Shown: piece by piece, positions 1-64,000 of the stretch
How the letters are laid out: the number at the start of each line of letters is the position of its first letter
How positions within the stretch are numbered: position 1 is the stretch's first letter
Assembly (NCBI RefSeq): GCF_015234135.1
Contig: NZ_JADGIK010000004.1
Coordinates: 1 to 64,000 of the forward strand
Direction of reading: 5' to 3'
DNA length: 64,000 bases
From: Faecalibacter rhinopitheci
GTDB lineage: Bacteria; Bacteroidota; Bacteroidia; Flavobacteriales; Weeksellaceae
Program-made: the position numbers and the translations under genes
Notes under the pieces: model-generated
Told to the model about the DNA's origin: nothing
The model's input: only the letters and a program-made list of their open reading frames with translations
Database searches by the model: none

Positions 1-86
<86 letters not shown>

Positions 87-91
87 ATAAC

Positions 92-126
92 AAAGCTCAA
101 TCTTTAATTAGATTGGGCTTTTTTTA
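92..126 (+). terminator. Rho-independent terminator of the rRNA operon
   Basis: Inverted repeat AAGCTCAATCT / AGATTGGGCTT with one mismatched pair, followed by a run of T. It begins a few bases after the 5S 3' end. Confidence 0.85.
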
Positions 127-127
127 T

Positions 128-390
128 GCCATAAATTTTCAGAATACGTGGTATGTAAAAAAGTAATATGTATTGGATTATTTTTAGTCAGTAGAAGTTT
201 TTGAGTATTTTTAAATATTAAAATCAACTTTTAATCCTTTTACTTCTAATTTATATGATTTATGAATCATTTTAAACACTCTAAATGATGAAAGAATAAT
301 TCGCTGTCACTTTGTTCTGAATGACATTTATCTAAGAGTTTATTCCTAATATAATTTTTTTAATATATCTTTAATGCATTATTGATATTT
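128..390. other. Intergenic, nothing recognised
   Basis: AT-rich gap between the rRNA terminator and the next gene. I see no reading frame of useful length on either strand, no hairpin and no clear TTG/TAnnTTTG promoter pair. A promoter for the gene starting at 391 should lie here, but no candidate is convincing. Confidence 0.5.
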
Positions 391-1206
391 ATGAAGAAAC
401 TATTTTACCTATTTACATTAATTACTTTTTGTTTAAATGCACAATCGATAAATGGAAAGATTTTAGCTGAAGAGACAAATAAAGGGTTATCTTATATTTC
501 TATTTATGCTGATGATAATAGTTATTTAACGATTACAGACAGTGTTGGAAATTTTTCATTTAAGAAAACTAAAAATATTAATTCTATCATTGTTGATGCT
601 ACTGGTTATAAATTGCAAAAAGTAAATTTAGACCATAACACCTTAAATAGTTTAACAATTGTATTAAAAGAGGAAGTTATAGCATTAAAAGAAGTTTCAA
701 TATTTAATAAATATAGAAAGAAAATTAAAGTTGGAAATTCAGGAGCTACCGTACACGTTGATTTTAATCCAATTTCTGATTCAAACAGGATTAGAGAAAT
801 TGCTGTACGTTTATTTATTAAAGATTCAGCAAAGTTAGATAAAGTAAATGTAGGATTTTCATAGTTACCACAATCTGGAAATACAGCGCTTCGTTTATTG
901 ATATATGATGAAAAAGATGGTAAACCTAATTCTATTATCTCTAATGAAGATTTATTTTATGAAATCAATCAAAATGATTTAGATAACAATGTTTATTCAA
1001 TTTCTTTAAATAATAAGGATATTATTTTAAAAGGTGTTTTTTATATAGCTATTGAAGTGTATAATGATACTGAAGAATCAATATGGTTTAGTGCAGGGTT
1101 TTTAGGTAAAAATGGTTTTATGAGAAGAAATTATAAAGAATGGGACAAAATGCCTCTAAAATTATCACCTTATATCAATGCAGAATTATTACAAAATAAG
1201 AATTAA
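391..1206 (+). pseudogene. Exported carboxypeptidase-regulatory-like protein, broken by an amber codon
   Basis: Two open stretches, 391-861 and 865-1206, lie in the same frame and are separated only by one TAG at 862-864. Read through the stop, the product is about 271 residues. It has a signal peptide (MKKLFYLFTLITF, cleaved after NAQ), then a CarboxypepD_reg-like beta-sandwich at about residues 20-95 (NGKILAEETNKGLSYISI, VGNFSFKK), then a second beta-rich domain resembling those of exported Bacteroidota proteins of unknown function. The ATG at 391 is preferred over upstream TTG because it starts the signal peptide. The sequence after the stop (LPQSGNTALRLLIYDEKDG) continues the domain and is not random, so the lesion is recent, or is a base-call error or a readthrough site. 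A terminator follows the natural stop. The role is unknown. Confidence 0.75.
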
Positions 1207-1260
1207 AAATAAAAGAATAATCCCCAAGTAGTTAAATACTTGGAGATTATTCTTTTATTT
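1207..1260. terminator. Bidirectional terminator
   Basis: Long inverted repeat: AAATAAAAGAATAATC at 1207-1222 pairs with 1245-1260, and CCAAGTA with TACTTGG inside it, with one C/A mismatch. It serves convergent genes and covers the last two codons of the minus-strand gene. Confidence 0.85.
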
Positions 1261-2001
1261 AGAAGTATCCACACCTTGATTCATCTCTTTGTATCTTTTG
1301 GTAAGTTCTTCTACTTCATCACTAAATTGTTGGTCCGTAACTATTTTTCCTTTTGTTGGTAAAGAAATATTAATTGATTTGTCTAAAATTTGAATTTCTT
1401 TCAGCGTAAAAATGGTTTTAAATTCGTTTGTATTAAATTCAGCTTTAACGATAAGGCCTGGTAAATTTGCAAATCGATAAGGTCCATCTCTATAAGGTAA
1501 ATCGTTCGAATACCATACAACTAAGTTTTGGAATTCATCATCTGTACCATTTGCCTTTGTTACATTAAAGCCATTAATCGTTGACCTCTCTCTTGTTAAT
1601 TTCCATTTATAATCTGTAAGTTGATCTTTAATTAAAAAGGTTTTTCCTCCAAATTCTCTGACATTATAAAACTCATTCTTGTTATAATCCTTATATAAAG
1701 GATTTGCTTCTGATGCAATAATCTCTCGATAAATTAATCCATCGTTATTTTGCGAATTATTTAACTTAATTTCAGGTTTAAAACTCGATATTTCGCCATT
1801 ACTTTCTAACTCAAAATCCACAAAAATACCTTTTGCAATTTCTGCTTTAGCTAATTCTTTATACGCTGCAGGTAATTGTTCTATAATATCATTATTCAAT
1901 ATAAATTCGGTCGTGTAAATAGCACGAATATTTTCCTTTTTTGTTTGTGCAAAGCTAAATTGAAATCCAATTGCTATAAGGATAAATAAAAGTTGTTTCA
2001 T
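1255..2001 (-). CDS. GLPGLI family exported protein
   Basis: A 248-residue protein with a signal peptide (MKQLLFILIAIGFQFSFAQ). The family-defining motif appears here as NLPGLIV at about residues 180-186, preceded by the usual YSNDLPYRDGPYRF context. GLPGLI proteins are exported, Bacteroidota-specific and of unknown biochemical role. Some are thought to act in metal handling or as envelope stress proteins, but that is not shown here. It lies just downstream of a TlpA-like gene on the same strand, with a 28-base gap, so the two may be co-transcribed. Length is normal for the family and nothing looks damaged. Confidence 0.85.
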   Translation of the reverse strand: MKQLLFILIAIGFQFSFAQTKKENIRAIYTTEFILNNDIIEQLPAAYKELAKAEIAKGIFVDFELESNGEISSFKPEIKLNNSQNNDGLIYREIIASEANPLYKDYNKNEFYNVREFGGKTFLIKDQLTDYKWKLTRERSTINGFNVTKANGTDDEFQNLVVWYSNDLPYRDGPYRFANLPGLIVKAEFNTNEFKTIFTLKEIQILDKSINISLPTKGKIVTDQQFSDEVEELTKRYKEMNQGVDTSK

Positions 2002-2029
2002 CTGATTGGTGGTTTTATCTAAATTACTA

Positions 2030-3139
2030 TTATTTAAGATTATTCGCTAAGAATTTCTCAAGTTCTTGTAATGACATATCTTTCTGTATAATTTTACCTT
2101 GTTGATCGACTAAATAACTTGTTGGGAAAGATGTTATCTTATTGGCATTAGCAAATGTTCTATTTTCATCTAACGCATTCAACCAAGGTAATTCATATTT
2201 CTCGATGACTTGTTTTGTTTGGTTAACATACTTCGTATGTTCGGCTGCAATTGCTTGAATTTCGAATCCTTTTGAATGATATGTGCTGTAAAGTTCTTTT
2301 AATTTTGGAAACGTTACCAAACAAGGCTTACACGTGCCGAACCAAAAGTCGATTAATGTATATTTATTTTTTGATAAATCTGTTAGATAAGGTTGTCCAT
2401 CGAAAGTTTTAAGCGTAGTCATTTCAGTAAATATTTTTCCTATAGCAAATACTTTATTTTGATGAATATTTTGAGTTAAAACTGTATAAGGATAAGATTG
2501 TTTGATGATAGGATCAAACTGATTTAGAAGTTCATCGTAAGTATACTCTTTATATGATTCGTATTTAGCTATTATTTTCCAAAGTGCAATTTCTGATTTT
2601 GAATTAGTTTTGATGTATGATTTTAATAAATCCATTTCTTCCAACCAATTTCTTTTATACCAAGTATTCAAAGAATCTTGCTTTTCTTTAGGTGTATCAA
2701 ATTTATACTTTAAGAATAATTGACCTCGATAATCATTGTAAGCATTCCACTCTTTTATATTTTGTTTAAAGTGTTTTTCGTAAGCTGTTCTTTCAGGAAT
2801 ATCATTTTTAATGGAGCTGTGAAAATCTTTTAATTTTAGATTTAATGGTGCATTCTTTAAATAAAATACTTCTGAATTTGCAGAGAAATTATTTTTGAAT
2901 TCTGTGTTTAATCGATATGGAGAAGCAAAATTCTGTTGATCAAATTTAATTTTGAATTGATAATCTTTTGTGTAGGCAGAATCGAAAATAATAGGAGAAT
3001 AGTATTCTTGTGGCAATTCTCTATTGATATAAAATTTATCTCCATTTTGGATGCTATCGTATGTAATAACTAATGGTATTTTCTGTGCATTTACAATTCC
3101 GAAAACTGATAAAAATATTGACGTTAAAATGTGTTTCAT
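2030..3139 (-). CDS. Exported TlpA-like thioredoxin-fold protein
   Basis: About 369 residues when started at the ATG of MKHILTSIFLSVFGI. A longer frame begins nine codons upstream, but the signal peptide fixes this start. The N-terminal two thirds is an all-beta/helical region as in DUF4369-type TlpA proteins. The C-terminal 130 residues are a thioredoxin fold with the redox pair in FGTCKPCLVTFPKL, and cis-Pro context SFPTSYLVDQ. Family knowledge: periplasmic thiol:disulfide reductases that maintain cysteines or help cytochrome maturation. The target here is not identifiable. It precedes the GLPGLI gene. Confidence 0.85.
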   Translation of the reverse strand: MKHILTSIFLSVFGIVNAQKIPLVITYDSIQNGDKFYINRELPQEYYSPIIFDSAYTKDYQFKIKFDQQNFASPYRLNTEFKNNFSANSEVFYLKNAPLNLKLKDFHSSIKNDIPERTAYEKHFKQNIKEWNAYNDYRGQLFLKYKFDTPKEKQDSLNTWYKRNWLEEMDLLKSYIKTNSKSEIALWKIIAKYESYKEYTYDELLNQFDPIIKQSYPYTVLTQNIHQNKVFAIGKIFTEMTTLKTFDGQPYLTDLSKNKYTLIDFWFGTCKPCLVTFPKLKELYSTYHSKGFEIQAIAAEHTKYVNQTKQVIEKYELPWLNALDENRTFANANKITSFPTSYLVDQQGKIIQKDMSLQELEKFLANNLK

Positions 3140-3243
3140 TGTGTTAATTTTAATAAATGTAAACACATCGTTGAAATTTAAATCATCTTTGGAACAAGTT
3201 TAAAATATAATTAACTAACCTTAACAATTTGTTGTATAAAATA

Positions 3244-3274
3244 AAAAAAGCCCAACTAATAAAAGTTGAGCTTG
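3244..3274 (-). terminator. Terminator of the queA-rlmN-prenyl synthase operon
   Basis: Imperfect stem AAGCCCAACT / AGTTGAGCTT, followed on the minus strand by a run of seven T. It lies about 25 bases after the stop of the polyprenyl synthase gene. Confidence 0.8.
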
Positions 3275-3296
3275 GATTATATTACTTATTAAAATA

Positions 3297-4274
3297 TTAT
3301 TTATCTCTTGTCATCACGTAATTCACTAATAATTCTAATGATTTACGGTATTCGTTATCGGGCATTTCTTTTAGTATTTCTAAGGCATCTTTTGCATACT
3401 TTTCCATTGTGGTACGAGTATATTCTATGCCTCCATTAGCTTTTACAAAATCAATGACTTCACGAACACGTTTTTTGTCATTATTGTGACGTTTTACAGA
3501 ATTGATTAACCATTTACGATCCTTATCATCCACATTATTTAATGTATAGATTAATGGCAATGTCATCTTTTGTTCTTTGATATCGATTCCTACAGGTTTA
3601 CCAATGGCATTGGAAGTTGTATAATCGAATAAATCATCTTTGATTTGAAATGCTATTCCAATTAATTCTCCAAAACGATGCATCTTTTTAGCTAACGCAT
3701 CATCAACTCCAACAGAACGTGCTCCAGCTTCGCAACATGCTGCGATTAGAGTCGCTGTTTTCATACGGATGATTTCGTAGTATACTTCTTCAGTAATATC
3801 TAATTTTCGTGCTTTTTCTAATTGTAATAATTCACCTTCAGAAAGTTCTTGGATGGCTACAGAAACAACTTCTAATAAGTCAAAATCTTTGTTTTTACAA
3901 GAAATTATTAATGTTTTAGATAATAAATAATCACCTACTAAAACGGCAACTTTATTTTTCCAAATGGCATTAAGAGAGAAGAATCCACGACGTAATTGGC
4001 TATCATCTACCACATCATCGTGCACTAATGTAGCGGTATGAATAAGTTCTATGAAAGAAGCAGCACGATATGTTTTTTCTTGCATTTCGCCTAGCATTTT
4101 AGCGGAAAGAAACACAAACATAGGTCGCATTTGCTTTCCCTTACGACGAACTATATAATGAGTAATACGGTCTAAAAGTGAGACATTACTCTTCATAGAT
4201 TCAAAGAATTTGTTCTCAAATAATTTCATCTCCTTTGCAATAGGAGCCTTGATTAAATCAACAGTGTTACCCAA
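3297..4274 (-). CDS. Long-chain polyprenyl diphosphate synthase
   Basis: A 325-residue trans-isoprenyl diphosphate synthase. The first Asp-rich motif is HDDVVDD (D86, D87, D90) and the second KDDLFDY (D213, D214, D217). Both bind Mg-diphosphate. The chain-length site five residues before the first motif is a small Ala (A81), which in this family allows long products. Flavobacteria use menaquinone-6, so a hexaprenyl diphosphate product for the quinone side chain is the best guess, but octaprenyl synthase (IspB-like) is equally compatible from sequence. It is the last gene of a tight minus-strand operon, with a 5-base gap to the preceding gene. Confidence 0.9.
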   Translation of the reverse strand: MGNTVDLIKAPIAKEMKLFENKFFESMKSNVSLLDRITHYIVRRKGKQMRPMFVFLSAKMLGEMQEKTYRAASFIELIHTATLVHDDVVDDSQLRRGFFSLNAIWKNKVAVLVGDYLLSKTLIISCKNKDFDLLEVVSVAIQELSEGELLQLEKARKLDITEEVYYEIIRMKTATLIAACCEAGARSVGVDDALAKKMHRFGELIGIAFQIKDDLFDYTTSNAIGKPVGIDIKEQKMTLPLIYTLNNVDDKDRKWLINSVKRHNNDKKRVREVIDFVKANGGIEYTRTTMEKYAKDALEILKEMPDNEYRKSLELLVNYVMTRDK

Positions 4275-4279
4275 TTTTT

Positions 4280-5236
4280 TTATTTTTGGTTAGTAAAATT
4301 TTTAAAGCAATGTAAAATTTGTTTAGCATGAAATCCTTTAAATTTGAATTTTTCACCACTCATACAAATTTGATTTTGATCGGCTGAAGATAAGGAAATT
4401 CCTTCTAATTGTCCTAATTGTGTCGTAAAACCTAAAGGTAAAATAGTAGTTTTTGGACTGTTTGTAAATATTAAATCTGAATTATCTTTTGGTAAATCAA
4501 ACCATTGTAATATTGCCAAAGTTTCTATTGTGTATCCTATAATGTAAAGACCTTTATCATTAGATTTAGTACTTATATGAGCGCCAGTTACCATAAAATC
4601 GGTAGGATAAACTTCTATCCTTTTGGCTGCATGTCTTTTTGTTGAATCGATAGGAATTGTATAATGTGTAGTAGCTTTATTTGTCCATTCCTTAGTTAGG
4701 ACATGAATTTGATTATTATAAATAAAAAACGCTTCTGCATCCCAATTTGTAGTTAAATTCTTATATCCAAAATGTTCTTGTTCTGGATAGAAAAATTCAA
4801 TTTTATGAGCTTGTAAAGACTGAAATTCTTTATTTAAATCAATCTCATCACGGTTAATGTAATAAATCGCTAAATCTTTTCTATTACCTAAATTATTTCC
4901 AAAATCTGCGAAGAATAATTTATTATCATCTATTGCAATTTCTTCCCAATCAATATTAGGGGCATTTGTAGTAGAAATTGTTTGAATGATATTGCCATCT
5001 TTAGTAAATCGATATAATTCTGATTTATTTCCAGAATCATTTAATCCCCAAAATGAAACTACACTCTTATCTCGATCTTCGTATGATAACGCTGAAATTT
5101 CCTCTAATTGTAGGGGTAACTCAGTTGTTATAAATTCAATTTCGTCCACAGAAATGGTATCTTTAACCATCGCATCTTGGGCATAATTAAATTTTAAAAA
5201 TAGAAAAAGAAATAAGAGTGTAGTTAATATTTTCAT
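4280..5236 (-). CDS. Exported protein of unknown function, probable beta-propeller
   Basis: A 318-residue protein with a clear signal peptide (MKILTTLLFLFLFLKFNYAQ). The mature part is rich in short beta strands with recurring segments such as FWGLNDSGN, DWEEIAIDDNKLFFADFGNN and WDAEAFFIYNNQIHVLTK. This resembles esterase-like/SMP-30-type propellers that bind Ca and small substrates. I cannot name a substrate or an active site. It sits between rlmN (8-base gap) and the prenyl synthase (5-base gap), so it shares their transcript although no functional link is apparent. Confidence 0.7.
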   Translation of the reverse strand: MKILTTLLFLFLFLKFNYAQDAMVKDTISVDEIEFITTELPLQLEEISALSYEDRDKSVVSFWGLNDSGNKSELYRFTKDGNIIQTISTTNAPNIDWEEIAIDDNKLFFADFGNNLGNRKDLAIYYINRDEIDLNKEFQSLQAHKIEFFYPEQEHFGYKNLTTNWDAEAFFIYNNQIHVLTKEWTNKATTHYTIPIDSTKRHAAKRIEVYPTDFMVTGAHISTKSNDKGLYIIGYTIETLAILQWFDLPKDNSDLIFTNSPKTTILPLGFTTQLGQLEGISLSSADQNQICMSGEKFKFKGFHAKQILHCFKNFTNQK

Positions 5237-5244
5237 TTAATTCG

Positions 5245-6291
5245 TTAATTCGAACCGTTTTTATTGGCTAATTGTCCGCAAGCTGCATCAATATCTTTTC
5301 CTCGGCTTCTGCGTACGTTAACAACAATATTATTAGCTTCTAAAGCTTTGATATAATCTTCAATTGCTTTATCTGAGGCTTGTTTATACATTCCGTCGTC
5401 TATTGAGTTATATTCGATAATATTTACTTTAGATGGAATTTTTTTACAAAATCTAACTAATGCGTCTATATCCTCTTTTTTATCATTAACGCCTCCCCAA
5501 ACGATATATTCAAAAGTTATGCGAAGACCGGTTTGTTGATACCAGTATTGTAACGATTGCATTAAATCAGTTAGTGGAAATTTAACAGAAAATGGCATAA
5601 TCACATTACGTACTTCCTCTCGAGCTGAGTGTAAAGAAACTGCCAAATTAACTCTTAAATCTTCATCTGCTAATTTCTCAATCATTTTCGGAATTCCAGA
5701 AGTAGAAACAGTGATTCGTTTTGGGGACATTCCTAAACCTTCAGGTAAAGTAATTTTTTTAATGGCAGAAATAACTTCATTGTAATTTAACAAAGGCTCT
5801 CCCATTCCCATAAAAACGATATTACTTAATGGACGATTGAAATAACGTTTACTTTCATCATCAATAATTACAACTTGATCTACAATTTCAGCTGCAGTTA
5901 GATTTCTCATACGTTTAATTTGTGCAGTGGCACAAAATGTACAATCTAAACTGCATCCTACTTGTGAAGATACACATGCTGTAGTTCTTGTATCTGTAGG
6001 AATTAAAACAGATTCTACAACGTTACCATCATGAAGCTTAACAGCATTCTTGATGGTTCCGTCATTAGATTTTTGTAAAAGGTCTACCTCAACAGGTTGA
6101 ATTTGGAAAGCATCTCCTAATTGCTCACGTAAAGCTTTTGAGATATTTGTCATGTCATCAAATTGATGCGCATTCTTTTTCCATAACCATTCGTACACCT
6201 GTTTTGCACGGAATGATTTTTCACCAATAGAATTAAAGTATTCTTCAATTTCTGATTGAGATAATCTTCTTATATCTTTTTTTGTATTCAA
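5245..6291 (-). CDS. rlmN: 23S rRNA A2503 / tRNA A37 C2-methyltransferase RlmN
   Basis: A 348-residue radical-SAM enzyme. The [4Fe-4S]-binding motif is C113-x3-C117-x2-C120 (GCSLDCTFCATAQIKRM). The second-site cysteine of the dual-cysteine mechanism is C338 in DIDAACGQL near the C terminus. Other conserved segments: NIVFMGMGEPLLNY (SAM binding) and NLAVSLHS. It methylates C2 of adenine 2503 in 23S rRNA and A37 in some tRNAs. The C-terminal RRSRGKDIDAACGQL ending distinguishes RlmN from Cfr only weakly, but length and N-terminal domain fit RlmN. It sits 8 bases after queA on the same strand. Confidence 0.95.
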   Translation of the reverse strand: MNTKKDIRRLSQSEIEEYFNSIGEKSFRAKQVYEWLWKKNAHQFDDMTNISKALREQLGDAFQIQPVEVDLLQKSNDGTIKNAVKLHDGNVVESVLIPTDTRTTACVSSQVGCSLDCTFCATAQIKRMRNLTAAEIVDQVVIIDDESKRYFNRPLSNIVFMGMGEPLLNYNEVISAIKKITLPEGLGMSPKRITVSTSGIPKMIEKLADEDLRVNLAVSLHSAREEVRNVIMPFSVKFPLTDLMQSLQYWYQQTGLRITFEYIVWGGVNDKKEDIDALVRFCKKIPSKVNIIEYNSIDDGMYKQASDKAIEDYIKALEANNIVVNVRRSRGKDIDAACGQLANKNGSN

Positions 6292-6299
6292 ACCTTTTG

Positions 6300-7355
6300 T
6301 TATAGGATTAACATAGCATCTCCGTAAGAATAGAATTTGTATCCTTCCTTAACGGCTTCATTGTACGCTTTCATTGTTAAATCATGACCTGCGAAAGCAG
6401 AAATCATCATGATTAAAGTTGATTTTGGCGTATGGAAATTAGTAATCATACAATTTGCAATAGAAAAATCATAAGGTGGATGAATAAATTTATTTGTCCA
6501 ACTATCTAATGCATTTAAATGACCATCAGCAGAAACAGAAGATTCGATAGAACGCATAGAAGTCGTACCAATTGCACAAACTTTCTTTTTGTTATCAATT
6601 GCTTGATTAACTAAATCTGCAGTTTCCTGAGGAATAATAACTTGCTCAGATTCCATTTTGTGTTTTGATAAATCTTCTACTTCAACAGGAATAAATGTAC
6701 CTAAACCAATGTGTAACGTTAACTCAGCGAAATCAACACCTTTAATTTCTAAACGCTTTAATAAGTGCTTAGAGAAGTGTAAACCAGCTGTAGGAGCAGC
6801 AACAGCACCTTCATGTTTAGCATAAATAGTTTGGTAACGTTCAGCATCTTCAGGTTCAACTTCACGCATAATATATTTCGGAAGTGGAGTTTCTCCTAAT
6901 TCTTTTAATTTTGCACGGAATTCTTCATAAGATCCATCAAATAAGAAACGTAAAGTACGACCACGAGATGTAGTATTATCAACAACCTCTGCAACTAAAG
7001 TATCATCATTATCAAAGAATAATTTATTACCGATACGAATTTTACGTGCAGGATCTACTAATACATCCCATAAACGAGTCTCAGCATCTAATTCTCTTAA
7101 TAAGAAAACTTCAATATTAGCCCCAGTTTTTTCTTTGTTTCCCATTAATCGAGCTGGGAAAACTTTAGTATTGTTACGAATCATTACATCGCCTTCGTCG
7201 AAATAATCGATTACGTCTTTGAATAATTTATGTTCAATCTCTCCGGTATCACGGTGAACAACCATTAAACGAGCCTCGTCTCTATTCTCAGCAGGATGCT
7301 CAGCTAATAGTTCCTCTGGTAAATTAAAGTCAAAATCGGAGGTTTTCATTTTCAT
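6300..7355 (-). CDS. queA: S-adenosylmethionine:tRNA ribosyltransferase-isomerase QueA
   Basis: A 351-residue protein of normal QueA length. Diagnostic segments: [22 protein letters not shown] at the N terminus (family start DFDLPxELIAQxP), [28 protein letters not shown] and [18 protein letters not shown]. It transfers the ribosyl part of SAM to 7-aminomethyl-7-deazaguanine in tRNA anticodons, giving epoxyqueuosine. Two closely spaced ATGs (MKMK) are possible starts two codons apart. It is the first gene of the operon queA, rlmN, exported protein, prenyl synthase, with a good promoter 18 bases upstream. Confidence 0.96.
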
Positions 7356-7372
7356 AACTAAAGAATTTTTTA

Positions 7373-7404
7373 CAAATATACGCTATCGACACCCCCTTTG
7401 TCAA
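7373..7404 (-). promoter_or_regulatory. Promoter of the queA operon
   Basis: On the minus strand a TTG at about 7404-7402 is followed after 21 bases by TATATTTG at 7380-7373. This fits the Bacteroidota sigma-A consensus TTG / TAnnTTTG. The transcript would start around 7366, giving a leader of roughly ten bases. Confidence 0.7.
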
Positions 7405-7456
7405 GTATATTCACGTTAATTATATGATAATGCCTAGAATGCAATATATTTGGATT

Positions 7457-8032
7457 ATGAAAATGCTTATTTACACTGTATTTACAATTTTATCTTTGGC
7501 ATCTTGTCATCAGAAACAACCTGCTGAAGAGAAGGAAAACTCAATCACTGACTCTATAAGTATAGAATCTGAACAAACAGTACATTTAAAAACTTTAATT
7601 GATGCACCTGAATTTAGTTTAACAGATTTATCTGGGAAGCAGAAATCTTTAATTGATTACAGAGGGAAATATATCTTTATGGATATTTGGGCAACTTGGT
7701 GTGGACCATGTCGTATGCAAATACCAGCAATGAAAGAATTGGAGAAAAAGTATATAGATAAAAATTTAGTTTTTTTAAGTATTTCCGTAGATCCAGAAAA
7801 AGATAATTCAAAATGGAAAACGATGATTGCTGAAGAAAATATGGCGGGAGAACATTTGTTTGCAGGTCACGAATCTGGTTTTGGAGAAGTGTATGAAGTG
7901 GAATATATTCCACGTTTTCTTTTCATTGATCCCAATGGTAAAATATTATTGGATGATGCTCCTCAGCCGATGGATCCTGTTTCGCTCGGAATTAATCCAG
8001 CTCTAACGCAAATTTTAGATATGATTAAATAA
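7457..8032 (+). CDS. TlpA-like thioredoxin lipoprotein
   Basis: About 191 residues. The ATG at 7457 is chosen because it gives a lipoprotein signal MKMLIYTVFTILSLASC with lipobox LASC. Upstream in-frame ATGs would add a charged, non-signal extension. The thioredoxin/AhpC-TSA fold follows, with FSLTDLSGKQKSLIDYRGK, redox motif WATWCGPCRMQ and cis-Pro context YIPRFLFIDPNGK. Likely an envelope thiol:disulfide reductase. The next gene begins 13 bases later on the same strand. A TATATTTG at 7445-7452 would place transcription at or next to the start codon, so a leaderless message is possible but unproven. Confidence 0.85.
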   Translation: MKMLIYTVFTILSLASCHQKQPAEEKENSITDSISIESEQTVHLKTLIDAPEFSLTDLSGKQKSLIDYRGKYIFMDIWATWCGPCRMQIPAMKELEKKYIDKNLVFLSISVDPEKDNSKWKTMIAEENMAGEHLFAGHESGFGEVYEVEYIPRFLFIDPNGKILLDDAPQPMDPVSLGINPALTQILDMIK

Positions 8033-8045
8033 TAAATAAATATTA

Positions 8046-9239
8046 ATGAACACTACTAAATTAACTACTCTACTTTTACTATCAAGTACAACATTATTTG
8101 CTCAATCAAATTATGAAGATGGTTTTATTATAAATTTAAACGAAAGCAAAATTCCATTGCAAGTTAAATTTGAAGATTGGTCAAGTAATCCAAACAAAAT
8201 TGAAGTCATTCAGGATGGTGAAAAAAAGCAGTACTCACCAAAAGAAATCAAAGGTTTTGGTACAAATAATGGTCAATTATACCTAAGTTATAATGGTAAG
8301 ATTGATGTTTCTTCACAATTTTATAATCAATTAACGGAAAGTAGAGAACCAATCTGGAAAGAGGAGTCTACATTTCTAAAAACAATTGTAAAAGGTAATA
8401 CGAATTTATTAATGCATGATAATAATAATATCGTAACGTTTTATTATCAATCCTCAAATAATAATATACAACCATTAATTTACAAAATTTATAACGATAA
8501 AGTATCGGTAAAAAAGAATGAGCAATTCAAAAACCAATTAAGAGCTAACGTACATTGTGGTACTACGAATTGGAATAAATTAAAATATAGCAAAAGCGAT
8601 TTAGAGAATTATTTTATTAAATACAATACTTGTGTAAGTGGAGATGAAGGTACATCTGCAAAAACGGTTAACAATACTAAAAGTGTAATAGAATTTGGAG
8701 TACAAGTAGGAATAAGAAATGAAAACAATAAGATTGCATTTCCATTTTTAGATATTGAGCATGAATTTAAAGGTACTTCGCCTACTGTTGGTGTAAATGT
8801 TGAGTATCAATTTCCTTTCTTAAAGAATAGATATGCTCTTGCAATTGAGGCTAATTATTTTCATTTTAAAAGACAAGAAGTTGAAGTAAATCCAAGATTT
8901 GGGATGGGAATGGAACGAAAAATTATTGAAGTTCCAGTTGGTATTAAGTATTATATTAAAAATAATGATGAACACAAAGTTTTTATAGATGCTTATTATA
9001 ATGCTAAAATTAATTTAAGTTCAGCTAATTATGCAGAAGCTTTATATTCAGAGTCTTTTAAACAAGAGTTAAGTAATATTTCATCTTTTAGTTTTGGATT
9101 AGGTTATCAGTGGAAAAATCTAGGGATAAAAGGAAGATATAATTTTAATTCTAGTTTTGACGTTGGTAAATATATGCTAGGAGAGACCTCATCAGTTAGT
9201 TTAAATGTATTTTACAAATTTTCTAGATTAACATTTTAA
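8046..9239 (+). CDS. Outer-membrane beta-barrel protein, function unknown
   Basis: A 397-residue exported protein with signal peptide MNTTKLTTLLLLSSTTLFAQ. The N-terminal half (about 20-200) is a soluble beta-rich region common in Bacteroidota, with EDGFIINLNESKIPLQVKFE and IKGFGTNNGQLYLSY. The C-terminal half shows alternating hydrophobic strands ending in an aromatic (FSFGLGYQWKNLGIKGRY ... VFYKFSRLTF), typical of an eight-strand porin-like barrel whose last residue is Phe. Function is not known. It follows the thioredoxin lipoprotein by 13 bases, probably in the same transcript. Confidence 0.75.
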   Translation: MNTTKLTTLLLLSSTTLFAQSNYEDGFIINLNESKIPLQVKFEDWSSNPNKIEVIQDGEKKQYSPKEIKGFGTNNGQLYLSYNGKIDVSSQFYNQLTESREPIWKEESTFLKTIVKGNTNLLMHDNNNIVTFYYQSSNNNIQPLIYKIYNDKVSVKKNEQFKNQLRANVHCGTTNWNKLKYSKSDLENYFIKYNTCVSGDEGTSAKTVNNTKSVIEFGVQVGIRNENNKIAFPFLDIEHEFKGTSPTVGVNVEYQFPFLKNRYALAIEANYFHFKRQEVEVNPRFGMGMERKIIEVPVGIKYYIKNNDEHKVFIDAYYNAKINLSSANYAEALYSESFKQELSNISSFSFGLGYQWKNLGIKGRYNFNSSFDVGKYMLGETSSVSLNVFYKFSRLTF

Positions 9240-9244
9240 AAGAT

Positions 9245-9277
9245 AAAAAAAAGCATTTCGAAAGAAATGCTTTTTTT
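9245..9277. terminator. Bidirectional terminator
   Basis: Perfect stem AAAGCATTTC / GAAATGCTTT with a GAAA tetraloop, flanked by A-run and T-run, between convergent genes. Confidence 0.9.
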
Positions 9278-9305
9278 AGTGATCCTCATGTAGTGGTAGT
9301 TAATT

Positions 9306-10733
9306 CTAAACCTTTAGGTCTGTGTTAGTACCTAAATAATCTTGATATTTTTCAATAATTGGATTGACTAAATTGTTTAAGAAATCATCTGTTTGCTCTT
9401 CTGCAAAACCGATAAAATTCTTTGGATCTAATAATTCAATTAATTTTTCTTTGTCTATTTTTATATTATCATCAGCCACAATACGCTCGATTAAATCGTT
9501 GTGTTTTCCTTCCATTTTAACTTGTCTGGCAGCTTCCATAGAATGAGTTCTGATAATTTCGTGTAATTCTTGGCGATCTCCACCATTTTTTACACCTTCC
9601 ATAATTATATATTCAGTTGCCATAAATGGTAACTCTTCCATAATATGTTTTTCAATAATCTTAGGATAAACGACTAGTCCATCTAAAATATTATTCCAAA
9701 TAATCATAATAGCGTCTATTGCTAAAAATGCTTGAGGAATGGCTAAACGCTTATTAGCAGAATCATCTAAGGTTCTCTCAAACCACTGAGTAGATGCAAC
9801 CATAGCTGGAGACGAAGCTAAAGATATAACAAATTTTGCTAACGAAGAAATACGTTCTGATCGCATTGGGTTACGTTTATAAGCCATGGCAGATGAACCA
9901 ATTTGGTTTTTCTCGAACGGTTCTTCGATTTCTTTTAAATTTTGTAATAATCTAAGGTCATTAGTGAATTTATGAGCAGACTGTGCAATGTTACTAAGTA
10001 GTGCTAAAGCTTGTGCATCAATCTTACGGTCATATGTTTGTCCAGATACAGCAAATACATTTTTAAAACCAAAACTCTCTGATAAACGACGATCTAACTC
10101 TTTAACTTTGTTATAATCTCCATCAAATAATTCGCTAAAAGAAGCTGCAGTACCAGTTGTTCCTTTTACTCCACGAAAACGTAAAGTTTCTATTCTAAAT
10201 TCTAATTCTTCTAAATCTAATAATACAGATTGTAACCAAAGTGTTGCACGTTTTCCTACTGTAGTTAATTGTGCTGGTTGAAAATGTGTAAATCCTAATG
10301 TAGGTAAGCTTTTGTATTCTTTTGCAAACTTTCCTAATCCATTAATTACATTGATAATTTGTTTTTTAATCAGCTGAAAACCATCACGTATTTGTATTAA
10401 ATCTGTGTTGTCTCCTACGAAAGCAGAAGTTGCACCAAGATGGATAATTGCTTTTGCCTTTGGTGCAACGTCTCCGTAAGCATGTACGTGAGCCATTACA
10501 TCATGACGAAACTTTTTCTCATATTCAGCAGCTTTTGCATAATCTATATTATCTACATTATCTTTTAATTCTTGGATTTGTTCATCTGTGATATCAAGAC
10601 CTAAGTCTTTTTCAATCTCAGCTAATGCAACCCATAACTTTCGCCATGTAGTAAATTTTTTTTCTGGCGAAAAAATGTATAACATTTCATCGCTACAGTA
10701 TCTAGATTCTAATGGATTTTGATATTTATTCAT
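9306..10733 (-). CDS. purB: Adenylosuccinate lyase
   Basis: A 475-residue member of the fumarase/aspartase superfamily. The signature loop is GSSAMAYKRNPM at residues 279-290, carrying the catalytic Ser. Other conserved parts: FRHDVMAHVHAYGD, HLGATSAFVGDNTDL and the catalytic His context TLGFTHFQPAQLTTVGKR. It cleaves SAICAR and adenylosuccinate, two steps of purine synthesis. The length is that of the eukaryote-like PurB group, longer than the Bacillus type, as usual in Bacteroidota. It follows the kinase-like gene by 29 bases, with purA upstream of both, so purine genes cluster here although a terminator separates purA. Confidence 0.96.
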   Translation of the reverse strand: MNKYQNPLESRYCSDEMLYIFSPEKKFTTWRKLWVALAEIEKDLGLDITDEQIQELKDNVDNIDYAKAAEYEKKFRHDVMAHVHAYGDVAPKAKAIIHLGATSAFVGDNTDLIQIRDGFQLIKKQIINVINGLGKFAKEYKSLPTLGFTHFQPAQLTTVGKRATLWLQSVLLDLEELEFRIETLRFRGVKGTTGTAASFSELFDGDYNKVKELDRRLSESFGFKNVFAVSGQTYDRKIDAQALALLSNIAQSAHKFTNDLRLLQNLKEIEEPFEKNQIGSSAMAYKRNPMRSERISSLAKFVISLASSPAMVASTQWFERTLDDSANKRLAIPQAFLAIDAIMIIWNNILDGLVVYPKIIEKHIMEELPFMATEYIIMEGVKNGGDRQELHEIIRTHSMEAARQVKMEGKHNDLIERIVADDNIKIDKEKLIELLDPKNFIGFAEEQTDDFLNNLVNPIIEKYQDYLGTNTDLKV

Positions 10734-10762
10734 GTTTGTTTGTTTTGTAAGATAAAAGGAAA

Positions 10763-11623
10763 TTAGAAATAGAATTTCTTTAAAATTGTTTGTACGTCTT
10801 TTATGTAGTAACCTTCGTATAAAAAAGCGTGAACTAGTAAAGGAAATAGTTGTGCTATAGGTTTACGTTCTTCAAAATTATCTTGTAATGGATTAATTTC
10901 ATTGTATGCATTGAAAAAAGATTCATCAAAACCACCAAAAAGATCTGCCATTGCAATATCCATTTCTCTATGTCCGTAATAAACAGCTGGATCAATTGGT
11001 GTAATCTCACCATTCATTTTAGGAAAAATATTTCCGTTCCATAGATCACCATGGATTAAAGCAGGTTTCTCTTTCGGAAAAATGTTGATTAAGTCAAGGC
11101 AAAGTCTTTCTGCAGCTTTGCGCTCTTTTGAGTTTAATACGTTCTTATCCACAAGAAGTTTTACCATTGGAAGTATTCTACTTTCAGCATAAAATTCTTC
11201 CCAAGTAGATTTGTATTGATTGGGTTGAATAATAATTGCTATATAATTATCTTCTTCCCATCCAAAATTATCATTTGTAATTTGATGTAATTGAGCTACT
11301 TGATGTCCAAATTTTTCCCAATTATCAAGTGTGGGTTCTCCACGATCTAACCACTCCAATAATAAATACTGAAAATCGTTATTAGTAATACCGTGCTTGA
11401 TGATTTTAGGAGTAGAAAATAATTCCGTTTCAGAAATAGTTTGAAGGCCTTTAGCTTCTTTTTCAAAAAGTTGAGGGAAATTTTGAGCTGTATTTAACTT
11501 TAAAAAATATTTATTCTTATAAGATTCAACTCTATAAGAATCATTTATATCACCACCTTTTACAGGAAAAATGTTTTCAATATCTAAGTTAAGTGATTTA
11601 AGTCGCTCTAAAATTTCATTCAT
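10763..11623 (-). CDS. Fructosamine kinase family protein
   Basis: A 286-residue protein with the fructosamine/ketosamine-3-kinase fold, related to aminoglycoside phosphotransferases. It shows the N-lobe Lys context KYFLKLNTA, the catalytic loop HGDLWNGNIFP (H191-P201) and the metal-binding Asp in PIDPAVYYGHREMDIAM. The family phosphorylates ketosamines formed by glycation so that they fall off proteins. Bacterial members may act on ribulosamines or other sugars. It lies directly upstream of purB and 33 bases downstream of the purA terminator. The purine link looks positional only. Confidence 0.87.
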   Translation of the reverse strand: MNEILERLKSLNLDIENIFPVKGGDINDSYRVESYKNKYFLKLNTAQNFPQLFEKEAKGLQTISETELFSTPKIIKHGITNNDFQYLLLEWLDRGEPTLDNWEKFGHQVAQLHQITNDNFGWEEDNYIAIIIQPNQYKSTWEEFYAESRILPMVKLLVDKNVLNSKERKAAERLCLDLINIFPKEKPALIHGDLWNGNIFPKMNGEITPIDPAVYYGHREMDIAMADLFGGFDESFFNAYNEINPLQDNFEERKPIAQLFPLLVHAFLYEGYYIKDVQTILKKFYF

Positions 11624-11655
11624 AAATTTAAGTCAAATAAAAATAATAAATTGAA

Positions 11656-11687
11656 AAATAGCCCAACAGAAGAATGTTGGGCTATTT
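11656..11687 (-). terminator. Terminator of purA
   Basis: Perfect 13-bp stem AAATAGCCCAACA / TGTTGGGCTATTT with a six-base loop and T-rich tail on the minus strand, 14 bases after the purA stop. Confidence 0.9.
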
Positions 11688-11701
11688 GAATTATAGCTTT
11701 A

Positions 11702-12991
11702 TTAAAATAAAGTTGTTCTAATAATGTTTTGAGATCTCTCAGGACCTACAGAAACAAGATATACATCAATTCCTAAATATTTTTCAATAAAGTGAATATA
11801 GTCTTGTGCTGTTTGAGGTAATTCGTCAAATGCTTTCGCATTAGTAATATCTTCAGTCCAACCTGGCATTTCCTCATAAACGGCTTCGTATAGATCTAAT
11901 TTATTTGTAGATGATGTAAAATAATTAATGATTTTACCATCTTCAGTTTTATATCCAGTACAAGCTTTTATTTTATCTAAGCCACTTAATACATCAAGTT
12001 TAGTAATAACTAAATGCGTGATTCCATTAATCATGCATGCATGTTTTAAAGCAACTAAGTCTAACCATCCTGTACGACGAGGACGACCAGTTGAAGCTCC
12101 AAATTCATGTCCAATTTGACGGATGTGTTCCCCTAAATCATTATCTAGTTCTGTAGGGAAAGGTCCATTACCAACACGTGTGCAATATGCTTTAGAAACA
12201 CCAATCAAGTTATGTAACTTAGTAGGAGGAACTCCAGCACCTATACATACTCCACCTGTTGTAGGAGAAGATGATGTAACAAAAGGGTAAGTACCAAAGT
12301 CGATATCAAGCATTAATGCTTGTGCACCTTCAAACAATACATTTTTACCTTGATCAATTGCTTCGTTGATTTCAACTTCTGTATCAATAATACGATCCTT
12401 TAAACGTTCTCCGAAAGCTACATATTTCTCGAAGATATCATCAACAGTTAAAGTTTCCTTTTCGAATAATTTTTCGAATAAAGCGTTTTTAACAATTAAA
12501 TTTTCTTCGATTTTAGCTTTTAAAATCTCAGGATTTAAAAGATCTACTGCACGAATACCTACGCGAGCTACTTTATCTTCGTAACAAGGTCCGATACCAC
12601 GTTTTGTAGTTCCGATTTGAGCTTCTTTTCCAGCTAATTCTTCACGGTATTCATCCAATAAAATATGGTAAGGCATAATGATATGCGCTCTTTTACTGAT
12701 AAAAACGTGATCTGTAGATAATCCTCTTGCTTCTAATTTCTCAATTTCATTGAAAAAAGCTTCAGGATTAACAACAACTCCGTTTGCGATTATACACTTA
12801 CCTTTACATTGTAAAACTCCTGAAGGTAATAAATGAAGAACGAATTTGTCTTCTCCTGCATATACTGTGTGTCCAGCATTATTACCACCTTGATAACGTA
12901 CAACGTAATCTGATTTTTCTGCTAAAACATCAGTAATTTTTCCTTTACCTTCGTCGCCCCATTGAAGACCGACAACTACATGTGTTGACAT
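11702..12991 (-). CDS. purA: Adenylosuccinate synthetase
   Basis: A 429-residue enzyme of standard length. The phosphate-binding loop GDEGKGK is at residues 12-18. Further conserved segments: NNAGHTVY, the IMP loop TTKRGIGPCYEDK, FEGAQALMLDIDFGTYPFVT, and GRPRRTGWLDLVAL near the GTP site. It joins IMP and aspartate with GTP to give adenylosuccinate, which purB then cleaves. Start and stop are clear, and a promoter is seen about 75 bases upstream. Confidence 0.97.
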   Translation of the reverse strand: MSTHVVVGLQWGDEGKGKITDVLAEKSDYVVRYQGGNNAGHTVYAGEDKFVLHLLPSGVLQCKGKCIIANGVVVNPEAFFNEIEKLEARGLSTDHVFISKRAHIIMPYHILLDEYREELAGKEAQIGTTKRGIGPCYEDKVARVGIRAVDLLNPEILKAKIEENLIVKNALFEKLFEKETLTVDDIFEKYVAFGERLKDRIIDTEVEINEAIDQGKNVLFEGAQALMLDIDFGTYPFVTSSSPTTGGVCIGAGVPPTKLHNLIGVSKAYCTRVGNGPFPTELDNDLGEHIRQIGHEFGASTGRPRRTGWLDLVALKHACMINGITHLVITKLDVLSGLDKIKACTGYKTEDGKIINYFTSSTNKLDLYEAVYEEMPGWTEDITNAKAFDELPQTAQDYIHFIEKYLGIDVYLVSVGPERSQNIIRTTLF

Positions 12992-13064
12992 ATTGTTTTG
13001 TATTCGTTTGTTAAATAAGAATCTTTGGAAACAAAAATGATTTTGTTCTTTATTTGGTTCTTCA

Positions 13065-13094
13065 CAAAGGTAATTTAAACCTTATTTTAAACAA
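13065..13094 (-). promoter_or_regulatory. Promoter of purA
   Basis: Minus strand: TTG at 13094-13092, 19-base spacer, then TACCTTTG at 13072-13065, matching the Bacteroidota consensus. Expected start near 13058, leaving a leader of about 65 bases. I saw no purine riboswitch in it. Confidence 0.75.
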
Positions 13095-13253
13095 ATTTTA
13101 AATGCTAAATTCCTCAAAAACTTATCAAATATTGTTGATAAATTTTTAAACTGCTGAGTTTTAAAATTAAAACGAAAAAAACGAAAAATTAAAGAGAAAC
13201 AGGTCAAAATAAAAGCTTAATTTTACAAACTTTTACACCTAAAATTTTTCAGC

Positions 13254-13943
13254 ATGAAAATAGAAATTTGGTCTGACGTAATGTGTCCATTTTGTTACAT
13301 CGGAAAGAAAAACTTTGAAGCAGCTTTAAATCAAATTCCTTATAAGGAACAAATTAATGTAATTTGGAAAAGTTACCAATTGGATCAGGAATTAAGTGCA
13401 ACATCACCCACAAATACCTTAGATTATCTGAAAGAGAAAAAAGGCCTTACGGATGAGCAAATTACACAATTGAACGATGGAATTATTCAATTTGGAAAGG
13501 AAGTAGATATTGTTTTTAATCAAGAAAATGCTTTAGCAGTCAACACAAGTGATGCACATCGCTTCATTCAGTTTGCACAAACGAAAGGATTAGCTAGCGA
13601 AGCGGAAGAAATACTTTTCAAAGCATATTTTACAGATGGTAAAAATGTTGCAGATTTTGAAGTGTTGTCTGAATTAGGTGCAAACATAGGATTAAATAAA
13701 ACAGAAGTTAATGAAATGCTAAATTCTGATGCATTTGTTTTTGAGGTAGCCTCAGATGGTTTAGATGCCAAAAATATAGGTGTAACAAGTGTTCCGTTTT
13801 TTGTTATAGATCGTAAATACGCGATGTCTGGAGCACAACCAATAGAATATTTTGTTTCTGCATTAACACAAGCTTACGAAAAAGATTATCTTAATAATAC
13901 TTCATCATTAGGTAATTCTTGTGGGGTGGACGGAAATTGCTAA
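13254..13943 (+). CDS. DsbA family oxidoreductase (FrnE-like)
   Basis: A 229-residue cytoplasmic thioredoxin-fold protein with no signal peptide. The redox motif CPFC is at residues 11-14 (IEIWSDVMCPFC), and the cis-Pro region is GVTSVPFFVIDRKYAMSGAQP, exactly as in the FrnE/2-hydroxychromene isomerase-like DsbA branch. A C-terminal pair of cysteines (NSCGVDGNC) may be a second redox or metal site, as in FrnE proteins linked to oxidative stress. It is monocistronic, closed by a strong hairpin. Confidence 0.9.
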   Translation: MKIEIWSDVMCPFCYIGKKNFEAALNQIPYKEQINVIWKSYQLDQELSATSPTNTLDYLKEKKGLTDEQITQLNDGIIQFGKEVDIVFNQENALAVNTSDAHRFIQFAQTKGLASEAEEILFKAYFTDGKNVADFEVLSELGANIGLNKTEVNEMLNSDAFVFEVASDGLDAKNIGVTSVPFFVIDRKYAMSGAQPIEYFVSALTQAYEKDYLNNTSSLGNSCGVDGNC

Positions 13944-13950
13944 TAATTTT

Positions 13951-13990
13951 AAATAATAAATGCGAACTTTTGAGTTCGCATTTATTATTT
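13951..13990. terminator. Bidirectional terminator
   Basis: Perfect 17-bp inverted repeat at 13951-13967 and 13974-13990 around a six-base loop, core TGCGAAC / GTTCGCA. It touches the stop codon of the convergent amidase gene. Confidence 0.9.
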
Positions 13991-14585
13991 ATTCTAACGC
14001 AGCCAATATTTGATCTGCAATAGTATTATAATTTTTTGGATTTGTAACGATTGCTTTATCTTCATTATTTGATAAATGCCCTATATGAATCATAACAGTA
14101 GGAGCAGATGAATCACGTAAAATTTTCGTGTTACTTTCTTTTGTACCTAGATTTTCAAATCCCAAAGAAATTAAATTTTTATTTATTTTTTCAGCAATTA
14201 ATTTTGAGTCTTCGAAACAAGGATTCATAGGTGAAACTAAAGCTTCTAATCCTTTAACTGTAGATTTTATATTAGAATTTACATGAATTGAAATTACCAA
14301 ATCGGGCTCATAACTTTTAATAATTTTTGCTCTATTTTCATTACTAATTTGTTCATCCGTATTTCTTAAAATAATAAATTCGGTGTCTTTATAGGGATTC
14401 CTAGACTTTATAAGTTTTGAAATTTCTAATACAATATCTTTCTCTTGGTAATCATCTTTTTTTACACCTCCGTCCACACCTCCATGGCCAGGATCTAAAA
14501 CAATTATTCGTTTTCCATCATTTAAAGTATTAGCAAATAGTGAAGTAGTTAAAATAATTGAGCAAAAAATAAGTAATTTTTTCAT
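13989..14585 (-). CDS. Amidase_3 fold protein, catalytic Glu replaced by His
   Basis: A 198-residue exported protein with a signal peptide (MKKLLIFCSIILTTSLFA). It has the N-acetylmuramoyl-L-alanine amidase type 3 fold: zinc ligands H34 (LDPGHGG), E48 (YQEKDIVL) and H101 (ISIHVNS) are all present. In active amidases the last motif reads roughly LVE-x-GFLSN with a catalytic Glu. Here it is MIHIGHLSN, with His167 at the Glu position. It may therefore be inactive, a zinc-dependent peptidoglycan-binding protein, or use altered chemistry. The rest of the fold is intact, so it is not a decaying gene. Confidence 0.85.
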   Translation of the reverse strand: MKKLLIFCSIILTTSLFANTLNDGKRIIVLDPGHGGVDGGVKKDDYQEKDIVLEISKLIKSRNPYKDTEFIILRNTDEQISNENRAKIIKSYEPDLVISIHVNSNIKSTVKGLEALVSPMNPCFEDSKLIAEKINKNLISLGFENLGTKESNTKILRDSSAPTVMIHIGHLSNNEDKAIVTNPKNYNTIADQILAALE

Positions 14586-14689
14586 CTGTGTATAAAGCGT
14601 ATATTTTGTGAGGATTTAATCCATACAAATATCGTTCTATTTTGTAATCGAGTTTAAGTTTGCAATCAAATATTTTTACATTAATTAAT

Positions 14690-16018
14690 TTAAAATATTC
14701 CTCTTGCTTTCAATTCTAAATATTTATTAATCGAGTTTAGAGTTAGTTGATTTGGTTCTGTGTAAATGGTATGTATACCGTATTGATGCAAGCGATGAAT
14801 AATTAATTCTTTGTCATAGTTTAATTTTTCAGCAATTGTGTGTCTGTAAATGCTCATTGTATCCTTGGGAGCTAGCTGTATAAACTTTTGTAATTCTGTA
14901 TTTTTAAATAAGATTACCACCAATACATGATTGTTTTTTATTAATTTCAAATATTGAATTTGTCTTTCTAGAGCATCTAAAGTTTCAAAATTTGTATAGA
15001 TAAAAAGTAAAGATCGTTGCGTTAAATGCTTTTTGGTATAACTGTATAAACGACCGAAATCAGTTTCTTCAAAATTGGTATTTACCCCATATAACGATTC
15101 TAAAATCATTTGCATTTGATGATTTTTTCTATCTGCAACTATATGTTTCTCTACTTTTTTATTAAAAGTTAAAATCCCTGCTTTTTCTTGCTTTGCCAAT
15201 GTTACATTTGCTAGTACTAAACTTGAGTTTATTGCATAATCCAATAAACTCATTTGATTGAAAGGCATACGCATTGATCTACCCAAATCCAAGATATTAT
15301 ATACAGGCTGAGAGCGCTCTTCTTGGTATTGATTTACCATTAATCGATGAGTTTTACCCGTTGCTTTCCAATTGATAAAACGATATTCATCTCCAGTGCT
15401 ATAAGTTCTAATGTTATCAAATTCTGTTGTTGTACCTATACGACGAATTTTCTTAACACCTAATTGATGCAATTTATTAGTCGTTGCCATCAAGGTGTAT
15501 TGATGCATTTTTAGATATGAAGGGTAAGTTTTTATAGTTAATTTTTCTTGTTGTATTATTCTTCTTTCAAAAAATCCAATAAATGAAATAAATGCATTTA
15601 AATGTCGAAAAATATACTCTCCACGCTGAGTAGGGCGCACTGAATATTGGAATGAAGAAACTTCATCCGATTTTAATTTTAAAATTTTACTAAAATTTCT
15701 TTTTTGAAATTGAACAGGTAGCTCTTCTATTAAACGTATGTTAACTTTAAATTTATATTGATTTTTAACTTTAATTTCTAAAAAATTTTCATCTCCATTA
15801 GAAAATCTTTCAGGATATATTCTTTCAGTAATCACCGACGGTTTTATGAAAAATAATAAGGTGAAATCTAGAAATAAAATAACCGCAAAAATTCCGAATA
15901 TCATTGAAATAATTGGATACAAAAAATGAAAGAAAAATGAAACGATATATAGCGCCGCAATTCCTAATAAAGCATAAAATAGCTCGTTTCTGAGGTAGAT
16001 TGAATTAATCCATTTCAT
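14690..16018 (-). CDS. DUF58 domain protein (BatA-like operon partner of MoxR)
   Basis: A 442-residue membrane protein. Two N-terminal membrane segments (about 14-60) precede a beta domain and then the DUF58 / von Willebrand-A-like domain, with the signature TGDEYRFINWKATGKTHRLM at about residues 205-224 and VYNILDLGRSMRMPF, the MIDAS-like first loop. Family knowledge: DUF58 proteins work with MoxR AAA ATPases as chaperones that insert metals or assemble envelope complexes. It is the last gene of a six-gene run; its ATG overlaps the MoxR stop by one base. Confidence 0.9.
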   Translation of the reverse strand: MKWINSIYLRNELFYALLGIAALYIVSFFFHFLYPIISMIFGIFAVILFLDFTLLFFIKPSVITERIYPERFSNGDENFLEIKVKNQYKFKVNIRLIEELPVQFQKRNFSKILKLKSDEVSSFQYSVRPTQRGEYIFRHLNAFISFIGFFERRIIQQEKLTIKTYPSYLKMHQYTLMATTNKLHQLGVKKIRRIGTTTEFDNIRTYSTGDEYRFINWKATGKTHRLMVNQYQEERSQPVYNILDLGRSMRMPFNQMSLLDYAINSSLVLANVTLAKQEKAGILTFNKKVEKHIVADRKNHQMQMILESLYGVNTNFEETDFGRLYSYTKKHLTQRSLLFIYTNFETLDALERQIQYLKLIKNNHVLVVILFKNTELQKFIQLAPKDTMSIYRHTIAEKLNYDKELIIHRLHQYGIHTIYTEPNQLTLNSINKYLELKARGIF

Positions 16019-17007
16019 TAGCGTGGTATTTCAACACGATCTATAATTTGTTGAATAATACTTTGGGTAGTATATCCTTCCATTTCTTTTTCAGGTACAA
16101 GTACTACACGATGACCTAATATAGGATAGGCAACATGTTTAATATCTTCAGGAATTACAAAATCACGACCTTCAATTGCTGCTGCAGCTTTCGCGGCTTC
16201 AAGAATTGCAATACTTGCACGAGGAGAAGCACCAATGTATAAATTTTGATCTGTACGTGTTTGAAAGACAATTGTCGCTATAAATTTGATAATATCAGGG
16301 TGCACATATATTGATTTGATACGTTGCTGAAATGCGATAATTTCTTGCGAAGATATAACAGGTTGTACTAAATTTTCTTTGTTGATATTTTTACGATTTT
16401 GTTGTTCAGTAAGTAAAGTAATTTCGTCTTCTAAATTTGGATATTCTACATTTATTTTAAACATAAAACGATCTAATTGCGCTTCTGGTAAGCGATAGGT
16501 TCCTTCTTGCTCTATAGGATTTTGTGTTGCAAATACGATAAATGGAGGATTTAAAAGATAAGTTGTTCCATCTACCGTGATTTGATTTTCTGACATACAT
16601 TCAAATAAAGCTGCTTGCGTTTTTGCAGGTGAACGGTTAATCTCATCGATAAGAATAATATTTGAAAAAATGGGTCCTTTTTTAAATTCAAATTCATTTG
16701 TATGCATATTCAATACAGATGTACCAGTAACATCAGAAGGCATTAAATCTGGAGTAAATTGTATTCTAGAAAAATCAGCTTGTATTGTTTTGGCTAATAA
16801 TTTAGCCATCATTGTTTTGGCTACTCCTGGCAAACCCTCTATCAATGAATGACCATTTGATAATAGAGCAATAATTAATTGATTGATAACTTCATCTTGA
16901 CCAACAATTACTTTACGTAACTCGGTTTTTATGTCGTTCATTTTAAGTTGAATATCATCAGTGTTTAACCGATTTTCTAAGGGCATAAATTGTTCAGTTG
17001 TACTCAT
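16018..17007 (-). CDS. MoxR family AAA ATPase
   Basis: A 329-residue ATPase. Walker A is GLPGVAKT (58-65), Walker B ILIDEINRSP, sensor 1 FATQNPIEQEGTY, and the lid domain includes GASPRASIAILEAAKAAA. The MoxR group acts as a chaperone on partner proteins carrying VWA-type folds, here the DUF58 protein encoded immediately downstream. It starts within the stop region of the DUF4350 gene with a four-base overlap, so translation is probably coupled. Confidence 0.95.
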   Translation of the reverse strand: MSTTEQFMPLENRLNTDDIQLKMNDIKTELRKVIVGQDEVINQLIIALLSNGHSLIEGLPGVAKTMMAKLLAKTIQADFSRIQFTPDLMPSDVTGTSVLNMHTNEFEFKKGPIFSNIILIDEINRSPAKTQAALFECMSENQITVDGTTYLLNPPFIVFATQNPIEQEGTYRLPEAQLDRFMFKINVEYPNLEDEITLLTEQQNRKNINKENLVQPVISSQEIIAFQQRIKSIYVHPDIIKFIATIVFQTRTDQNLYIGASPRASIAILEAAKAAAAIEGRDFVIPEDIKHVAYPILGHRVVLVPEKEMEGYTTQSIIQQIIDRVEIPR

Positions 17008-18149
17008 AGTATATGGGCTTTATTTTTATAGTTTTCAATGATTTCATGCGTGCGATGCACATCTTTCAAAACTGTTTTATTATTCTCGTATAAGTTTTTT
17101 AATTCCGTTAAAATTCCCACAGTTTCTTCTGTTGTAATTTGGGCTTTTTGAGCCAATACAAAAACAAAATTTTCATCAAAAATATTTTCTGTAGAAAGGT
17201 TAAATTCTTTACGGATTGTGTGATAGAAATAATCGATTTTCTTAGTAATTATATCATGTGGTTTTCCACTTTCATAATACATAGAAGCAATTACATTTGC
17301 AAAATCTAGAGACAAATTTTTCTCAGGTTCCACAACAGGAATATACTGCTGTTCGCGCTTTGATTTGAAAATTAAATATAATAACAACGCAAATACAAGT
17401 ATATACCAAGCAGTTTTTAGTTCGGGTTGAGATAATATGAAAGATAATGCTGAACTAGATTTGGGCTGGGTATATGTACGATTAGGATTTATCCAATAGA
17501 TATTTTTACCTTTTAATGGTTTAAAAACTTCTTTTGTATACAAATAACCATTTTCTTTTAAAATATAAAAATTACTAAAAAGAATTGGGTCAAAATGTGT
17601 GTATTCTAACATTTTACCATTGATGTTAAGGTAGTAATTAGTGTATGTTGAGTCATTTATACTTACTGTTCCTAAGGCTTTATGTGTTGGAATTGTATGA
17701 TTAAAAGAAGCTTTATTTGTATAACTATTATAATTGGTATTTGTAGAGAACTCTTTAATTCGGACGATTATTGGTTTCTCAGATGTTTGCAGGGTGTTGA
17801 ATTGATTTTCTTCTGCGTAGAAAATAGTAAAAGGTTTTTTATATAATTTATTAATTTCATCAACAATCACAGTTGATTGATTTGGATTTTCATTGATAAA
17901 AAATATGATATCTGTTTTAGGATCAAGGTTCTTTAATTCTTCTAAAGTTTTAATTTCTGAAACTTTATTGGCTTGAGTCAATTGTTTTAATTCATTATAG
18001 AGAATATAAAATCCAAAAGGAGATTTATTTTCCTTCCCAAACTTCTTATTCCAATCAGTTTTAGTTTTAGAAAAAACTGAAGCAGTAATTAATAATCCAA
18101 TTATTAAGGCAACAATTGCTACGAGTACAAAAAGTTGTTTTTTTCTCAT
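17004..18149 (-). CDS. DUF4350 domain membrane protein
   Basis: A 381-residue protein with an N-terminal membrane segment (FVLVAIVALIIGLLITASVF), a periplasmic domain like DUF4350 (GPFYILYNELKQL-type start seen as FGFYILYNEL, then PKTDIIFFINENP), a second membrane segment near residue 250 (TAWYILVFALLLYLIFKSKR) and a cytoplasmic helical tail. In flavobacteria this family accompanies MoxR and DUF58. The fold of the periplasmic part resembles glutamine amidotransferase-like domains, with no catalytic residue recognised. Four-base overlaps on both sides. Confidence 0.85.
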   Translation of the reverse strand: MRKKQLFVLVAIVALIIGLLITASVFSKTKTDWNKKFGKENKSPFGFYILYNELKQLTQANKVSEIKTLEELKNLDPKTDIIFFINENPNQSTVIVDEINKLYKKPFTIFYAEENQFNTLQTSEKPIIVRIKEFSTNTNYNSYTNKASFNHTIPTHKALGTVSINDSTYTNYYLNINGKMLEYTHFDPILFSNFYILKENGYLYTKEVFKPLKGKNIYWINPNRTYTQPKSSSALSFILSQPELKTAWYILVFALLLYLIFKSKREQQYIPVVEPEKNLSLDFANVIASMYYESGKPHDIITKKIDYFYHTIRKEFNLSTENIFDENFVFVLAQKAQITTEETVGILTELKNLYENNKTVLKDVHRTHEIIENYKNKAHIL

Positions 18150-18784
18150 AGTGCTTCATTTAATTGCTGAAAACTCTTCTCATAAATTTTGAATTGTTGT
18201 TCTTCTAATTCAAAATTTCCAAACCAAACTTGGTTGAATATTCGTGTATTTTCCTGAAACAATTGTTGTATGTTTCTTTGCTTTATCAGCGTAATAAATT
18301 GAACATTCGTCTTTTTTGGATCCCATATAAAATACCCTTTTTTGGCTAAATTCTGTGTATTCAAATAATGATAATATCGTATTGCTAAGCGGTATTCTTT
18401 AGCAATTATAGCCTGTGTAATCATTTCCTCAAGATTAATCTCAAGTAAATTGTTTTCAATGTAATCGAAATGGTTTACAGCAGATTCATTGGATTTGTTT
18501 TGATCATATTTCATGAAAAGACCTCTTTTATACAGTGTATAAACAATAAGTAAAAAGCATAAGCCGATAATGGTATACATCACAAAGTTCCAATTTACTA
18601 AACTTAGTAAGTTAGCTAACGGATCTAAGTTTAACGAATTCGTTTCATCTTTTGGAGGATCAACTGTGTAATTAAACGTTTTCGAATTATATTTCTCTTG
18701 TAATTCTTGAAATTCAGTAGAACTCTGATTTGCTAAAATAAATCCGGAAAGGAAATTAAGAATTAAAAAATAATTAGTCTTCAT
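18146..18784 (-). CDS. DUF4129 domain membrane protein
   Basis: A 212-residue protein. A signal-like N terminus (YFLILNFLSGFILA) is followed by a periplasmic linker, one membrane segment at about residues 70-90 (VMYTIIGLCFLLIVYTLYKRG) and a cytoplasmic DUF4129-type helical domain (AKEYRLAIRYYHYLNTQNLAKKG in two halves). DUF4129 proteins occur with transglutaminase or MoxR/DUF58 genes. Its role here is inferred only from the operon. It overlaps the upstream gene by 11 bases and the downstream one by four. Confidence 0.8.
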   Translation of the reverse strand: MKTNYFLILNFLSGFILANQSSTEFQELQEKYNSKTFNYTVDPPKDETNSLNLDPLANLLSLVNWNFVMYTIIGLCFLLIVYTLYKRGLFMKYDQNKSNESAVNHFDYIENNLLEINLEEMITQAIIAKEYRLAIRYYHYLNTQNLAKKGYFIWDPKKTNVQFITLIKQRNIQQLFQENTRIFNQVWFGNFELEEQQFKIYEKSFQQLNEAL

Positions 18785-19595
18785 CGTTTTTTAGCCCTTG
18801 TATTTGGTTAATTTGATCTAGTTTATATTCGTTTTTCACCTCGGAAGTAAAATTATAATAGATGTATATTAGGATGGTAAAAGTCGCCATCGTGTTGCAA
18901 TATTCTACTAAAATATTTCCTACTTCATATAACATATCTATATTAAAAATCAGACTATTTTCATTGATTAATTCTAATAATTCTATTAATATATTGAATG
19001 TGATTTTATGTAATAATGTCGATATAATTAGTAGAAAAAATAACGCAGCAATATATTTTATAACAACCTTTGAAAAATATTGGATTAATCTAGCCTTATA
19101 AGGATTCAATAAATAGATTATAATGATACTTATAAAATAGAGTATTGTGTCTAAAAATTCTATCATAATAAAATTAAAAATAGTATGATATTGAAACATT
19201 AGTAAAGAAGATTTTACTCCAATGTTAATTAAAAATAGAGCTAAACATAATAGGGTGTTTGCTAGTGTGATTTTAAAATAATTAGATGAAAATATGTGGT
19301 ATAAATTATTGATTGTAATCGACTTGTTTTTAATAAATGTTAAATATAATGTAGTGATAAAATTTACTGGAAGTATAAAGTATACGACATATATAATGTT
19401 GTTAAAAGCATATTCTCCTAAAACTTTATCGATAGTTACGTCGTTAATTTTTGTTGCATAAATAATAAAAAATCCTATAACAGTAATACTATTAAATCCT
19501 ATAAAAATTTTCCAATTATTAAAAAAAACCATGAAATAATCTTTTATAAGCTCAGAAATATTCCTAGGTTTTGTGATTAGTTTTTTATTTTCCAT
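18774..19595 (-). CDS. Six-helix membrane protein of unknown function
   Basis: A 273-residue, strongly hydrophobic protein with about six membrane segments (near residues 25-48, 68-90, 108-128, 142-168, 178-200 and 235-255). It has no motif I recognise. The equivalent position in related flavobacterial operons is also taken by a poorly conserved membrane protein. It overlaps the SpoIIM-like gene by 19 bases and DUF4129 by 11. Codon use is very AT-rich, like its neighbours. The charged C-terminal tail (YKLDQINQIQGLKNDED) is probably cytoplasmic. Confidence 0.7.
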   Translation of the reverse strand: MENKKLITKPRNISELIKDYFMVFFNNWKIFIGFNSITVIGFFIIYATKINDVTIDKVLGEYAFNNIIYVVYFILPVNFITTLYLTFIKNKSITINNLYHIFSSNYFKITLANTLLCLALFLINIGVKSSLLMFQYHTIFNFIMIEFLDTILYFISIIIIYLLNPYKARLIQYFSKVVIKYIAALFFLLIISTLLHKITFNILIELLELINENSLIFNIDMLYEVGNILVEYCNTMATFTILIYIYYNFTSEVKNEYKLDQINQIQGLKNDED

Positions 19596-20548
19596 TTATA
19601 TTTTTTTGCTTGTGAATAAGGGAAAACAATGTAATAGAATACCATAATAAATAAGGAAATTAAAATAATACCTGAGCTGATAATAATATTTACATCGTAT
19701 AATCTAGATACAAATCCCTCTAAAAATCCTGCTGTAATAAATAATGGAATTGTGCTTAATAAAATTGTTATTGCTTCTTTGGTTTTTATTTTTAATTGTT
19801 CGATTCTTTTTAAAGTTCCAGGAAACATAAAACTATTTCCTAGCATAAGACCGCAACCGCCAGCAATAATAATAACGGAAATTTCTATTGTTCCATGAAT
19901 CCAGATGCCTGACATTGCTTTTCCTAACACCCCTTCTTGGTAAAACATATAATGAAATGCACCTAACATAATTCCATTCTGCATCAATATATAACCTGTT
20001 CCAATACTAAAGAAAATTCCAAATGCAAATGCATAAAAAGCTACAAGAATATTATTTATCGTAATACCTAGAAATGATCCTAATTCATTTCCTCCCTTAT
20101 AAACTGCGGCAGGATCTCCTTTTTTTATATTTTCCAAACTCATATTAACATATTCATTTCCTAAGATTTGACGTACAAAATTGACATCGTATATAGAAGA
20201 AATAAGTCCAATTAAAATAAAGAATGAAAAAACTATAAATGAAATTAAAAGCATTTTACGGTTTGTATACACTGACTTTGGAACTTTATATAGAAAAAAG
20301 TCAATCAATTGATTTTGATCAATTTTTTTGTCTTTGTATAAGCTCTGGTGAGCAAACAATGCCAACTCATTCAAGTAAGCTTTAGTTTTACTTTGAGGAT
20401 AATAGGTTTGGGCATATGCCAAATCATTTGTAATTTCGATATAATTATTAGATAAAATATCTGGATGAATCTTTGATTTATTTTTCAAATTATTTTCTAT
20501 ATTCAACCATTTCGATTTATTTTTATCAATGAAATGAGCCTCGCGCAT
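19577..20548 (-). CDS. Stage II sporulation protein M-like membrane protein
   Basis: A 323-residue protein. The first 95 residues are cytoplasmic and helical (MREAHFIDKNKSKWLNIE), followed by the SpoIIM/YhdP-type domain of about six membrane segments, with conserved NNILVAFYAFAFGIFFSIGT, NGIMLGAFHYMF and IWIHGTIEISVIIIAGG. The organism does not sporulate; in Bacteroidota this family always heads the MoxR/DUF58 operon and is often divergent from an RDD gene, as here. A role as a permease-like scaffold in envelope assembly is an inference. First gene of the six-gene transcript. Confidence 0.88.
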   Translation of the reverse strand: MREAHFIDKNKSKWLNIENNLKNKSKIHPDILSNNYIEITNDLAYAQTYYPQSKTKAYLNELALFAHQSLYKDKKIDQNQLIDFFLYKVPKSVYTNRKMLLISFIVFSFFILIGLISSIYDVNFVRQILGNEYVNMSLENIKKGDPAAVYKGGNELGSFLGITINNILVAFYAFAFGIFFSIGTGYILMQNGIMLGAFHYMFYQEGVLGKAMSGIWIHGTIEISVIIIAGGCGLMLGNSFMFPGTLKRIEQLKIKTKEAITILLSTIPLFITAGFLEGFVSRLYDVNIIISSGIILISLFIMVFYYIVFPYSQAKKYKWKIKN

Positions 20549-20576
20549 AAAGTGTTAGTAGTTCGTTTGATTAACT

Positions 20577-20603
20577 CAAATATATGAATAAACTTCTAGT
20601 CAA
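20577..20603 (-). promoter_or_regulatory. Promoter of the SpoIIM-MoxR-DUF58 operon
   Basis: Minus strand: TTG at 20603-20601, 16-base spacer, TATATTTG at 20584-20577. It overlaps the first codons of the divergent RDD gene. Expected transcript start near 20570, 22 bases before the ATG. Confidence 0.65.
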
Positions 20604-21306
20604 TACACCACAAAACGTACAAATTGAATACAACGTTTCTGTTTTAGGATCACGAATCTTAGCATTTATAATTGATATCATCATCCGAATTACATATTTA
20701 ATAGTCGCTTATAAATTTATTTCTTATTTTAAAATTACTGATGAATGGTTAAATTTGGGAATTTATTCACTAATTACACTTCCTGTTTTATTATATGGAG
20801 TAATTTTAGAAACATTAATGAATGGGCAAACGATCGGCAAATGGATTACAAAAATTAGGGTGGTTCAGATGGACGGAGAAAAAGCTTCTTTTTACAATTA
20901 TTTTGCACGTTGGCTTATTGGGATTTTTGAAATTAATTTAACTTTTGGGGCTGTAGCTTTTATTACAATTGCAATTAATAAAAATGGACAACGTTTAGGA
21001 GATTTAGCAGCCAATACAGTTTTAATTAGCTTAAAACCACAATTAGATTTGCATCAAACTATTTTTAATGATCTTGCAGAAAATTATCTTATTAAATTTC
21101 CAGAAGTAGCCAAATTATCTGATAGAGATATTAATATCATCAACGATAATTTTCAAACTGCTCTAAAATCAAATAATTTTGAATTATTAGAGGCTTTAAC
21201 GCGTAAAATTGAAGAAATTACAGGCGTAAAAAGTGATGGAATGGGTTTTATAGATTTTATACAAAGAATAATTCAAGATCACTATCATTTTCATCGCAAT
21301 AAGTAA
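20584..21306 (+). CDS. RDD family membrane protein
   Basis: A 240-residue protein. The RDD domain occupies about residues 15-150, with the Arg and Asp positions of the family (LGSRILAFIIDIIIR, GQTIGKWITKIRVVQMDG, RLGDLAANTVLI) and three to four membrane segments. A cytoplasmic helical tail of about 85 residues follows. RDD proteins have been linked to sodium/proton exchange in some bacteria. Here the divergent pairing with SpoIIM-like and MoxR genes suggests a shared envelope function. The ATG at 20584 is the only good start, only 35 bases from the divergent gene. Confidence 0.88.
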   Translation: MNKLLVNTPQNVQIEYNVSVLGSRILAFIIDIIIRITYLIVAYKFISYFKITDEWLNLGIYSLITLPVLLYGVILETLMNGQTIGKWITKIRVVQMDGEKASFYNYFARWLIGIFEINLTFGAVAFITIAINKNGQRLGDLAANTVLISLKPQLDLHQTIFNDLAENYLIKFPEVAKLSDRDINIINDNFQTALKSNNFELLEALTRKIEEITGVKSDGMGFIDFIQRIIQDHYHFHRNK

Positions 21307-21336
21307 AAGGCTACCTTTGAGAAAAAAATATAGAAA

Positions 21337-21711
21337 ATGGAATGTCCTTGTTGTTCAGGAAAAGATTATTCGGTTTGTTGTGAACCTTTTCATTTAGATG
21401 AAATAAATCCTTCAACCCCAGAATTGTTAATGCGTTCTCGCTATACTGCTTTCGCGTTAAATCTCACAGATTATTTGGTTGAAACAACGCATACCAGTAA
21501 ACGTCCTTACCATCAAAAATCTGAAATAGACCAATGGTCAAAACAAAATACCTGGCTGAAATTAGTTATTGTAAAAGCATGGGATAATTTTGTTCACTTT
21601 AAAGCTTATTACCAAGATAATTTAGGTGATTTTTATGAGCACGAAGAACTTTCTGGCTTCGAAAAAGAAGGAGGGAAGTGGTATTATGTGGATGGGAAAT
21701 TTGATTTGTAA
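21337..21711 (+). CDS. YchJ family SEC-C motif protein
   Basis: A 124-residue protein of the UPF0225/YchJ family. The N-terminal zinc-binding SEC-C motif is CPCCSGKDYSVCC (residues 3-15). An NTF2-like domain follows, with the family segment PELLMRSRYTAFAL and the C-terminal WYYVDGKFD. Function is unknown; the SEC-C motif is the SecA-type zinc site. It starts 30 bases after the RDD gene and may be read from the same promoter. Confidence 0.9.
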   Translation: MECPCCSGKDYSVCCEPFHLDEINPSTPELLMRSRYTAFALNLTDYLVETTHTSKRPYHQKSEIDQWSKQNTWLKLVIVKAWDNFVHFKAYYQDNLGDFYEHEELSGFEKEGGKWYYVDGKFDL

Positions 21712-21715
21712 AAAA

Positions 21716-21862
21716 TCATTCTGATTTAGTTTTTTCTTTTCTAAAGAAATTAGCAAGTATAAATAACACTGCTGGAGCTAAATAGAAGTAATTTTTAGTT
21801 GTTATTCCTAATATAAAAAATAAGAGTCCCAGAATTAAGTAAACATTATTCGGTTTTTTCAT
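21716..21862 (-). CDS. Small two-helix membrane protein (48 aa)
   Basis: A short open frame not usually called by size cut-offs: ATG at 21862-21860, stop TGA at 21718-21716, 48 residues. The product begins MKKPNNVYLILGLLFFILGI, continues with TTKNYFYLAPAVLFILANFF and ends in a Lys/Glu-rich tail. It has two predicted membrane segments separated by a short loop, a typical hydrophobic small-protein layout. It lies four bases from the end of the convergent ychJ-like gene and just downstream of the terminator of the MurU-like gene, so it would need its own promoter or readthrough. Function unknown. Confidence 0.6.
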   Translation of the reverse strand: MKKPNNVYLILGLLFFILGITTKNYFYLAPAVLFILANFFRKEKTKSE

Positions 21863-21896
21863 TTTAATGTTTTAAAGATTTTAGAATTAAGATACA

Positions 21897-21920
21897 AAAA
21901 AGCCGGAGCAATCCGGCTTA
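21897..21920 (-). terminator. Terminator of the AmgK-RapZ-MurU operon
   Basis: Stem AAGCCGG / CCGGCTT with loop AGCAAT and a run of six T on the minus strand, five bases after the MurU-like stop. Confidence 0.88.
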
Positions 21921-21924
21921 TATT

Positions 21925-22638
21925 TTATTTAAAAATTTCTTCTGCTTCCAACACACTAGATGGTCGACCAACATCAATTAAAATTCCGCCCGAATGGTCA
22001 AAACCTACAATTGTTTCATGAGCCATTAATTCCATATAAACTTTCATAATCGAAAATTTTCCTCTTTGTGTAATTTTATCAAATATAGTTGGATGAATTA
22101 CATGAATACCACTAAAAGCAAGTTCTTTACAATGATCTAACGTTTCAATAGCGCTTATCTCTTCATTGGTATTCAAGTTTCGCCAACCTTTCAAGGTATT
22201 TTGTTCATCGAAAAATAGTTTTCGAGATGAGGTTCTGTCAGAAACGGCCAAAGTAACTAAAGCATTTTGCGTTTGGTGTGCTTTTATCAAAGCATTTAAA
22301 TCTAAGTCCGTTAATATATCGACATTCATGACAATGAAATCTTCCGTTAAAAGCTCTCTAACTTTAAGTAATCCACCACCAGTTTCTAAAACTTGATCAG
22401 TTTCATCAGAAATTGTAATTTCAATCCCAAAATAATTATGTTCTTCTAAAAACGAAATAATTTGATCCGCAAAATGATGAACATTAATGATGATTTCCGT
22501 AATTCCATAATCTATTAAGTATTCGATATTTCGTTGTAACAAAGGTTTTCCATTGACTGGAGCTAAAGCTTTGGGATGATTTTCTGTAAAAGGTTTAAGA
22601 CGCGTACCTAATCCGGCCGCAAATAACATTGCTTTCAT
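21925..22638 (-). CDS. murU: Sugar-1-phosphate nucleotidyltransferase, MurU-like
   Basis: A 237-residue nucleotidyltransferase. The N terminus MKAMLFAAGLGTRLKPFTEN with the following PKALAPVNGKPLL is the pyrophosphorylase signature (G-x-G-T-R and the catalytic Lys). The metal-binding Asp is in NVDILTDLD. Size matches MurU (N-acetylmuramate alpha-1-phosphate uridylyltransferase), shorter than RfbA or ManC. MurU makes UDP-MurNAc directly from salvaged MurNAc-1-P and so bypasses de novo synthesis. The partner kinase gene lies two genes upstream in the same operon, which supports this reading over a generic mannose-1-phosphate guanylyltransferase. It starts four bases after the RapZ-like gene. 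Confidence 0.8.
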   Translation of the reverse strand: MKAMLFAAGLGTRLKPFTENHPKALAPVNGKPLLQRNIEYLIDYGITEIIINVHHFADQIISFLEEHNYFGIEITISDETDQVLETGGGLLKVRELLTEDFIVMNVDILTDLDLNALIKAHQTQNALVTLAVSDRTSSRKLFFDEQNTLKGWRNLNTNEEISAIETLDHCKELAFSGIHVIHPTIFDKITQRGKFSIMKVYMELMAHETIVGFDHSGGILIDVGRPSSVLEAEEIFK

Positions 22639-22641
22639 TAA

Positions 22642-23067
22642 TTAGTATCCTTCGTTGATCCAGTTTTTAGCTTCTTGAATTACATGTTGAATAGTAACTT
22701 GAGCTTCAGGAAATTTTTCTTCAATATGTTTTGCAGTAGCATCAGCAGAATAAACTGAACGATGTTGACCTCCTGTGCATCCAAAATTAATTTCTAAATT
22801 CTCAAATCCACGGTTCAAATAATCTTCAATTGAGATATCAATGATTTGGTAAACGCCATTCAAAAAATCCAACATTTTCGTTTCGGTTTCCAAATAATGT
22901 TTTACAGCCTCATCTCGACCTGTTTGTGTTTTGTATTCTTGTATACGACCTGGATTTAGTACACCACGACAATCGAATGCAAATCCACCTCCATTTCCTG
23001 TTGGATCAGCTGGGATTCCTCCATTTTTATAAGAAAAACTACGTACGTTAATGTTTAATTTCGCCAT
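22642..23067 (-). CDS. Stand-alone RapZ C-terminal domain protein
   Basis: A 141-residue protein matching only the C-terminal half of RapZ. It has the conserved DCRGVLNPGR (32-41), KHYLETETKMLDFL and the sugar-phosphate-binding loop GCTGGQHRSV (96-105). The N-terminal P-loop kinase-like domain of the 284-residue E. coli protein is absent. In E. coli the C-terminal domain binds glucosamine-6-phosphate and the small RNA GlmZ, thereby setting GlmS levels. The GlmZ system is not known in Bacteroidota, so binding of an amino-sugar ligand is the likelier retained function. It is sandwiched between AmgK-like (20-base overlap) and MurU-like (three-base gap) genes. Confidence 0.88.
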   Translation of the reverse strand: MAKLNINVRSFSYKNGGIPADPTGNGGGFAFDCRGVLNPGRIQEYKTQTGRDEAVKHYLETETKMLDFLNGVYQIIDISIEDYLNRGFENLEINFGCTGGQHRSVYSADATAKHIEEKFPEAQVTIQHVIQEAKNWINEGY

Positions 23068-24076
23068 TTATTTTTTGGTTTATACGTTCTAATGTTTCCG
23101 GTTGGATAAGAACTTTAATAATATGTTTTAATTCTGGATAATTCTGTAAAATAGGATAATCAATAATTGCTTTTAGATTAGCTAGACCAAATGAAATACT
23201 TTCCGTAAAATGCGATTTCTTTTCAATCAAACCACGTAAACCATATGCGCCTAATACTTGTAATAATCGAGCAACAACACAATATTCATAAGATACACGA
23301 GAATCAATTGTAATCGCATTGGTATCTAATTTTTTAATCTTTTCTTCGTAATGATTATAAAGTTCTTTTTTAAAATCAAGCGGCAAATTTGCTTTTGCTT
23401 GCCAAATTAAGGAAACTAAATCATAAAAAATAGGACCGTATAATCCGCCTTGATAATCGATAAAATACGGTTTTTCATCTTTAATCATAATATTGCGCGA
23501 TTGAAAGTCTCTAAATACGAATCCTTTTGGTGATAATTTATCAAATTGAGAAGCAAACAAGTCAAAATCTTTGATTAATTTTCCTTGTTTATAGTCTATT
23601 CCTATTGTATTTAAGAAATAAAATTTAAATTGGAATAAATCTCTTAATACTAATGTTTTGTCCAATTTTGGGTAAGAAAAAGCGTCTTTAAATTCAATGA
23701 TTTTTCCTCCTTTTACTTGTGCTTCAGCCAATTGCTCCACAATTTTAAAAAAATATGGTTTTGCATTTTCTAAATCTTCTTGGATAAGATTCATTAGAGT
23801 CTGATCTCCCAAATCCGTTTGTGTATAAAGTGTTTTATCATCATTGATATGATAAACAGTAGGTACATTAGGAATAATCGTTTGCAATTGCTTGGTATAA
23901 CTGAAAAAAGTTTTATTCTCGTCTACATTACTACTTTCAGAGAGAATATAAGATTGATTTTGATCCCAAAAACGGTAATATTTACGAGAAGATCCTCCAC
24001 CAGCTAATAAAGTAACTGTATTTAATGCTTCTTGGGAATAATACATTTTTAAAAAATCGATAATCTTTGAATCCAT
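23048..24076 (-). CDS. amgK: Amino-sugar kinase of the AmgK / aminoglycoside phosphotransferase family
   Basis: About 342 residues from the ATG of MDSKIIDFLKMYYSQ. An ATG six codons upstream is possible. APH-type kinase fold: N-lobe GGGSSRKYYRF, catalytic loop FRDFQSRNIMI (Asp about 190, Asn about 195) and metal-binding FIDYQGGLYGP. This FRD..S.N / DYQ..L.GP pattern is that of AmgK, which phosphorylates the anomeric carbon of N-acetylmuramic acid and N-acetylglucosamine. With the MurU-like gene it forms a cell-wall recycling route to UDP-MurNAc that avoids de novo (fosfomycin-sensitive) synthesis. First gene of the operon. Confidence 0.8.
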   Translation of the reverse strand: MDSKIIDFLKMYYSQEALNTVTLLAGGGSSRKYYRFWDQNQSYILSESSNVDENKTFFSYTKQLQTIIPNVPTVYHINDDKTLYTQTDLGDQTLMNLIQEDLENAKPYFFKIVEQLAEAQVKGGKIIEFKDAFSYPKLDKTLVLRDLFQFKFYFLNTIGIDYKQGKLIKDFDLFASQFDKLSPKGFVFRDFQSRNIMIKDEKPYFIDYQGGLYGPIFYDLVSLIWQAKANLPLDFKKELYNHYEEKIKKLDTNAITIDSRVSYEYCVVARLLQVLGAYGLRGLIEKKSHFTESISFGLANLKAIIDYPILQNYPELKHIIKVLIQPETLERINQKINGEIKH

Positions 24077-24179
24077 TTGTACAATTTTCTGCAATTTACA
24101 TCGAATCTTTCATTTCATAAAATGGATTACTTGTAACCTTTCTCATTTTATAACGTCTATTTAATAAAACCTGCTATTT

Positions 24180-24430
24180 GTGAAAATATACTTTTACTTT
24201 TTATTGTAATAACTTTACAAGCTTGTATTACTGTAAAAATTATTTCCAATGATTTAAATAATGTAAAACATTAAGGCGTAAAAATGAAAATGTAAGTGCT
24301 ACAGGAACTTTTTTTGATGGTGGAATTCGTGATAAAAATTGGTGGAATGAGAATAAAATTGAACTAAAGCATCTCTTATATCTGCCGATGGCATAAGTTA
24401 TACAAAATAGAATGTCAATAAAAATAACTT
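24180..24430 (+). pseudogene. Remnant of a small lipoprotein gene
   Basis: No intact frame exists, but pieces in successive frames look coding. From GTG at 24180 the frame reads MKIYFYFLL. After one frame change ITLQACITVKIISNDLNN follows, which gives a lipobox LQAC. From about 24283 another frame reads KNENVSATGTFFDGGIRDKN then WWNENKIE, and a last change gives SLISADGISYTK before a stop. Together this looks like an exported lipoprotein of roughly 80-85 residues disabled by at least three frameshifts or stops. The 400-base gap between the amgK start and the next terminator contains nothing else recognisable. Confidence 0.35.
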
Positions 24431-24438
24431 AAAAATAA

Positions 24439-24468
24439 AAAAGGTCAACTCTGCAAAGTTGACCTTTT
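24439..24468. terminator. Terminator of the acyl-CoA dehydrogenase gene
   Basis: Perfect stem AAAAGGTCAACT / AGTTGACCTTTT with a six-base loop, symmetrical and so able to work in both directions, 26 bases after the dehydrogenase stop. Confidence 0.88.
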
Positions 24469-24494
24469 AAGTATTTCAAACACCACATTTGAAT

Positions 24495-25853
24495 TTAGAC
24501 AAAAGCACTAAAACCTGTAATTGATCGTCCAACGATCAAGGAATTAATCTCTTTTGTTCCTTCATATGAATAAATTGCCTCTGAATCGGCAACGAATCTT
24601 GCTACATCGTGTTCTAAAAGAATTCCATTTCCGCCCATTACTTCTCTTGCTCTCGAAACAATATCTCGGGTGCGCATAGTACAAAATACTTTAGCCAAAG
24701 AAGCATGTTCGTCTTTTAGAATTCCCTCATCTTGCATTTGTGATAATCGAAAGACCATAGTTTGCATTGCTGTAAGGTTAGAAAGCATTTCAACTAAATG
24801 TCCTTGAATCATTTGAAATGAAGCAATGGGTTTTCCGAATTGTTTTCTTTTTCGTGTATAGTCTAATGCGCTTTCATAGGCACCTCTAGCACAACCCGTA
24901 GCCATCCATGCAACACCAGCGCGCGTCATTCTTAATACATTGCCTGTATCTTTGAAAGAGTTTGCGTTTTGCAATCTATTATCTTCGGTCACAATGCAAT
25001 TTGTCAAAGTGATTAATCCATTCTGAACTATACGTAAAGCCATTTTTCCTTTAATTTTCTCAACTGAAAATCCTGGATTGTCTTTTTCTACAATAAATCC
25101 TTTAACTTGATTATCGTCAACATCTCTTGCCCAAATGATAATAAGGTCGGCAAAGGTAGCATTTCCTATCCATTTTTTCTGCCCATTTAATATCCAACCT
25201 TCATCAGTTTTTTTGCAAGTAGTGGTTAATCCGCCAGCTGCGCCTGAGCCCACTTCAGGTTCAGTTAAGGCAAATGCTCCAATTTTTTCTAAATTTTGCA
25301 TCTGTGGTAACCATTTTTGTTTTTGTTCTTCTGATCCGCACATATAAATTGAACCCATTGATAAACCCGATTGTACACCAAAAAAAGTGGCAATTGACGC
25401 ATCAACGCGTGCCATTTCCATGGCCACTACACCTTCCATAAGAAAAGGTAAATTGGGACAGCCATAGCCTTCGTATGTAAGTCCACAAATATTAAGTTCT
25501 CTAAGTTTTGGTATAATTTCATAGGGAAATTCGTCTCGCAACCAATAATCGTTCACTATAGGTTTGATTTCGGTTTCCATAAAATGGCGTACTTTTAATT
25601 GTAATTCGCGCTGTTCAGGAGAAAGTGTATGGAAAACATCGTAAAAATCGCCGTCAATTTCAGGTAATTCGCGATGCTTAGGTTTTTGATTAAACATTTT
25701 TAGCATCATATTCAATTGACTTTCGTCCATTGAATTGAGATTTTTTACGACTTGTATTAAATCAATTTTTTTAGATAATTCAACAAGTTTTTTAACATCG
25801 AGTTGTTGAAGTAATGCAGAAATTCCTTCTGTATTAAAAAATGCTCCTGACAT
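24495..25853 (-). CDS. Acyl-CoA dehydrogenase (glutaryl-CoA dehydrogenase / ACOX4-like)
   Basis: About 452 residues from the ATG of MSGAFFNTEG. A frame extending 11 codons further lacks support. FAD-binding and substrate motifs: FALTEPEVGSGA, WILNGQKKWIGNATFAD, RKQFGKPIASFQMIQGHL, and the catalytic base Glu in YSYEGTKEINSLIVGR. The last layout and N-terminal extension resemble glutaryl-CoA dehydrogenase and plant short-chain acyl-CoA oxidase 4. It probably oxidises a short or branched acyl-CoA; the substrate is not fixed. It begins 65 bases after the threonine dehydrogenase gene on the same strand. Confidence 0.88.
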   Translation of the reverse strand: MSGAFFNTEGISALLQQLDVKKLVELSKKIDLIQVVKNLNSMDESQLNMMLKMFNQKPKHRELPEIDGDFYDVFHTLSPEQRELQLKVRHFMETEIKPIVNDYWLRDEFPYEIIPKLRELNICGLTYEGYGCPNLPFLMEGVVAMEMARVDASIATFFGVQSGLSMGSIYMCGSEEQKQKWLPQMQNLEKIGAFALTEPEVGSGAAGGLTTTCKKTDEGWILNGQKKWIGNATFADLIIIWARDVDDNQVKGFIVEKDNPGFSVEKIKGKMALRIVQNGLITLTNCIVTEDNRLQNANSFKDTGNVLRMTRAGVAWMATGCARGAYESALDYTRKRKQFGKPIASFQMIQGHLVEMLSNLTAMQTMVFRLSQMQDEGILKDEHASLAKVFCTMRTRDIVSRAREVMGGNGILLEHDVARFVADSEAIYSYEGTKEINSLIVGRSITGFSAFV

Positions 25854-25918
25854 AAGTTTTTGGTTTGGTTTCCAAAACTTTATCAAAGAGCATTCCTAAA
25901 TATTGTGTTGTGGAAAAA

Positions 25919-26875
25919 TTAAGCCTTCGCTAATTTCACTTTTAAGTTTTCTAACATTGTTTCTGTCATTTTTTCTATAGAGAATTTTGGAGCGTAACCC
26001 CAATCAGCTTTAGCTACAGAATCGTCGATAGAAGATGGCCATGAATCTGCAATTGCTTGACGAAAATCTGGTTCGTAATCAATTTCAAATTCTGGGATAT
26101 GTTTTTTAATTTCTTCCGCTAGATGTTCTGGTGCAAAACTTAAACCACCTAAATTGTATGATTTAAACTCGATTAATTTTTCAGCATCAGTAGTCATTAA
26201 TTGTACTATCGCATCAATTGCATCATCCATATATAACATAGGTAAATATGTTCCTTCTTTTAGAAATGATGTGTATTTACCTTCTTCTATTGCTTTATAA
26301 TAGATATCTACAGCATAATCTGTAGTTCCACCACCGGCTGGTGTTTTCCAAGAAATTAAACCTGGGAAACGAACTGAACGTACATCAACCCCATGATTTT
26401 CTTGATACCACTTGCACCAATATTCTCCTGCTAACTTAGATATTCCGTATACAGTAGATGGAGTTTGAACTGTATTCTGAGGTGTATTATCCTTTGGCGT
26501 ATCTGGTCCAAATACACCTATTGATGAAGGCCAGAAAATTTTATCAATAACCTTATCTTTAGCAAGTTCTAAGAAAGTTAATAGAGTATCCATGTTTAAT
26601 TTCCATCCAAACATTGGATTTTTTTCTGCTGTACCAGAAAGTAAAGCAGCTAAGTGGTATACAGTTTTAATGTTGTGTTTTGCAATTACTTCTTTTATAC
26701 GATCAGTATCTAAAACATCAATTACTTCATAAATTCCATCGTAGTTCACCTCTTTAGGATCACGAATATCTGAAATAATTACGTTTTCTTTTCCGTAGAT
26801 AGTTTTTAATTTTTCGGCAAGTTCAGATCCAATTTGACCTAATGCACCAGTAATTAAAATGGTTTCGGTTTCCAT
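25919..26875 (-). CDS. L-threonine 3-dehydrogenase, short-chain (epimerase-like) type
   Basis: A 318-residue NAD-binding protein of the extended SDR family. The Rossmann motif is ILITGALGQIGSELAEKL, the catalytic pair is in YGISKLAGEYW (Tyr, Lys), and the region TPAGGGTTDYAVDIYYKAIE is typical of the short-chain threonine dehydrogenase of Flavobacterium and animals, not of zinc-dependent Tdh. It oxidises threonine to 2-amino-3-oxobutyrate, the substrate of Kbl encoded about 16 kb away. Pathway: threonine to glycine plus acetyl-CoA. Confidence 0.88.
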   Translation of the reverse strand: METETILITGALGQIGSELAEKLKTIYGKENVIISDIRDPKEVNYDGIYEVIDVLDTDRIKEVIAKHNIKTVYHLAALLSGTAEKNPMFGWKLNMDTLLTFLELAKDKVIDKIFWPSSIGVFGPDTPKDNTPQNTVQTPSTVYGISKLAGEYWCKWYQENHGVDVRSVRFPGLISWKTPAGGGTTDYAVDIYYKAIEEGKYTSFLKEGTYLPMLYMDDAIDAIVQLMTTDAEKLIEFKSYNLGGLSFAPEHLAEEIKKHIPEFEIDYEPDFRQAIADSWPSSIDDSVAKADWGYAPKFSIEKMTETMLENLKVKLAKA

Positions 26876-26902
26876 TCAAAAAATATTAATTTGTTTGCCT
26901 CC

Positions 26903-26928
26903 CAAAGATAGTGAAAATATAAAATGAA
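26903..26928 (-). promoter_or_regulatory. Probable promoter of the threonine dehydrogenase gene
   Basis: Minus strand TATCTTTG at 26910-26903 matches TAnnTTTG. The upstream element is only TTC with a short 15-base spacer, so support is moderate. Confidence 0.45.
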
Positions 26929-27086
26929 GTAATTTTATTTCATATTTTAAATGAATATTTAAAACTTTAAACCCTCTGTTTGTCTTAAATTAATAAATTA
27001 CAGCTGTTTTATTAATTAATCAATAAATTCTCATTTATTTCTTTTAAAAAATGGGTTATAAATGAAGGCTAATTCAATTATCTCGT

Positions 27087-27094
27087 TAAATTTG
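27087..27094 (+). promoter_or_regulatory. Candidate -7 element for the M13 peptidase gene
   Basis: TAAATTTG fits TAnnTTTG, 38 bases before the ATG at 27133. No convincing TTG lies at the right distance upstream. Confidence 0.4.
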
Positions 27095-27132
27095 TAAGAA
27101 TAGCATTAGACAACATAAAAGAATTAACTATA

Positions 27133-29154
27133 ATGAAAAAACAATTTTTAATTGCTGCATTTGCTTGTACTTCGGTATTAGTTAATGCACAAGCACCTTA
27201 TCAAGCTTTTAATCCAAATTATATGGATAAAAGTGTTCGACCTCAAGATGATTTATATGGATTTGTAAACGGAAACTGGAATAAAATTACAGAAATTCCT
27301 TCAGACCGTGCACGTTGGGGAAGCTTTGATGAATTAAGAGAAAATACAGATAAAGTTTCTTTACAATTAGTTAATGATTTATTAGGTAAAAAATATGCGA
27401 AAGGTTCTAATGAACAAAAAATCGCAGATTTATATAATGCATATACAAACTTAGAGGCTCGTAATAAGACTGGTTTAGCACCTATTCAAAAATATTTTAA
27501 GCAAATTGATAATATCAAAAACTTAAATGATTTACAAGCTTATTTAACTGAGGTAACTCCTATTGGGGAAAATCCATTTTTTGGAATTGGGATTTCTACT
27601 GATATGAAAAACAGTAAAGAGAATGCAGTTTACTTAGGAAATGCTCGTTTAACTCTTGGGAAAACATATTACCAAAAAGAAGATGTGAAAAATACAGAAA
27701 CTTTAGGTCAATTTACTCAATATGTAGATCAAGTTTTTCCTTTTACAGGAGCTAAAACTAGAGATTTAAAAGGGGCTAAAATCGTAGCTTTCGAGAAAAT
27801 GATTGCGAAATACATTAAAACTGTAGAAGAAAGCCGCGATCCAAACAAATCTTACAATAAAATGACGTTAGCGGAAGCTGATGCTTTGACTAAGAATGTA
27901 GATTTAGTAAAATATGTAAAGTCATTTGGAATTAATCCTGATCAAGTAATTATTCGTGAATTAGGATATTACCAAAACTTAGATAAAATTATCAATACAG
28001 AGAATTTACCAATCATTAAGGATTATTTAAAATTCAAATTAGTTAATTCTTTTGCTGATGGATCGACTACAGAATTAGAGCAAATTAATTTTGATTTCTT
28101 TGGTAAAAAATTATCAGGACAAAAAGAGCAACGCGCTTTAGATAAAAGAGGTTTAGGGTATGTAAATGGAACAGTAGGAGAGTTATTAGGACAAATCTAC
28201 GTGAAAGATAATTTTCCACCAGAAGCTAAGGCAGATGCAGAAGAATTAATTAGCTATGTTTTCAAATCATTTGATATGCACATCAATAACTTAGAGTGGA
28301 TGTCAGCAGAAACAAAGAAAAAAGCAATTGAAAAATTAAATAAATTTACTGTTAAGATTGGTTACCCTGACAAATGGAAAGATTATTCTGGATTATCAGT
28401 TAAATCTTTACAAGAGGGAGGTTCTTTAATTGAAAATAATTTAAACATTAGTAAATGGCGTTTTGCTGAAAATTTAAAAGATTTTGGTAAGCCAGTAGAT
28501 AAAACTCGTTGGGGAATGTCTCCACAAACGGTTAATGCATACTTTAACCCAACAAATAATGAAATTGTTTTTCCAGCTGCTATTTTACAGGCACCATTCT
28601 ATGACTATAGAGCTGATGCTGCTGTAAACTTTGGAGGAATTGGGGCAGTTATCGGTCACGAAATTTCTCATGGATTTGATGATTCAGGTGCGAAATTTGA
28701 TGGTGATGGGAATTTAGTAAACTGGTGGACACCACAAGACGAGCAAAAATTTAAAGATGCAACTAGTGCTTTAGCAAAGCAATATGATGCATACTCTCCA
28801 GTGGAAGGTGTACATGTAAATGGGGTATTTACTTCGGGTGAAAATATCGGAGATTTAGGTGGAGCTTCTGTTGCTTTTGATGCATTACAAATGTATTTAA
28901 AAGATAAAGGAACTTACGCAAATATTGATGGATTTACACCACAACAAAGATTCTTCTTATCTTGGGCAACAATTTGGAGAACTAAAGCTACAAACGAAGC
29001 TTTAATTAACCAAGTAAAGACAGATCCACATTCGCCAGGTTATTATCGTGCGTTTGCTCCGATCATTAATATAGATGCTTTCCATGAGTCTTTCCAAACA
29101 AAACCTGGAGATAAACTTTATAAAGCACCCGCAGAGCGTATTAAAATTTGGTAA
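27133..29154 (+). CDS. M13 family zinc metallopeptidase (neprilysin / PepO-like)
   Basis: A 673-residue exported peptidase with signal peptide MKKQFLIAAFACTSVLVNAQ. The N-terminal M13 domain (SVRPQDDLYGFVNGNWNK) is followed by the catalytic half. Zinc ligands are H509 and H513 in GHEISHGFDD and E570 in ENIGDLGG, with D574 as the supporting residue. The substrate-binding NAYFNPTNNEIVFPAAILQ is intact, as is the closing FQTKPGDKLY. It cleaves oligopeptides in the periplasm or at the surface. Length is normal. A rhodanese gene begins nine bases after its stop. Confidence 0.95.
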   Translation: MKKQFLIAAFACTSVLVNAQAPYQAFNPNYMDKSVRPQDDLYGFVNGNWNKITEIPSDRARWGSFDELRENTDKVSLQLVNDLLGKKYAKGSNEQKIADLYNAYTNLEARNKTGLAPIQKYFKQIDNIKNLNDLQAYLTEVTPIGENPFFGIGISTDMKNSKENAVYLGNARLTLGKTYYQKEDVKNTETLGQFTQYVDQVFPFTGAKTRDLKGAKIVAFEKMIAKYIKTVEESRDPNKSYNKMTLAEADALTKNVDLVKYVKSFGINPDQVIIRELGYYQNLDKIINTENLPIIKDYLKFKLVNSFADGSTTELEQINFDFFGKKLSGQKEQRALDKRGLGYVNGTVGELLGQIYVKDNFPPEAKADAEELISYVFKSFDMHINNLEWMSAETKKKAIEKLNKFTVKIGYPDKWKDYSGLSVKSLQEGGSLIENNLNISKWRFAENLKDFGKPVDKTRWGMSPQTVNAYFNPTNNEIVFPAAILQAPFYDYRADAAVNFGGIGAVIGHEISHGFDDSGAKFDGDGNLVNWWTPQDEQKFKDATSALAKQYDAYSPVEGVHVNGVFTSGENIGDLGGASVAFDALQMYLKDKGTYANIDGFTPQQRFFLSWATIWRTKATNEALINQVKTDPHSPGYYRAFAPIINIDAFHESFQTKPGDKLYKAPAERIKIW

Positions 29155-29163
29155 TAAAAATAT

Positions 29164-29499
29164 ATGTTTAAAAAAATCAAAACTTGGTTTTTAAATAGAA
29201 ATAGAGTAATTAGTATGACAACTGTAGAAGCAATAAAAAGCGGTAAAGGAACATTAATCGATGTTCGTGAACCATATGAATTAGATACAGAGGGATTTGT
29301 TCCAAATGCAATCAATATTCCATTAGGAGATGTACCTACGCAAGTAGAGGAAATTAAAGCAATGGCACATCCAATTATCGTATTTTGTAGAAGTGGACAA
29401 CGTTCTGGAAATGCAGCCATGTATTTACAATCTCAAGGAATTGAGGATGTATATAATGGAGGAGGTTTTCAAGATGTTTTAGATGTTTTAGAAGCATAA
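29164..29499 (+). CDS. Rhodanese-like sulfurtransferase domain protein
   Basis: A 111-residue single rhodanese domain. The active-site Cys75 is in FCRSGQRSGNA, and the domain start is LIDVREPYELDTEGFVPNAINIPLG. The six-residue active loop CRSGQR is that of thiosulfate sulfurtransferase-type rhodaneses. The first 17 residues (MFKKIKTWFLNRNRVIS) are basic and could be an amphipathic anchor; an internal ATG at 29215 would drop them. It follows the M13 gene by nine bases, probably in the same transcript, and is closed by a terminator. Confidence 0.9.
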   Translation: MFKKIKTWFLNRNRVISMTTVEAIKSGKGTLIDVREPYELDTEGFVPNAINIPLGDVPTQVEEIKAMAHPIIVFCRSGQRSGNAAMYLQSQGIEDVYNGGGFQDVLDVLEA

Positions 29500-29522
29500 A
29501 ATTGACACTAGATGTATAGTAT

Positions 29523-29555
29523 AAGGACGGCATTGATTAAATACCGTCCTTTTCT
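29523..29555 (+). terminator. Terminator after the rhodanese gene
   Basis: Stem AAGGACGG / CCGTCCTT around a 13-base loop, followed by TTTCTATTTT. Confidence 0.8.
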
Positions 29556-29646
29556 ATTTTTAAAAATAAAAACCTTTTTAAATTCCTTCAATTAAAAGTG
29601 TTAAAATAAATTCAATTTAAGGAAGCTTTAAATTATTAAATAGGTA

Positions 29647-29677
29647 TTTCGTAGCTGAAATATATATTGTATATTTG
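29647..29677 (+). promoter_or_regulatory. Promoter of rpsO
   Basis: TATATTTG at 29670-29677 is followed by GCACC, a very common Bacteroidota ribosomal-gene start. TTTCG around 29648 is a weak -33 element about 19 bases upstream. Expected start near 29684, about 25 bases before the ATG. Confidence 0.7.
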
Positions 29678-29708
29678 CACCACATAATAATTATTAAATA
29701 ATATTGGC

Positions 29709-29978
29709 ATGTACTTAACATCAGAAGTAAAAAGCGAATTATTCGCTAAACATGGTAAATCAGCTCAAGATACAGGATCAGCTGAAGGACAAATCGCATT
29801 ATTCACTTTTCGTATCAACCACTTAACTGGTCACTTAAAGAAAAATATCCACGATTATAATACAGAGAGATCTTTAGTTATGTTAGTTGGTAAGCGTAAA
29901 GCATTATTAAACTACTTAAAGAAAAAAGATATCACAAGATACCGTGCAATTATCGCTGAATTAGGATTACGTAAGTAA
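29709..29978 (+). CDS. rpsO: 30S ribosomal protein S15
   Basis: An 89-residue protein, exactly family length. Conserved signature: DTGSAEGQIALFTFRI, HLTGHLKKNIHDYNTER and LVGKRKALLNYLKKKD. S15 binds the central domain of 16S rRNA early in assembly. It precedes pnp, the classic rpsO-pnp order, but a hairpin separates the two. In E. coli S15 represses its own translation; no leader pseudoknot can be judged here. Confidence 0.97.
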   Translation: MYLTSEVKSELFAKHGKSAQDTGSAEGQIALFTFRINHLTGHLKKNIHDYNTERSLVMLVGKRKALLNYLKKKDITRYRAIIAELGLRK

Positions 29979-29992
29979 TTTTAAAACTTATA

Positions 29993-30028
29993 AAAAAGGG
30001 CAATTGAAATATATTGCCTTTTTTTTTG
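29993..30028 (+). terminator. Terminator between rpsO and pnp
   Basis: Stem GGCAAT / ATTGCC extended by A/T pairs with one bulged G, followed by nine T. Some readthrough into pnp is usual at this locus in other bacteria. Confidence 0.75.
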
Positions 30029-30115
30029 TTATAAAAAGGATAAAATACTATACTTTTATAATTACGTTAAGGTATACGGCCTTAACTTTAGACGAATTTA
30101 ATAGACAGAAGACGA

Positions 30116-32287
30116 ATGATTCCACAGGCAATCACAGAAAAAATCACTCTTTCAGATGGAAGAGAAATTACAATAGAAACAGGTAAATTAGCTAAACAAG
30201 CAAATGGATCTGTTGTTGTACGCATGGGTGATACCATGTTATTAGCTACAGTTGTAGCAAATAAAAACGCTAATCCAGGTGTAGATTTTTTACCTTTAAC
30301 AGTTGATTATAGAGAGAAATTTTACGCAGGAGGACGCATCCCAGGAAACTTCTTTAGAAGAGAAGCAAAACCATCAGATGATGAGGTATTAACAATGCGA
30401 TTAGTAGACCGTGTGTTAAGACCAATGTTTCCAGAAGATTTCCATGCTGAGGTACAAGTGATGATCTCATTAATGTCTTATGACAAAGAAGTAATGCCAG
30501 AAGCTTTAGCAGGACTAGCTGCATCTGCTGCCATTGCAATTACAGATATTCCATTCACTTTAATTTCAGAAGCACGAGTTATTCGTTTAGACGGAGAATT
30601 CATGATTAATCCTTCATTAGAGCAATTAAAAAGAGCTGATATCGATATTATGGTTGGTGGATCGAAAGATTCAGTAGTTATGGTTGAAGGTGAAATGAGC
30701 GAAATTTCTGAGCGTGAAATGTTAGACGCGATTGAATTTGCACATGAAGAAATTAAAAAACAAGTTGAAGCGCAAGAACGTTTAGCTGAAAAAGTTGGAA
30801 AATCATTACCAAAACGTGAATATTCTCATGAAACTCATGACGAAGAAATTCGCGAAAAAGTTTGGGCTTTCGGATATGATAAATTCTACGAAATTGCCAA
30901 ATCTCCATCAGAAAAAACAGAAAGAGGTGATAAATTCGCTGCTGTTGAAGAAGAATTCTTAGCACAATACGCTGAGGACGAAGAAGAATTAGCACGCGTT
31001 AAACCTTTTGCACATATTTACTTCCATGATGTACAAAAAGAAGCTGTACGTCAATTAATCTTAAACGAAGGTATTCGTTTAGATGGTCGTGATCCTAAAA
31101 CAATCCGTCCAATTTGGACAGAAGTAGATTATTTACCATCTACACATGGATCTGCAATCTTTACACGTGGGGAAACTCAAGCATTAGCTACTGTAACTTT
31201 AGGTTCTTCTAAAGATGCAAACATGGTTGATGGTGTTGTAAATAACTTCGACGAAAAATTCTTTTTACACTATAATTTCCCTCCATTCTCTACAGGTGAA
31301 GCTCGTCCATTAAGAGGAACTTCTCGTCGTGAGGTTGGTCACGGAAACTTAGCGCAAAGAGCATTAGCTCAAATGTTACCAGACGATTGTCCTTACACTG
31401 TACGTATCGTTTCAGAAGTTTTAGAATCTAACGGTTCTTCTTCTATGGCAACTGTTTGTGCAGGTACATTAGCATTAATGGATTCAGGTTTACAAATTAA
31501 AAAACCAGTTTCAGGTATCGCAATGGGATTAATTACAGATCAAAAATCTGGAAAATTCACTGTATTATCTGATATCTTAGGAGACGAAGATCACTTAGGA
31601 GATATGGACTTTAAAGTAACAGGAACTGCTGATGGTATCACTGCTTGTCAGATGGATATCAAAGTACAAGGGTTATCTATGGAGATCATGGAAACTGCAT
31701 TATTACAAGCAAGAGAAGGACGTTTACATATCTTAGGTAAATTAACGGATACTTTATCTGAGCCACGTAAGCAATTAAAACCAAATGCGCCTAAAGTTGT
31801 TGTTGTTGAAATCCCTAAAGAATTCATTGGAGCAATTATCGGACCTGGTGGAAAAGTTATTCAAGAAATGCAAAAAGAGACAGAAACTGTTATTGCAATT
31901 ACTGAAGAAGAAAACCACGGACGTGTTGAGATTAACGGTGTTATCCAAGCAAATATTGATCGTGTAATTGAGCGTATTAAGCAAATTGCTTTCGTTCCTG
32001 AGGTTGATGGAGTTTATAATGCTGTAGTAAAATCTATCAAACCATTCGGAGCTTTCGTAGAAATCTCTAAAGGGGTTGAAGGATTAGTACACATCTCTGA
32101 AATTGAGCACAAACGTTTAGAAAAAGTTGAAGATGCATTAAACATCGGAGATAAAATCGACGTTAAATTCTTAGGATACGATGATAAAAAGAAAATGAAA
32201 TTATCTCGTAAGGCTTTATTACCAAAACCTGAAAGAAAAGAAGCTCCTAAAAGAGAAGAAAAATCTGAAGATAAGCCAGAAGCTTAA
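30116..32287 (+). CDS. pnp: Polyribonucleotide nucleotidyltransferase (PNPase)
   Basis: A 723-residue enzyme. Two RNase PH domains (about 10-230 and 310-540) flank a helical linker. The second has the phosphate-binding [16 protein letters not shown] and [16 protein letters not shown] segments. A KH domain follows (about 560-620, [15 protein letters not shown]) and an S1 domain (about 630-700, [18 protein letters not shown]). A charged Lys/Glu tail ends the protein. It degrades RNA 3' to 5' by phosphorolysis and is part of mRNA turnover. The ATG at 30116 matches the family N terminus [16 protein letters not shown]. Confidence 0.97.
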
Positions 32288-32311
32288 TTTTAGCTTTTAA
32301 ATAATATCAGA

Positions 32312-32339
32312 AGTCCACGTGTTAGCGTGGACTTTTTTT
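32312..32339 (+). terminator. Terminator of pnp
   Basis: Perfect stem AGTCCACG / CGTGGACT, loop TGTTAG, then seven T. Confidence 0.92.
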
Positions 32340-32352
32340 GTATCTTTTAATT

Positions 32353-32628
32353 ATGTTTTACATCTATACGCTTCTGATTCCTTTTTTAATAACTATTATT
32401 ACAATCTTTATATTAAAGAAATATTTTAGGTTAATAGATTTATTACTAGTAGTTTGCGGAATTATGTATTTGTATTCTATTGGAATATATTCACTAGAGT
32501 ATAATAATTTGATTGATCAAGGATGGGTTACGTATAGTTTATTTTTCTTCCTATTACCGATTTCAATTATACTATCTATCATTAAATTATTTAATACAAT
32601 AAAAAATTATATAAATGGTAAATTATAA
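32353..32628 (+). CDS. Small integral membrane protein (91 aa)
   Basis: About 91 residues from the ATG at 32353. The frame opens 15 bases earlier at a TTG inside the pnp terminator tail, which is unlikely to be used. Three hydrophobic segments are seen (FYIYTLLIPFLITIITIFIL, LIDLLLVVCGIMYLYSIGIY, VTYSLFFFLLPISIILSIIK). No family is recognised. Its last codons overlap the start of the next gene by 14 bases, so the two are probably translated together. Confidence 0.65.
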   Translation: MFYIYTLLIPFLITIITIFILKKYFRLIDLLLVVCGIMYLYSIGIYSLEYNNLIDQGWVTYSLFFFLLPISIILSIIKLFNTIKNYINGKL

Positions 32629-33100
32629 ACTTTTCATATTGATTTTCTTTTTATTTACTAATTGTGTGAATGCTCAAAATCCAACAGAAGTGATTGAATC
32701 ATATGTTTTACAAGAAAATGTAAATAAAAATCTATCGTTTAAAATAATTTCCAATAAAAACTTTTTAAAAATATTAATTAAAGATTATTATCAATTAATA
32801 TTTGAAGAAGATATTATCGATGAAGATTTGGAAAATTATCTGATTGTAAAAAATGAATTTGATTTAGAAAATCCTATTCTTTTAAATTCAAAAAAATATA
32901 AATTTCTTATTAATCATCATACCAAGCAAAATAATAGAATTCAATTTTCGAAAGTATTATTTTCTAAAAATAATAATTATGCGATCTTTTACGAAGAAGA
33001 AAAATGTAAAGGCTTATGTGGAGGTGGAAATTTAATATTGATGGAATTTAAAGACAATAATTGGAGATATAAATCAACACTATATGCTTGGATTGGATAA
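32615..33100 (+). CDS. Exported protein of unknown function (161 aa)
   Basis: A 161-residue protein with an N-terminal signal MVNYKLFILIFFLFTNCVNA. The Cys in FTNC could be a lipobox, or the cleavage may follow VNA. The mature part is Lys/Asn-rich with strands such as KVLFSKNNNYAIFYEEEKC. A Cys pair and Gly-rich turn (KCKGLCGGGNLILMEFKDN) near the C terminus is the most distinctive feature and is shared by other small exported flavobacterial proteins. It overlaps the upstream membrane-protein gene by 14 bases. No function can be given. Confidence 0.65.
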   Translation: MVNYKLFILIFFLFTNCVNAQNPTEVIESYVLQENVNKNLSFKIISNKNFLKILIKDYYQLIFEEDIIDEDLENYLIVKNEFDLENPILLNSKKYKFLINHHTKQNNRIQFSKVLFSKNNNYAIFYEEEKCKGLCGGGNLILMEFKDNNWRYKSTLYAWIG

Positions 33101-33103
33101 ATA

Positions 33104-33136
33104 AAAAAGCGACTCCATACAGAAGTCGCTTTACTA
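33104..33136. terminator. Bidirectional terminator
   Basis: Stem AAAGCGACT / AGTCGCTTT, loop of nine bases, between convergent genes. Confidence 0.82.
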
Positions 33137-33196
33137 TTTTTAAAATCTTGATTTTGAGTGAAATTCTGAGAGAATTTTGTATCGAGAAAAAGATTT

Positions 33197-34618
33197 TTAG
33201 AATTTATTTTCAATTTGTGCTGCTTGCAACATCAAATAGTGTAAATCTGTATTTTTTACAAATGGTTTTAATAACTCTTTACCAGGTCCAAAAGCCGCAA
33301 CTTCAACGTGATCACTCGAGTGATCCATCGAAATCCATCCCACAGAACTGTGTTTCTTCTGCATATTAGCAAAACCTTCATAAGGTAAATGTTTATAGTT
33401 GTATAAACCTTGTTCCTCTTTTTGAATATTACTATAGTAACCAAGAATTTTATGAGCTTCTGATGAAGTTATTTCAAATCCTAAATTAGCTTGAACCAAA
33501 TCACGAACTGCATTCGGAGAAAAACTATTATCAATTTGGTTTAAAATCCACTCGTTCGTGTATTTATATTTTGCAACGGTTTCAAAATCTTTATCTGCAT
33601 TTTTACCATATATTAAACCTGGATTGGCATTTCCGTGATCAGTTGTAAAAATAACTAAAGTTTCTCCATCTTTTTCTGCGAATTCTAAAGCTACTTTTAA
33701 GGCTTCATCAAACTGAATTTGTTCAAATAATAATCCGCCTAAATCATTTGCATGAGCAGCCCAATCTACTTTTCCAGATTCAATTTGTAAAGCAAACCCT
33801 TCTTTTCCTGTATTTAAATGCTCAATCGCTTTCTTTGCCATTTCAGCTAAAGACGGAATATTTGCTTTTAATTCAGGAGTATTTTCACGATCTAATTGAT
33901 AGGGAAGTGCTCCTTCATTGAAGATTCCAAGAATTGGTTGATTTTTTCCAGTTTTCTTTAATTCAGACGAATTTTTCGCTATTGCATATCCTTTTTCTGC
34001 AAAAGCCTTATAAAGGTCTTTTTTATCCTCACGTTTATCTCCATTGAAAAATTCATCTCCACCACCCATTACAACATCTAAGCCTAAATTTAGATAATCA
34101 ATTGCAATTTGTGGTTCAGCATAACGCGAATTATTATTAACATTAAAACCTGCTGGAGTTGCATGAGTAGCTGTAACAGTAGTAACCACGCCAATTTTCT
34201 TTCCTTTACGTTTCATTTTTTGCCAGATAGGTAAATATTTTTCACCATTAGCACCAACATTTAAAGATCCGTTGGGAACGCGTACTCCACCACCAAAAGA
34301 AGAACTTCCTGCCGAACTATCTGTAACAATAGAAGATGCAGAAGAAGTTTCCATTAAACCTCTCGTTACTTTATTATCTATATAAGCACTCATCCAAACA
34401 GAACGATGACCCAAAATATGATTTTGAAAATGATCAGATAAAGCAAGTGTTCCTGTACTCATACCATCAGAAACCATAAAAATAATATTCTTTGCACGTT
34501 TTCCTTTTGCAGAAAGGTCATATTCCATTGTAGTCGCTAAACCACTTATCGGATTTCCTAATAATGCGCCACCTGCCGCTAATAATGTTCCTTTCTTAAA
34601 GAACTTTCTTCTATCCAT
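33197..34618 (-). CDS. Alkaline phosphatase
   Basis: About 473 residues from the ATG of MDRRKFFKKGTLLAAGG. A longer frame starting 17 codons upstream would bury this signal. The N terminus is a Tat-like signal (RRKFF). Motifs: metal Asp in FMVSDGMSTG, phosphorylated Ser in VTDSSAGSSS (D100, S101), metal His/Asp in WAAHANDLGG and FTTDHGNANPG, and a late His in MDHSSDHVEV. It is a zinc-dependent periplasmic phosphomonoesterase of the PhoA family. The gene directly upstream is a zinc-type metallochaperone. A Tat signal would allow folding, and possibly metal loading, before export. Confidence 0.92.
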   Translation of the reverse strand: MDRRKFFKKGTLLAAGGALLGNPISGLATTMEYDLSAKGKRAKNIIFMVSDGMSTGTLALSDHFQNHILGHRSVWMSAYIDNKVTRGLMETSSASSIVTDSSAGSSSFGGGVRVPNGSLNVGANGEKYLPIWQKMKRKGKKIGVVTTVTATHATPAGFNVNNNSRYAEPQIAIDYLNLGLDVVMGGGDEFFNGDKREDKKDLYKAFAEKGYAIAKNSSELKKTGKNQPILGIFNEGALPYQLDRENTPELKANIPSLAEMAKKAIEHLNTGKEGFALQIESGKVDWAAHANDLGGLLFEQIQFDEALKVALEFAEKDGETLVIFTTDHGNANPGLIYGKNADKDFETVAKYKYTNEWILNQIDNSFSPNAVRDLVQANLGFEITSSEAHKILGYYSNIQKEEQGLYNYKHLPYEGFANMQKKHSSVGWISMDHSSDHVEVAAFGPGKELLKPFVKNTDLHYLMLQAAQIENKF

Positions 34619-34644
34619 TTTTTGGCTATTGTATTTTGTTTGTA

Positions 34645-35892
34645 TTATGCGTTGTGTTTTGCTTGCCATTCGGCAATTTCTTGCTCATTTAATAAACAAG
34701 CATTTAATTCTTTTGTGATTTGTTCTTTATCTATACCTTGACCAATTAATACTATTTCTATCACACGATCGCCCCATTCTTGCGACCATTTTGCATCAAT
34801 GTTAGCTTTGTTCATTTGGTAAGCGGCATACATTTCACGTTCTTGTTTTGGAATTGCACACCACCAAGCTCCAGCAGGATCAATACGGATACTTCCACCA
34901 GCTTGACTTAAAAATATAGCATCATCTGGTCGATTTGCCATCCAAAATAATCCTTTTGATCGATAAACTGTTTGAGGAAATGAATCATTCAAATATGTAA
35001 GGAAACGTTCTGCATGGAAAGGTGTTTTTTGACGATATACAAACGAAGTCATCCCATATTTTTCTTCTACATGGTGGTGATGATCGTGTGAACAATTTGG
35101 TCCACAAGTGTGTCCATGCTCGTGATCATGATGATGCTCCTTTTGTTTTTCCTCTTCTTCTAGCATTCTTACCCAAGCATCCATATCTTGTGCTTTCTCA
35201 AAATCAAAAAGATTCGTGTTTAAAATTTCAGCTAAATCAATCTCTGAGAATTTTGTTGGAATGATATGAGCATTTGGATTCAATTTATGTAAAAAAGATT
35301 CTATGCGAGATTGGGTTTCTTTATCAATTGCGTCAATTTTATTTAATAAAATTACATTTGCAAACTCGATTTGATCAATCAATAAATTGACAATCGGACG
35401 ATCATCTTCATTATTTTCAGTTAAACCACGGTCAAAAACATTTTCATCTGTTCCGAAGTTTCTAAAGAAATTTAGTGCATCAACTACAGTTACTAAAGTA
35501 TCTAAACGAGCGTATTTAGGTATATCAATTTTCCCGTCAGGCGATACAAAGTCTAATGTTTGAGCAATAGGTCCTGGATCTGATATCCCTGAACTTTCGA
35601 TTACTAAATAATCGTATTTACCTGACTGTGCCAATTCGTGAATATTTTCAATTAAATCTTCGCGAATTTCACAACACACACAGCCATTGCTTAATTCCAC
35701 TAGCTTTTCATCGGATTGTATTAAGTTATTATCGCGTGCAATCATTTGAGCATCGATATTTACTTCGCCCATATCGTTAACGATTACAGCTACTTTTAGA
35801 CCTTTTTTGTTGTGTAAAATATGATTAAGTAAAGTTGTTTTTCCACTTCCTAAAAATCCGGAAAGAACAGTTACTGGTAATTTAGTTTGCAT
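34645..35892 (-). CDS. COG0523 (CobW/YeiR/ZigA-like) GTP-dependent metallochaperone
   Basis: A 415-residue G3E GTPase. Walker A is GFLGSGKTT (12-20). The metal-binding CxCC is C71-x-C73-C74 (NGCVCCEIRED). Walker B / base region is VIESSGISDPGP, and NKID is at about 184-187. A His-rich insert (HHHDHEHGHTCGPNCSHD, about 253-270) lies before the CobW C-terminal domain (TPFHAERFLTYLNDSFP). The pattern points to zinc, like YciC/ZigA, which are usually repressed by Zur when zinc is plentiful. An inverted repeat overlaps its promoter. The alkaline phosphatase gene starts 26 bases after its stop. Confidence 0.92.
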   Translation of the reverse strand: MQTKLPVTVLSGFLGSGKTTLLNHILHNKKGLKVAVIVNDMGEVNIDAQMIARDNNLIQSDEKLVELSNGCVCCEIREDLIENIHELAQSGKYDYLVIESSGISDPGPIAQTLDFVSPDGKIDIPKYARLDTLVTVVDALNFFRNFGTDENVFDRGLTENNEDDRPIVNLLIDQIEFANVILLNKIDAIDKETQSRIESFLHKLNPNAHIIPTKFSEIDLAEILNTNLFDFEKAQDMDAWVRMLEEEEKQKEHHHDHEHGHTCGPNCSHDHHHHVEEKYGMTSFVYRQKTPFHAERFLTYLNDSFPQTVYRSKGLFWMANRPDDAIFLSQAGGSIRIDPAGAWWCAIPKQEREMYAAYQMNKANIDAKWSQEWGDRVIEIVLIGQGIDKEQITKELNACLLNEQEIAEWQAKHNA

Positions 35893-35894
35893 AA

Positions 35895-35942
35895 TTGTAT
35901 GATGTATAAATCATACAAATTTAAAGAATATTACAGCTTCAA
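35895..35942 (-). promoter_or_regulatory. Promoter with overlapping palindromic operator candidate
   Basis: Minus strand: TTG at 35942-35940, 16-base spacer, TAAATTTG at 35923-35916. Over the expected transcript start (about 35910) lies a perfect 9-6-9 inverted repeat, TTGTATGAT / ATCATACAA at 35895-35903 and 35910-35918. It ends two bases before the start codon and shares three bases with the -7 element. A repressor bound here would block initiation. Fur-family (Zur) control is the natural guess given the gene, but the binding protein is not proven. Confidence 0.6.
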
Positions 35943-35997
35943 TTTTTATTTTTGAATGATATTTTTACTAAAAATCTGTTAAGTATTATGAAAAATA

Positions 35998-36027
35998 TTG
36001 GTGGATTACTATTATCGTCTATTTTTG
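35998..36027 (+). promoter_or_regulatory. Promoter of the metallophosphoesterase gene
   Basis: TTG at 35998-36000, 19-base spacer, TATTTTTG at 36020-36027. Start expected near 36034, 13 bases before the ATG at 36047. Confidence 0.7.
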
Positions 36028-36046
36028 TTTAAATTCTAAAAACTAC

Positions 36047-37282
36047 ATGTTTCAAAACTCATTAATAGGTTTATTGATCCTAATGTTTGTCATCGAAGTA
36101 TATCTATACTTCGCATTTAAAACTTTTATTACAAGTAAAATAATATTATTTGGTTGTATCCTTTCTACTGTTTTTGTAATGGCATTTATGTCTTATAATT
36201 TCTTGTTTTTTGATAGAAATATAGGTCAGACACCATTATTTATGTGGAGTGTTGGCTTGTTTATGTTAATTGCTTTTCCACGTGCTATTTTCTTGTTTTT
36301 CTTTTTGTTAGATGATATAATTCGGCTAATAGGTTGGGGTAAAAATATGATTTTTGATACGCCAATTTCTGCGGATAAATTTTTACCAGAACGTAGAAAG
36401 TTTATCTATTATACTGCAATGGGACTAGCTGCAATCCCTATAGCAGGATTGATACATGGAATGACGCTTGGAAAATATAACTATAAAGTAATACGAGAAA
36501 AATTAACCCTGAAGCGTTTGCCTGATGGTTTTAAAGGGTTTAAAATTTTACATATTACTGATATCCATTCAGGAAGTTTAGATAATGTAGAAAAAATAGA
36601 AAAAGCAATTGAATTAATAAATCAACAAGAATTTGATATTTTATTATTCACTGGAGATATTGTAAATAATTTTTATTGGGAAATGGATAAATGGATTCCA
36701 GTTTTTAGTAAAATTAAAAAAGCACCATATGGAAATTTTGCAGTATTGGGTAATCATGATTATGGTGAATATACGGATTGGAAATCTGAAGAAGCTAAAG
36801 AAGATAACTTGAATAAAATAAAAGCTATATTTCCTAAAATAGGCTTTGAACTATTATTGAATGAACATAGAATTATAGAAAAAGCCGGTGAAAAAATAGC
36901 ATTAGTTGGAGTAGAAAATTGGGGCGCAAGATTTAAAAAAGCTGGAGATTTACAAAAAGCTTCAGAAGGATTAGATAGAGATATTTTTAAGATATTAATG
37001 TCACACGATCCTTCGCATTGGGATTTAGAAGTAAAAAATGATCCTAAATATTACGATCTAACACTAGCTGGACATACGCATGGAATGCAATTAGGAATTG
37101 AAGTTCCAAGTATAGGTCTTAAATGGAGTCCCTCACAATATATTTATCCGCAATGGGCAGGTTTCTACCAATATAAAGACAAATGGATTAACGTAAACCG
37201 AGGATTTGGATACCATTTTTATCCTGGTAGAGTAGGTATTTGGCCAGAAATTACAGTTATTGAGTTAGCTAATGCTGAATAA
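36047..37282 (+). CDS. Membrane-anchored calcineurin-like metallophosphoesterase
   Basis: A 411-residue protein. Three membrane segments occupy about residues 5-100, with a fourth hydrophobic stretch near 120-140 (IYYTAMGLAAIPIAGLIHGM). The catalytic domain follows with all metal motifs: HITDIHSG, LFTGDIVNN, VLGNHDYG, MSHDPSHW and LAGHTHGMQ. This layout is that of the YkuE / LpxG-like predicted phosphohydrolases. In other bacteria they act on phospholipid or UDP-diacylglucosamine headgroups, but the substrate here is open. Monocistronic, with its own promoter. Confidence 0.9.
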   Translation: MFQNSLIGLLILMFVIEVYLYFAFKTFITSKIILFGCILSTVFVMAFMSYNFLFFDRNIGQTPLFMWSVGLFMLIAFPRAIFLFFFLLDDIIRLIGWGKNMIFDTPISADKFLPERRKFIYYTAMGLAAIPIAGLIHGMTLGKYNYKVIREKLTLKRLPDGFKGFKILHITDIHSGSLDNVEKIEKAIELINQQEFDILLFTGDIVNNFYWEMDKWIPVFSKIKKAPYGNFAVLGNHDYGEYTDWKSEEAKEDNLNKIKAIFPKIGFELLLNEHRIIEKAGEKIALVGVENWGARFKKAGDLQKASEGLDRDIFKILMSHDPSHWDLEVKNDPKYYDLTLAGHTHGMQLGIEVPSIGLKWSPSQYIYPQWAGFYQYKDKWINVNRGFGYHFYPGRVGIWPEITVIELANAE

Positions 37283-37351
37283 TATTTCTTTATGATTATT
37301 TTAAGTAATATCTAAAAAATAAAATTGTAATTTGTAGTAAATAAGCATTTT

Positions 37352-37669
37352 ATGAATGAAAATTATGAACTACATCAAGTGGTGAAAAATAGTGATAAAT
37401 CACGTTTTGAATTAGAAATTGATGGATATATAGCGTTTATAGATTATAAACAAAAAGATCAATTAATTAAATTAATTCATACTGAGGTCCCTGAAGAATT
37501 AGGAGGTAGAGGTGTAGCAGCTACTTTAGTTGAAAAAACCTTAGTGTATTTAGAAAATAATAATTTTACATTGTATCCTTATTGTCCTTATGTATATGCA
37601 TATATAAAAAAACATCCAGACTGGAAGAGAATAGTTGATACAACTTTTCCTAAATATGGAGAACTCTAA
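37352..37669 (+). CDS. Small GNAT-type N-acetyltransferase (YidJ/YjdJ group)
   Basis: A 105-residue protein of the short GCN5-related group. It has RFELEIDGYIAFIDYKQKDQ, the acceptor-site strand LIHTEVPEELGGRGVAATLV carrying the Gly-rich CoA-binding loop (GGRGVA), and the C-terminal YPYCPYVYAYIKKHPDWK typical of these mini-acetyltransferases. The substrate is unknown. It stands alone, with a bidirectional terminator after it. Confidence 0.88.
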   Translation: MNENYELHQVVKNSDKSRFELEIDGYIAFIDYKQKDQLIKLIHTEVPEELGGRGVAATLVEKTLVYLENNNFTLYPYCPYVYAYIKKHPDWKRIVDTTFPKYGEL

Positions 37670-37674
37670 TAAAA

Positions 37675-37708
37675 ATAAAAAGCGAATCTTTTAAGATTCG
37701 CTTTTTAC
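37675..37708. terminator. Bidirectional terminator
   Basis: Near-perfect palindrome, 14-base arms around TT, core AGCGAATCTT / AAGATTCGCT, flanked by A-run and T-run, between convergent genes. Confidence 0.9.
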
Positions 37709-37723
37709 GTATTTAATTATATT

Positions 37724-38983
37724 TTAAGCTTCATCGTCATGAACAAATTCTTGCTCAATAGCTACATGGCCTTCCCATTTGTCAACTGCAACTGTAGATA
37801 ATGCATTTCCTAAAACGTTAGTCATAGAACGTGCCATGTCACAGAAATGGTCAATTGGTAAAATAAGAGCAATTCCTTCTGGCGGAATACCAAACATAGA
37901 ACAAGTCGCAACAACTACAATTAATGAAGCGCGAGGCACCCCAGCAACACCTTTAGAAGTCAACATTAATACTAATAGCATTAATAATTGTTTTTCTATA
38001 GGCATATCAATCCCATATACTTGTGCGATAAATATAGATGCAAATGTCATGTACATCATGGATCCATCTAGGTTAAATGAATATCCAAGAGGTAATGTAA
38101 AAGAAATAATTTTCTTTTGTGCACCAAATTTTTCTAATTCTTCGACTAATTTAGGGAACACTGCTTCTGAAGATGTTGTCGAAAAAGCAATTAATAGTGG
38201 TGCTTTAATATGTCTTAATAAGTCGAATAAACGTTTTCCTATAATAAAATATCCTACAATAAGTAAGGCAATCCATAGCAATATTATCCCTAAAGAAAAT
38301 GCTAATAAATACTTAATATATAAAGCGAAAATGCCGAAGCCGTAAGTTGCAACAGCCGCTGCAATAGTACCTAAAACTCCTAATGGAGCTGTCCACATTA
38401 CGTATCCAACCATGATTAAAACTACATGAGAAATTTTATCTAAAGCTTTGGTAACCATTTCTCCTTCTTTACCAAAAGCAGATAAAGCTACTCCGAAGAA
38501 GATAGAAAAAACTACAATTTGTAAAATTTCGTTTGTCGAAAATGCTTCAAAAACAGATTTTGGAATCATATGTTCCACAAAATGCTCTAATGATAAATTT
38601 GCTTTTGCTTTCAACAAATCATCTGCAGAACCGCTATCCATCACAATATCCAAACCAACACCAGGTTTAGTTATGTTTACTACAAAAAGTCCGATAAGTA
38701 AAGAAATTAATGAAGCGGTGATAAACCAGCCCATAGCACGTCCTCCGACACGTCCAACCATTTTCATATCTCCCATTTTTGCAATTCCAACAACTAAAGT
38801 TGAGAAAACTAATGGTGCAATAATCATTTGGATTAATCGAATAAATACAGTTCCTAAAATTTTAATATTTTTAGAAAACGAAGCAATAAATTCGGGTGAT
38901 GTATTGTAATGGATGTATCCTCCAATCCCAACACCTAATACAAGCGCAATGATAATTGCGATGAAAAGTTTATTGTTTTTCAT
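37724..38983 (-). CDS. Dicarboxylate/amino acid:cation symporter (DAACS family)
   Basis: A 419-residue membrane protein of the glutamate/dicarboxylate transporter family. Conserved parts: the N-terminal helix (NNKLFIAIIIALVLGVGIGG), the Ser-rich re-entrant loop FSTTSSEAVFP, the NLDGSMMYMTFASIF motif for cation and substrate, and GVAGVPRASLIVV followed by GIALILPIDHFCDMARSMTN. It imports glutamate, aspartate or C4-dicarboxylates with sodium or protons. Which one cannot be told. A conserved Asp is retained in the last motif (IDHFCDMARS). Single gene. Confidence 0.93.
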   Translation of the reverse strand: MKNNKLFIAIIIALVLGVGIGGYIHYNTSPEFIASFSKNIKILGTVFIRLIQMIIAPLVFSTLVVGIAKMGDMKMVGRVGGRAMGWFITASLISLLIGLFVVNITKPGVGLDIVMDSGSADDLLKAKANLSLEHFVEHMIPKSVFEAFSTNEILQIVVFSIFFGVALSAFGKEGEMVTKALDKISHVVLIMVGYVMWTAPLGVLGTIAAAVATYGFGIFALYIKYLLAFSLGIILLWIALLIVGYFIIGKRLFDLLRHIKAPLLIAFSTTSSEAVFPKLVEELEKFGAQKKIISFTLPLGYSFNLDGSMMYMTFASIFIAQVYGIDMPIEKQLLMLLVLMLTSKGVAGVPRASLIVVVATCSMFGIPPEGIALILPIDHFCDMARSMTNVLGNALSTVAVDKWEGHVAIEQEFVHDDEA

Positions 38984-39001
38984 TATTAATTTTATTTATC
39001 C

Positions 39002-39009
39002 CAAAACTA
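39002..39009 (-). promoter_or_regulatory. Candidate -7 element for the symporter gene
   Basis: Minus strand TAGTTTTG fits TAnnTTTG, 19 bases before the start codon. No good TTG is seen upstream, so support is weak. The rest of the gap to 39130 is featureless. Confidence 0.35.
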
Positions 39010-39130
39010 ACATATTTTTAGAAATAGTTAACTAAAATTTATTAATATTACAGTTTTCATGTGTCAATACACTGTATATTAATACATTGTAATGTTATTT
39101 AAAGTTAAATATATTTAACTTTAATTCTAC

Positions 39131-41836
39131 CTATTTACTGTTCTCAAATGGAATCGAGTGGTCTAATATTGTTTCTATTAATGCACTTAATGGTTTATTA
39201 GTTAAATCAATAATCGATTCATCTATTATTGTGCTTTTATCTAATTTAAGTTTGAATAATTCTTTTTTAGGAAACTTTATAGGATAGATGCACAATTCAA
39301 TTGTTTTATTTTTATTCATTGGATTTGCATAAAATAAATGTGCATAGAAACATAATTGTAATTCCTTAGCTTTATCACTATCCTCAAAAACGACATTCAC
39401 CTTTTCAGAATCAATTTTTAAATCTTTTGCAAATCCAGTTTTATAATCAACTATCCTAATTTGACCATCTACACAATCCATACGGTCAATAATACCATAA
39501 AGTTTTACTGTTTTTCCGTTATCTAAATTAAAGTCAATTTCATGACTAGATTCAAGATGAGTAATAATAAATTCTGAATTTATAGCTGTGTTCTTATCTT
39601 TCTCTAGGACACCATTTATAATTCTTTCGGCAATTTTATATACTAAAAAATTTGGTCCTTGATGCATATGTCCATCTTTGTATTCTTGTTTAAAGAACTT
39701 TTGTAGACTTAAGTCTTTTATTTTTGCGATGGTCTGAAAATCACTTATAGTAAGAATTCGATTTAAACAAGGCGTGTATAATTCCTCTAACGTATGGTGA
39801 ACAATATTACCTAATGTTTTGGCTGAAACCATCTCTTCAGCTTCTTCCACTTCTGATACTTTAAAAATTCGTTGTTCAAAAAAATCCAAAGGATTTCTTA
39901 AATAAGTAGAAAGTGAGGAAAATGAAATTCCAGATTCAGCCCATTTATTTAACTTCTCCATGGTTTGAGGAGTTTTCTCAATTACAATCTCCTTTAGCGG
40001 TCTATTAACAAAGCTTGGAGCAGCAAAAGATTCTGTAATCTGATGCTTACTTTCCAATTTAATTTGAGAAATAAATCTTGATTTTTCACCAGAACCCATT
40101 CCATCAGCTTCAGTGTTATATACTAAATGGATATTTTTACCACGTTGTAATAAACGGTAAAAGTGATAAGCATAAATTGAGTCATTTTCAGTAAAAGTAT
40201 TTAAGCCCATTTCTTTCCGAATATCATAAGGTATAAACGTATTATTTTGTCTTCCCAAAGGTAAAATTTCATCATTAACAGACGTCATAATGATATTTTC
40301 AAAGTTAATTAAACGCGTTTCTAAAAGTCCCATCAACTGTAATCCCTTTAAAGGTTCACCAATAAAAGAAATCGATTCAGCCTGTACAATTTTATTGTAT
40401 AATAAATATAATGTACGAAAATCTTGTACATCTGTAACTTGCGTTAAATTTTCGTGTAATTGAATAAAGACCTTTTTGAAAAAAAACAAATATTCTCTTA
40501 GTAATAAATGTTTTACATCAGAACCATCATTAAGGGCAGTGTTATTCATTAGATTTTCAATCCAAATTTTCAATTGAAAAACGAATTCCGTTAAACTACC
40601 GGGAATTGTAAAAAGTGGAGCGAAAATATTGTCCGTAAGATGTGCTTGTAAGGTTTTCTCTGCATTAAATATTCTATTGTTCGTACGGATTATAGAAGCG
40701 ATTTCTCGTGAAGATTCTGTACTAAATTTAGACAAAGTTCTATTTTCTAAGATTTGTAAAACATTTTTAAAATAGAATGTTTTTCCTTTTCCAAGTTTTT
40801 CACGATTCATCTGTAATTCAAAAACAGATTTAAAAAACTGTGCTAATGGAACAGTTTTTAGAGGAATTCCCATTGATATATTCAAGTAAGAGATATTATC
40901 CGGTAATGAATTTAAAATCGCAGGTAAAATAGATTCATCAGCCAAAATTAAAGCAGTATTCTTAATCTCATCTTCATCCATTTTTGCAATTATATCTGCT
41001 ATATATTTAGCTTGGCCTACTTGTTTAGCAACTCCAGTAACATGTATATTTTTAGGATTATTAAATTCATCAAAAGTCCATTTCCAGCTCGATAATTTAT
41101 TTTGATATCTGCGCATAAAAGCTCCAGCTTCTTGGTTTGGATTATCTAAATAATATTTATCTGCATCCCAAAAAATCTGAGCGATGTTATTCTTTTCGAA
41201 AGAAAATAGGATTTTTTGTTCAGCTTCGGTTAAGGCATTAAACCCTGCAAAAATAAATTGATGTTCTTGTGAAGCAATTATATCTTCTATTTTGTCTGCT
41301 GCTAATCTAAAAACTAATCCAGAATATCCTTGATTCTCTTGCACCAAATCTGCTCTTAATTGAAAATAGAATTTTTTGATAATTTGCCAGAACAAGATAT
41401 GCTTTTGCATCACTTCATTTTTATTCACAAAAATTTCATCCTTACCCCATTTTTCAATACGTTCTATAGAAACAAGATAATCTAAGATTTTATTTGGATC
41501 AACTAATGAAGCATCAATATCATCAAAATCTTTTAAAATGGTTGGTCCCCATTTTATGAATTCTTCAAAAGTATCTGGTTTATCCACAACCTTTTTATAC
41601 GATTGATAGGCTTTAAACCAAAGATTAATTCCGGAAATAATTTCTAATTCTGAAATTTCTGCCATAAAATCTTCAATACTTATCATCTTAGGCAAAAGTA
41701 TGGTATGAGCTTGTTTCTGAAATTCTTGGCGAAAGAATAACATGGGGCGCTTTCCTGGTAAGACTAAAGTAGTATTAAAAAAATCTAATTTTTGGTTTAA
41801 TAAGTCTGTGACAACTCTTTCTATAAAATGAGACAT
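39131..41836 (-). CDS. PD-(D/E)XK nuclease family protein, AddB-like
   Basis: A 901-residue protein. The N-terminal 600 residues form an inactivated helicase-like region (start FFNTTLVLPGKRPMLFFRQEF; later FAGFNALTEAEQKILFSF, GLQLMGLLETRLINFENI) as in AddB and RexB. The C-terminal 250 residues are a RecB-type nuclease: FSSLSTYLRNPLDFFEQRIF, HTLEELY, then YGIIDRMDCVDGQIRIVDYKTG with catalytic Asp and Lys in the D...VDYK motif. It would pair with an AddA/RecB-like helicase-nuclease in double-strand break repair. No such partner lies in the window. No Fe-S cysteine set is visible. Confidence 0.87.
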   Translation of the reverse strand: MSHFIERVVTDLLNQKLDFFNTTLVLPGKRPMLFFRQEFQKQAHTILLPKMISIEDFMAEISELEIISGINLWFKAYQSYKKVVDKPDTFEEFIKWGPTILKDFDDIDASLVDPNKILDYLVSIERIEKWGKDEIFVNKNEVMQKHILFWQIIKKFYFQLRADLVQENQGYSGLVFRLAADKIEDIIASQEHQFIFAGFNALTEAEQKILFSFEKNNIAQIFWDADKYYLDNPNQEAGAFMRRYQNKLSSWKWTFDEFNNPKNIHVTGVAKQVGQAKYIADIIAKMDEDEIKNTALILADESILPAILNSLPDNISYLNISMGIPLKTVPLAQFFKSVFELQMNREKLGKGKTFYFKNVLQILENRTLSKFSTESSREIASIIRTNNRIFNAEKTLQAHLTDNIFAPLFTIPGSLTEFVFQLKIWIENLMNNTALNDGSDVKHLLLREYLFFFKKVFIQLHENLTQVTDVQDFRTLYLLYNKIVQAESISFIGEPLKGLQLMGLLETRLINFENIIMTSVNDEILPLGRQNNTFIPYDIRKEMGLNTFTENDSIYAYHFYRLLQRGKNIHLVYNTEADGMGSGEKSRFISQIKLESKHQITESFAAPSFVNRPLKEIVIEKTPQTMEKLNKWAESGISFSSLSTYLRNPLDFFEQRIFKVSEVEEAEEMVSAKTLGNIVHHTLEELYTPCLNRILTISDFQTIAKIKDLSLQKFFKQEYKDGHMHQGPNFLVYKIAERIINGVLEKDKNTAINSEFIITHLESSHEIDFNLDNGKTVKLYGIIDRMDCVDGQIRIVDYKTGFAKDLKIDSEKVNVVFEDSDKAKELQLCFYAHLFYANPMNKNKTIELCIYPIKFPKKELFKLKLDKSTIIDESIIDLTNKPLSALIETILDHSIPFENSK

Positions 41837-41896
41837 ATAATTGTAGCTGTTGAATATATTTGTAAAAATAGGAGTTTAAAAGACAATAGGTGACGT

Positions 41897-42398
41897 TTAA
41901 TTGACAAATTCTCCATTTTTGAAATGATCTTTAGAAATTAAATTCCCGTTTTCATCATAAATATAAATTTCACCATTGCCATTGTTGAATGGCCCACAGT
42001 AAAGAATATTACTTTTTTTATCGAAACACTTTTCTATATTTTTGGGCTTATTTTTTTCAAAATTAATTATAGATTTCGGTTTTCCATTTTTTATGAAAAT
42101 AGTAGAATTTTCCTTCTAAAAGATTATCTACAATAATTCCAGTACTTTCTAATATTTCGTTTTTATAATAATTTTCTACAACGCCATTTATATTACCATT
42201 CATGTATGGGATATAACTTTGGATATTACCATTTGGATAATAATTGATTGTCTGGCCATCTTTTATATTATTTGAATTATACGAAATAATACTTTTTATA
42301 TTACCATTCTTATAACGAATAATCTTTTCATAGTGTGTTTGTGCGTTTGCTAAGCTTTGAATAAAAATTAGCATAATAAAATATAAAAGTTTCTTCAT
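41897..42398 (-). pseudogene. Exported MORN-repeat (YwqK-like) protein, frameshifted in a poly-A run
   Basis: An exported protein with signal MKKLLYFIMLIFIQSLANAQ and repeats typical of MORN/YwqK proteins (YKNGNIKSI, YPNGNIQSY, YKNEILESTG). On the minus strand the frame closes early at 42063. Removing one A from the six-A run at 42087-42092 restores HKNGKPKSIINFEKNKPKN and continues through EIYIYDENGNLISKDHFKNG to a stop at 41897, for 166 residues. The downstream part clearly belongs to the same repeat family. So this is a +1 frameshift in a homopolymer: a real recent mutation, a slippage switch, or a sequencing error. No function is known for such proteins beyond envelope location. Confidence 0.75.
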
Positions 42399-42473
42399 CA
42401 ATATATATCTTGGATTCAATTTTACTAAATAAGTTGAAAAAATAAATAATGTATTAAAGTTAATACATTTCCA

Positions 42474-42502
42474 TAAAAAAAGCGACTAAGAAATTAGTCG
42501 CT
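42474..42502 (-). terminator. Terminator of kbl
   Basis: Stem AGCGACTAA / TTAGTCGCT with a four-base loop, and seven T on the minus strand, 26 bases after the kbl stop. Confidence 0.9.
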
Positions 42503-42527
42503 AGAATATATTATTGAAAAATATTTT

Positions 42528-43727
42528 TTATTTAATCACACCTAATTCTTTTCCAACTTTTGTGAAAGCTGCAATGGTATGATCTAATTGTTCTTTTGTA
42601 TGTGATGCTGATAATTGCACTCGTATACGTGCTTTGTCTCTAGGCACAACAGGGAAGAAGAAACCAATTACATAAACTCCTTCATCTAATAATTTATCTG
42701 CCATAGTTTGTGATAATTTCGCGTCGTATAGCATCACAGGAACAATTGCTGCATCACCATCAGGAATATCAAAACCAGCTGCAACCATTTCCGTACGGAA
42801 ATAGTTTGCATTCCACATAACTTTATCACGTAAAGTCGTATCACTCTCTAACATATCTAAAACTTGTAAAGCAGCACCAACTATACCTGGCGCTAAAGAG
42901 TTAGAAAATAAATATGGACGCGATTTTTGACGAAGCATTTCTATCACTTCTTTTTTTCCAGAAGTAAATCCACCCATTGCTCCACCTAAAGCTTTTCCTA
43001 AAGTAGAAGTAATAATATCTACACGTCCCATAACATCGTTATGCTCATGTGTTCCACGACCAGTTTTACCAATGAAGCCTGTAGCGTGTGAATCATCTAC
43101 CATTACTAAAGCGTCGTATTTATCAGCTAAATCACAAACGCCTTTTAAATCAGCAACAATACCATCCATAGAGAAAACTCCATCTGTAACAATTATTTTG
43201 AAACGATGATTTTTTTCGGAAGCTGCAATTAATTGAGTTTCTAAATCTGCCATGTTATTGTTTTTGTAACGGTAACGTGCAGCTTTACATAAACGAACAC
43301 CATCAATAATAGAGGCGTGGTTCAGTTCATCAGAAATAATGGCATCTTCTTCAGTAAATAACGGTTCAAAAACACCACCATTTGCATCAAAAGCAGCCGC
43401 ATATAGAATTGTATCTTCCATACCTAGGAAGTTAGCAATTTTCTTTTCTAATTGTTTGTGTACATCTTGTGTTCCACAAATAAAACGAACAGATGACATA
43501 CCATATCCACGTTCATCTAACATTTTCTGTGAAGCAGCAATAACCTCAGTATTATCTGATAAACCTAAATAGTTGTTTGCACAAAAATTTAATAATGTTT
43601 TTCCATTATCTAAAGTTATCTCTGCACTTTGTGGAGACGCTATAATTCTTTCCTTTTTGAATAATCCTTGTTCTTGTAAATCATCCAATTGCGTTTGTAA
43701 GTAGTCTTGAAATTTATTGCTAAACAT
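42528..43727 (-). CDS. kbl: Glycine C-acetyltransferase (2-amino-3-ketobutyrate CoA ligase)
   Basis: A 399-residue alpha-oxoamine synthase. Motifs: [49 protein letters not shown], and the PLP-binding Lys in [15 protein letters not shown]. Length and RFICGTQ fit Kbl over BioF or serine palmitoyltransferase. It cleaves 2-amino-3-ketobutyrate with CoA into glycine and acetyl-CoA, the second step after threonine dehydrogenase at 25.9 kb. Single gene with a divergent promoter region. Confidence 0.93.
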
Positions 43728-43749
43728 AATAAATCACTTTTGTTTCTTA

Positions 43750-43757
43750 CAAATATA
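43750..43757 (-). promoter_or_regulatory. Candidate -7 element for kbl
   Basis: Minus strand TATATTTG, 22 bases before the kbl start codon. The -33 element is unclear. Confidence 0.5.
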
Positions 43758-43758
43758 A

Positions 43759-43787
43759 TTGTTTCAACTTAGTTTTGATTAACTTTG
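43759..43787 (+). promoter_or_regulatory. Promoter of the membrane-anchored acetyltransferase
   Basis: TTG at 43759-43761, 18-base spacer, TAACTTTG at 43780-43787. The start would be near 43794, leaving a leader of under 20 bases to the GTG at 43811. It abuts the divergent kbl -7 element. Confidence 0.7.
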
Positions 43788-43810
43788 TAGTTGATTAAAT
43801 TTATAAAGAA

Positions 43811-44683
43811 GTGTTTTTAGCTGTCATATTTGCCTTTCAATTTTACTTTTTAGCAAGAGTATTTAAAAAAAATAAAGTAAAAGTAATTCTATCTGCTATA
43901 GGATTATATTTCCTAGGCATTGTCATGTTCACATTTATTTTAATGTCATTGATGATGTTTGATGTAATAGACCTAAATTTTATGGACCAAGAAGCGATCT
44001 ATAAATACATGGAAGAGAATAATCTAAATCTTATTTTAGAAATAATTATGTTTATTTTAATTGGTGTTATTTATTATAACTACATTAAAAATAAATGGAT
44101 GAGAGAAGTTATCGCAAAGCAAGAACCTATAATAGAAGAGTTGAAAGAAGCTGTTACTAAAGTAAAACATATTATTCCAGTGAAAACTAATTTTTATTTA
44201 CATTTTCATAAAGTGAATGAAAAGAATAAACATTTAGTTTCTTCGTTAGCAAATGAAATATGGAATGTGTGTTACAAAGATATAATCTCGCAAGAGCAGA
44301 TAGATTATATGTTGGATATGATGTATAATACATCTAAAATTGACGAAAATATCGCAAATGGCGATCAATGGGAAATTCTAAAAGCAGATAATGTGCCAGT
44401 AGGATATTTGCATTATAAAATAGAAGAAAGTAAACTATTTTTATCGAAGATATATCTTAAACAAGATCCTACATATACAGGTTTAGGTCAATCAATGTTA
44501 AATCATGTGATAGAATTTGCGTTAGAAAACGAATTGAAATCTATTTATTTAACTGTGAATAAAAAGAATGCAAAAGCTATACGTTTTTATGAGAAAAATG
44601 GATTTGTCAATAAAAAGTCAGAAACATTTGAAATAGGAAATGACTACATCATGGATGATTTTATTTTTGAAAAGACTTTATAA
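43811..44683 (+). CDS. GNAT acetyltransferase fused to an N-terminal membrane domain
   Basis: A 290-residue protein from GTG at 43811. No ATG is available before the membrane region, and an in-frame stop lies five codons upstream, so the start is GTG or, less likely, ATT at 43799. Residues 1-90 hold three hydrophobic segments (FLAVIFAFQFYFLARVF, VILSAIGLYFLGIVMFTFIL, LILEIIMFILIGVIYYNYI). A basic linker leads to a complete GNAT domain (about 130-290), with LHYKIEESKLFLSKIYLKQD, the CoA loop GLGQSMLN, and AIRFYEKNGFVNKK. GNAT domains in this branch are normally free cytosolic proteins, so a membrane anchor is unusual. Substrate unknown. Confidence 0.78.
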   Translation: MFLAVIFAFQFYFLARVFKKNKVKVILSAIGLYFLGIVMFTFILMSLMMFDVIDLNFMDQEAIYKYMEENNLNLILEIIMFILIGVIYYNYIKNKWMREVIAKQEPIIEELKEAVTKVKHIIPVKTNFYLHFHKVNEKNKHLVSSLANEIWNVCYKDIISQEQIDYMLDMMYNTSKIDENIANGDQWEILKADNVPVGYLHYKIEESKLFLSKIYLKQDPTYTGLGQSMLNHVIEFALENELKSIYLTVNKKNAKAIRFYEKNGFVNKKSETFEIGNDYIMDDFIFEKTL

Positions 44684-44699
44684 ATAGGTTTAAAATAAG

Positions 44700-44751
44700 A
44701 TACGAACAAAAAAAGGCTGAAGTTTAAACTTCAGCCTTTTTTTGTTCGTAT
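44700..44751. terminator. Perfect 52-bp palindrome acting as bidirectional terminator
   Basis: Every base of 44700-44725 pairs with 44726-44751, with core AAAGGCTGAAGTTT and its complement, flanked by A7 and T7 runs inside the arms. It ends the acetyltransferase gene on one strand. On the other strand it holds the last nine codons and the stop (44726-44724) of the MerR-type gene. Confidence 0.9.
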
Positions 44752-45635
44752 TCATCCAATATAATATGAAACTCTTCTAATTTAGAGATTTTAGTACACT
44801 CAGTATTTTTAATATTTTTTAAATTAGAATCCATTCCGAGAATCATCATTTTAGATAAATCAAACGTAATACTTTCTAGTGTCGCATTATAAGATTTAAT
44901 ATTATCATTATTAGGTATAAATGATATTATAAGATCTGGTGAAATATCATCAATCGCTTGTTGCACTGCAGTAATGGTTTGGTTAGAACCAATATAAAAT
45001 GTTTGAAAACCATGATTCTTTAAAATTAGATTACAAAATAATAATCCAATTTCGTTTACTTCTCCATGCGGTAAAAATAGAAGAACTTTGCTTTTCTTGT
45101 CTACGAAATTTGGTGAACATTCTATCAAATAATGAAATTTACCTTTCAATAAACTTTTCATATAGAAGAATTGCACTGGTTTTTCTTCATTAGCTTGAAA
45201 AGTTTCATAAATCCTCATTAAAAAAGGATATAAAATAAAATTATAAAAATCGCTAATTGTTAATTTTTTTATTGCACTATCAATGATTAAATTAAATCGA
45301 GTTTCATTGTATGTTAAGCAAGAAGCAACTAGTTGATTAATAATGTCTTCATTCAGGTTTTTTTTAATCAAATTGGACATTAATTCAATCTCTACTTTTA
45401 CTTGTAATGTGTCATTATCCAATTGACAAATACTTTGTAAATCATATTTTTTATCTAGATGAAATAATGTAGAAATGTTTAATAAGCGATTTAGATGCTC
45501 AGTATTGTATTTAAAATCTGGTTTATTTTCAAGATTACAATCCTGAAAGGCATTATACTTTTTTTTCCAAAATAAAATTGTTTTATCTGGTAAACCAGAT
45601 AAATAACTCAATTGATTGATAGTAAAACGATTCAT
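44724..45635 (-). CDS. MerR-type regulator with a degenerate B12-binding fold (CarH/LitR-like)
   Basis: About 303 residues from the ATG of MNRFTINQLSYLSGL. A longer frame is hydrophobic and unlikely. The N-terminal MerR helix-turn-helix (1-60) is followed by the helical cap and Rossmann-like domain of CarH. The cobalamin signatures are lost: the Wx9EH of the cap reads F146-x9-FF, and ExHxxG reads E192-V-N194-E-I-G197, with Asn replacing the axial His. CarH relatives repress carotenoid genes and respond to light through B12. This one probably responds to something else or to a partner protein. No carotenoid gene lies in the window. Confidence 0.82.
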   Translation of the reverse strand: MNRFTINQLSYLSGLPDKTILFWKKKYNAFQDCNLENKPDFKYNTEHLNRLLNISTLFHLDKKYDLQSICQLDNDTLQVKVEIELMSNLIKKNLNEDIINQLVASCLTYNETRFNLIIDSAIKKLTISDFYNFILYPFLMRIYETFQANEEKPVQFFYMKSLLKGKFHYLIECSPNFVDKKSKVLLFLPHGEVNEIGLLFCNLILKNHGFQTFYIGSNQTITAVQQAIDDISPDLIISFIPNNDNIKSYNATLESITFDLSKMMILGMDSNLKNIKNTECTKISKLEEFHIILDEYEQKKAEV

Positions 45636-45716
45636 AATATTTTGTGTTAAGTAGAACTTAAATGTAACAAAAAAAAGCGATATTTCTACCAATCTAATTT
45701 TAAACTCAATTGTATT

Positions 45717-46814
45717 TTATGACTTCTTTTTTGATTTTAAATAGATATGTTGTCCATCCTTTGGTTGTTGTCCAGGATTCATATTATTAAATTTGTATAA
45801 ATTACTGATTTTCACACCAAATTTTTGTGAAATACTATACATATCCTCACCAGATTTTGCTTTGTAAACACTTTGTATACCTTTAGATTTTTTCTTGTCA
45901 AAAAACACAATCTGACCTTCGGATAATTTAGTACCCATATTAATTTCATTAAAATTTGCTAAATCTGAAGGTTTCTTATTATATAATTTAGCTAATGTTC
46001 CTAAAGTTTCACCGGCCTCAGCTACTACATAAGTAAGATTGTTGGGGTGCTTTTTAATACGAAATGTCGGATTTTTTTTACGAGTTTCTATTGTAATTGA
46101 TGGTCGAGTTTCGTTAGATGTTTTAGCAATTGTAGTCGTTTTAGTTTCTACATATTGCTTATCTTCATTTTTGTGAATTGTAGTTTTGTTTATTGTAGTA
46201 GTGGAAGGAGTCTTTTCAATAGTTTTAGACTCATTAGTTACATAGTATTTATCCTTTTCGTTACCAAAAAGATGATATAATTTTGCATACACTTCAGAGG
46301 AAGAAATATTATCGAATTGATGCAAATTATATTTTTCAATTCTACTGATTAATTTTGATGCATAGGATGGATCTGTGGCATACCCAGCTTTTTTTAGCCC
46401 ATGAGCCCAACCTTTATAATCAGTAACAGAAAGGTTAAATAAAGCTTTATAATATGGTCTTAATGCAAGAAATTCTGAGTGATCACGGTAACTTTCATCT
46501 ACAGACTTATAGCTTCTAAAACATTCACCAATTGCATCATCATTATGATAAATTCTTTCTTTATGAGATGGCCATTCAGCTTCACCTTTACATTTAATAC
46601 CGAAGTGGTTATTAGCTTTTTCTGCCAATCTACTTTGCCCTCCACCAGTTTCTAATAAGCCTTGTGCTAATGTGATACTTGCCGGAACCTTATATATTTC
46701 CATTTCTTTAACTGCCAAAGCTGCATGATTACGTATATAAGTAATATCTCTGTTTTCTTGCGCTTGTCCGACTATGGCTGTTAAAAAGCCAAAAACGAAT
46801 AACAATATTCTCAT
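45717..46814 (-). CDS. Exported glucosaminidase/muramidase with two LysM domains
   Basis: A 365-residue protein with signal peptide MRILLFVFGFLTAIVGQAQ. The glucosaminidase (FlgJ/GH73-like) domain at about 25-175 has ITLAQGLLETGGGQSRLAEKA (in two parts), NNHFGIKCKGE, and YRDHSEFL and YASKLISRIEKYNL. A Thr/Lys-rich linker leads to two LysM repeats (about 260-305, YVVAEAGETLGTLAKLYNK; about 315-362, YKAKSGEDMYSISQKFGV). It hydrolyses peptidoglycan glycan strands and binds them by LysM. It overlaps the next upstream gene by four bases. Confidence 0.9.
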   Translation of the reverse strand: MRILLFVFGFLTAIVGQAQENRDITYIRNHAALAVKEMEIYKVPASITLAQGLLETGGGQSRLAEKANNHFGIKCKGEAEWPSHKERIYHNDDAIGECFRSYKSVDESYRDHSEFLALRPYYKALFNLSVTDYKGWAHGLKKAGYATDPSYASKLISRIEKYNLHQFDNISSSEVYAKLYHLFGNEKDKYYVTNESKTIEKTPSTTTINKTTIHKNEDKQYVETKTTTIAKTSNETRPSITIETRKKNPTFRIKKHPNNLTYVVAEAGETLGTLAKLYNKKPSDLANFNEINMGTKLSEGQIVFFDKKKSKGIQSVYKAKSGEDMYSISQKFGVKISNLYKFNNMNPGQQPKDGQHIYLKSKKKS

Positions 46815-47728
46815 TGTATAATTGTTTTATTTTTTTTCAATAATATTTTATTTACTCCTTCAATACCTTGCAAACCGCCAGTATGTACTACTAATATGCG
46901 AGAGTTTTCCTTAAAAAAGTCTTTTTTTATTAAATCTAAAAGCCCAAATACCATTTTTCCTGTATATATAGGATCTAGCTGTATATTAGTTTGAGCTTTA
47001 AATTGATTGATAAACTCAATCAATTCATCATTTACTTTACCATATCCACCAAAATGATAATTGTTAAAAAGTGTAAAATTTCTTTTAAGTGTTAATTTAC
47101 AAATTTCTGTATTTAAAAAATCTCCTTTCAGTGCAGGAAAACCTAGTACGTGCTGATTTTCAGTGGTGGAATTTAATATTCCTGCAATTGTACCCGCTGT
47201 ACCTATAGATGACGTGATAAACTCAAATTTATTACATTCTTCATATAAAATTTCTTCACAACCTTTGATGGCTAAATCATTTGTACCACCTTCAGGAATA
47301 ATATAATAATCTGGATACTCATCATATAAATTTTCTAAAAATGCATCAGTATCTTTCAACCTATATGCCTCACGAGTTAGAAATTTAAATTTCATCCCTT
47401 GATTTTTGGCAAAAGTTAAGGTCGAGTTCTCATCAATTAAATTTTCTATTTCTTCTCCACGTATAAACGCAATAGCCTCCAAACCGTTAAGTTTAGCTGC
47501 AGCGGCTGTCGCAGCAATATGATTAGAAAATGCACCACCAAAGGTAATAATTTTTCTGAAACCTAAAGTGTTCGCCTTTTGTATGTTATATTTAAGTTTT
47601 CTGTATTTGTTCCCAGATATTAAAGGATGAAGCAAATCTTCTCTTAAAAAAGAAAGATGAATTTTTTTCTCTTTTAATAAAGGATGATCAATAGATTCTA
47701 TATTACTTTTTTGATTCTTCCAATTCAT
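46811..47728 (-). CDS. PLP-dependent D-cysteine desulfhydrase / ACC deaminase family protein
   Basis: A 305-residue fold-type II PLP enzyme. The PLP-binding Lys lies in LISGNKYRKLKYN, the phosphate-binding loop in SSIGTAGTIAGIL, and GGAFSNHIAATAAAA is the substrate-carboxylate loop. The family includes D-cysteine desulfhydrase and 1-aminocyclopropane-1-carboxylate deaminase. In bacteria without ACC the former is more likely, but activity cannot be assigned. It overlaps its neighbours by four bases (muramidase) and one base (HExxH protein), so the three are translated as a unit. Confidence 0.87.
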   Translation of the reverse strand: MNWKNQKSNIESIDHPLLKEKKIHLSFLREDLLHPLISGNKYRKLKYNIQKANTLGFRKIITFGGAFSNHIAATAAAAKLNGLEAIAFIRGEEIENLIDENSTLTFAKNQGMKFKFLTREAYRLKDTDAFLENLYDEYPDYYIIPEGGTNDLAIKGCEEILYEECNKFEFITSSIGTAGTIAGILNSTTENQHVLGFPALKGDFLNTEICKLTLKRNFTLFNNYHFGGYGKVNDELIEFINQFKAQTNIQLDPIYTGKMVFGLLDLIKKDFFKENSRILVVHTGGLQGIEGVNKILLKKNKTIIQ

Positions 47729-48057
47729 TATAAATAGTTGATAAATGCGTAGAATTTACGTTTTTTTAAATAATCTAAATCATGTTCATTTGCATAAGCT
47801 TCTCTTTCAAAACTTAAATTACGATAAGCTTTATTTCCATCAAATTTATATTGCATTAATCGAAAAATATATTCTATTCCATACCAAACGAAAAATGGAA
47901 GAACCAACAATTCTATTTGTTGAATAATATGTATTCTTTCGTGGTGTACAAGATGTAAGTCGTTTTTATCCTTCTTAGTTCTTAATAATATAAAAGGAAA
48001 TATAGCCATTCCCACAAAATTTTTTCTAAATAACCACCTAAGTGCAATTACAAACAT
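47728..48057 (-). CDS. Small membrane protein with an HExxH motif
   Basis: A 109-residue protein. A hydrophobic start (FVIALRWLFRKNFVGMAIFPFILL) is followed by LHLVHHERIHIIQQIELLVL, in which HERIH is a zincin-type HExxH motif on a helix, then a second hydrophobic segment (FFVWYGIEYIFRLM). A Glu-rich segment (SFEREAYANEHDL) offers a possible third zinc ligand. The layout resembles the core of M48/M56 membrane peptidases cut to a minimum. Proteolytic activity has not been shown for this group as far as I know. First gene of a three-gene overlapping set. Confidence 0.72.
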   Translation of the reverse strand: MFVIALRWLFRKNFVGMAIFPFILLRTKKDKNDLHLVHHERIHIIQQIELLVLPFFVWYGIEYIFRLMQYKFDGNKAYRNLSFEREAYANEHDLDYLKKRKFYAFINYL

Positions 48058-48205
48058 TAATTCCTTATTAGGGATACAAAATTAAACTTATCCATTGCAT
48101 TTTCCTAATAATGATTGATTTTGCGCTTCTCATGAACATTCTAGCTATCAGAAAGTAGTTTTAATTACTATTTTCGTAAATTAGTTCTTTAAGAAAGTAA
48201 ATATT

Positions 48206-48361
48206 GTGAGTAAGTTTGAAGAAGGGGATTATTATCTTTCACCTGAAGGGTTTAGGATTTTCACTGAGCAATATCTTAAAAAAAGAGGATATTGTTGTAA
48301 GAGTGGATGTAAACATTGTCCATATGGATTTGATAAAAAAACTGGATTATTAAAAAAGTAA
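48206..48361 (+). CDS. DUF5522 family small cysteine-rich protein (51 aa)
   Basis: A short frame with GTG start at 48206 and stop at 48359-48361. The product has MSKFEEGDYYLSPEGFRIFT at the start and RGYCCKSGCKHCPYGF at about residues 28-43, then a Lys-rich end. The CC-x3-C-x2-CPYGF cluster is the hallmark of DUF5522 and could hold zinc. An in-frame stop eight codons upstream and no ATG leave GTG as the best start. The DUF2911 gene begins 13 bases later. Function unknown. Confidence 0.82.
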   Translation: MSKFEEGDYYLSPEGFRIFTEQYLKKRGYCCKSGCKHCPYGFDKKTGLLKK

Positions 48362-48374
48362 AAATATTATATAA

Positions 48375-49112
48375 ATGAAATTAAAATCTACATTAATCGC
48401 ATTATTATTTGCTGGGTTTGCATTTGCACAAATTCAATTCCCACAAGCAAGTAACAAATCTGAAATAGAACAAACTATCGGTTTTACAAAAGTAGAAGTG
48501 GATTATTATCGTCCGAATTTGAATAACAGATCTGCATTTGGAGGTATTGTACCTTTTGGAGAAGTCTGGAGAACAGGTGCCAATAACAATACAACGATAG
48601 AATTTAACACTGATGTATTATTGGAAGGTAAGCCTTTATTGAAAGGAAAATATTCTTTATATACTATACCAACAGAAAAATCATGGAATGTAATATTTTA
48701 TAAGAATTCAGATAATTGGGGAAATCCTAAGACGTGGGATGAATCTCAAGTTGCTCTAAAAGTTACAGTTCCTGTTTATAAAACTTCAGAAAAAGTAGAA
48801 ACATTTACAATTGGGTTTGATGAGGTGAATGTTAATTCAGGAAAACTAGTCTTTCAATGGGATATAACAAAGGTAAAAGTTAATATTGATGTTCCAACGC
48901 ATCAAAAAGTTTTACAAAATATTCAGACACAATTAAATGATAATTCGTCAGCGCGAGATTTTTATAGTGCAGCTAATTATTACTATATGCAAAAATTAGA
49001 CTTAAAAAAGGCTAAGGAATGGATAGATATAGCGCTTGCTAAAGACACAAATTCACCAGAATATTTCACTGAACTAAAATCTAAAATAGAATCAGAATTA
49101 AAGAAAAAGTAA
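48375..49112 (+). CDS. DUF2911 family exported protein
   Basis: A 245-residue protein with signal peptide MKLKSTLIALLFAGFAFAQ. The DUF2911 core has VEVDYYRPNLNNR, IVPFGEVWRTGANNNTTIEF, LLKGKYSLYTIPTEKSWNVI and NDNWG-like NSDNWGNPK. A TPR-like helical tail follows (SARDFYSAANYYYMQK, LKKAKEWIDIALAKD). The family is exported and common in Bacteroidota with no known activity. It probably shares a transcript with the DUF5522 gene. Confidence 0.9.
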   Translation: MKLKSTLIALLFAGFAFAQIQFPQASNKSEIEQTIGFTKVEVDYYRPNLNNRSAFGGIVPFGEVWRTGANNNTTIEFNTDVLLEGKPLLKGKYSLYTIPTEKSWNVIFYKNSDNWGNPKTWDESQVALKVTVPVYKTSEKVETFTIGFDEVNVNSGKLVFQWDITKVKVNIDVPTHQKVLQNIQTQLNDNSSARDFYSAANYYYMQKLDLKKAKEWIDIALAKDTNSPEYFTELKSKIESELKKK

Positions 49113-49120
49113 ACTTAAAA

Positions 49121-49150
49121 AAAACCACTCTTTTAAAAGAGTGGTTTTTT
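49121..49150. terminator. Terminator after DUF2911 and after jetC
   Basis: Perfect palindrome, 14-base arms AAAACCACTCTTTT and complement, T-run on both strands. It ends both converging operons and lies only eight bases after the jetC stop, so nothing further is expected in the jet transcript. Confidence 0.9.
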
Positions 49151-49157
49151 AATTTGA

Positions 49158-52100
49158 CTAAATATCAAATAATTCTTTTTGTGCTTTATATTGCGTAATT
49201 GGCATATCGTATAACCACGAATATTTTTCTTCTTTTCGTTCTACATAATGCACAAACGAAATATGATCTTCAACGATGTGAATGTTATCTGCAGGCGTTA
49301 CTACAAGCAATTGTAATTTTAACTGTTCACACAAACGTAACAAGTATTTTGCTTTATCCTCATCTTGTGCCTTAAAAGCTTCATCAATAGCTATAAATCG
49401 GAATGTATTTGACTTTTCCTTGCGCATTAAATTAAACTGATAAGCAATCGCAGATCCTAAAATAGTGTAAGTTAATTGGGCTTTTTCACCACCAGATAAA
49501 GCACCCATATGTTCATACGTTTTTACTTTTTCTTGATTATCTCGTCTAAATTCTTCGGCTTTGTAGTTAAACCAATAACGAACATCCATAACCTTAGCTC
49601 GCCAATCTTCCTTGTTTAGTTTTTTGATTAAGGGAGCAATATGTTCATTAAAATGATCTCGTTTTTCTTCAAATAACATCAACCCATCATTTCCTGTTGA
49701 AATTGCTCGGTTTAATAATGACTTGAATTCTTGTATCTCAGCTATATAGTGTGAATTTGCGATTAATTGAATGTACGTCGTATATTCTTTTGTATTATAG
49801 TCGATTTCAGCAAGAGATTCATTCAATAAGGCAATATTTTCCTGTATACTTTCTGACCAATTTTCAAAAAACATTCGAAAATCACCAATCTTATTCATAA
49901 TCGTTTCTTGTAAATAAGACTCAAACTTAGTTTCAAAACGAGGTAAATTATCCTCATTTAGTTTCTGATAAAAATCTTGATATTCCGAAGCTAATTCTAA
50001 ATGTGACGAATCGGGTAGAGTAGAAGCTTCAGATCTCCAATCCTTATATTTCAGAATAATTTCTTCTTTCGGATTTTTAAATTCATTAATCTTCTGCTTG
50101 ATTTTATCTTCAGTCAAACGCTTCGAATATTCCAAACTCTTAATTTGAGTTTCTAATTCTTTTTGGAATTCAGTTTGTTTTAGTTTAATCGAATAATAAT
50201 CAATCGCTAATAATTCTTGATGTTTTTCCTCGAAAACGGAAATATCAACTGCTTCTACTGTTTTTAAAATCGATTCATTTCGGTTAATTTCTTTTGTAAT
50301 CTGTTGAATTTGAGTTTCTATTTTAAAAATCTCACGATTTAATTCATAAATATCTTTCTCCGTCAATTCTTTCAGCGCATTTTGCGCAATTTCTAATTCG
50401 TTTTGTAAACCTTCTGTTCGGTTCGAACCTGAGTTTAATACTTCGATTAATCGATTTTTTTGTTCAATTTCAGCAATTACATTCGACGCATCAATTACAG
50501 AGATATCTCTAAATGTATTGGTGATTTTAGAAATCGTTTCCTTGATTTGATCTAAAAGATAAATCTCTTTTTGTGAAGATTGAATTTGAATGTTAATGTT
50601 TTCAAGTTGATTTTCAACCGTTTTTAAATCTTCATAAATAGCTTGTGTCTTCGACGTGTTTTCCCAACCTAAAATAAAATTTTCTTTACGTTTATTTTCC
50701 TCACGGTCATCTTTCTGGATATTACCGTTAGAGAATACTAAAGTTCCGTTTGGTAATAAAGTTGTTTGATTAGTTAAGGTTGTTTCATTACAAATCGCAT
50801 CAAATTTTTGCTCGATTAAATCTTTTATCCATTTGGCGTAAATACTTTCATGTTTAAAATCCAATTGAAAAATTAAATGATTGGCTGCTGCTTGCGGTTT
50901 TAACCCATCTATAGACGTATATCCTTTATAAGCCAAAATCTTGATTGATGCATTTAAATCATTTTGTTGAATGAAATTTTCAACTTGATTCAAATACTTT
51001 TCGGGTACAATAATTTGGGTCGCAAACGAATGTAAAATACTTTCAATAGCTATTTCCCATTCAGGATTTTGAATTTTAATTAATTCGGCAACAAAAGGAA
51101 TTTCGGCTTGTGAAGCATTAATTTCTTGGACGATTAGATCTCGAATCTCAGCAATTCGACCAGTAATATTATTTTGATTGGAAGCTAAGAAGTCAATCTT
51201 TTCTTTTGCAATTTTAATTTCTGAGACGAAGCGATCAGCTTGATTTTTTAGTAAACGAATTTCTTCTAAAAGGTGCTCGTTTTTAACATGGTTTTCTACT
51301 GAAATTTCCTCAATTCGAACAGAATTATGCTGAAAATCTGTTGCATTTGGATCAGTAATTAAACCTAAAATTTGAACCAGTTGATTGTAATTTGTTTGTT
51401 TTACTTCAATATCAGCTTTTACTTTTTCTAATTTTGCTAAATCAATTTTAATTTGTTCAATTTGTTGCCCAACATTATCCGATTTGATCTGAACCGTTAA
51501 ATTCGTTTCTAAATCTTTTAATTGAGCTTCTTTATCTTTTAAACCATTCAATTGAGTTTTGAATGCCTCGTATTTCTGATTCGCTTGGTTAAATTCATCA
51601 TTCGCTAAATGCAATCCTTTTTGTGCAAACCAAAAGACAGCGGTATCCTTAGAATGGGTTAATGTTTCTAGTTTTGAATTTAATTCTTGAATTTTAGACG
51701 CATGTTCGTTAATAGGGGCTAAAAATTTCAATTGATCTTTTACTTTTTCAATATTAATTTTGGCTTCCATTAATGTGTTGAAACTCTCTTTCAATTGTAA
51801 AAACTCAGCTTCGGCATACCATTCTTCCAACATATTGGTACGAATAAATTCATCCAAATCTTCCAAAACTTTTACACCAACCACTTGATTAAATAACGTT
51901 AAAGATTGTGAAGATTTCATTCCAAAAAGATCAGCCATACGTTCACCGTACGCTATTGGACCATCCATCAGCTCAATTTTCTTCTTCGTTGTATTGGTGT
52001 TGTATTTTTTATCTAAAGTCTTTTTCCAATTTCCTTTTTGATCAAAGTGACTAAAGTCGTCTTCGATTGTTAGGGGCACATGCGCAATTCCGAATGTTCT

Positions 52101-52532
52101 TTTCAATTCATCATTAGAAAACCAACGCGCTTGGAATAATGTAATCTTCTTTCCATCTTGATTATCAAAATGCGCAAGAATTATAGAATAGGTCGTTTTA
52201 TCACGTAAAGATTTTGTTAAAGTACCTAAATCTCCATCGCGTTGAATATGGGCGTAATTTCCTAAAACATAAGTTTCTTCTGTACGGTCGCCTTTTTTAT
52301 CCACACCAGAAGATTGATTGTAGAAACGATCTTTTTTAGCTGGAACTAATAGCGTTAAAAGTCCATCGATAAACGTACTTTTTCCCGATGCATTTGCACC
52401 AGTTAACAACGAATTATTTCCTTTTGGCTGAATACGAAAAATACGATCGGTAAAGGTTCCCCAATTGTAAACTTCCATGTATTGTAGACGAAATCCAGCT
52501 TCGTCCGACGTCGTACTAAATAGATTCAACAT
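49158..52532 (-). CDS. jetC: JetC: MukB/MksB-like SMC ATPase
   Basis: A 1124-residue SMC-type ATPase. Walker A GANASGKS (45-52) is near the N terminus. A long coiled coil (about 250-470) leads to a hinge (about 480-600), a second coiled coil follows (about 650-900), then the signature LSGGEKAQ (1012-1019) and Walker B FIAIDEAF (D1050, E1051). All ATPase residues are intact. This is the JetC/MksB branch: the N-terminal LQYMEVYNWGTFTDRIF and the partner genes (DUF4194, DUF3375) separate it from SbcC. Such complexes extrude DNA loops; in Wadjet they recognise small circular DNA and hand it to JetD. Here no JetD follows. It overlaps jetB by 17 bases. Confidence 0.92.
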   Translation of the reverse strand: MLNLFSTTSDEAGFRLQYMEVYNWGTFTDRIFRIQPKGNNSLLTGANASGKSTFIDGLLTLLVPAKKDRFYNQSSGVDKKGDRTEETYVLGNYAHIQRDGDLGTLTKSLRDKTTYSIILAHFDNQDGKKITLFQARWFSNDELKRTFGIAHVPLTIEDDFSHFDQKGNWKKTLDKKYNTNTTKKKIELMDGPIAYGERMADLFGMKSSQSLTLFNQVVGVKVLEDLDEFIRTNMLEEWYAEAEFLQLKESFNTLMEAKINIEKVKDQLKFLAPINEHASKIQELNSKLETLTHSKDTAVFWFAQKGLHLANDEFNQANQKYEAFKTQLNGLKDKEAQLKDLETNLTVQIKSDNVGQQIEQIKIDLAKLEKVKADIEVKQTNYNQLVQILGLITDPNATDFQHNSVRIEEISVENHVKNEHLLEEIRLLKNQADRFVSEIKIAKEKIDFLASNQNNITGRIAEIRDLIVQEINASQAEIPFVAELIKIQNPEWEIAIESILHSFATQIIVPEKYLNQVENFIQQNDLNASIKILAYKGYTSIDGLKPQAAANHLIFQLDFKHESIYAKWIKDLIEQKFDAICNETTLTNQTTLLPNGTLVFSNGNIQKDDREENKRKENFILGWENTSKTQAIYEDLKTVENQLENINIQIQSSQKEIYLLDQIKETISKITNTFRDISVIDASNVIAEIEQKNRLIEVLNSGSNRTEGLQNELEIAQNALKELTEKDIYELNREIFKIETQIQQITKEINRNESILKTVEAVDISVFEEKHQELLAIDYYSIKLKQTEFQKELETQIKSLEYSKRLTEDKIKQKINEFKNPKEEIILKYKDWRSEASTLPDSSHLELASEYQDFYQKLNEDNLPRFETKFESYLQETIMNKIGDFRMFFENWSESIQENIALLNESLAEIDYNTKEYTTYIQLIANSHYIAEIQEFKSLLNRAISTGNDGLMLFEEKRDHFNEHIAPLIKKLNKEDWRAKVMDVRYWFNYKAEEFRRDNQEKVKTYEHMGALSGGEKAQLTYTILGSAIAYQFNLMRKEKSNTFRFIAIDEAFKAQDEDKAKYLLRLCEQLKLQLLVVTPADNIHIVEDHISFVHYVERKEEKYSWLYDMPITQYKAQKELFDI

Positions 52533-53097
52533 AAGATTCTAATTTGTTTTTAAATTCTTGCAACTGGTCTAATGTTACTTTTTCTTTGATGATACGATGA
52601 ATTTGATATTTGGTTTCGAAGTCGTTTTTATCAATTTCTTTTAAATAACCTAATTCAACAATGCGTCGAATATTGAGGTCTAAATCTTTTAAAAGTTTGA
52701 CTTTATTGTAGGTTTCTGGAAGAAATAATTCGACTTCTTCTTTAATTTCTTGAGAAGAAATGAATTTTTCGCTTACTTCGAATTGGGTTGGATTTTGATC
52801 AAAATCTTCTAAACTTTGACGTAGAACGACTAATATAATTGAAGCTTCAAATCCAATTTTTCGTTTAGAAACAAGTCCTAACGTATTTCCTTCTCGGTCT
52901 TCTAATTCTTTTAAATATGCAAAACCTTCGTCTTTCTTCACGACTAATTCTAAACCGATTTGGTTTAGATATTCTTGAATTTCAACTTGGTAATTGATCA
53001 CATCTATCCAAAGGTTTTGTGAATTTTCAATCGGTTGTTTTAGCAATTTTACGATCGCTTTTGAATAGGGTTTTATATGGTGTTCTAAACTGCTCAT
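52516..53097 (-). CDS. jetB: JetB: DUF4194 (MksE-like) kleisin-associated subunit
   Basis: A 193-residue winged-helix protein matching DUF4194/MksE. Features: GLELVVKKDEGFAYLKELED, ASIILVVLRQSLEDFDQN and a C-terminal helical wing (FETKYQIHRIIKEKVTLDQL). It acts as the KITE-type subunit that binds the kleisin JetA in the condensin-like complex. It overlaps jetA by four bases (stop/start ATGA) and jetC by 17. Length is normal for the family. Confidence 0.9.
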   Translation of the reverse strand: MSSLEHHIKPYSKAIVKLLKQPIENSQNLWIDVINYQVEIQEYLNQIGLELVVKKDEGFAYLKELEDREGNTLGLVSKRKIGFEASIILVVLRQSLEDFDQNPTQFEVSEKFISSQEIKEEVELFLPETYNKVKLLKDLDLNIRRIVELGYLKEIDKNDFETKYQIHRIIKEKVTLDQLQEFKNKLESYVESI

Positions 53098-54551
53098 GAT
53101 TTAAATGTAATGGTAGGAATTTGAATCGATTTTTGTTTTTCTTGATTGAAAATAATTTCTTGTGTTTCATCAAGTTTATCGTGTTCAAATTCGTTGGTTA
53201 GACTTAGGAAAGCAAATAATTCGGGTAAGCCTTTTTGTAAGCCACCTGAATTTTCGATGAGTTGTTTTAAATTTAAATTCGTTTGAATTGAAATTCCTTC
53301 CTTCATACGTTCTCTTATCTGTTCCTTGTCGATCGCATATTTATTAAAAATACGCTCTAAATGTTCAGATTTTGAAATGTCTGTTTCTGCTAATTTCGGT
53401 GCACCATTGTAGATAATTTCTTGATTTTGCTCCAAAGTTAATTTACGATCAAACGGTAAATGAATATTAATTCCATCATCTACTAATAAAGAAATGTCTG
53501 GCGTTTCTTTCTGTTGACTAATTTTAATCAAAGATTTTTTGATTGCCTGAATAGTTGTCTTTGTTGCTTTCGAGTTGGATACTTGTGTTTCACGAATTAC
53601 TTTACTTAATTTTTCAGCCATTTTATCATTGGCTTTATACACTTTTTGACCTGCTGCGTGCAGATGCTTTTTCATGTTTTTTAAGTACGTATCTTGAATT
53701 TCTATTTCCTTGTCAGAAAGTGTTGCATACAATTCTTGGGTTAACTTGTCCCATTGGTTTTGCAAAGATGGATTTAATAAGAAATTCCAGAACGCATAGA
53801 AACTTTTTCCTTGTTGACTTTCTTTCAGAGCATCAAGGGAATTAAACGTAAAATCAAGAATTTCAGATTTCGTTAAATTTCCTTCATTATGTTTTTGATA
53901 GATTTCTTTCGTAATCGTTTTAAAATTATCTTCAACTTCTTTAAAATCAGATAATAATTCTTTCGCTGCTTGTGTAATTTGATTTACACGCGGTATAATT
54001 TCGTAATCTTCATAAACCTTTAATGATTCACCTAATCGTAGATGCATCATTTCTTGCTCAATCTCCTGTTTTCGTGCTTCTAAAATAGCTAAACGTTCTT
54101 CTTTATTATCGTTCGAAAGTTCAACCAATTCTTTCAGTTGAGTAACAATAGTTTTAAATTTGGATTCTGTACCAACATATTCATCTTTGTCTAATGAATT
54201 AATCCAATCTAATGTTTTGCTGGTATGTGATGAAAGTTCATAGAAAACTTCTCCATTCTCAGTTTGGAAATTGGATAAAAATCCACGATTCGTCCAATCG
54301 GTAATGTATTTTTTGGCCTTTAATTCATATGAATCAAAAACTTGGATGTCGCTTTCTTCATCATTTTCGATTTGGCGATATTCTAAGTAATCCGTTAAAC
54401 GAGAATGAATGATTTCTGCTGCCAAAATGCGGTGTTTTTCCGCAAATTGTTCCGCCAGAAATAGAATAATCATTTCTCGATTTCGCATTTTCAGTAAATC
54501 TAGACTGGGAGATCGCTGTAAAATGGATGAAATTTTTGAACCGTCTAACAT
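53094..54551 (-). CDS. jetA: JetA: DUF3375 (MksF-like) kleisin subunit
   Basis: A 485-residue protein of the DUF3375 family. The N-terminal winged helix (about 1-120) begins RSPSLDLLKMRNREMIILFL. The middle is a long helical region (130-330) with RKQEIEQEMMHLRLGESLKV, and the C terminus (340-485) is another winged helix. Kleisins bridge the heads of the SMC dimer. First gene of the three-gene jetA-jetB-jetC run. 130 bases separate it from the pentapeptide-repeat gene upstream on the same strand. Confidence 0.9.
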   Translation of the reverse strand: MLDGSKISSILQRSPSLDLLKMRNREMIILFLAEQFAEKHRILAAEIIHSRLTDYLEYRQIENDEESDIQVFDSYELKAKKYITDWTNRGFLSNFQTENGEVFYELSSHTSKTLDWINSLDKDEYVGTESKFKTIVTQLKELVELSNDNKEERLAILEARKQEIEQEMMHLRLGESLKVYEDYEIIPRVNQITQAAKELLSDFKEVEDNFKTITKEIYQKHNEGNLTKSEILDFTFNSLDALKESQQGKSFYAFWNFLLNPSLQNQWDKLTQELYATLSDKEIEIQDTYLKNMKKHLHAAGQKVYKANDKMAEKLSKVIRETQVSNSKATKTTIQAIKKSLIKISQQKETPDISLLVDDGINIHLPFDRKLTLEQNQEIIYNGAPKLAETDISKSEHLERIFNKYAIDKEQIRERMKEGISIQTNLNLKQLIENSGGLQKGLPELFAFLSLTNEFEHDKLDETQEIIFNQEKQKSIQIPTITFKS

Positions 54552-54681
54552 GTAATTGTTTAATTATAAATCTACTAGCTTAAAAGCATTCATAGAAAGG
54601 TAAGGCAAGCAATTTAAGTCTTTAAAATTATTTTTGAAACCGCTAATTTGGTTTAATTAAAAAGATTTATAAATAAGATAA

Positions 54682-55254
54682 TTAATCAATTTTGATTTGA
54701 AAAGTATCCAATAATCCAATGCAATTTTCTTTCGAAAAATGGGTATTTTTAATCTTGTTCTGTGTGGGATTGATGCTGAAATTTTCTGCAGTGATTAAAT
54801 TCGCTTTTTCTAAGTTAGTTTGATCAAAAATAGATCCCTTTAAATTACAATTTTCAAAATAGGCTTGGGATAAATCTGCGTAAGCAAAATCTACATTTTC
54901 TAATGCGCAATTTTTGAAATGAATTTTTTGAAGTTGTAAATTATAAAACGAAGAATCATTTAAAATACAAGTCGTAAATTTTACTTTTAAGCCAAATTTA
55001 TTACACACTTCAAGCGAAAAACCAATCATTTTACATTCAGTAAAAATCACATCCTGAAAACTTGTCCCGTTGATTTGTGTAAGACTTAAATCGCAACCAA
55101 TGAATTCACATTGTATAAAATTAAAATCATTTAAATCAACTCCATTCAAATTACAATAAATGAATTGACATTGTTCGTAATCACCTTTTAGAAGAGAAGT
55201 CTTTGTAAAATCATTTTTACTAAATTCTTGGGCGAAAGTGTAATTCTTGTGCAT
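54682..55254 (-). CDS. Pentapeptide repeat protein, Qnr/McbG-like
   Basis: A 190-residue protein made almost entirely of pentapeptide repeats from about residue 20 to 155 (CQFIYCNLNGVDLNDFNFIQ, CEFIGCDLSLTQ, CALENVDFAYADLSQAYFEN). The pattern is A/C-D/N-L/F-x-x in two blocks broken near residue 95, as in Qnr and McbG, whose right-handed beta helix mimics DNA and binds gyrase. Whether this one binds gyrase cannot be told; chromosomal relatives are common in flavobacteria. It lies upstream of jetA on the same strand, after the terminator of the VOC gene, so it has its own promoter and could read into jetA. Confidence 0.87.
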   Translation of the reverse strand: MHKNYTFAQEFSKNDFTKTSLLKGDYEQCQFIYCNLNGVDLNDFNFIQCEFIGCDLSLTQINGTSFQDVIFTECKMIGFSLEVCNKFGLKVKFTTCILNDSSFYNLQLQKIHFKNCALENVDFAYADLSQAYFENCNLKGSIFDQTNLEKANLITAENFSINPTQNKIKNTHFSKENCIGLLDTFQIKID

Positions 55255-55295
55255 AAAAAAATCGTATTCCTTCCAAATGTAGGAAAGAATACGAT
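55254..55295 (-). terminator. Terminator of the VOC gene
   Basis: Stem ATCGTATTC / GAATACGAT with an inner short stem (TCC/GGA), then seven T on the minus strand up to the start of the pentapeptide gene. Confidence 0.85.
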
Positions 55296-55320
55296 GATAT
55301 TATTTTACTTGAAGAAAAAA

Positions 55321-55698
55321 TTATTCTTCGTCGCCGTAATCGAATTCGATATTTTCACCAAACTGTAAAATATATCCATTGTTATCTTCAATGGCAAATT
55401 CGCGAACGCCCCAATCAAAAGTTTCTACTTCATAAACAACTTTGTTATGTTTTAGTTCTTCCCAGGCCTCATCTGCATTTTCAACATTAAAATATAATGT
55501 ACCCGTAAATTCTGGTTTTTTAAAATCTCCAGCAGCTTCAGGGTTTGCAATATTTATTTCTATTTCACCATTTGTCATGTTAGTCCAAACCAATTCTTCA
55601 TTTTCATCATTGATTTTAAACCCTAATTTCTTGTAAAAAGTAGTTGTTGCATGAATATCTTTGGTCCAAATTATTGGCGTAAGTTTATTTAGTTTCAT
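55321..55698 (-). CDS. VOC superfamily protein (glyoxalase/bleomycin-resistance fold)
   Basis: A 125-residue protein with two beta-alpha-beta-beta-beta units: TPIIWTKDIHATTTFYKKLG, LVWTNMTNGEIEINIAN, GTLYFNVENADEAWEELK and REFAIEDNNGYILQFGE. The closing Glu is the usual metal ligand of this fold. VOC members range from glyoxalase I to antibiotic-binding proteins; this one cannot be assigned. It follows a hypothetical gene by 15 bases on the same strand. Confidence 0.88.
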   Translation of the reverse strand: MKLNKLTPIIWTKDIHATTTFYKKLGFKINDENEELVWTNMTNGEIEINIANPEAAGDFKKPEFTGTLYFNVENADEAWEELKHNKVVYEVETFDWGVREFAIEDNNGYILQFGENIEFDYGDEE

Positions 55699-55713
55699 AT
55701 ATATAAATTTTAT

Positions 55714-56193
55714 TTATGACTGTTTTTTCCAAAATTTCCACCATTTTTTTAATGGTTTTTCAAATTTCAGCGTAAGCATTGAATGGATATTTTTTTTAGG
55801 AATAGGAGTAGTATCAAATATAATTTCTTTAGATTCAATTAAAATTAATTCTTCGAAATGTTCGATTTTAAATACTTGATTTTTTGAGTTATTAGCGAAT
55901 AAATTATCTTCTATAAAATAATATTTATAATCCACTTTATTAAGCGGTTGATATCCTTCGATTATTGTTATACGCTCATTAGATGGTCTATTAGAGAAAA
56001 AAGTGTTTATCCAATCTAATAATTCTTCGAATGCTAACTCTTCATTAAATTTAATAAAATAAGTCCGCGAATTCTTCATTAAAATTTCCACTTCAATTGT
56101 ACTATTTTCGTGATAGATTGAATTGAGATGTTCTTGGATAATTGTTTTAATTTCTTCAAGATAATAATTCTTGATGTAGATATAAGTTGACAT
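55714..56193 (-). CDS. Hypothetical protein (159 aa)
   Basis: A 159-residue protein with no signal peptide and no family I recognise. The N-terminal half alternates strands and helices (TYIYIKNYYLEEIKTIIQEH, SRTYFIKFNEELAFEELLDW), and the C-terminal half is acidic, ending in a Trp/Lys-rich tail (LKKWWKFWKKQS) that might touch membranes. It reads like a small immunity or adaptor protein, but that is only impression. The VOC gene follows by 15 bases, so the two probably share a transcript. Confidence 0.6.
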   Translation of the reverse strand: MSTYIYIKNYYLEEIKTIIQEHLNSIYHENSTIEVEILMKNSRTYFIKFNEELAFEELLDWINTFFSNRPSNERITIIEGYQPLNKVDYKYYFIEDNLFANNSKNQVFKIEHFEELILIESKEIIFDTTPIPKKNIHSMLTLKFEKPLKKWWKFWKKQS

Positions 56194-56203
56194 TTTAGTA
56201 TAA

Positions 56204-56233
56204 AATAAAAAAACTCCTATAAAATAGGAGTTT
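56204..56233 (-). terminator. Terminator of the amidase lipoprotein gene
   Basis: Stem AAACTCCTAT / ATAGGAGTTT with a three-base loop and T-run on the minus strand, six bases after the stop. Confidence 0.87.
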
Positions 56234-56238
56234 CAAAT

Positions 56239-57156
56239 TTACGGATTATATTTTTTGTTTAATGCTTTTATTACTGCCCAACTCTCTAAATTTAGTATTC
56301 CGTCAGTTTTTAAAGGGGTGAAATGATATTGGAAAGCTTGTAATACTTTTTTAGATTGTTCGTCCCAAACTCCCGTTACTTGAATTTCATATCCATATTT
56401 CTTTAATTCAGTCTGAGTTTCTTTGATTACAAATTCACTATCAAAAATAAACGGAGCAATTTGAATAAATGCTTGTTTATCTGCTTCTTCATACCATGCG
56501 CCCACGCCATATTCATCATACAAACGTTTCCAAGGGAATAATGGTCCTGGATCATGTTTACGACCTGGAGCAATATCTGAATGAGCAATTACATTAACTG
56601 GAGATATTTTATAACGTTTTATAATATCTTTAGTTAACTCACCTACTTTTTTAAATTGATACTCTGGATAGGGATAATGTGTTTGTACACCATTACTAGT
56701 TGTGTAACCTTTATTCACTATTTCAATTCCGATTGAAGTAAAATTAAGATTGTCTAAATTTTTCCATTTACTTACACCTGCATGCCACGCACGTTTGGTT
56801 TCATCTACCAATAAATGTATTTGATCATCATCAATATCATTAATTAAATAATGAGAACTTACTTCTTGTTGTGTTAAAACACGCATAGAAGTAGGATTAT
56901 CTAATGCAGTATAATGTAAAACTAAGAATCGGATTCGTTCATCTTGTCCGATTGCGGGGTAATTATCACTATTAATTTTGTAGTTTTCTAATTTTGCGGC
57001 ACGCGCCATTTCAGGTTTTTCTGTCTTAGAATTCATGACTACAGTATCACGAATTATCTTAGTAACGACCTTTTGAGGGATATTTTTTGAACTTCCACAG
57101 CTGGAAAGTGAAAAAATTGATAAAACTCCTAAAAATACTAATCCTTTAACATTCAT
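56239..57156 (-). CDS. N-acetylmuramoyl-L-alanine amidase lipoprotein (Amidase_2, AmpD-like)
   Basis: A 305-residue lipoprotein: signal MNVKGLVFLGVLSIFSLSSC with lipobox LSSC. The Amidase_2 domain (about 65-215) has zinc ligands in FLVLHYTALDN and HSDIAPGRKHDPGPLFPW, plus WHAGVSKWKN. A C-terminal peptidoglycan-binding domain (about 235-300) has LKKYGYEIQVTGVWDEQSKK and FQYHFTPLKTDGI. It cuts the peptide stem from MurNAc, probably on murein fragments, at the outer membrane. This fits the AmgK/MurU sugar salvage at 22-24 kb, though the genes are far apart. Confidence 0.92.
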   Translation of the reverse strand: MNVKGLVFLGVLSIFSLSSCGSSKNIPQKVVTKIIRDTVVMNSKTEKPEMARAAKLENYKINSDNYPAIGQDERIRFLVLHYTALDNPTSMRVLTQQEVSSHYLINDIDDDQIHLLVDETKRAWHAGVSKWKNLDNLNFTSIGIEIVNKGYTTSNGVQTHYPYPEYQFKKVGELTKDIIKRYKISPVNVIAHSDIAPGRKHDPGPLFPWKRLYDEYGVGAWYEEADKQAFIQIAPFIFDSEFVIKETQTELKKYGYEIQVTGVWDEQSKKVLQAFQYHFTPLKTDGILNLESWAVIKALNKKYNP

Positions 57157-57228
57157 TTCTTTACTTGTAATTTAGCTATTGTGGGGGCAAAATTACGCTA
57201 AAAAAATTAAAAATATTTTCAAAAAGAC

Positions 57229-57259
57229 TTGCGTAAACTGAAAACGCGTTCTATATTTG
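57229..57259 (+). promoter_or_regulatory. Promoter of the tRNA cluster
   Basis: TTG at 57229-57231, 20-base spacer, TATATTTG at 57252-57259 followed by CAACC. Strong match to the Bacteroidota stable-RNA promoter pattern. Start near 57266. Confidence 0.8.
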
Positions 57260-57302
57260 CAACCGCTTAGAACAAGTAACGACAGTTATTAAAGCTAAGT
57301 TA

Positions 57303-57386
57303 GGAGAGGTGCCAGAGCGGTAATGGAGCAGATTGCTAATCTGTCATCGGGTAACCGATGCCAGGGTTCGAGTCCCTGTCTCTCCG
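57303..57386 (+). tRNA. tRNA-Ser(GCT), copy 1
   Basis: Cloverleaf with acceptor GGAGAGG / TCTCTCC, long variable arm (ATCGGGTAACCGAT) as expected for Ser, anticodon GCT in CAGATTGCTAATCTG, and T-arm GGGTTCGAGTCCC. No CCA in the gene. Confidence 0.96.
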
Positions 57387-57427
57387 CAGTAGTTCATTAA
57401 AATATTTATTTTATCTACCAAGAAATT

Positions 57428-57502
57428 CGGGGTGTAGCGTAGCCCGGTCATCGCGCCTGCTTTGGGAGCAGGAGGTCGCAGGTTCGAATCCTGCCACCCC
57501 GA
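57428..57502 (+). tRNA. tRNA-Pro(TGG), copy 1
   Basis: Acceptor CGGGGTG / CACCCCG, anticodon TGG in CCTGCTTTGGGAGCAGG, T-arm CAGGTTCGAATCCTG. No CCA in the gene. Confidence 0.96.
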
Positions 57503-57532
57503 CGAATTTCTAGTAATAGAAAATTTTGGATT

Positions 57533-57606
57533 GGCCCAATAGCTCAGCTGGATAGAGCAACTGCCTTCTAAGCAGTAGGTCTCAGGTTCGAATCCTGATT
57601 GGGTCA
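57533..57606 (+). tRNA. tRNA-Arg(TCT), copy 1
   Basis: Acceptor GGCCCAA / TTGGGTC (one G:U pair), anticodon TCT in CTGCCTTCTAAGCAG, T-arm CAGGTTCGAATCCTG. Confidence 0.96.
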
Positions 57607-57646
57607 CAAAATCGAAGTAGATAGAAAGTAAATTCGAAAGAGTTTA

Positions 57647-57730
57647 GGAGAGGTGCCAGAGTGGTAATGGAGCAGATTGCTAATCTGTCATCGGGTAACC
57701 GATGCCAGGGTTCGAGTCCCTGTCTCTCCG
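57647..57730 (+). tRNA. tRNA-Ser(GCT), copy 2
   Basis: Same as copy 1 apart from one base in the D-stem region (CAGAGTGG in place of CAGAGCGG). Anticodon GCT. Confidence 0.96.
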
Positions 57731-57756
57731 CTTTTTCTGAATTTTGAATTACACCT

Positions 57757-57831
57757 CGGGGTGTAGCGTAGCCCGGTCATCGCGCCTGCTTTGGGAGCAG
57801 GAGGTCGCAGGTTCGAATCCTGCCACCCCGA
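57757..57831 (+). tRNA. tRNA-Pro(TGG), copy 2
   Basis: Identical in sequence to copy 1 through the mature region. Anticodon TGG. Confidence 0.96.
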
Positions 57832-57862
57832 CAAAACTTCTAGCAATAGAAAATTTTGGATT

Positions 57863-57936
57863 GGTCCAGTAGCTCAGCTGGATAGAGCAACTGCCTTCTA
57901 AGCAGTAGGTCTCAGGTTCGAATCCTGACTGGATCA
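57863..57936 (+). tRNA. tRNA-Arg(TCT), copy 2, with compensated acceptor stem
   Basis: Acceptor GGTCCAG / CTGGATC. Compared with copy 1 two pairs have changed on both sides, C:G to T:A at position 3 and A:T to G:C at position 7. The rest of the tRNA is unchanged. Anticodon TCT. Confidence 0.95.
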
Positions 57937-57950
57937 CAATCTAATGTTTA

Positions 57951-57979
57951 AAACCACACTTACAATAAGTGTGGTTTTT
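57951..57979 (+). terminator. Terminator of the tRNA cluster
   Basis: Perfect 12-bp stem AAACCACACTTA / TAAGTGTGGTTT, loop CAA, then T-run. Confidence 0.92.
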
Positions 57980-58178
57980 TTGTTTATATTTATTTACGTT
58001 TTTATATAATTGCAAAATGAATATTAATTCAAAAAAGAATTTAGGAGATAAAATTCAAAGATTTAATTTATTGTATCAATAATAAATTACTGTATTTGTT
58101 TTATTTAAAATAATTGAAATTGAGTAGTTTAATCTTTGTAATATAATATTACTAATAGATTTAAATAACATACTCTTT

Positions 58179-58210
58179 AATAAAAATACCCTAAAAAGGA
58201 TATTTTTATT
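58179..58210 (-). terminator. Terminator of the 78-residue protein gene
   Basis: AT-rich stem AATAAAAATA / TATTTTTATT with inner CC/GG pairs. It overlaps the stop codon at 58206. The 200 bases between the tRNA terminator and this hairpin show no gene. Confidence 0.55.
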
Positions 58211-58442
58211 TTAATTCTTTTAAGCCTTTTTCACTTAATTGTTTATAATTAATGACAGGTTTTTCTAACTCAATGTTAACACTTGGAGTTTCAAAAAAGT
58301 CTAATTCGTATAGACCATCTTCTACAAACCAATGTTCTTTAATTAAATCGTAAATTTTATAAAATGTAGGTTTACGTTCAAGTTTTACTTTTTTATTTCC
58401 CTTAGCATCGGTAAAAACTTCAGCTTTTCTGGTATTTGCCAT
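58206..58442 (-). CDS. Hypothetical small basic protein (78 aa)
   Basis: A 78-residue soluble protein with no known family. The N terminus is basic and polar (MANTRKAEVFTDAKGNKKVK); the rest includes IYDLIKEHWFVEDGLYELDF and a short helical end. It may be a flavobacterial orphan. A candidate -7 element TAATTTTG on the minus strand (58474-58467) lies 25 bases upstream of the ATG, which supports expression. Confidence 0.6.
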   Translation of the reverse strand: MANTRKAEVFTDAKGNKKVKLERKPTFYKIYDLIKEHWFVEDGLYELDFFETPSVNIELEKPVINYKQLSEKGLKELK

Positions 58443-58466
58443 TACTTATCTTAAAATTTTAGATTA

Positions 58467-58474
58467 CAAAATTA
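58467..58474 (-). promoter_or_regulatory. Candidate -7 element for the 78-residue protein gene
   Basis: TAATTTTG on the minus strand, with a TTC about 16 bases upstream in place of TTG. Confidence 0.45.
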
Positions 58475-58575
58475 TGTATTATTATTTAGTGAATGTAAAT
58501 AATCACTATTTTTATATGTTGTAATTAAGAATGCTATTTTATTTTGAATAGATTTTATAAATTCGCCGAAATGTT

Positions 58576-58983
58576 ATGAAAAAATTAGCCAGTGTAAGAA
58601 TGATTTTAGGGTTATTCTTATTTATTTTAATTAGTTGTGGAAAAACAATTCTTCCAAACGATAACAAGGAGGATTTAACCCTACAAAATATTGAAACAGA
58701 AGGGAAGTGGATTGATAATAGTAAACACGTCAAGGTGTATTTTGAAGATGAATTAGAAAAGATTGTTTTAACCGATGGTTGCCAAATTGTATCTGCTAAT
58801 TATAAGAAATTTTATCCTGCAATATCATTTACAGATATAATATTCACTCAAAAAACATGTAATAATATTTTGGGTTTAGATCAAATTTTAAAACAAACAA
58901 AATTTATACAAGCAAAATCTATAAATCAAATGGTTTTCATTAATGAAAATAAAGAAGAATTGCTTGTTATCAGGAAATTTTAG
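58576..58983 (+). CDS. Small lipoprotein of unknown function (135 aa)
   Basis: A 135-residue lipoprotein: signal MKKLASVRMILGLFLFILISC with lipobox LISC. The mature part has one beta-rich domain with GKWIDNSKHVKVYFEDELEK and DGCQIVSANYKKFYPAISF, with two further cysteines (C74 and C96, roughly) that could pair. It looks like the META/HslJ type of small exported domain (strand order and the paired Cys), but sequence support is thin. It stands alone between the orphan gene and plsC. Confidence 0.65.
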   Translation: MKKLASVRMILGLFLFILISCGKTILPNDNKEDLTLQNIETEGKWIDNSKHVKVYFEDELEKIVLTDGCQIVSANYKKFYPAISFTDIIFTQKTCNNILGLDQILKQTKFIQAKSINQMVFINENKEELLVIRKF

Positions 58984-59017
58984 TAAAACCTTCTGAATAT
59001 TAAAAACATATTTTAAT

Positions 59018-59025
59018 TAACTTTG
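59018..59025 (+). promoter_or_regulatory. Candidate -7 element for plsC
   Basis: TAACTTTG fits TAnnTTTG. Start would fall near 59032, only about seven bases before the TTG start codon. The -33 element is weak. Confidence 0.5.
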
Positions 59026-59038
59026 TAAAAATTTAACA

Positions 59039-59773
59039 TTGAAAAAATTACTTGCTCTACCATTTTCAATAATCTTTTATTTATTGTATGGTTTAACGCT
59101 AATTGTAATGCATGTTGCACAATGGATAGCGTACAATTTGTTCGGTTATGAGGGACATCATAAGACAGTGAAATTAATGAATTGGCTGTTGGTACAAACA
59201 ACAAAAGTATTATTTACAAGCTATACATACACAGGTAAACATAAAATTCCGAAAGGGGTACCAATTATTTTTGTGTCTAACCACCAAAGTATGTATGATA
59301 TTTCTCCAATTGAATACGATTTAGCCGATTTTCATCCAAAATTTATTTCGAAAATTGAATTAGGTAAAGGAATTCCAAGTGTTTCTTATAATTTAAGAAA
59401 TGGTGGATCAGCTTTAATTGATCGTAAAAATGGAAAGCAAGCAATAGATGCAATTAAAAAATTAGCTTTATTAATTCAAGAGAAGAATTACTCTGCAATT
59501 ATTTTTCCTGAAGGAACAAGGAGTAAAGATGGTACTCCAAAAGCTTTTAAAGAAAGTGGTTTAAAGGTATTAACTAAATATGCAAAAGATGCTTACGTTG
59601 TACCGATTACTTTAAATAATACATGGAAAATTACAAAATGGGGTAAATTTCCGTTATATTTAGGAGCTAAAGTTTCTGTAGAATATCATGATCCTATGAA
59701 AGTTAGTGACTATAAATTCGATGAACTTTTTGCAAAGACGGAAGAAGTAGTAAAATCAAAAATAAACTATTAA
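59039..59773 (+). CDS. plsC: 1-acyl-sn-glycerol-3-phosphate acyltransferase
   Basis: A 244-residue membrane-bound acyltransferase. An N-terminal hydrophobic segment (LLALPFSIIFYLLYGLTLIV) precedes the catalytic HX4D motif in VSNHQSMYDIS and the substrate motif FPEGTRSKDG. Between them LIDRKNGKQAIDAI is typical. It adds the second acyl chain to lysophosphatidic acid. The TTG at 59039 is chosen because it begins the membrane segment; the first ATG lies about 23 codons in, after that segment. It is followed after nine bases by an acyl-ACP desaturase. Confidence 0.9.
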   Translation: MKKLLALPFSIIFYLLYGLTLIVMHVAQWIAYNLFGYEGHHKTVKLMNWLLVQTTKVLFTSYTYTGKHKIPKGVPIIFVSNHQSMYDISPIEYDLADFHPKFISKIELGKGIPSVSYNLRNGGSALIDRKNGKQAIDAIKKLALLIQEKNYSAIIFPEGTRSKDGTPKAFKESGLKVLTKYAKDAYVVPITLNNTWKITKWGKFPLYLGAKVSVEYHDPMKVSDYKFDELFAKTEEVVKSKINY

Positions 59774-59782
59774 ATAAAAAAT

Positions 59783-60784
59783 ATGTCAATACATAATATT
59801 AGATTGGAAGTAATGCAACTTCTAGAGAAAGATGTTGATTCTTTCATGGATAAGTTCTTAGTTCCGGTTGAAAAAATTTGGCAACCAACTGATTTTTTAC
59901 CAAATGCTCAATCAGATACTTTTTTTGATGAGATTAAGGAATTACAAGAAATTTCTAAGGATTTACCTAGTGATTTTTGGGTTACTTTAATTGGTGATGC
60001 AGTAACAGAAGAGGCTTTACCAACTTATGAATCTTGGTTATTAAACATGGATGGAGTAGTTGATGAAGAAGGAAGATATTTAGAAAACGGATGGGCAAAA
60101 TGGATTAGACATTGGACAGGTGAAGAAAATCGCCATGGAGATGTTCTAAATAAATTTTTGTATCTATCTGGTCGTGTTAATATGCGCGAAGTAGAGATTT
60201 CTACGCAACACTTAATTAATGATGGTTTTGATATCGGTACATCTCATGATCCTTACCGTAATTTCGTTTACACGAGTTTTCAAGAATTAGCAACATATAT
60301 TTCACATAATAACGTTTCAAAAATTGCGAAAGATTATGGTGCAAAAAAATTATCTCGTATGTGTAAGATTATCGCAGGAGATGAGATGAGACACCATTTA
60401 GCATATTCTGAATTTGTACGTCGTATTTTTGAAGTTGACCCGTCAGAAATGATGTTAGCAGTACAGTATATGTTTAAATTAAAAATTGTGATGCCTGCTC
60501 ATTTCTTAAGAGAAGCTGGACAACAAAAAGGAAATTTATTTGAACCTTATTCAGATGCTGCACAACGTATAGGTGTATACACTGCACAAGATTATGTAGA
60601 TATTATGAAAAAATTAATTCAGATTTGGGATATTGAGAACATTTCTGGTTTAACCGATGAAGCTGAAAAAGCTCGTGATTATATCATGAAATTCCCTGGA
60701 CGTATGGAGCGTATCTCATCAAGAATAGTAATTCCTGAAGAGAGTTATGATTTCAAATGGTTAATTCCTGCAACTAGCAAATAA
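59783..60784 (+). CDS. Acyl-ACP desaturase (stearoyl-ACP desaturase family)
   Basis: A 333-residue soluble diiron desaturase. The two diiron motifs are GEENRHGD and GDEMRHH, separated by about 85 residues, as in plant stearoyl-ACP desaturases. Other family parts: KWIRHWTGEENRHGDVLNKF in its context, YTSFQELATYISHNN and PGRMERISSRI. It introduces a cis double bond into acyl-ACP using oxygen and ferredoxin. The adjacency to plsC suggests desaturated acyl groups go directly into new phospholipid. Confidence 0.92.
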   Translation: MSIHNIRLEVMQLLEKDVDSFMDKFLVPVEKIWQPTDFLPNAQSDTFFDEIKELQEISKDLPSDFWVTLIGDAVTEEALPTYESWLLNMDGVVDEEGRYLENGWAKWIRHWTGEENRHGDVLNKFLYLSGRVNMREVEISTQHLINDGFDIGTSHDPYRNFVYTSFQELATYISHNNVSKIAKDYGAKKLSRMCKIIAGDEMRHHLAYSEFVRRIFEVDPSEMMLAVQYMFKLKIVMPAHFLREAGQQKGNLFEPYSDAAQRIGVYTAQDYVDIMKKLIQIWDIENISGLTDEAEKARDYIMKFPGRMERISSRIVIPEESYDFKWLIPATSK

Positions 60785-60806
60785 TAACGAATATCATATT
60801 TATTTT

Positions 60807-60838
60807 AAGGCATTTCCGTAAGGGAATGCCTTTTTTTA
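60807..60838 (+). terminator. Terminator after the desaturase gene
   Basis: Stem AAGGCATTTCC / GGGAATGCCTT with one mismatch, loop GTAA, then seven T. Confidence 0.85.
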
Positions 60839-60884
60839 TTTTAATTTTAAGGAACACAACAAAACAAACATTTAAAATAATTTT

Positions 60885-62222
60885 ATGGATGATTTCATCG
60901 CAGCTCGAAGTCAGATGGCTTTATCGCTCGGCTTTCACATTGTATTTTCCTGTGTAGGGATGGTAATGCCATTTATGATGGCTATTGCGCATTATAAATA
61001 CTTAAAAACAGAAAAAGAAATTTACAAAGGGCTTACCAAAGCATGGAGTAAAGGTGTTGCTATATTGTTTGCAACTGGTGCAGTTTCGGGTACAATGTTA
61101 TCCTTTGAATTAGGACTGTTATTCCCTAAATTTATGGAACATGCAGGGCCAATTTTTGGAATGCCTTTTTCGTTAGAAGGAACAGCATTTTTTATAGAAG
61201 CAATAGCATTAGGATTTTTTCTGTATGGTTGGGAGAAATTTAATAAATGGTTCCATTGGATTTGTGGAGTTATAGTCGGTATTTCAGGATTATCTTCCGG
61301 TATATTAGTTGTTGCGGCGAATGCATGGATGAATTCTCCGTCGGGTTTTGATTATATCAATGGAGAATATCTAAATATTGATCCAATAAAAGCCATGTTT
61401 AATGCCGCTTGGTTTTCTCAAGCCTTACATATGACTATTGCAGCTTTTTGTGCTACTGGATTTGCTGTGGCAGGTTTACATGCTTATCTTATTTTGAAAA
61501 ATAAGAACATAGAGTTTCATAAAAAAGCTTTTAAAATTAGTGCTACAATGGCTGTTATCGCAGCATTATTAATGCCATTAAGTGGTGATATTTCTGCAAA
61601 AGACGTAGCAAAGCGTCAGCCCATAAAATTAGCTGCAATGGAAGCTCATTTTAAAACTGAAGAGAGTGCACCATTTATTTTGGGTGGAATTGTAGATCAA
61701 AAAAATGAAAAAGTAAATTATGCCATCAAGATACCTGGTGTTTTAAGCTTTCTTGTTCATTCGGATTTTAATAAAGAAGTAAAAGGTTTGAACGAGTTTC
61801 CGAGGGATGAATGGCCACCTGTATCTATAGTACACTATGCCTTTCAAATCATGATTACATTTGGAATGTTAATGATGGGCATTGCTATTGTGTATCTATT
61901 TGCAAAATTTTTCAAGAAAGAATGGATGGAGAAAAAATGGATGTTTCGGTTATTCGTTTGTGCTACCCCATTTGGTTATATTGCTCTAGAAGCAGGTTGG
62001 ACTGTAACAGAAGTTGGGCGCCAACCTTGGATAATATATGGAGTAATGCGAACAATAGATGCTGTAACACCCATGCCTGGTATACAATATTCATTTTATA
62101 TTTTCACCGCAGTATTTGTTTCATTATCAATTATATTAGTGTTTTTGATGAATCGACAAATTCAAATGGTGGCAAAATTATATGATCCAAATGATCCAGA
62201 CTATAATCCTAAAAAATATTAA
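60885..62222 (+). CDS. cydA: Cytochrome bd ubiquinol oxidase subunit I
   Basis: A 445-residue membrane protein with about nine membrane segments. The heme ligand H18 is in SLGFHIVF, and GRQPWIIYGVMRT holds the family signature GRQPW. At 445 residues it lacks the long quinol-loop insertion of E. coli CydA, so it belongs to the short-loop (Cio-like) class common outside enterobacteria. It reduces oxygen with menaquinol or ubiquinol without pumping protons, and helps at low oxygen. cydB starts two bases after its stop. Confidence 0.95.
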   Translation: MDDFIAARSQMALSLGFHIVFSCVGMVMPFMMAIAHYKYLKTEKEIYKGLTKAWSKGVAILFATGAVSGTMLSFELGLLFPKFMEHAGPIFGMPFSLEGTAFFIEAIALGFFLYGWEKFNKWFHWICGVIVGISGLSSGILVVAANAWMNSPSGFDYINGEYLNIDPIKAMFNAAWFSQALHMTIAAFCATGFAVAGLHAYLILKNKNIEFHKKAFKISATMAVIAALLMPLSGDISAKDVAKRQPIKLAAMEAHFKTEESAPFILGGIVDQKNEKVNYAIKIPGVLSFLVHSDFNKEVKGLNEFPRDEWPPVSIVHYAFQIMITFGMLMMGIAIVYLFAKFFKKEWMEKKWMFRLFVCATPFGYIALEAGWTVTEVGRQPWIIYGVMRTIDAVTPMPGIQYSFYIFTAVFVSLSIILVFLMNRQIQMVAKLYDPNDPDYNPKKY

Positions 62223-62224
62223 AT

Positions 62225-63235
62225 ATGATCTATGTTGTAATTGCATTTTTATGGACGGCTCTAGGTATGTATATTATATTTGGAGGTGCAGATTTTGGAG
62301 CAGGTATTGTTGAACTGTTCTCAAAAAAAGATTATAGAGAAAGATCGCAGACCATAATGTATAAATCCATAGGTCCTATATGGGAAGCCAATCACATGTG
62401 GTTAATTATAGCTATTGTAATCCTTTTTGTTGGTTTTCCAAAAATTTATGCAGATTTATCTAATTATTTACATATTCCGTTAGTAATTATGTTGCTTGGT
62501 ATTATTGCTAGAGGAACATCTTTTACATTTCGAAATTATGATGTTATAAAAGATAGATGGCATAAGTTATATACTTATATATTCACGTTTTCTAGTTTAA
62601 TTACTCCATTATTTTTAGGAATAATTGCAGCTGCTACTGTATCAGGTTCTATTGACACTGAATCTAAAGATTTTTTAACTGCTTATATATATTCATGGCT
62701 TACATGGTTTAATATTTCAGTTGGAATTTTCACAGTTTCTATATGTGGATTTTTAGCTTCTATATACACAATCTATACAGTAGATGACAGAGATGAAGCA
62801 AAATTTTTACGAATAAGAGCAAACAAATTTACATATGCAATTTTTATAACAGGAGGTTTGGTATTCCTTATTTCATTTTGGAAAAATGTTCCTCTAATAG
62901 ATTGGATTTTTTCTCATTGGATAGGATATCTCTCTGTAAGTTTAGCAACCATATCTATTATATTTTTAACTCAAGCTCTTAAGCGTGAACAAGATATTTT
63001 AATAAGAATATTAGCAGGATTTATAGTTTTAATGATTTTATTTTCAGTTTCTTATTCTCATTTTCCGAATTTATTGTTATTTAAAAATGGAACAACATTA
63101 TCACTATTAGATTCTAATCATTCTCAGCGTACTATAGAATTACTAGGATGGGCTTTATTGCTAGGAAGTGTTTTTATTTTGCCATTTTTATTTTATTTGA
63201 TTTATTCTTTTAATAAAAAGACTTTTTTGAAATAA
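62225..63235 (+). CDS. cydB: Cytochrome bd ubiquinol oxidase subunit II
   Basis: A 336-residue membrane protein with eight or nine segments. Family features: FLWTALGMYIIFGGADFGAG at the N terminus, GPIWEANHMWLI (the conserved W.E..H motif) and ARGTSFTFRNY. It stabilises the heme pair of CydA. No cydX-like peptide is recognised downstream, although a 53-residue lipoprotein-like frame begins 45 bases later. Confidence 0.95.
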   Translation: MIYVVIAFLWTALGMYIIFGGADFGAGIVELFSKKDYRERSQTIMYKSIGPIWEANHMWLIIAIVILFVGFPKIYADLSNYLHIPLVIMLLGIIARGTSFTFRNYDVIKDRWHKLYTYIFTFSSLITPLFLGIIAAATVSGSIDTESKDFLTAYIYSWLTWFNISVGIFTVSICGFLASIYTIYTVDDRDEAKFLRIRANKFTYAIFITGGLVFLISFWKNVPLIDWIFSHWIGYLSVSLATISIIFLTQALKREQDILIRILAGFIVLMILFSVSYSHFPNLLLFKNGTTLSLLDSNHSQRTIELLGWALLLGSVFILPFLFYLIYSFNKKTFLK

Positions 63236-63279
63236 ATAATGGTACATATTTTGTGATAGCTGAATTATAATTAAGAAAA

Positions 63280-63441
63280 ATGATGAAATACATATTCATG
63301 TTTATCATTTGCTTTTTTATAATAGGATGTAAGTATAAATCACCGAAAGCTAAATATTCAATAATTGAAGTAGATACAATAGCAATCGACTTGAAAGATT
63401 TGCAGACAGACGTAAAGGAGGTAAGTGATATAGAAGATTAG
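63280..63441 (+). CDS. Small lipoprotein-like protein (53 aa)
   Basis: A short frame with two adjacent ATGs (63280 and 63283) and stop TAG at 63439-63441. The product starts MMKYIFMFIICFFIIGC with a lipobox-like IIGC, then KYKSPKAKYS and an acidic end (EVDTIAIDLKDLQTDVKEVS then DIED). It is not CydX: it lacks that peptide's Trp-containing helix and has a lipidation Cys. Such tiny lipoproteins downstream of respiratory operons occur, but no role is known. It is followed by a strong terminator, which supports it as the last gene of the cyd transcript. Confidence 0.6.
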   Translation: MMKYIFMFIICFFIIGCKYKSPKAKYSIIEVDTIAIDLKDLQTDVKEVSDIED

Positions 63442-63470
63442 ATAAATTTAAGTTACTCGATTGATAGATA

Positions 63471-63528
63471 GTAGTTAAAAAAATAAAAGTCATGGAAATA
63501 TTTCCATGACTTTTATTTTTTTAACTAC
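63471..63528. terminator. Perfect 58-bp palindrome, bidirectional terminator
   Basis: All 29 bases of 63471-63499 pair with 63500-63528, with core AAAGTCATGGAAAT and its complement and flanking GTAGTTAAAAAAA / TTTTTTTAACTAC. It ends the cyd transcript and, on the minus strand, the lysS gene. Confidence 0.9.
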
Positions 63529-63554
63529 CTTTTATAGATTTATAAAAAGGTAGT
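63523..63554. repeat. Inverted repeat sharing an arm with the 58-bp palindrome
   Basis: ACTACCTTTTATA and TATAAAAAGGTAGT form a second hairpin (one extra A). Its left arm starts inside the right arm of the larger palindrome, so the two hairpins compete for ACTAC. Confidence 0.7.
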
Positions 63555-63586
63555 GATTTTTCAAATTTATATAAAATAAGATTATT

Positions 63587-64000
<414 letters not shown>

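Follow-up and report, generated by a model that had tools for sequence, protein, structure and literature searches.

The window analysed here, i.e., a stretch of 64,000 nucleotides of Faecalibacter rhinopitheci (positions 1 to 64,000 of contig NZ_JADGIK010000004.1), carries an intact type I Wadjet/MksFEB cassette, jetA-jetB-jetC. The features of the locus are the following, the coordinates of the three ATPase motifs and of the hinge motif being derived from residue numbers:

48375..49112, plus strand: flanking DUF2911 gene (Pfam), convergent with jetC
49119..49150, no strand assigned: terminator-like hairpin directly past jetC, in the place of jetD in relatives
49158..52532, minus strand: jetC / mksB, SMC ATPase, 1124 aa
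49374..49397, minus strand: JetC Walker B region FIAIDEAF, residues 1046-1053
49482..49499, minus strand: JetC signature motif LSGGEK, residues 1012-1017
50637..51125, minus strand: JetC hinge segment, residues 470-632, with conserved positions altered, poor in K/R, predicted SMC hinge fold retained
50703..50729, minus strand: hinge motif NGNIQKDDR, residues 602-610 ([KR]H..DD in JetD-bearing relatives)
52377..52400, minus strand: JetC Walker A GANASGKS, residues 45-52
52516..53097, minus strand: jetB / mksE, DUF4194 KITE-type subunit, 193 aa
53094..54551, minus strand: jetA / mksF, DUF3375 kleisin-type subunit, 485 aa
54682..55254, minus strand: pentapeptide-repeat gene upstream of jetA, an ordinary neighbour of the site

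The genes overlap by 4 bases (jetA/jetB, 53094-53097) and 17 bases (jetB/jetC, 52516-52532), and these overlaps, the families and the ATPase motifs are as described in the original prediction, as is a terminator-like hairpin after jetC: it begins at the 8th base past the stop, with the convergent DUF2911 gene next. The Pfam matches were DUF3375 for JetA (3.8e-84), DUF4194 for JetB (4.8e-32, with a weaker second match to MksE, PF21980, 8.7e-11) and SbcC_Walker_B for JetC (5.2e-22). The PADLOC models matched were JetA1 (2.5e-185), JetB1 (2.1e-58) and JetC1 (3.8e-284, across residues 5-1120), i.e., all three subunits belong to the type I families, and their genes form a single operon-like cassette. 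A promoter scan (27 sites vs. 29.7 expected) was uninformative.

Wadjet complexes loop DNA and normally cut plasmids that invade the cell, and a type I system includes the nuclease JetD (DUF3322 plus JetD_C), found here neither in the operon nor in the genome. The window genome (2.89 Mb, 44 contigs, 99.99% complete) has the cassette within a 306-kb contig, and searches of the whole genome with the profiles JetD_C (PF09983, E up to 1 considered) and DUF3322 (PF11795) gave no JetD. The absence noticed earlier within the window thus extends genome-wide, and the suggestion that JetD might be kept elsewhere in the genome, searched for with these two families and one relative's protein, was not borne out. 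JetA is present in 5 of the 14 genomes of the Faecalibacter-like genus, which comprises gut-type bacteria, and JetD_C in none of those five, two of which (G021 and G073) are single-contig assemblies. A relative's JetD protein gave only chance-level matches in the 14 genomes (E 0.159 and 2.96, both in JetA-less genomes), and tblastn with the JetD of two relatives at the cassette and empty sites detected no jetD remnant (chance matches, E 0.11 or worse). As a positive control, the JetD_C search found JetD in 6/6 JetA-bearing members sampled from the rest of the family. Beyond the genus, the nearest relatives have JetABCD operons, and comparison of the locus, as originally proposed, placed jetD past jetC in such relatives (overlapping it by 4 bases in G156) and at none of the five sites in the genus. 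A literature search for JetD-less Wadjet gave none using such phrases among the papers listed.

The five JetD-less copies formed one clade (bootstrap 100 for JetC, 100 for JetA and 98 for JetB), on JetC and JetA branches longer than those of their JetD-bearing sisters. In the JetC and JetA trees this clade was nested with support among the JetD-bearing G156, G369, G955 and G006 (G674 too for JetA), with G543 outside, which indicates that jetD was lost; the JetB tree did not resolve its position among these relatives. The JetC of G006 is split in two, and its larger piece alone represents it both in the JetC tree and among the 17 proteins of the basic-residue count described below; G006 was excluded from the JetC conserved-column counts, G674 had no JetC in the stretch examined and G838 was excluded from the JetD-bearing sets.

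The cassette is under strong purifying selection and is not decaying. In the closest pair, G021-G073, dN/dS was 0.036 for JetA, 0.028 for JetB and 0.038 for JetC (dS 0.34-0.45), and the frames were full length and the motifs GANASGKS, LSGGEK and FIAIDEAF intact in 5/5 genus copies. A recent deletion of jetD accompanied by decay of jetABC, which the original prediction had named as a possible outcome, is contradicted by this selection and by the single JetD-less ancestry of the five copies.

Judged from the alignments, JetC has changed at conserved positions above all in its hinge and has preserved its ATPase heads. Among columns with ≥75% conservation across 13 JetD-bearing proteins, 14/40 were changed in all five copies in the hinge and 10/188 elsewhere (Fisher, 1.7e-6); with the controls, which are mostly single sequences, these figures can be compared by regional distribution and not as overall rates, “changed in all five” being stricter. 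The near-copies G293, G054 and G646 were left out of this set and are all within a larger one of 17 proteins. Among the columns that carry a basic residue in ≥75% of these 17, 5/10 were lost in all five copies in the hinge, 0/19 in the heads, and 1/2 and 3/7 in the two coiled coils, which have fewer K+R in the JetD-less proteins, i.e., the charge loss is not confined to the hinge. Positions 556, 599 and 604 were basic in 17/17 JetD-bearing proteins and 0/5 of the genus copies, position 529 in 16/17 and 0/5, and position 498 in 17/17 and 1/5; the H at 605 was likewise lost in 5/5, and the basic positions 512, 560, 607 and 610 were retained in 5/5. By a criterion of our own, as distinct from a published definition, JetC here does not carry the set of basic hinge residues of the JetD-bearing relatives. 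The lost charges appear to lie near positions matching the “obstacle bypass” channel residues of E. coli Wadjet, where hinge residues are described as lining the channel and their charges are reported to aid bypass on decorated DNA (PMC12647877). G838, a second clear JetD-less case, keeps the main hinge charges, so this change does not follow automatically from JetD loss. The hinge is predicted to still adopt the SMC hinge fold (the G156 hinge was also modelled, and viewed for secondary structure only). Both hinge and first coiled coil diverge fast. Within the clade the heads are better conserved than the hinge, and this difference could reflect incipient decay of a single part.

Simple decay of the surfaces that bind JetD was considered and rejected. 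In C. glutamicum, MksF, the JetA counterpart, is reported to bind MksG (PMC10123090), and an IFDR motif has been reported at the JetB N-terminus (PMC10586767). This docking motif was unrecognisable in the JetD-bearing relatives examined too, so its absence here is uninformative and cannot be taken as a sign of JetD loss. The conserved columns changed in all five were 9/75 for JetA vs. 21/89 in a control group (G156, G369, G955 and G674), 1/33 vs. 5/39 for JetB and 37/239 vs. 63/275 for the whole JetC (control without G674), i.e., there was no excess loss in any of them. Only the distribution within JetC differed, with 13/34 columns changed at residues 500-624 vs. 4/32 in the control; the values for JetA residues 400-479 (4/14 vs. 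1/12) are too small to rely on.

The genome-wide check for a canonical SMC that had been recommended (ca. 1180 aa, TIGR02168) gave none above the cut-off, either here or in any of the 32 genomes of the order searched, including all 14 of the genus. The cassette is therefore the only SMC/MukBEF-type complex found, the SMC side being covered by the TIGR02168 profile. Nine of the 14 genus genomes have neither JetA nor a canonical SMC above the cut-off, which means that this complex is dispensable as a condensin. It resembles type I Wadjet (JetABCD / MksBEFG) in the families of JetA, JetB and JetC and in gene order, but differs in that JetD was not found in the genome and in the loss of hinge basic residues. 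MukBEF is, like this complex, nuclease-free, but MukB has ca. 1490 aa and JetC is shorter (1124 aa), matches JetC1 models and is predicted to retain the SMC hinge fold; the MukB, MukE and MukF families were absent from the matches of the three proteins, the best being DUF3375, DUF4194 and JetC1. The MksBEF of Pseudomonas aeruginosa, which lacks MksG, similarly has SMC, kleisin and KITE subunits without a nuclease (a likeness of composition), and MksB-MksE-MksF genes without MksG, with an intact SMC ATPase under purifying selection, are what we found here. In contrast, MksBEF is described as typically occurring together with SMC-ScpAB or MukBEF (PMC7485682), and here there is no canonical SMC above the cut-off.

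The explanation that we favour, with about even confidence, is that jetABC is a Wadjet-I-derived (MksFEB-type) complex that after JetD loss would work as a nuclease-free, MksBEF-like loop-extruding DNA organiser. Of the options put forward originally, organisation of DNA without a nuclease is the best-supported one left, and JetD encoded elsewhere is not supported. The ancestor of the present genus copies would have lost the nuclease, and JetABC would have been kept as an ATP-driven, non-cutting loop extruder, its expression, extrusion and DNA folding being presumed. With no nuclease left to trigger by extruding a plasmid to the end, the “obstacle bypass” gate of the hinge may have come under relaxed or altered selection, the motor staying constrained. 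As to the target, we lean to the cell's own nucleoid, where the complex would serve as an accessory condensin in the absence of a canonical SMC; a close rival is that it restrains circular DNA entering the cell, again without cutting.

This rival belongs to a possible, although rather improbable, reading in which JetABC would act against plasmids or phages independently of a nuclease, extruding small circular DNA and restraining or silencing it by compaction, by analogy with eukaryotic Smc5/6. The latter is a KITE-type SMC complex (PMC10512200) whose restriction of circular extrachromosomal DNA is reported to act by silencing viral gene expression (PMC10586767). Descent from a defence-system family fits this reading, and so do the patchy presence (5/14 genus genomes) and the exchange between G021 and G073, in which identity was 0.92-0.94 for jetA, jetB and jetC vs. 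0.815 for recN: the jetABC tract has moved between species without jetD. Patchy presence with exchange between species is commoner for defence or accessory genes and counts against a condensin. A scan of named genomes, which detects close matches only and misses distant relatives, gave two loci, in Faecalibacter macacae and in a MAG labelled Myroides; relatives on plasmids amounted to 10 records, all of <60% identity and none named as a Bacteroidota genus. The loss in the five copies of the charges that reportedly aid bypass argues against this reading, but the hinge-charge (3A) mutant of E. coli Wadjet is reported to still restrict a 4-kb plasmid in vivo (PMC12647877), so the hinge change is not by itself decisive against it. 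Further points against it are a B. subtilis assay, reported to need all four subunits (PMC10586767), and the surroundings: the window neighbours look ordinary by Pfam, as do by eye and synteny the pentapeptide-to-PNPase genes of sister genomes, and we rejected a defence island.

Unlikely, if conceivable, is that the system still destroys invading DNA because JetABC has a partner acting in trans, i.e., a host factor or another nuclease that is unlinked or went unrecognised. The strong constraint on the motor would agree with it, and SMC-like sensors with varied effectors are known, e.g., Lamassu (PMC10586767). A gene of 194-202 aa without a Pfam family above the cut-off adjoins the 3′ side of jetC in 3/5 genomes, but it is not found after jetC in G000 or G104 and is absent from the window, and the gene set past jetC was rejected as a dedicated effector since it occurs in only 3/5 genomes. 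The pentapeptide-repeat gene was also discarded, since 8/9 genus genomes without jetABC have it as an ordinary neighbour of the site too, and no neighbour gene was found that accompanies jetABC in all five genomes and is missing from the jetABC-less ones. The three proteins have near-equal lengths here (485, 193 and 1124 aa) and in the JetD-bearing G156 (486, 192 and 1132 aa), so there is no fused domain, and no JetD homologue was found in the five genomes.

A functionless relic being lost after its effector, to which the nine genomes without jetABC and the fast divergence of hinge and first coiled coil might point, is strongly disfavoured and very improbable given the dN/dS of 0.03-0.04, the full frames and conserved ATPase motifs, the common JetD-less ancestry and the exchange between species after jetD loss. 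That jetD was missed by assembly or search is hardly credible: the genome is in 44 contigs, but the hairpin and another gene follow jetC inside the 306-kb contig, the same absence is seen in the single-contig G021 and G073, and the same search detects JetD outside the genus.

Three points go beyond what had been noted before, namely the altered hinge, the absence of a canonical SMC above the cut-off and the transfer of the cassette between species. According to a review, plasmid-defence complexes that lost their nuclease may have given rise to MksBEF and perhaps to MukBEF (PMC10586767), and MukBEF is reported to have no hinge channel (PMC12647877). We suggest, tentatively, that in this lineage, which appears to have no canonical SMC, a plasmid cutter may have turned into a non-cutting organiser, with loss of hinge-gate charge paralleling the channel-less MukBEF hinge; the proposed defence-to-condensin step would thus have been replayed here independently and still recently. 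The original step is difficult to study because of its age, and here it would be comparable in and around one genus, with JetABCD relatives, JetABC-only members under strong selection and sister species whose site is empty. Counting jetABC without jetD as “Wadjet defence” may mislabel genomes. The comparison would make testable what the role of a nuclease-less Wadjet motor is, and whether the bypass gate in the hinge escapes selection once the nuclease is gone.

The jetA-jetB-jetC cassette (type I Wadjet / MksFEB) lies in the window, i.e., bases 1-64000 of contig C34 (306,342 bases), and is closed by a hairpin:

53094-54551, minus strand: jetA, DUF3375 match, type I Wadjet model
52516-53097, minus strand: jetB, DUF4194 match, also MksE, type I Wadjet model
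49158-52532, minus strand: jetC, SMC-type ATPase family match, type I Wadjet model
49119-49150: hairpin with T-run, its first base the 8th after jetC

The overlaps are of 4 bases (jetA/jetB) and 17 bases (jetB/jetC), the type I Wadjet models cover the three proteins over almost their entire length and the JetC ATPase motifs are intact. The three genes, overlaps, motifs and hairpin agree with the original description. The gene beyond the hairpin is convergent with jetC. The original prediction had found no nuclease gene (jetD) in the window and considered that it could be elsewhere; searches with the JetD_C and DUF3322 profiles gave no match in the own genome (2,890,047 bases, 44 contigs, completeness 99.99). 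The genus is placed in the Weeksellaceae, Flavobacteriales. Its 14 available genomes were all searched and JetA was present in five. Among 296 sampled genomes of the family, DUF3375 was found in 11, with JetD_C over cut-off in six of them, and the five without it were exactly the genus members G000, G021, G061, G073 and G104. G021 and G073 are single-contig genomes, equally without JetD. The JetD of a relative gave only chance-level matches in two of the 14 genus genomes (E 0.159 and 2.96), both JetA-less.

DUF3375 matches were found in 6 of 395 genomes of the order sample and in 62 of 395 of the phylum sample (59 over cut-off). JetD_C was then searched in 44 further genomes (42 of the 61 other phylum-sample positives plus two from the order sample) and detected in 36. 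Among the eight without it, G711, G822 and G882 had no more than a DUF3375 match below cut-off and G654 a partial one; G754, G816 and G820 also lacked JetD_C. The second clear JetABC-only genome was G838. JetABC is normally accompanied by JetD, and JetD-less genomes are exceptional. In family f32 of the phylum sample (genomes mostly 2-3 Mb, DUF3375 in many sampled members) the number of JetD_C matches varies, with several in G779 and none found in G654, G754, G816 and G820. In G838 (locus L129), inspection by eye showed a hairpin-like stretch and a gene resembling TonB receptors after jetC; its JetD loss is independent of that in the genus, canonical SMC is present and the main hinge charges are kept.

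In midpoint-rooted trees, where some long branches meet, of JetC (23 rows), JetA (24) and JetB (24), the five formed one clade (bootstrap 100, 100 and 98, respectively). In the JetC and JetA trees this clade branched, with support, from within the JetD-carrying relatives, and G543 fell outside; the JetB tree did not resolve its position among them. The label "no JetD" had to change twice on each tree, once in the genus and once in G838. In the nearest relatives, e.g., G156 (identity 56% for JetA, 69% for JetB and 49% for JetC), jetD overlaps jetC by 4 bases. The 3' side of jetC, singled out for comparison in the original prediction, does carry jetD in relatives such as G156 and lacks it in the genus, where no remnant was seen at cassette or empty sites. 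To judge from the sequences, jetD has been lost from the genus copies rather than missing from the start. Among JetD-carrying relatives, G006 has jetC in two frames (L032:1501-4920, frames 2185-4920 and 1501-2034) next to a full-length jetD frame, either a true inactivation or an assembly error. G369 (L123) and G955 (L131) belong to different classes and have nearly identical JetA (branch sum about 0.03), while their JetC proteins are 98% identical in the N-terminal head and 63% in the first coiled coil, which we read as a probable cross-class transfer with a mosaic jetC.

The same genes (amidase, a 159-aa gene, VOC protein and pentapeptide) are found upstream in all five. In G104 the cassette sits between the pentapeptide gene and PNPase, and in G109 and G113, which have no cassette, about 56 bases separate these two genes. 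Of the nine jetABC-less genus genomes, eight have the pentapeptide gene and seven also have PNPase within the retrieved stretch. On the recN tree of the 14 genomes jetABC presence required two changes, because G104 falls in the other half of the genus; either the cassette is ancient and was lost in other members, or it entered this site a second time. The pentapeptide-repeat gene (window 54682-55254) weakly resembles Qnr/MfpA and HalA models, every match scoring well under its cut-off. In three genomes a four-gene set lies 3' of jetC (L031:1875-4523, L035:2647-5292, L033:15022-17643), coding for a ~200-aa protein (no Pfam family over cut-off; L031 set and first L033 gene run), a ~220-aa membrane-protein-like protein, a histidine kinase and a LuxR-type regulator. 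A Ser-Pro-Arg tRNA triplet (window 57303-57937) occurs twice in tandem, likewise in L031, L033, L034, L035 and L119, and singly in L115, L116, L117, L121 and L122; an 87-aa ORF (57344-57607) overlies the window triplet genes.

By recN, amidase, histidine kinase and regulator the nearest genome to G021 was G061 (identity 0.883, 0.852, 0.833 and 0.843, versus 0.815, 0.803, 0.711 and 0.750 with G073). By jetA, jetB, jetC and pentapeptide it was G073 (0.932, 0.940, 0.920 and 0.862, versus 0.843, 0.880, 0.816 and 0.698 with G061). The VOC gene keeps the species pattern (0.881 with G073, 0.913 with G061), and identity changes abruptly at the jetC end and less distinctly on the opposite side. Therefore, the nuclease-less cassette and its pentapeptide neighbor moved between species. 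The cassette behaves like an accessory locus, which weighs against a plain core-condensin role, and it seems worth having on its own. That it is a mere relic is contradicted by full-length jetABC frames in all five and by the low dN/dS (NG86) between G021 and G073, 0.036 for JetA, 0.028 for JetB and 0.038 for JetC at dS 0.34-0.45; other pairs had dS near or above 0.8, often saturated, making their ratios (0.04-0.24) unreliable.

At conserved positions, JetC has changed most in the hinge (residues 475-615). With conservation in 75% or more of 13 JetD-carrying proteins as the threshold, the columns changed in all five were 14/40 in the hinge, 2/82 in the N-terminal head, 2/17 and 3/33 in the first and second coiled coils and 3/56 in the C-terminal head (hinge vs. 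rest, Fisher 1.7e-6, a guide only, since columns share ancestry and region borders were fixed after a first look). The pattern was kept, with small numbers, at cut-offs of 85% (7/28 vs. 3/123 elsewhere) and 100% (3/15 vs. 2/93). Eight control lineages were run and three Fisher-tested (G543 p 0.43, G763 p 0.07, G156 group p 0.64), the highest being G763 with 15/43 in the hinge. Hinge identity to eight JetD-carrying outgroups was 10-16 points lower in the five than in their JetD-carrying sisters, compared with 0-4 and 0-8 points for the heads and 0-8 and -2 to 4 for the coiled coils. G000 and G021 share 0.61 identity in the hinge and 0.90 and 0.93 in the heads (0.82, 0.85 and 0.90 for the JetD-carrying G156 and G955). 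On these identities, the hinge is under weaker constraint than the heads within the clade. The G000 hinge segment is nevertheless predicted to fold (pLDDT 89.8) and its model resembles SMC hinges (top PDB hit E 1.9e-5, TM 0.57).

Residues 470-632 contain 15-17 K+R in the five versus 23-31 in 14 JetD-carrying rows, despite an A+T-rich genome (G+C 0.30) that should favor lysine. Positions 556, 599 and 604 are basic in 17/17 JetD-carrying proteins (near-copies included) and 0/5 here, position 529 in 16/17 and 0/5, and position 498 in 17/17 and 1/5. Where 75% or more of the JetD-carrying proteins have a basic residue, all five have lost it in 5/10 columns of the hinge and 0/19 of the heads (p 0.002). 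The same holds for 1/2 and 3/7 columns of the coiled coils, where K+R is lower too; therefore, the charge loss concerns the arm-and-hinge periphery, beyond the hinge alone. In a single pairwise alignment to E. coli GF4-3 JetC, matched by hand and possibly a residue or two off, residues 599-604 cover the position of K591, which pairs with 601, itself variable among JetD-carrying proteins; 529 is two residues from R524, and K601 falls in a variable place. PMC12647877 reports that joint substitution of these three channel residues reduced obstacle bypass and that loop extrusion can do without the hinge and adjacent coiled coils. We read the hinge pattern as relaxed or redirected selection on the bypass gate after nuclease loss. 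Against this reading, G838 still has basic residues at 498, 529, 556, 599 and 604, though not at 527.

The original prediction, a nuclease-free Wadjet or an MksBEF-like condensin, had also raised the presence of Smc-ScpAB or MukBEF, and for canonical SMC this could be answered: TIGR02168 did not pass its cut-off in any of the 14 genus genomes (0/14), nor in any of the 32 of the order that include them. Nine of 43 genomes tested passed, all outside the order, and G763 and G916, from other families of the class, did not. In the genus no ~1180 aa frame was among the SMC_N matches listed; the matching frames are probably RecN, RecF and SbcC, to judge by length. The result in the order agrees with PMC10197239, where two Bacteroidetes members of a murine gut community are reported to lack homologues of known condensins. 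According to PMC7485682, MksBEF typically co-occurs with SMC-ScpAB or MukBEF.

The cassette shares descent with type I Wadjet but JetD, searched for, was not found to complete the set. Gene content matches MksBEF; however, published MksBEF typically has a companion SMC, and here none passed the TIGR02168 cut-off. Our search of the open-access literature, with subscription journals and preprints mostly outside its scope, turned up no title or abstract describing such a case. With the motor core retained, the cutter gone and the bypass gate altered, the complex would be a loop extruder that does not cut, in the manner of MksBEF, and this is the most likely product of jetABC as far as sequence can tell. 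The lack of SMC favors the chromosome as its target, while patchiness and exchange favor incoming DNA.
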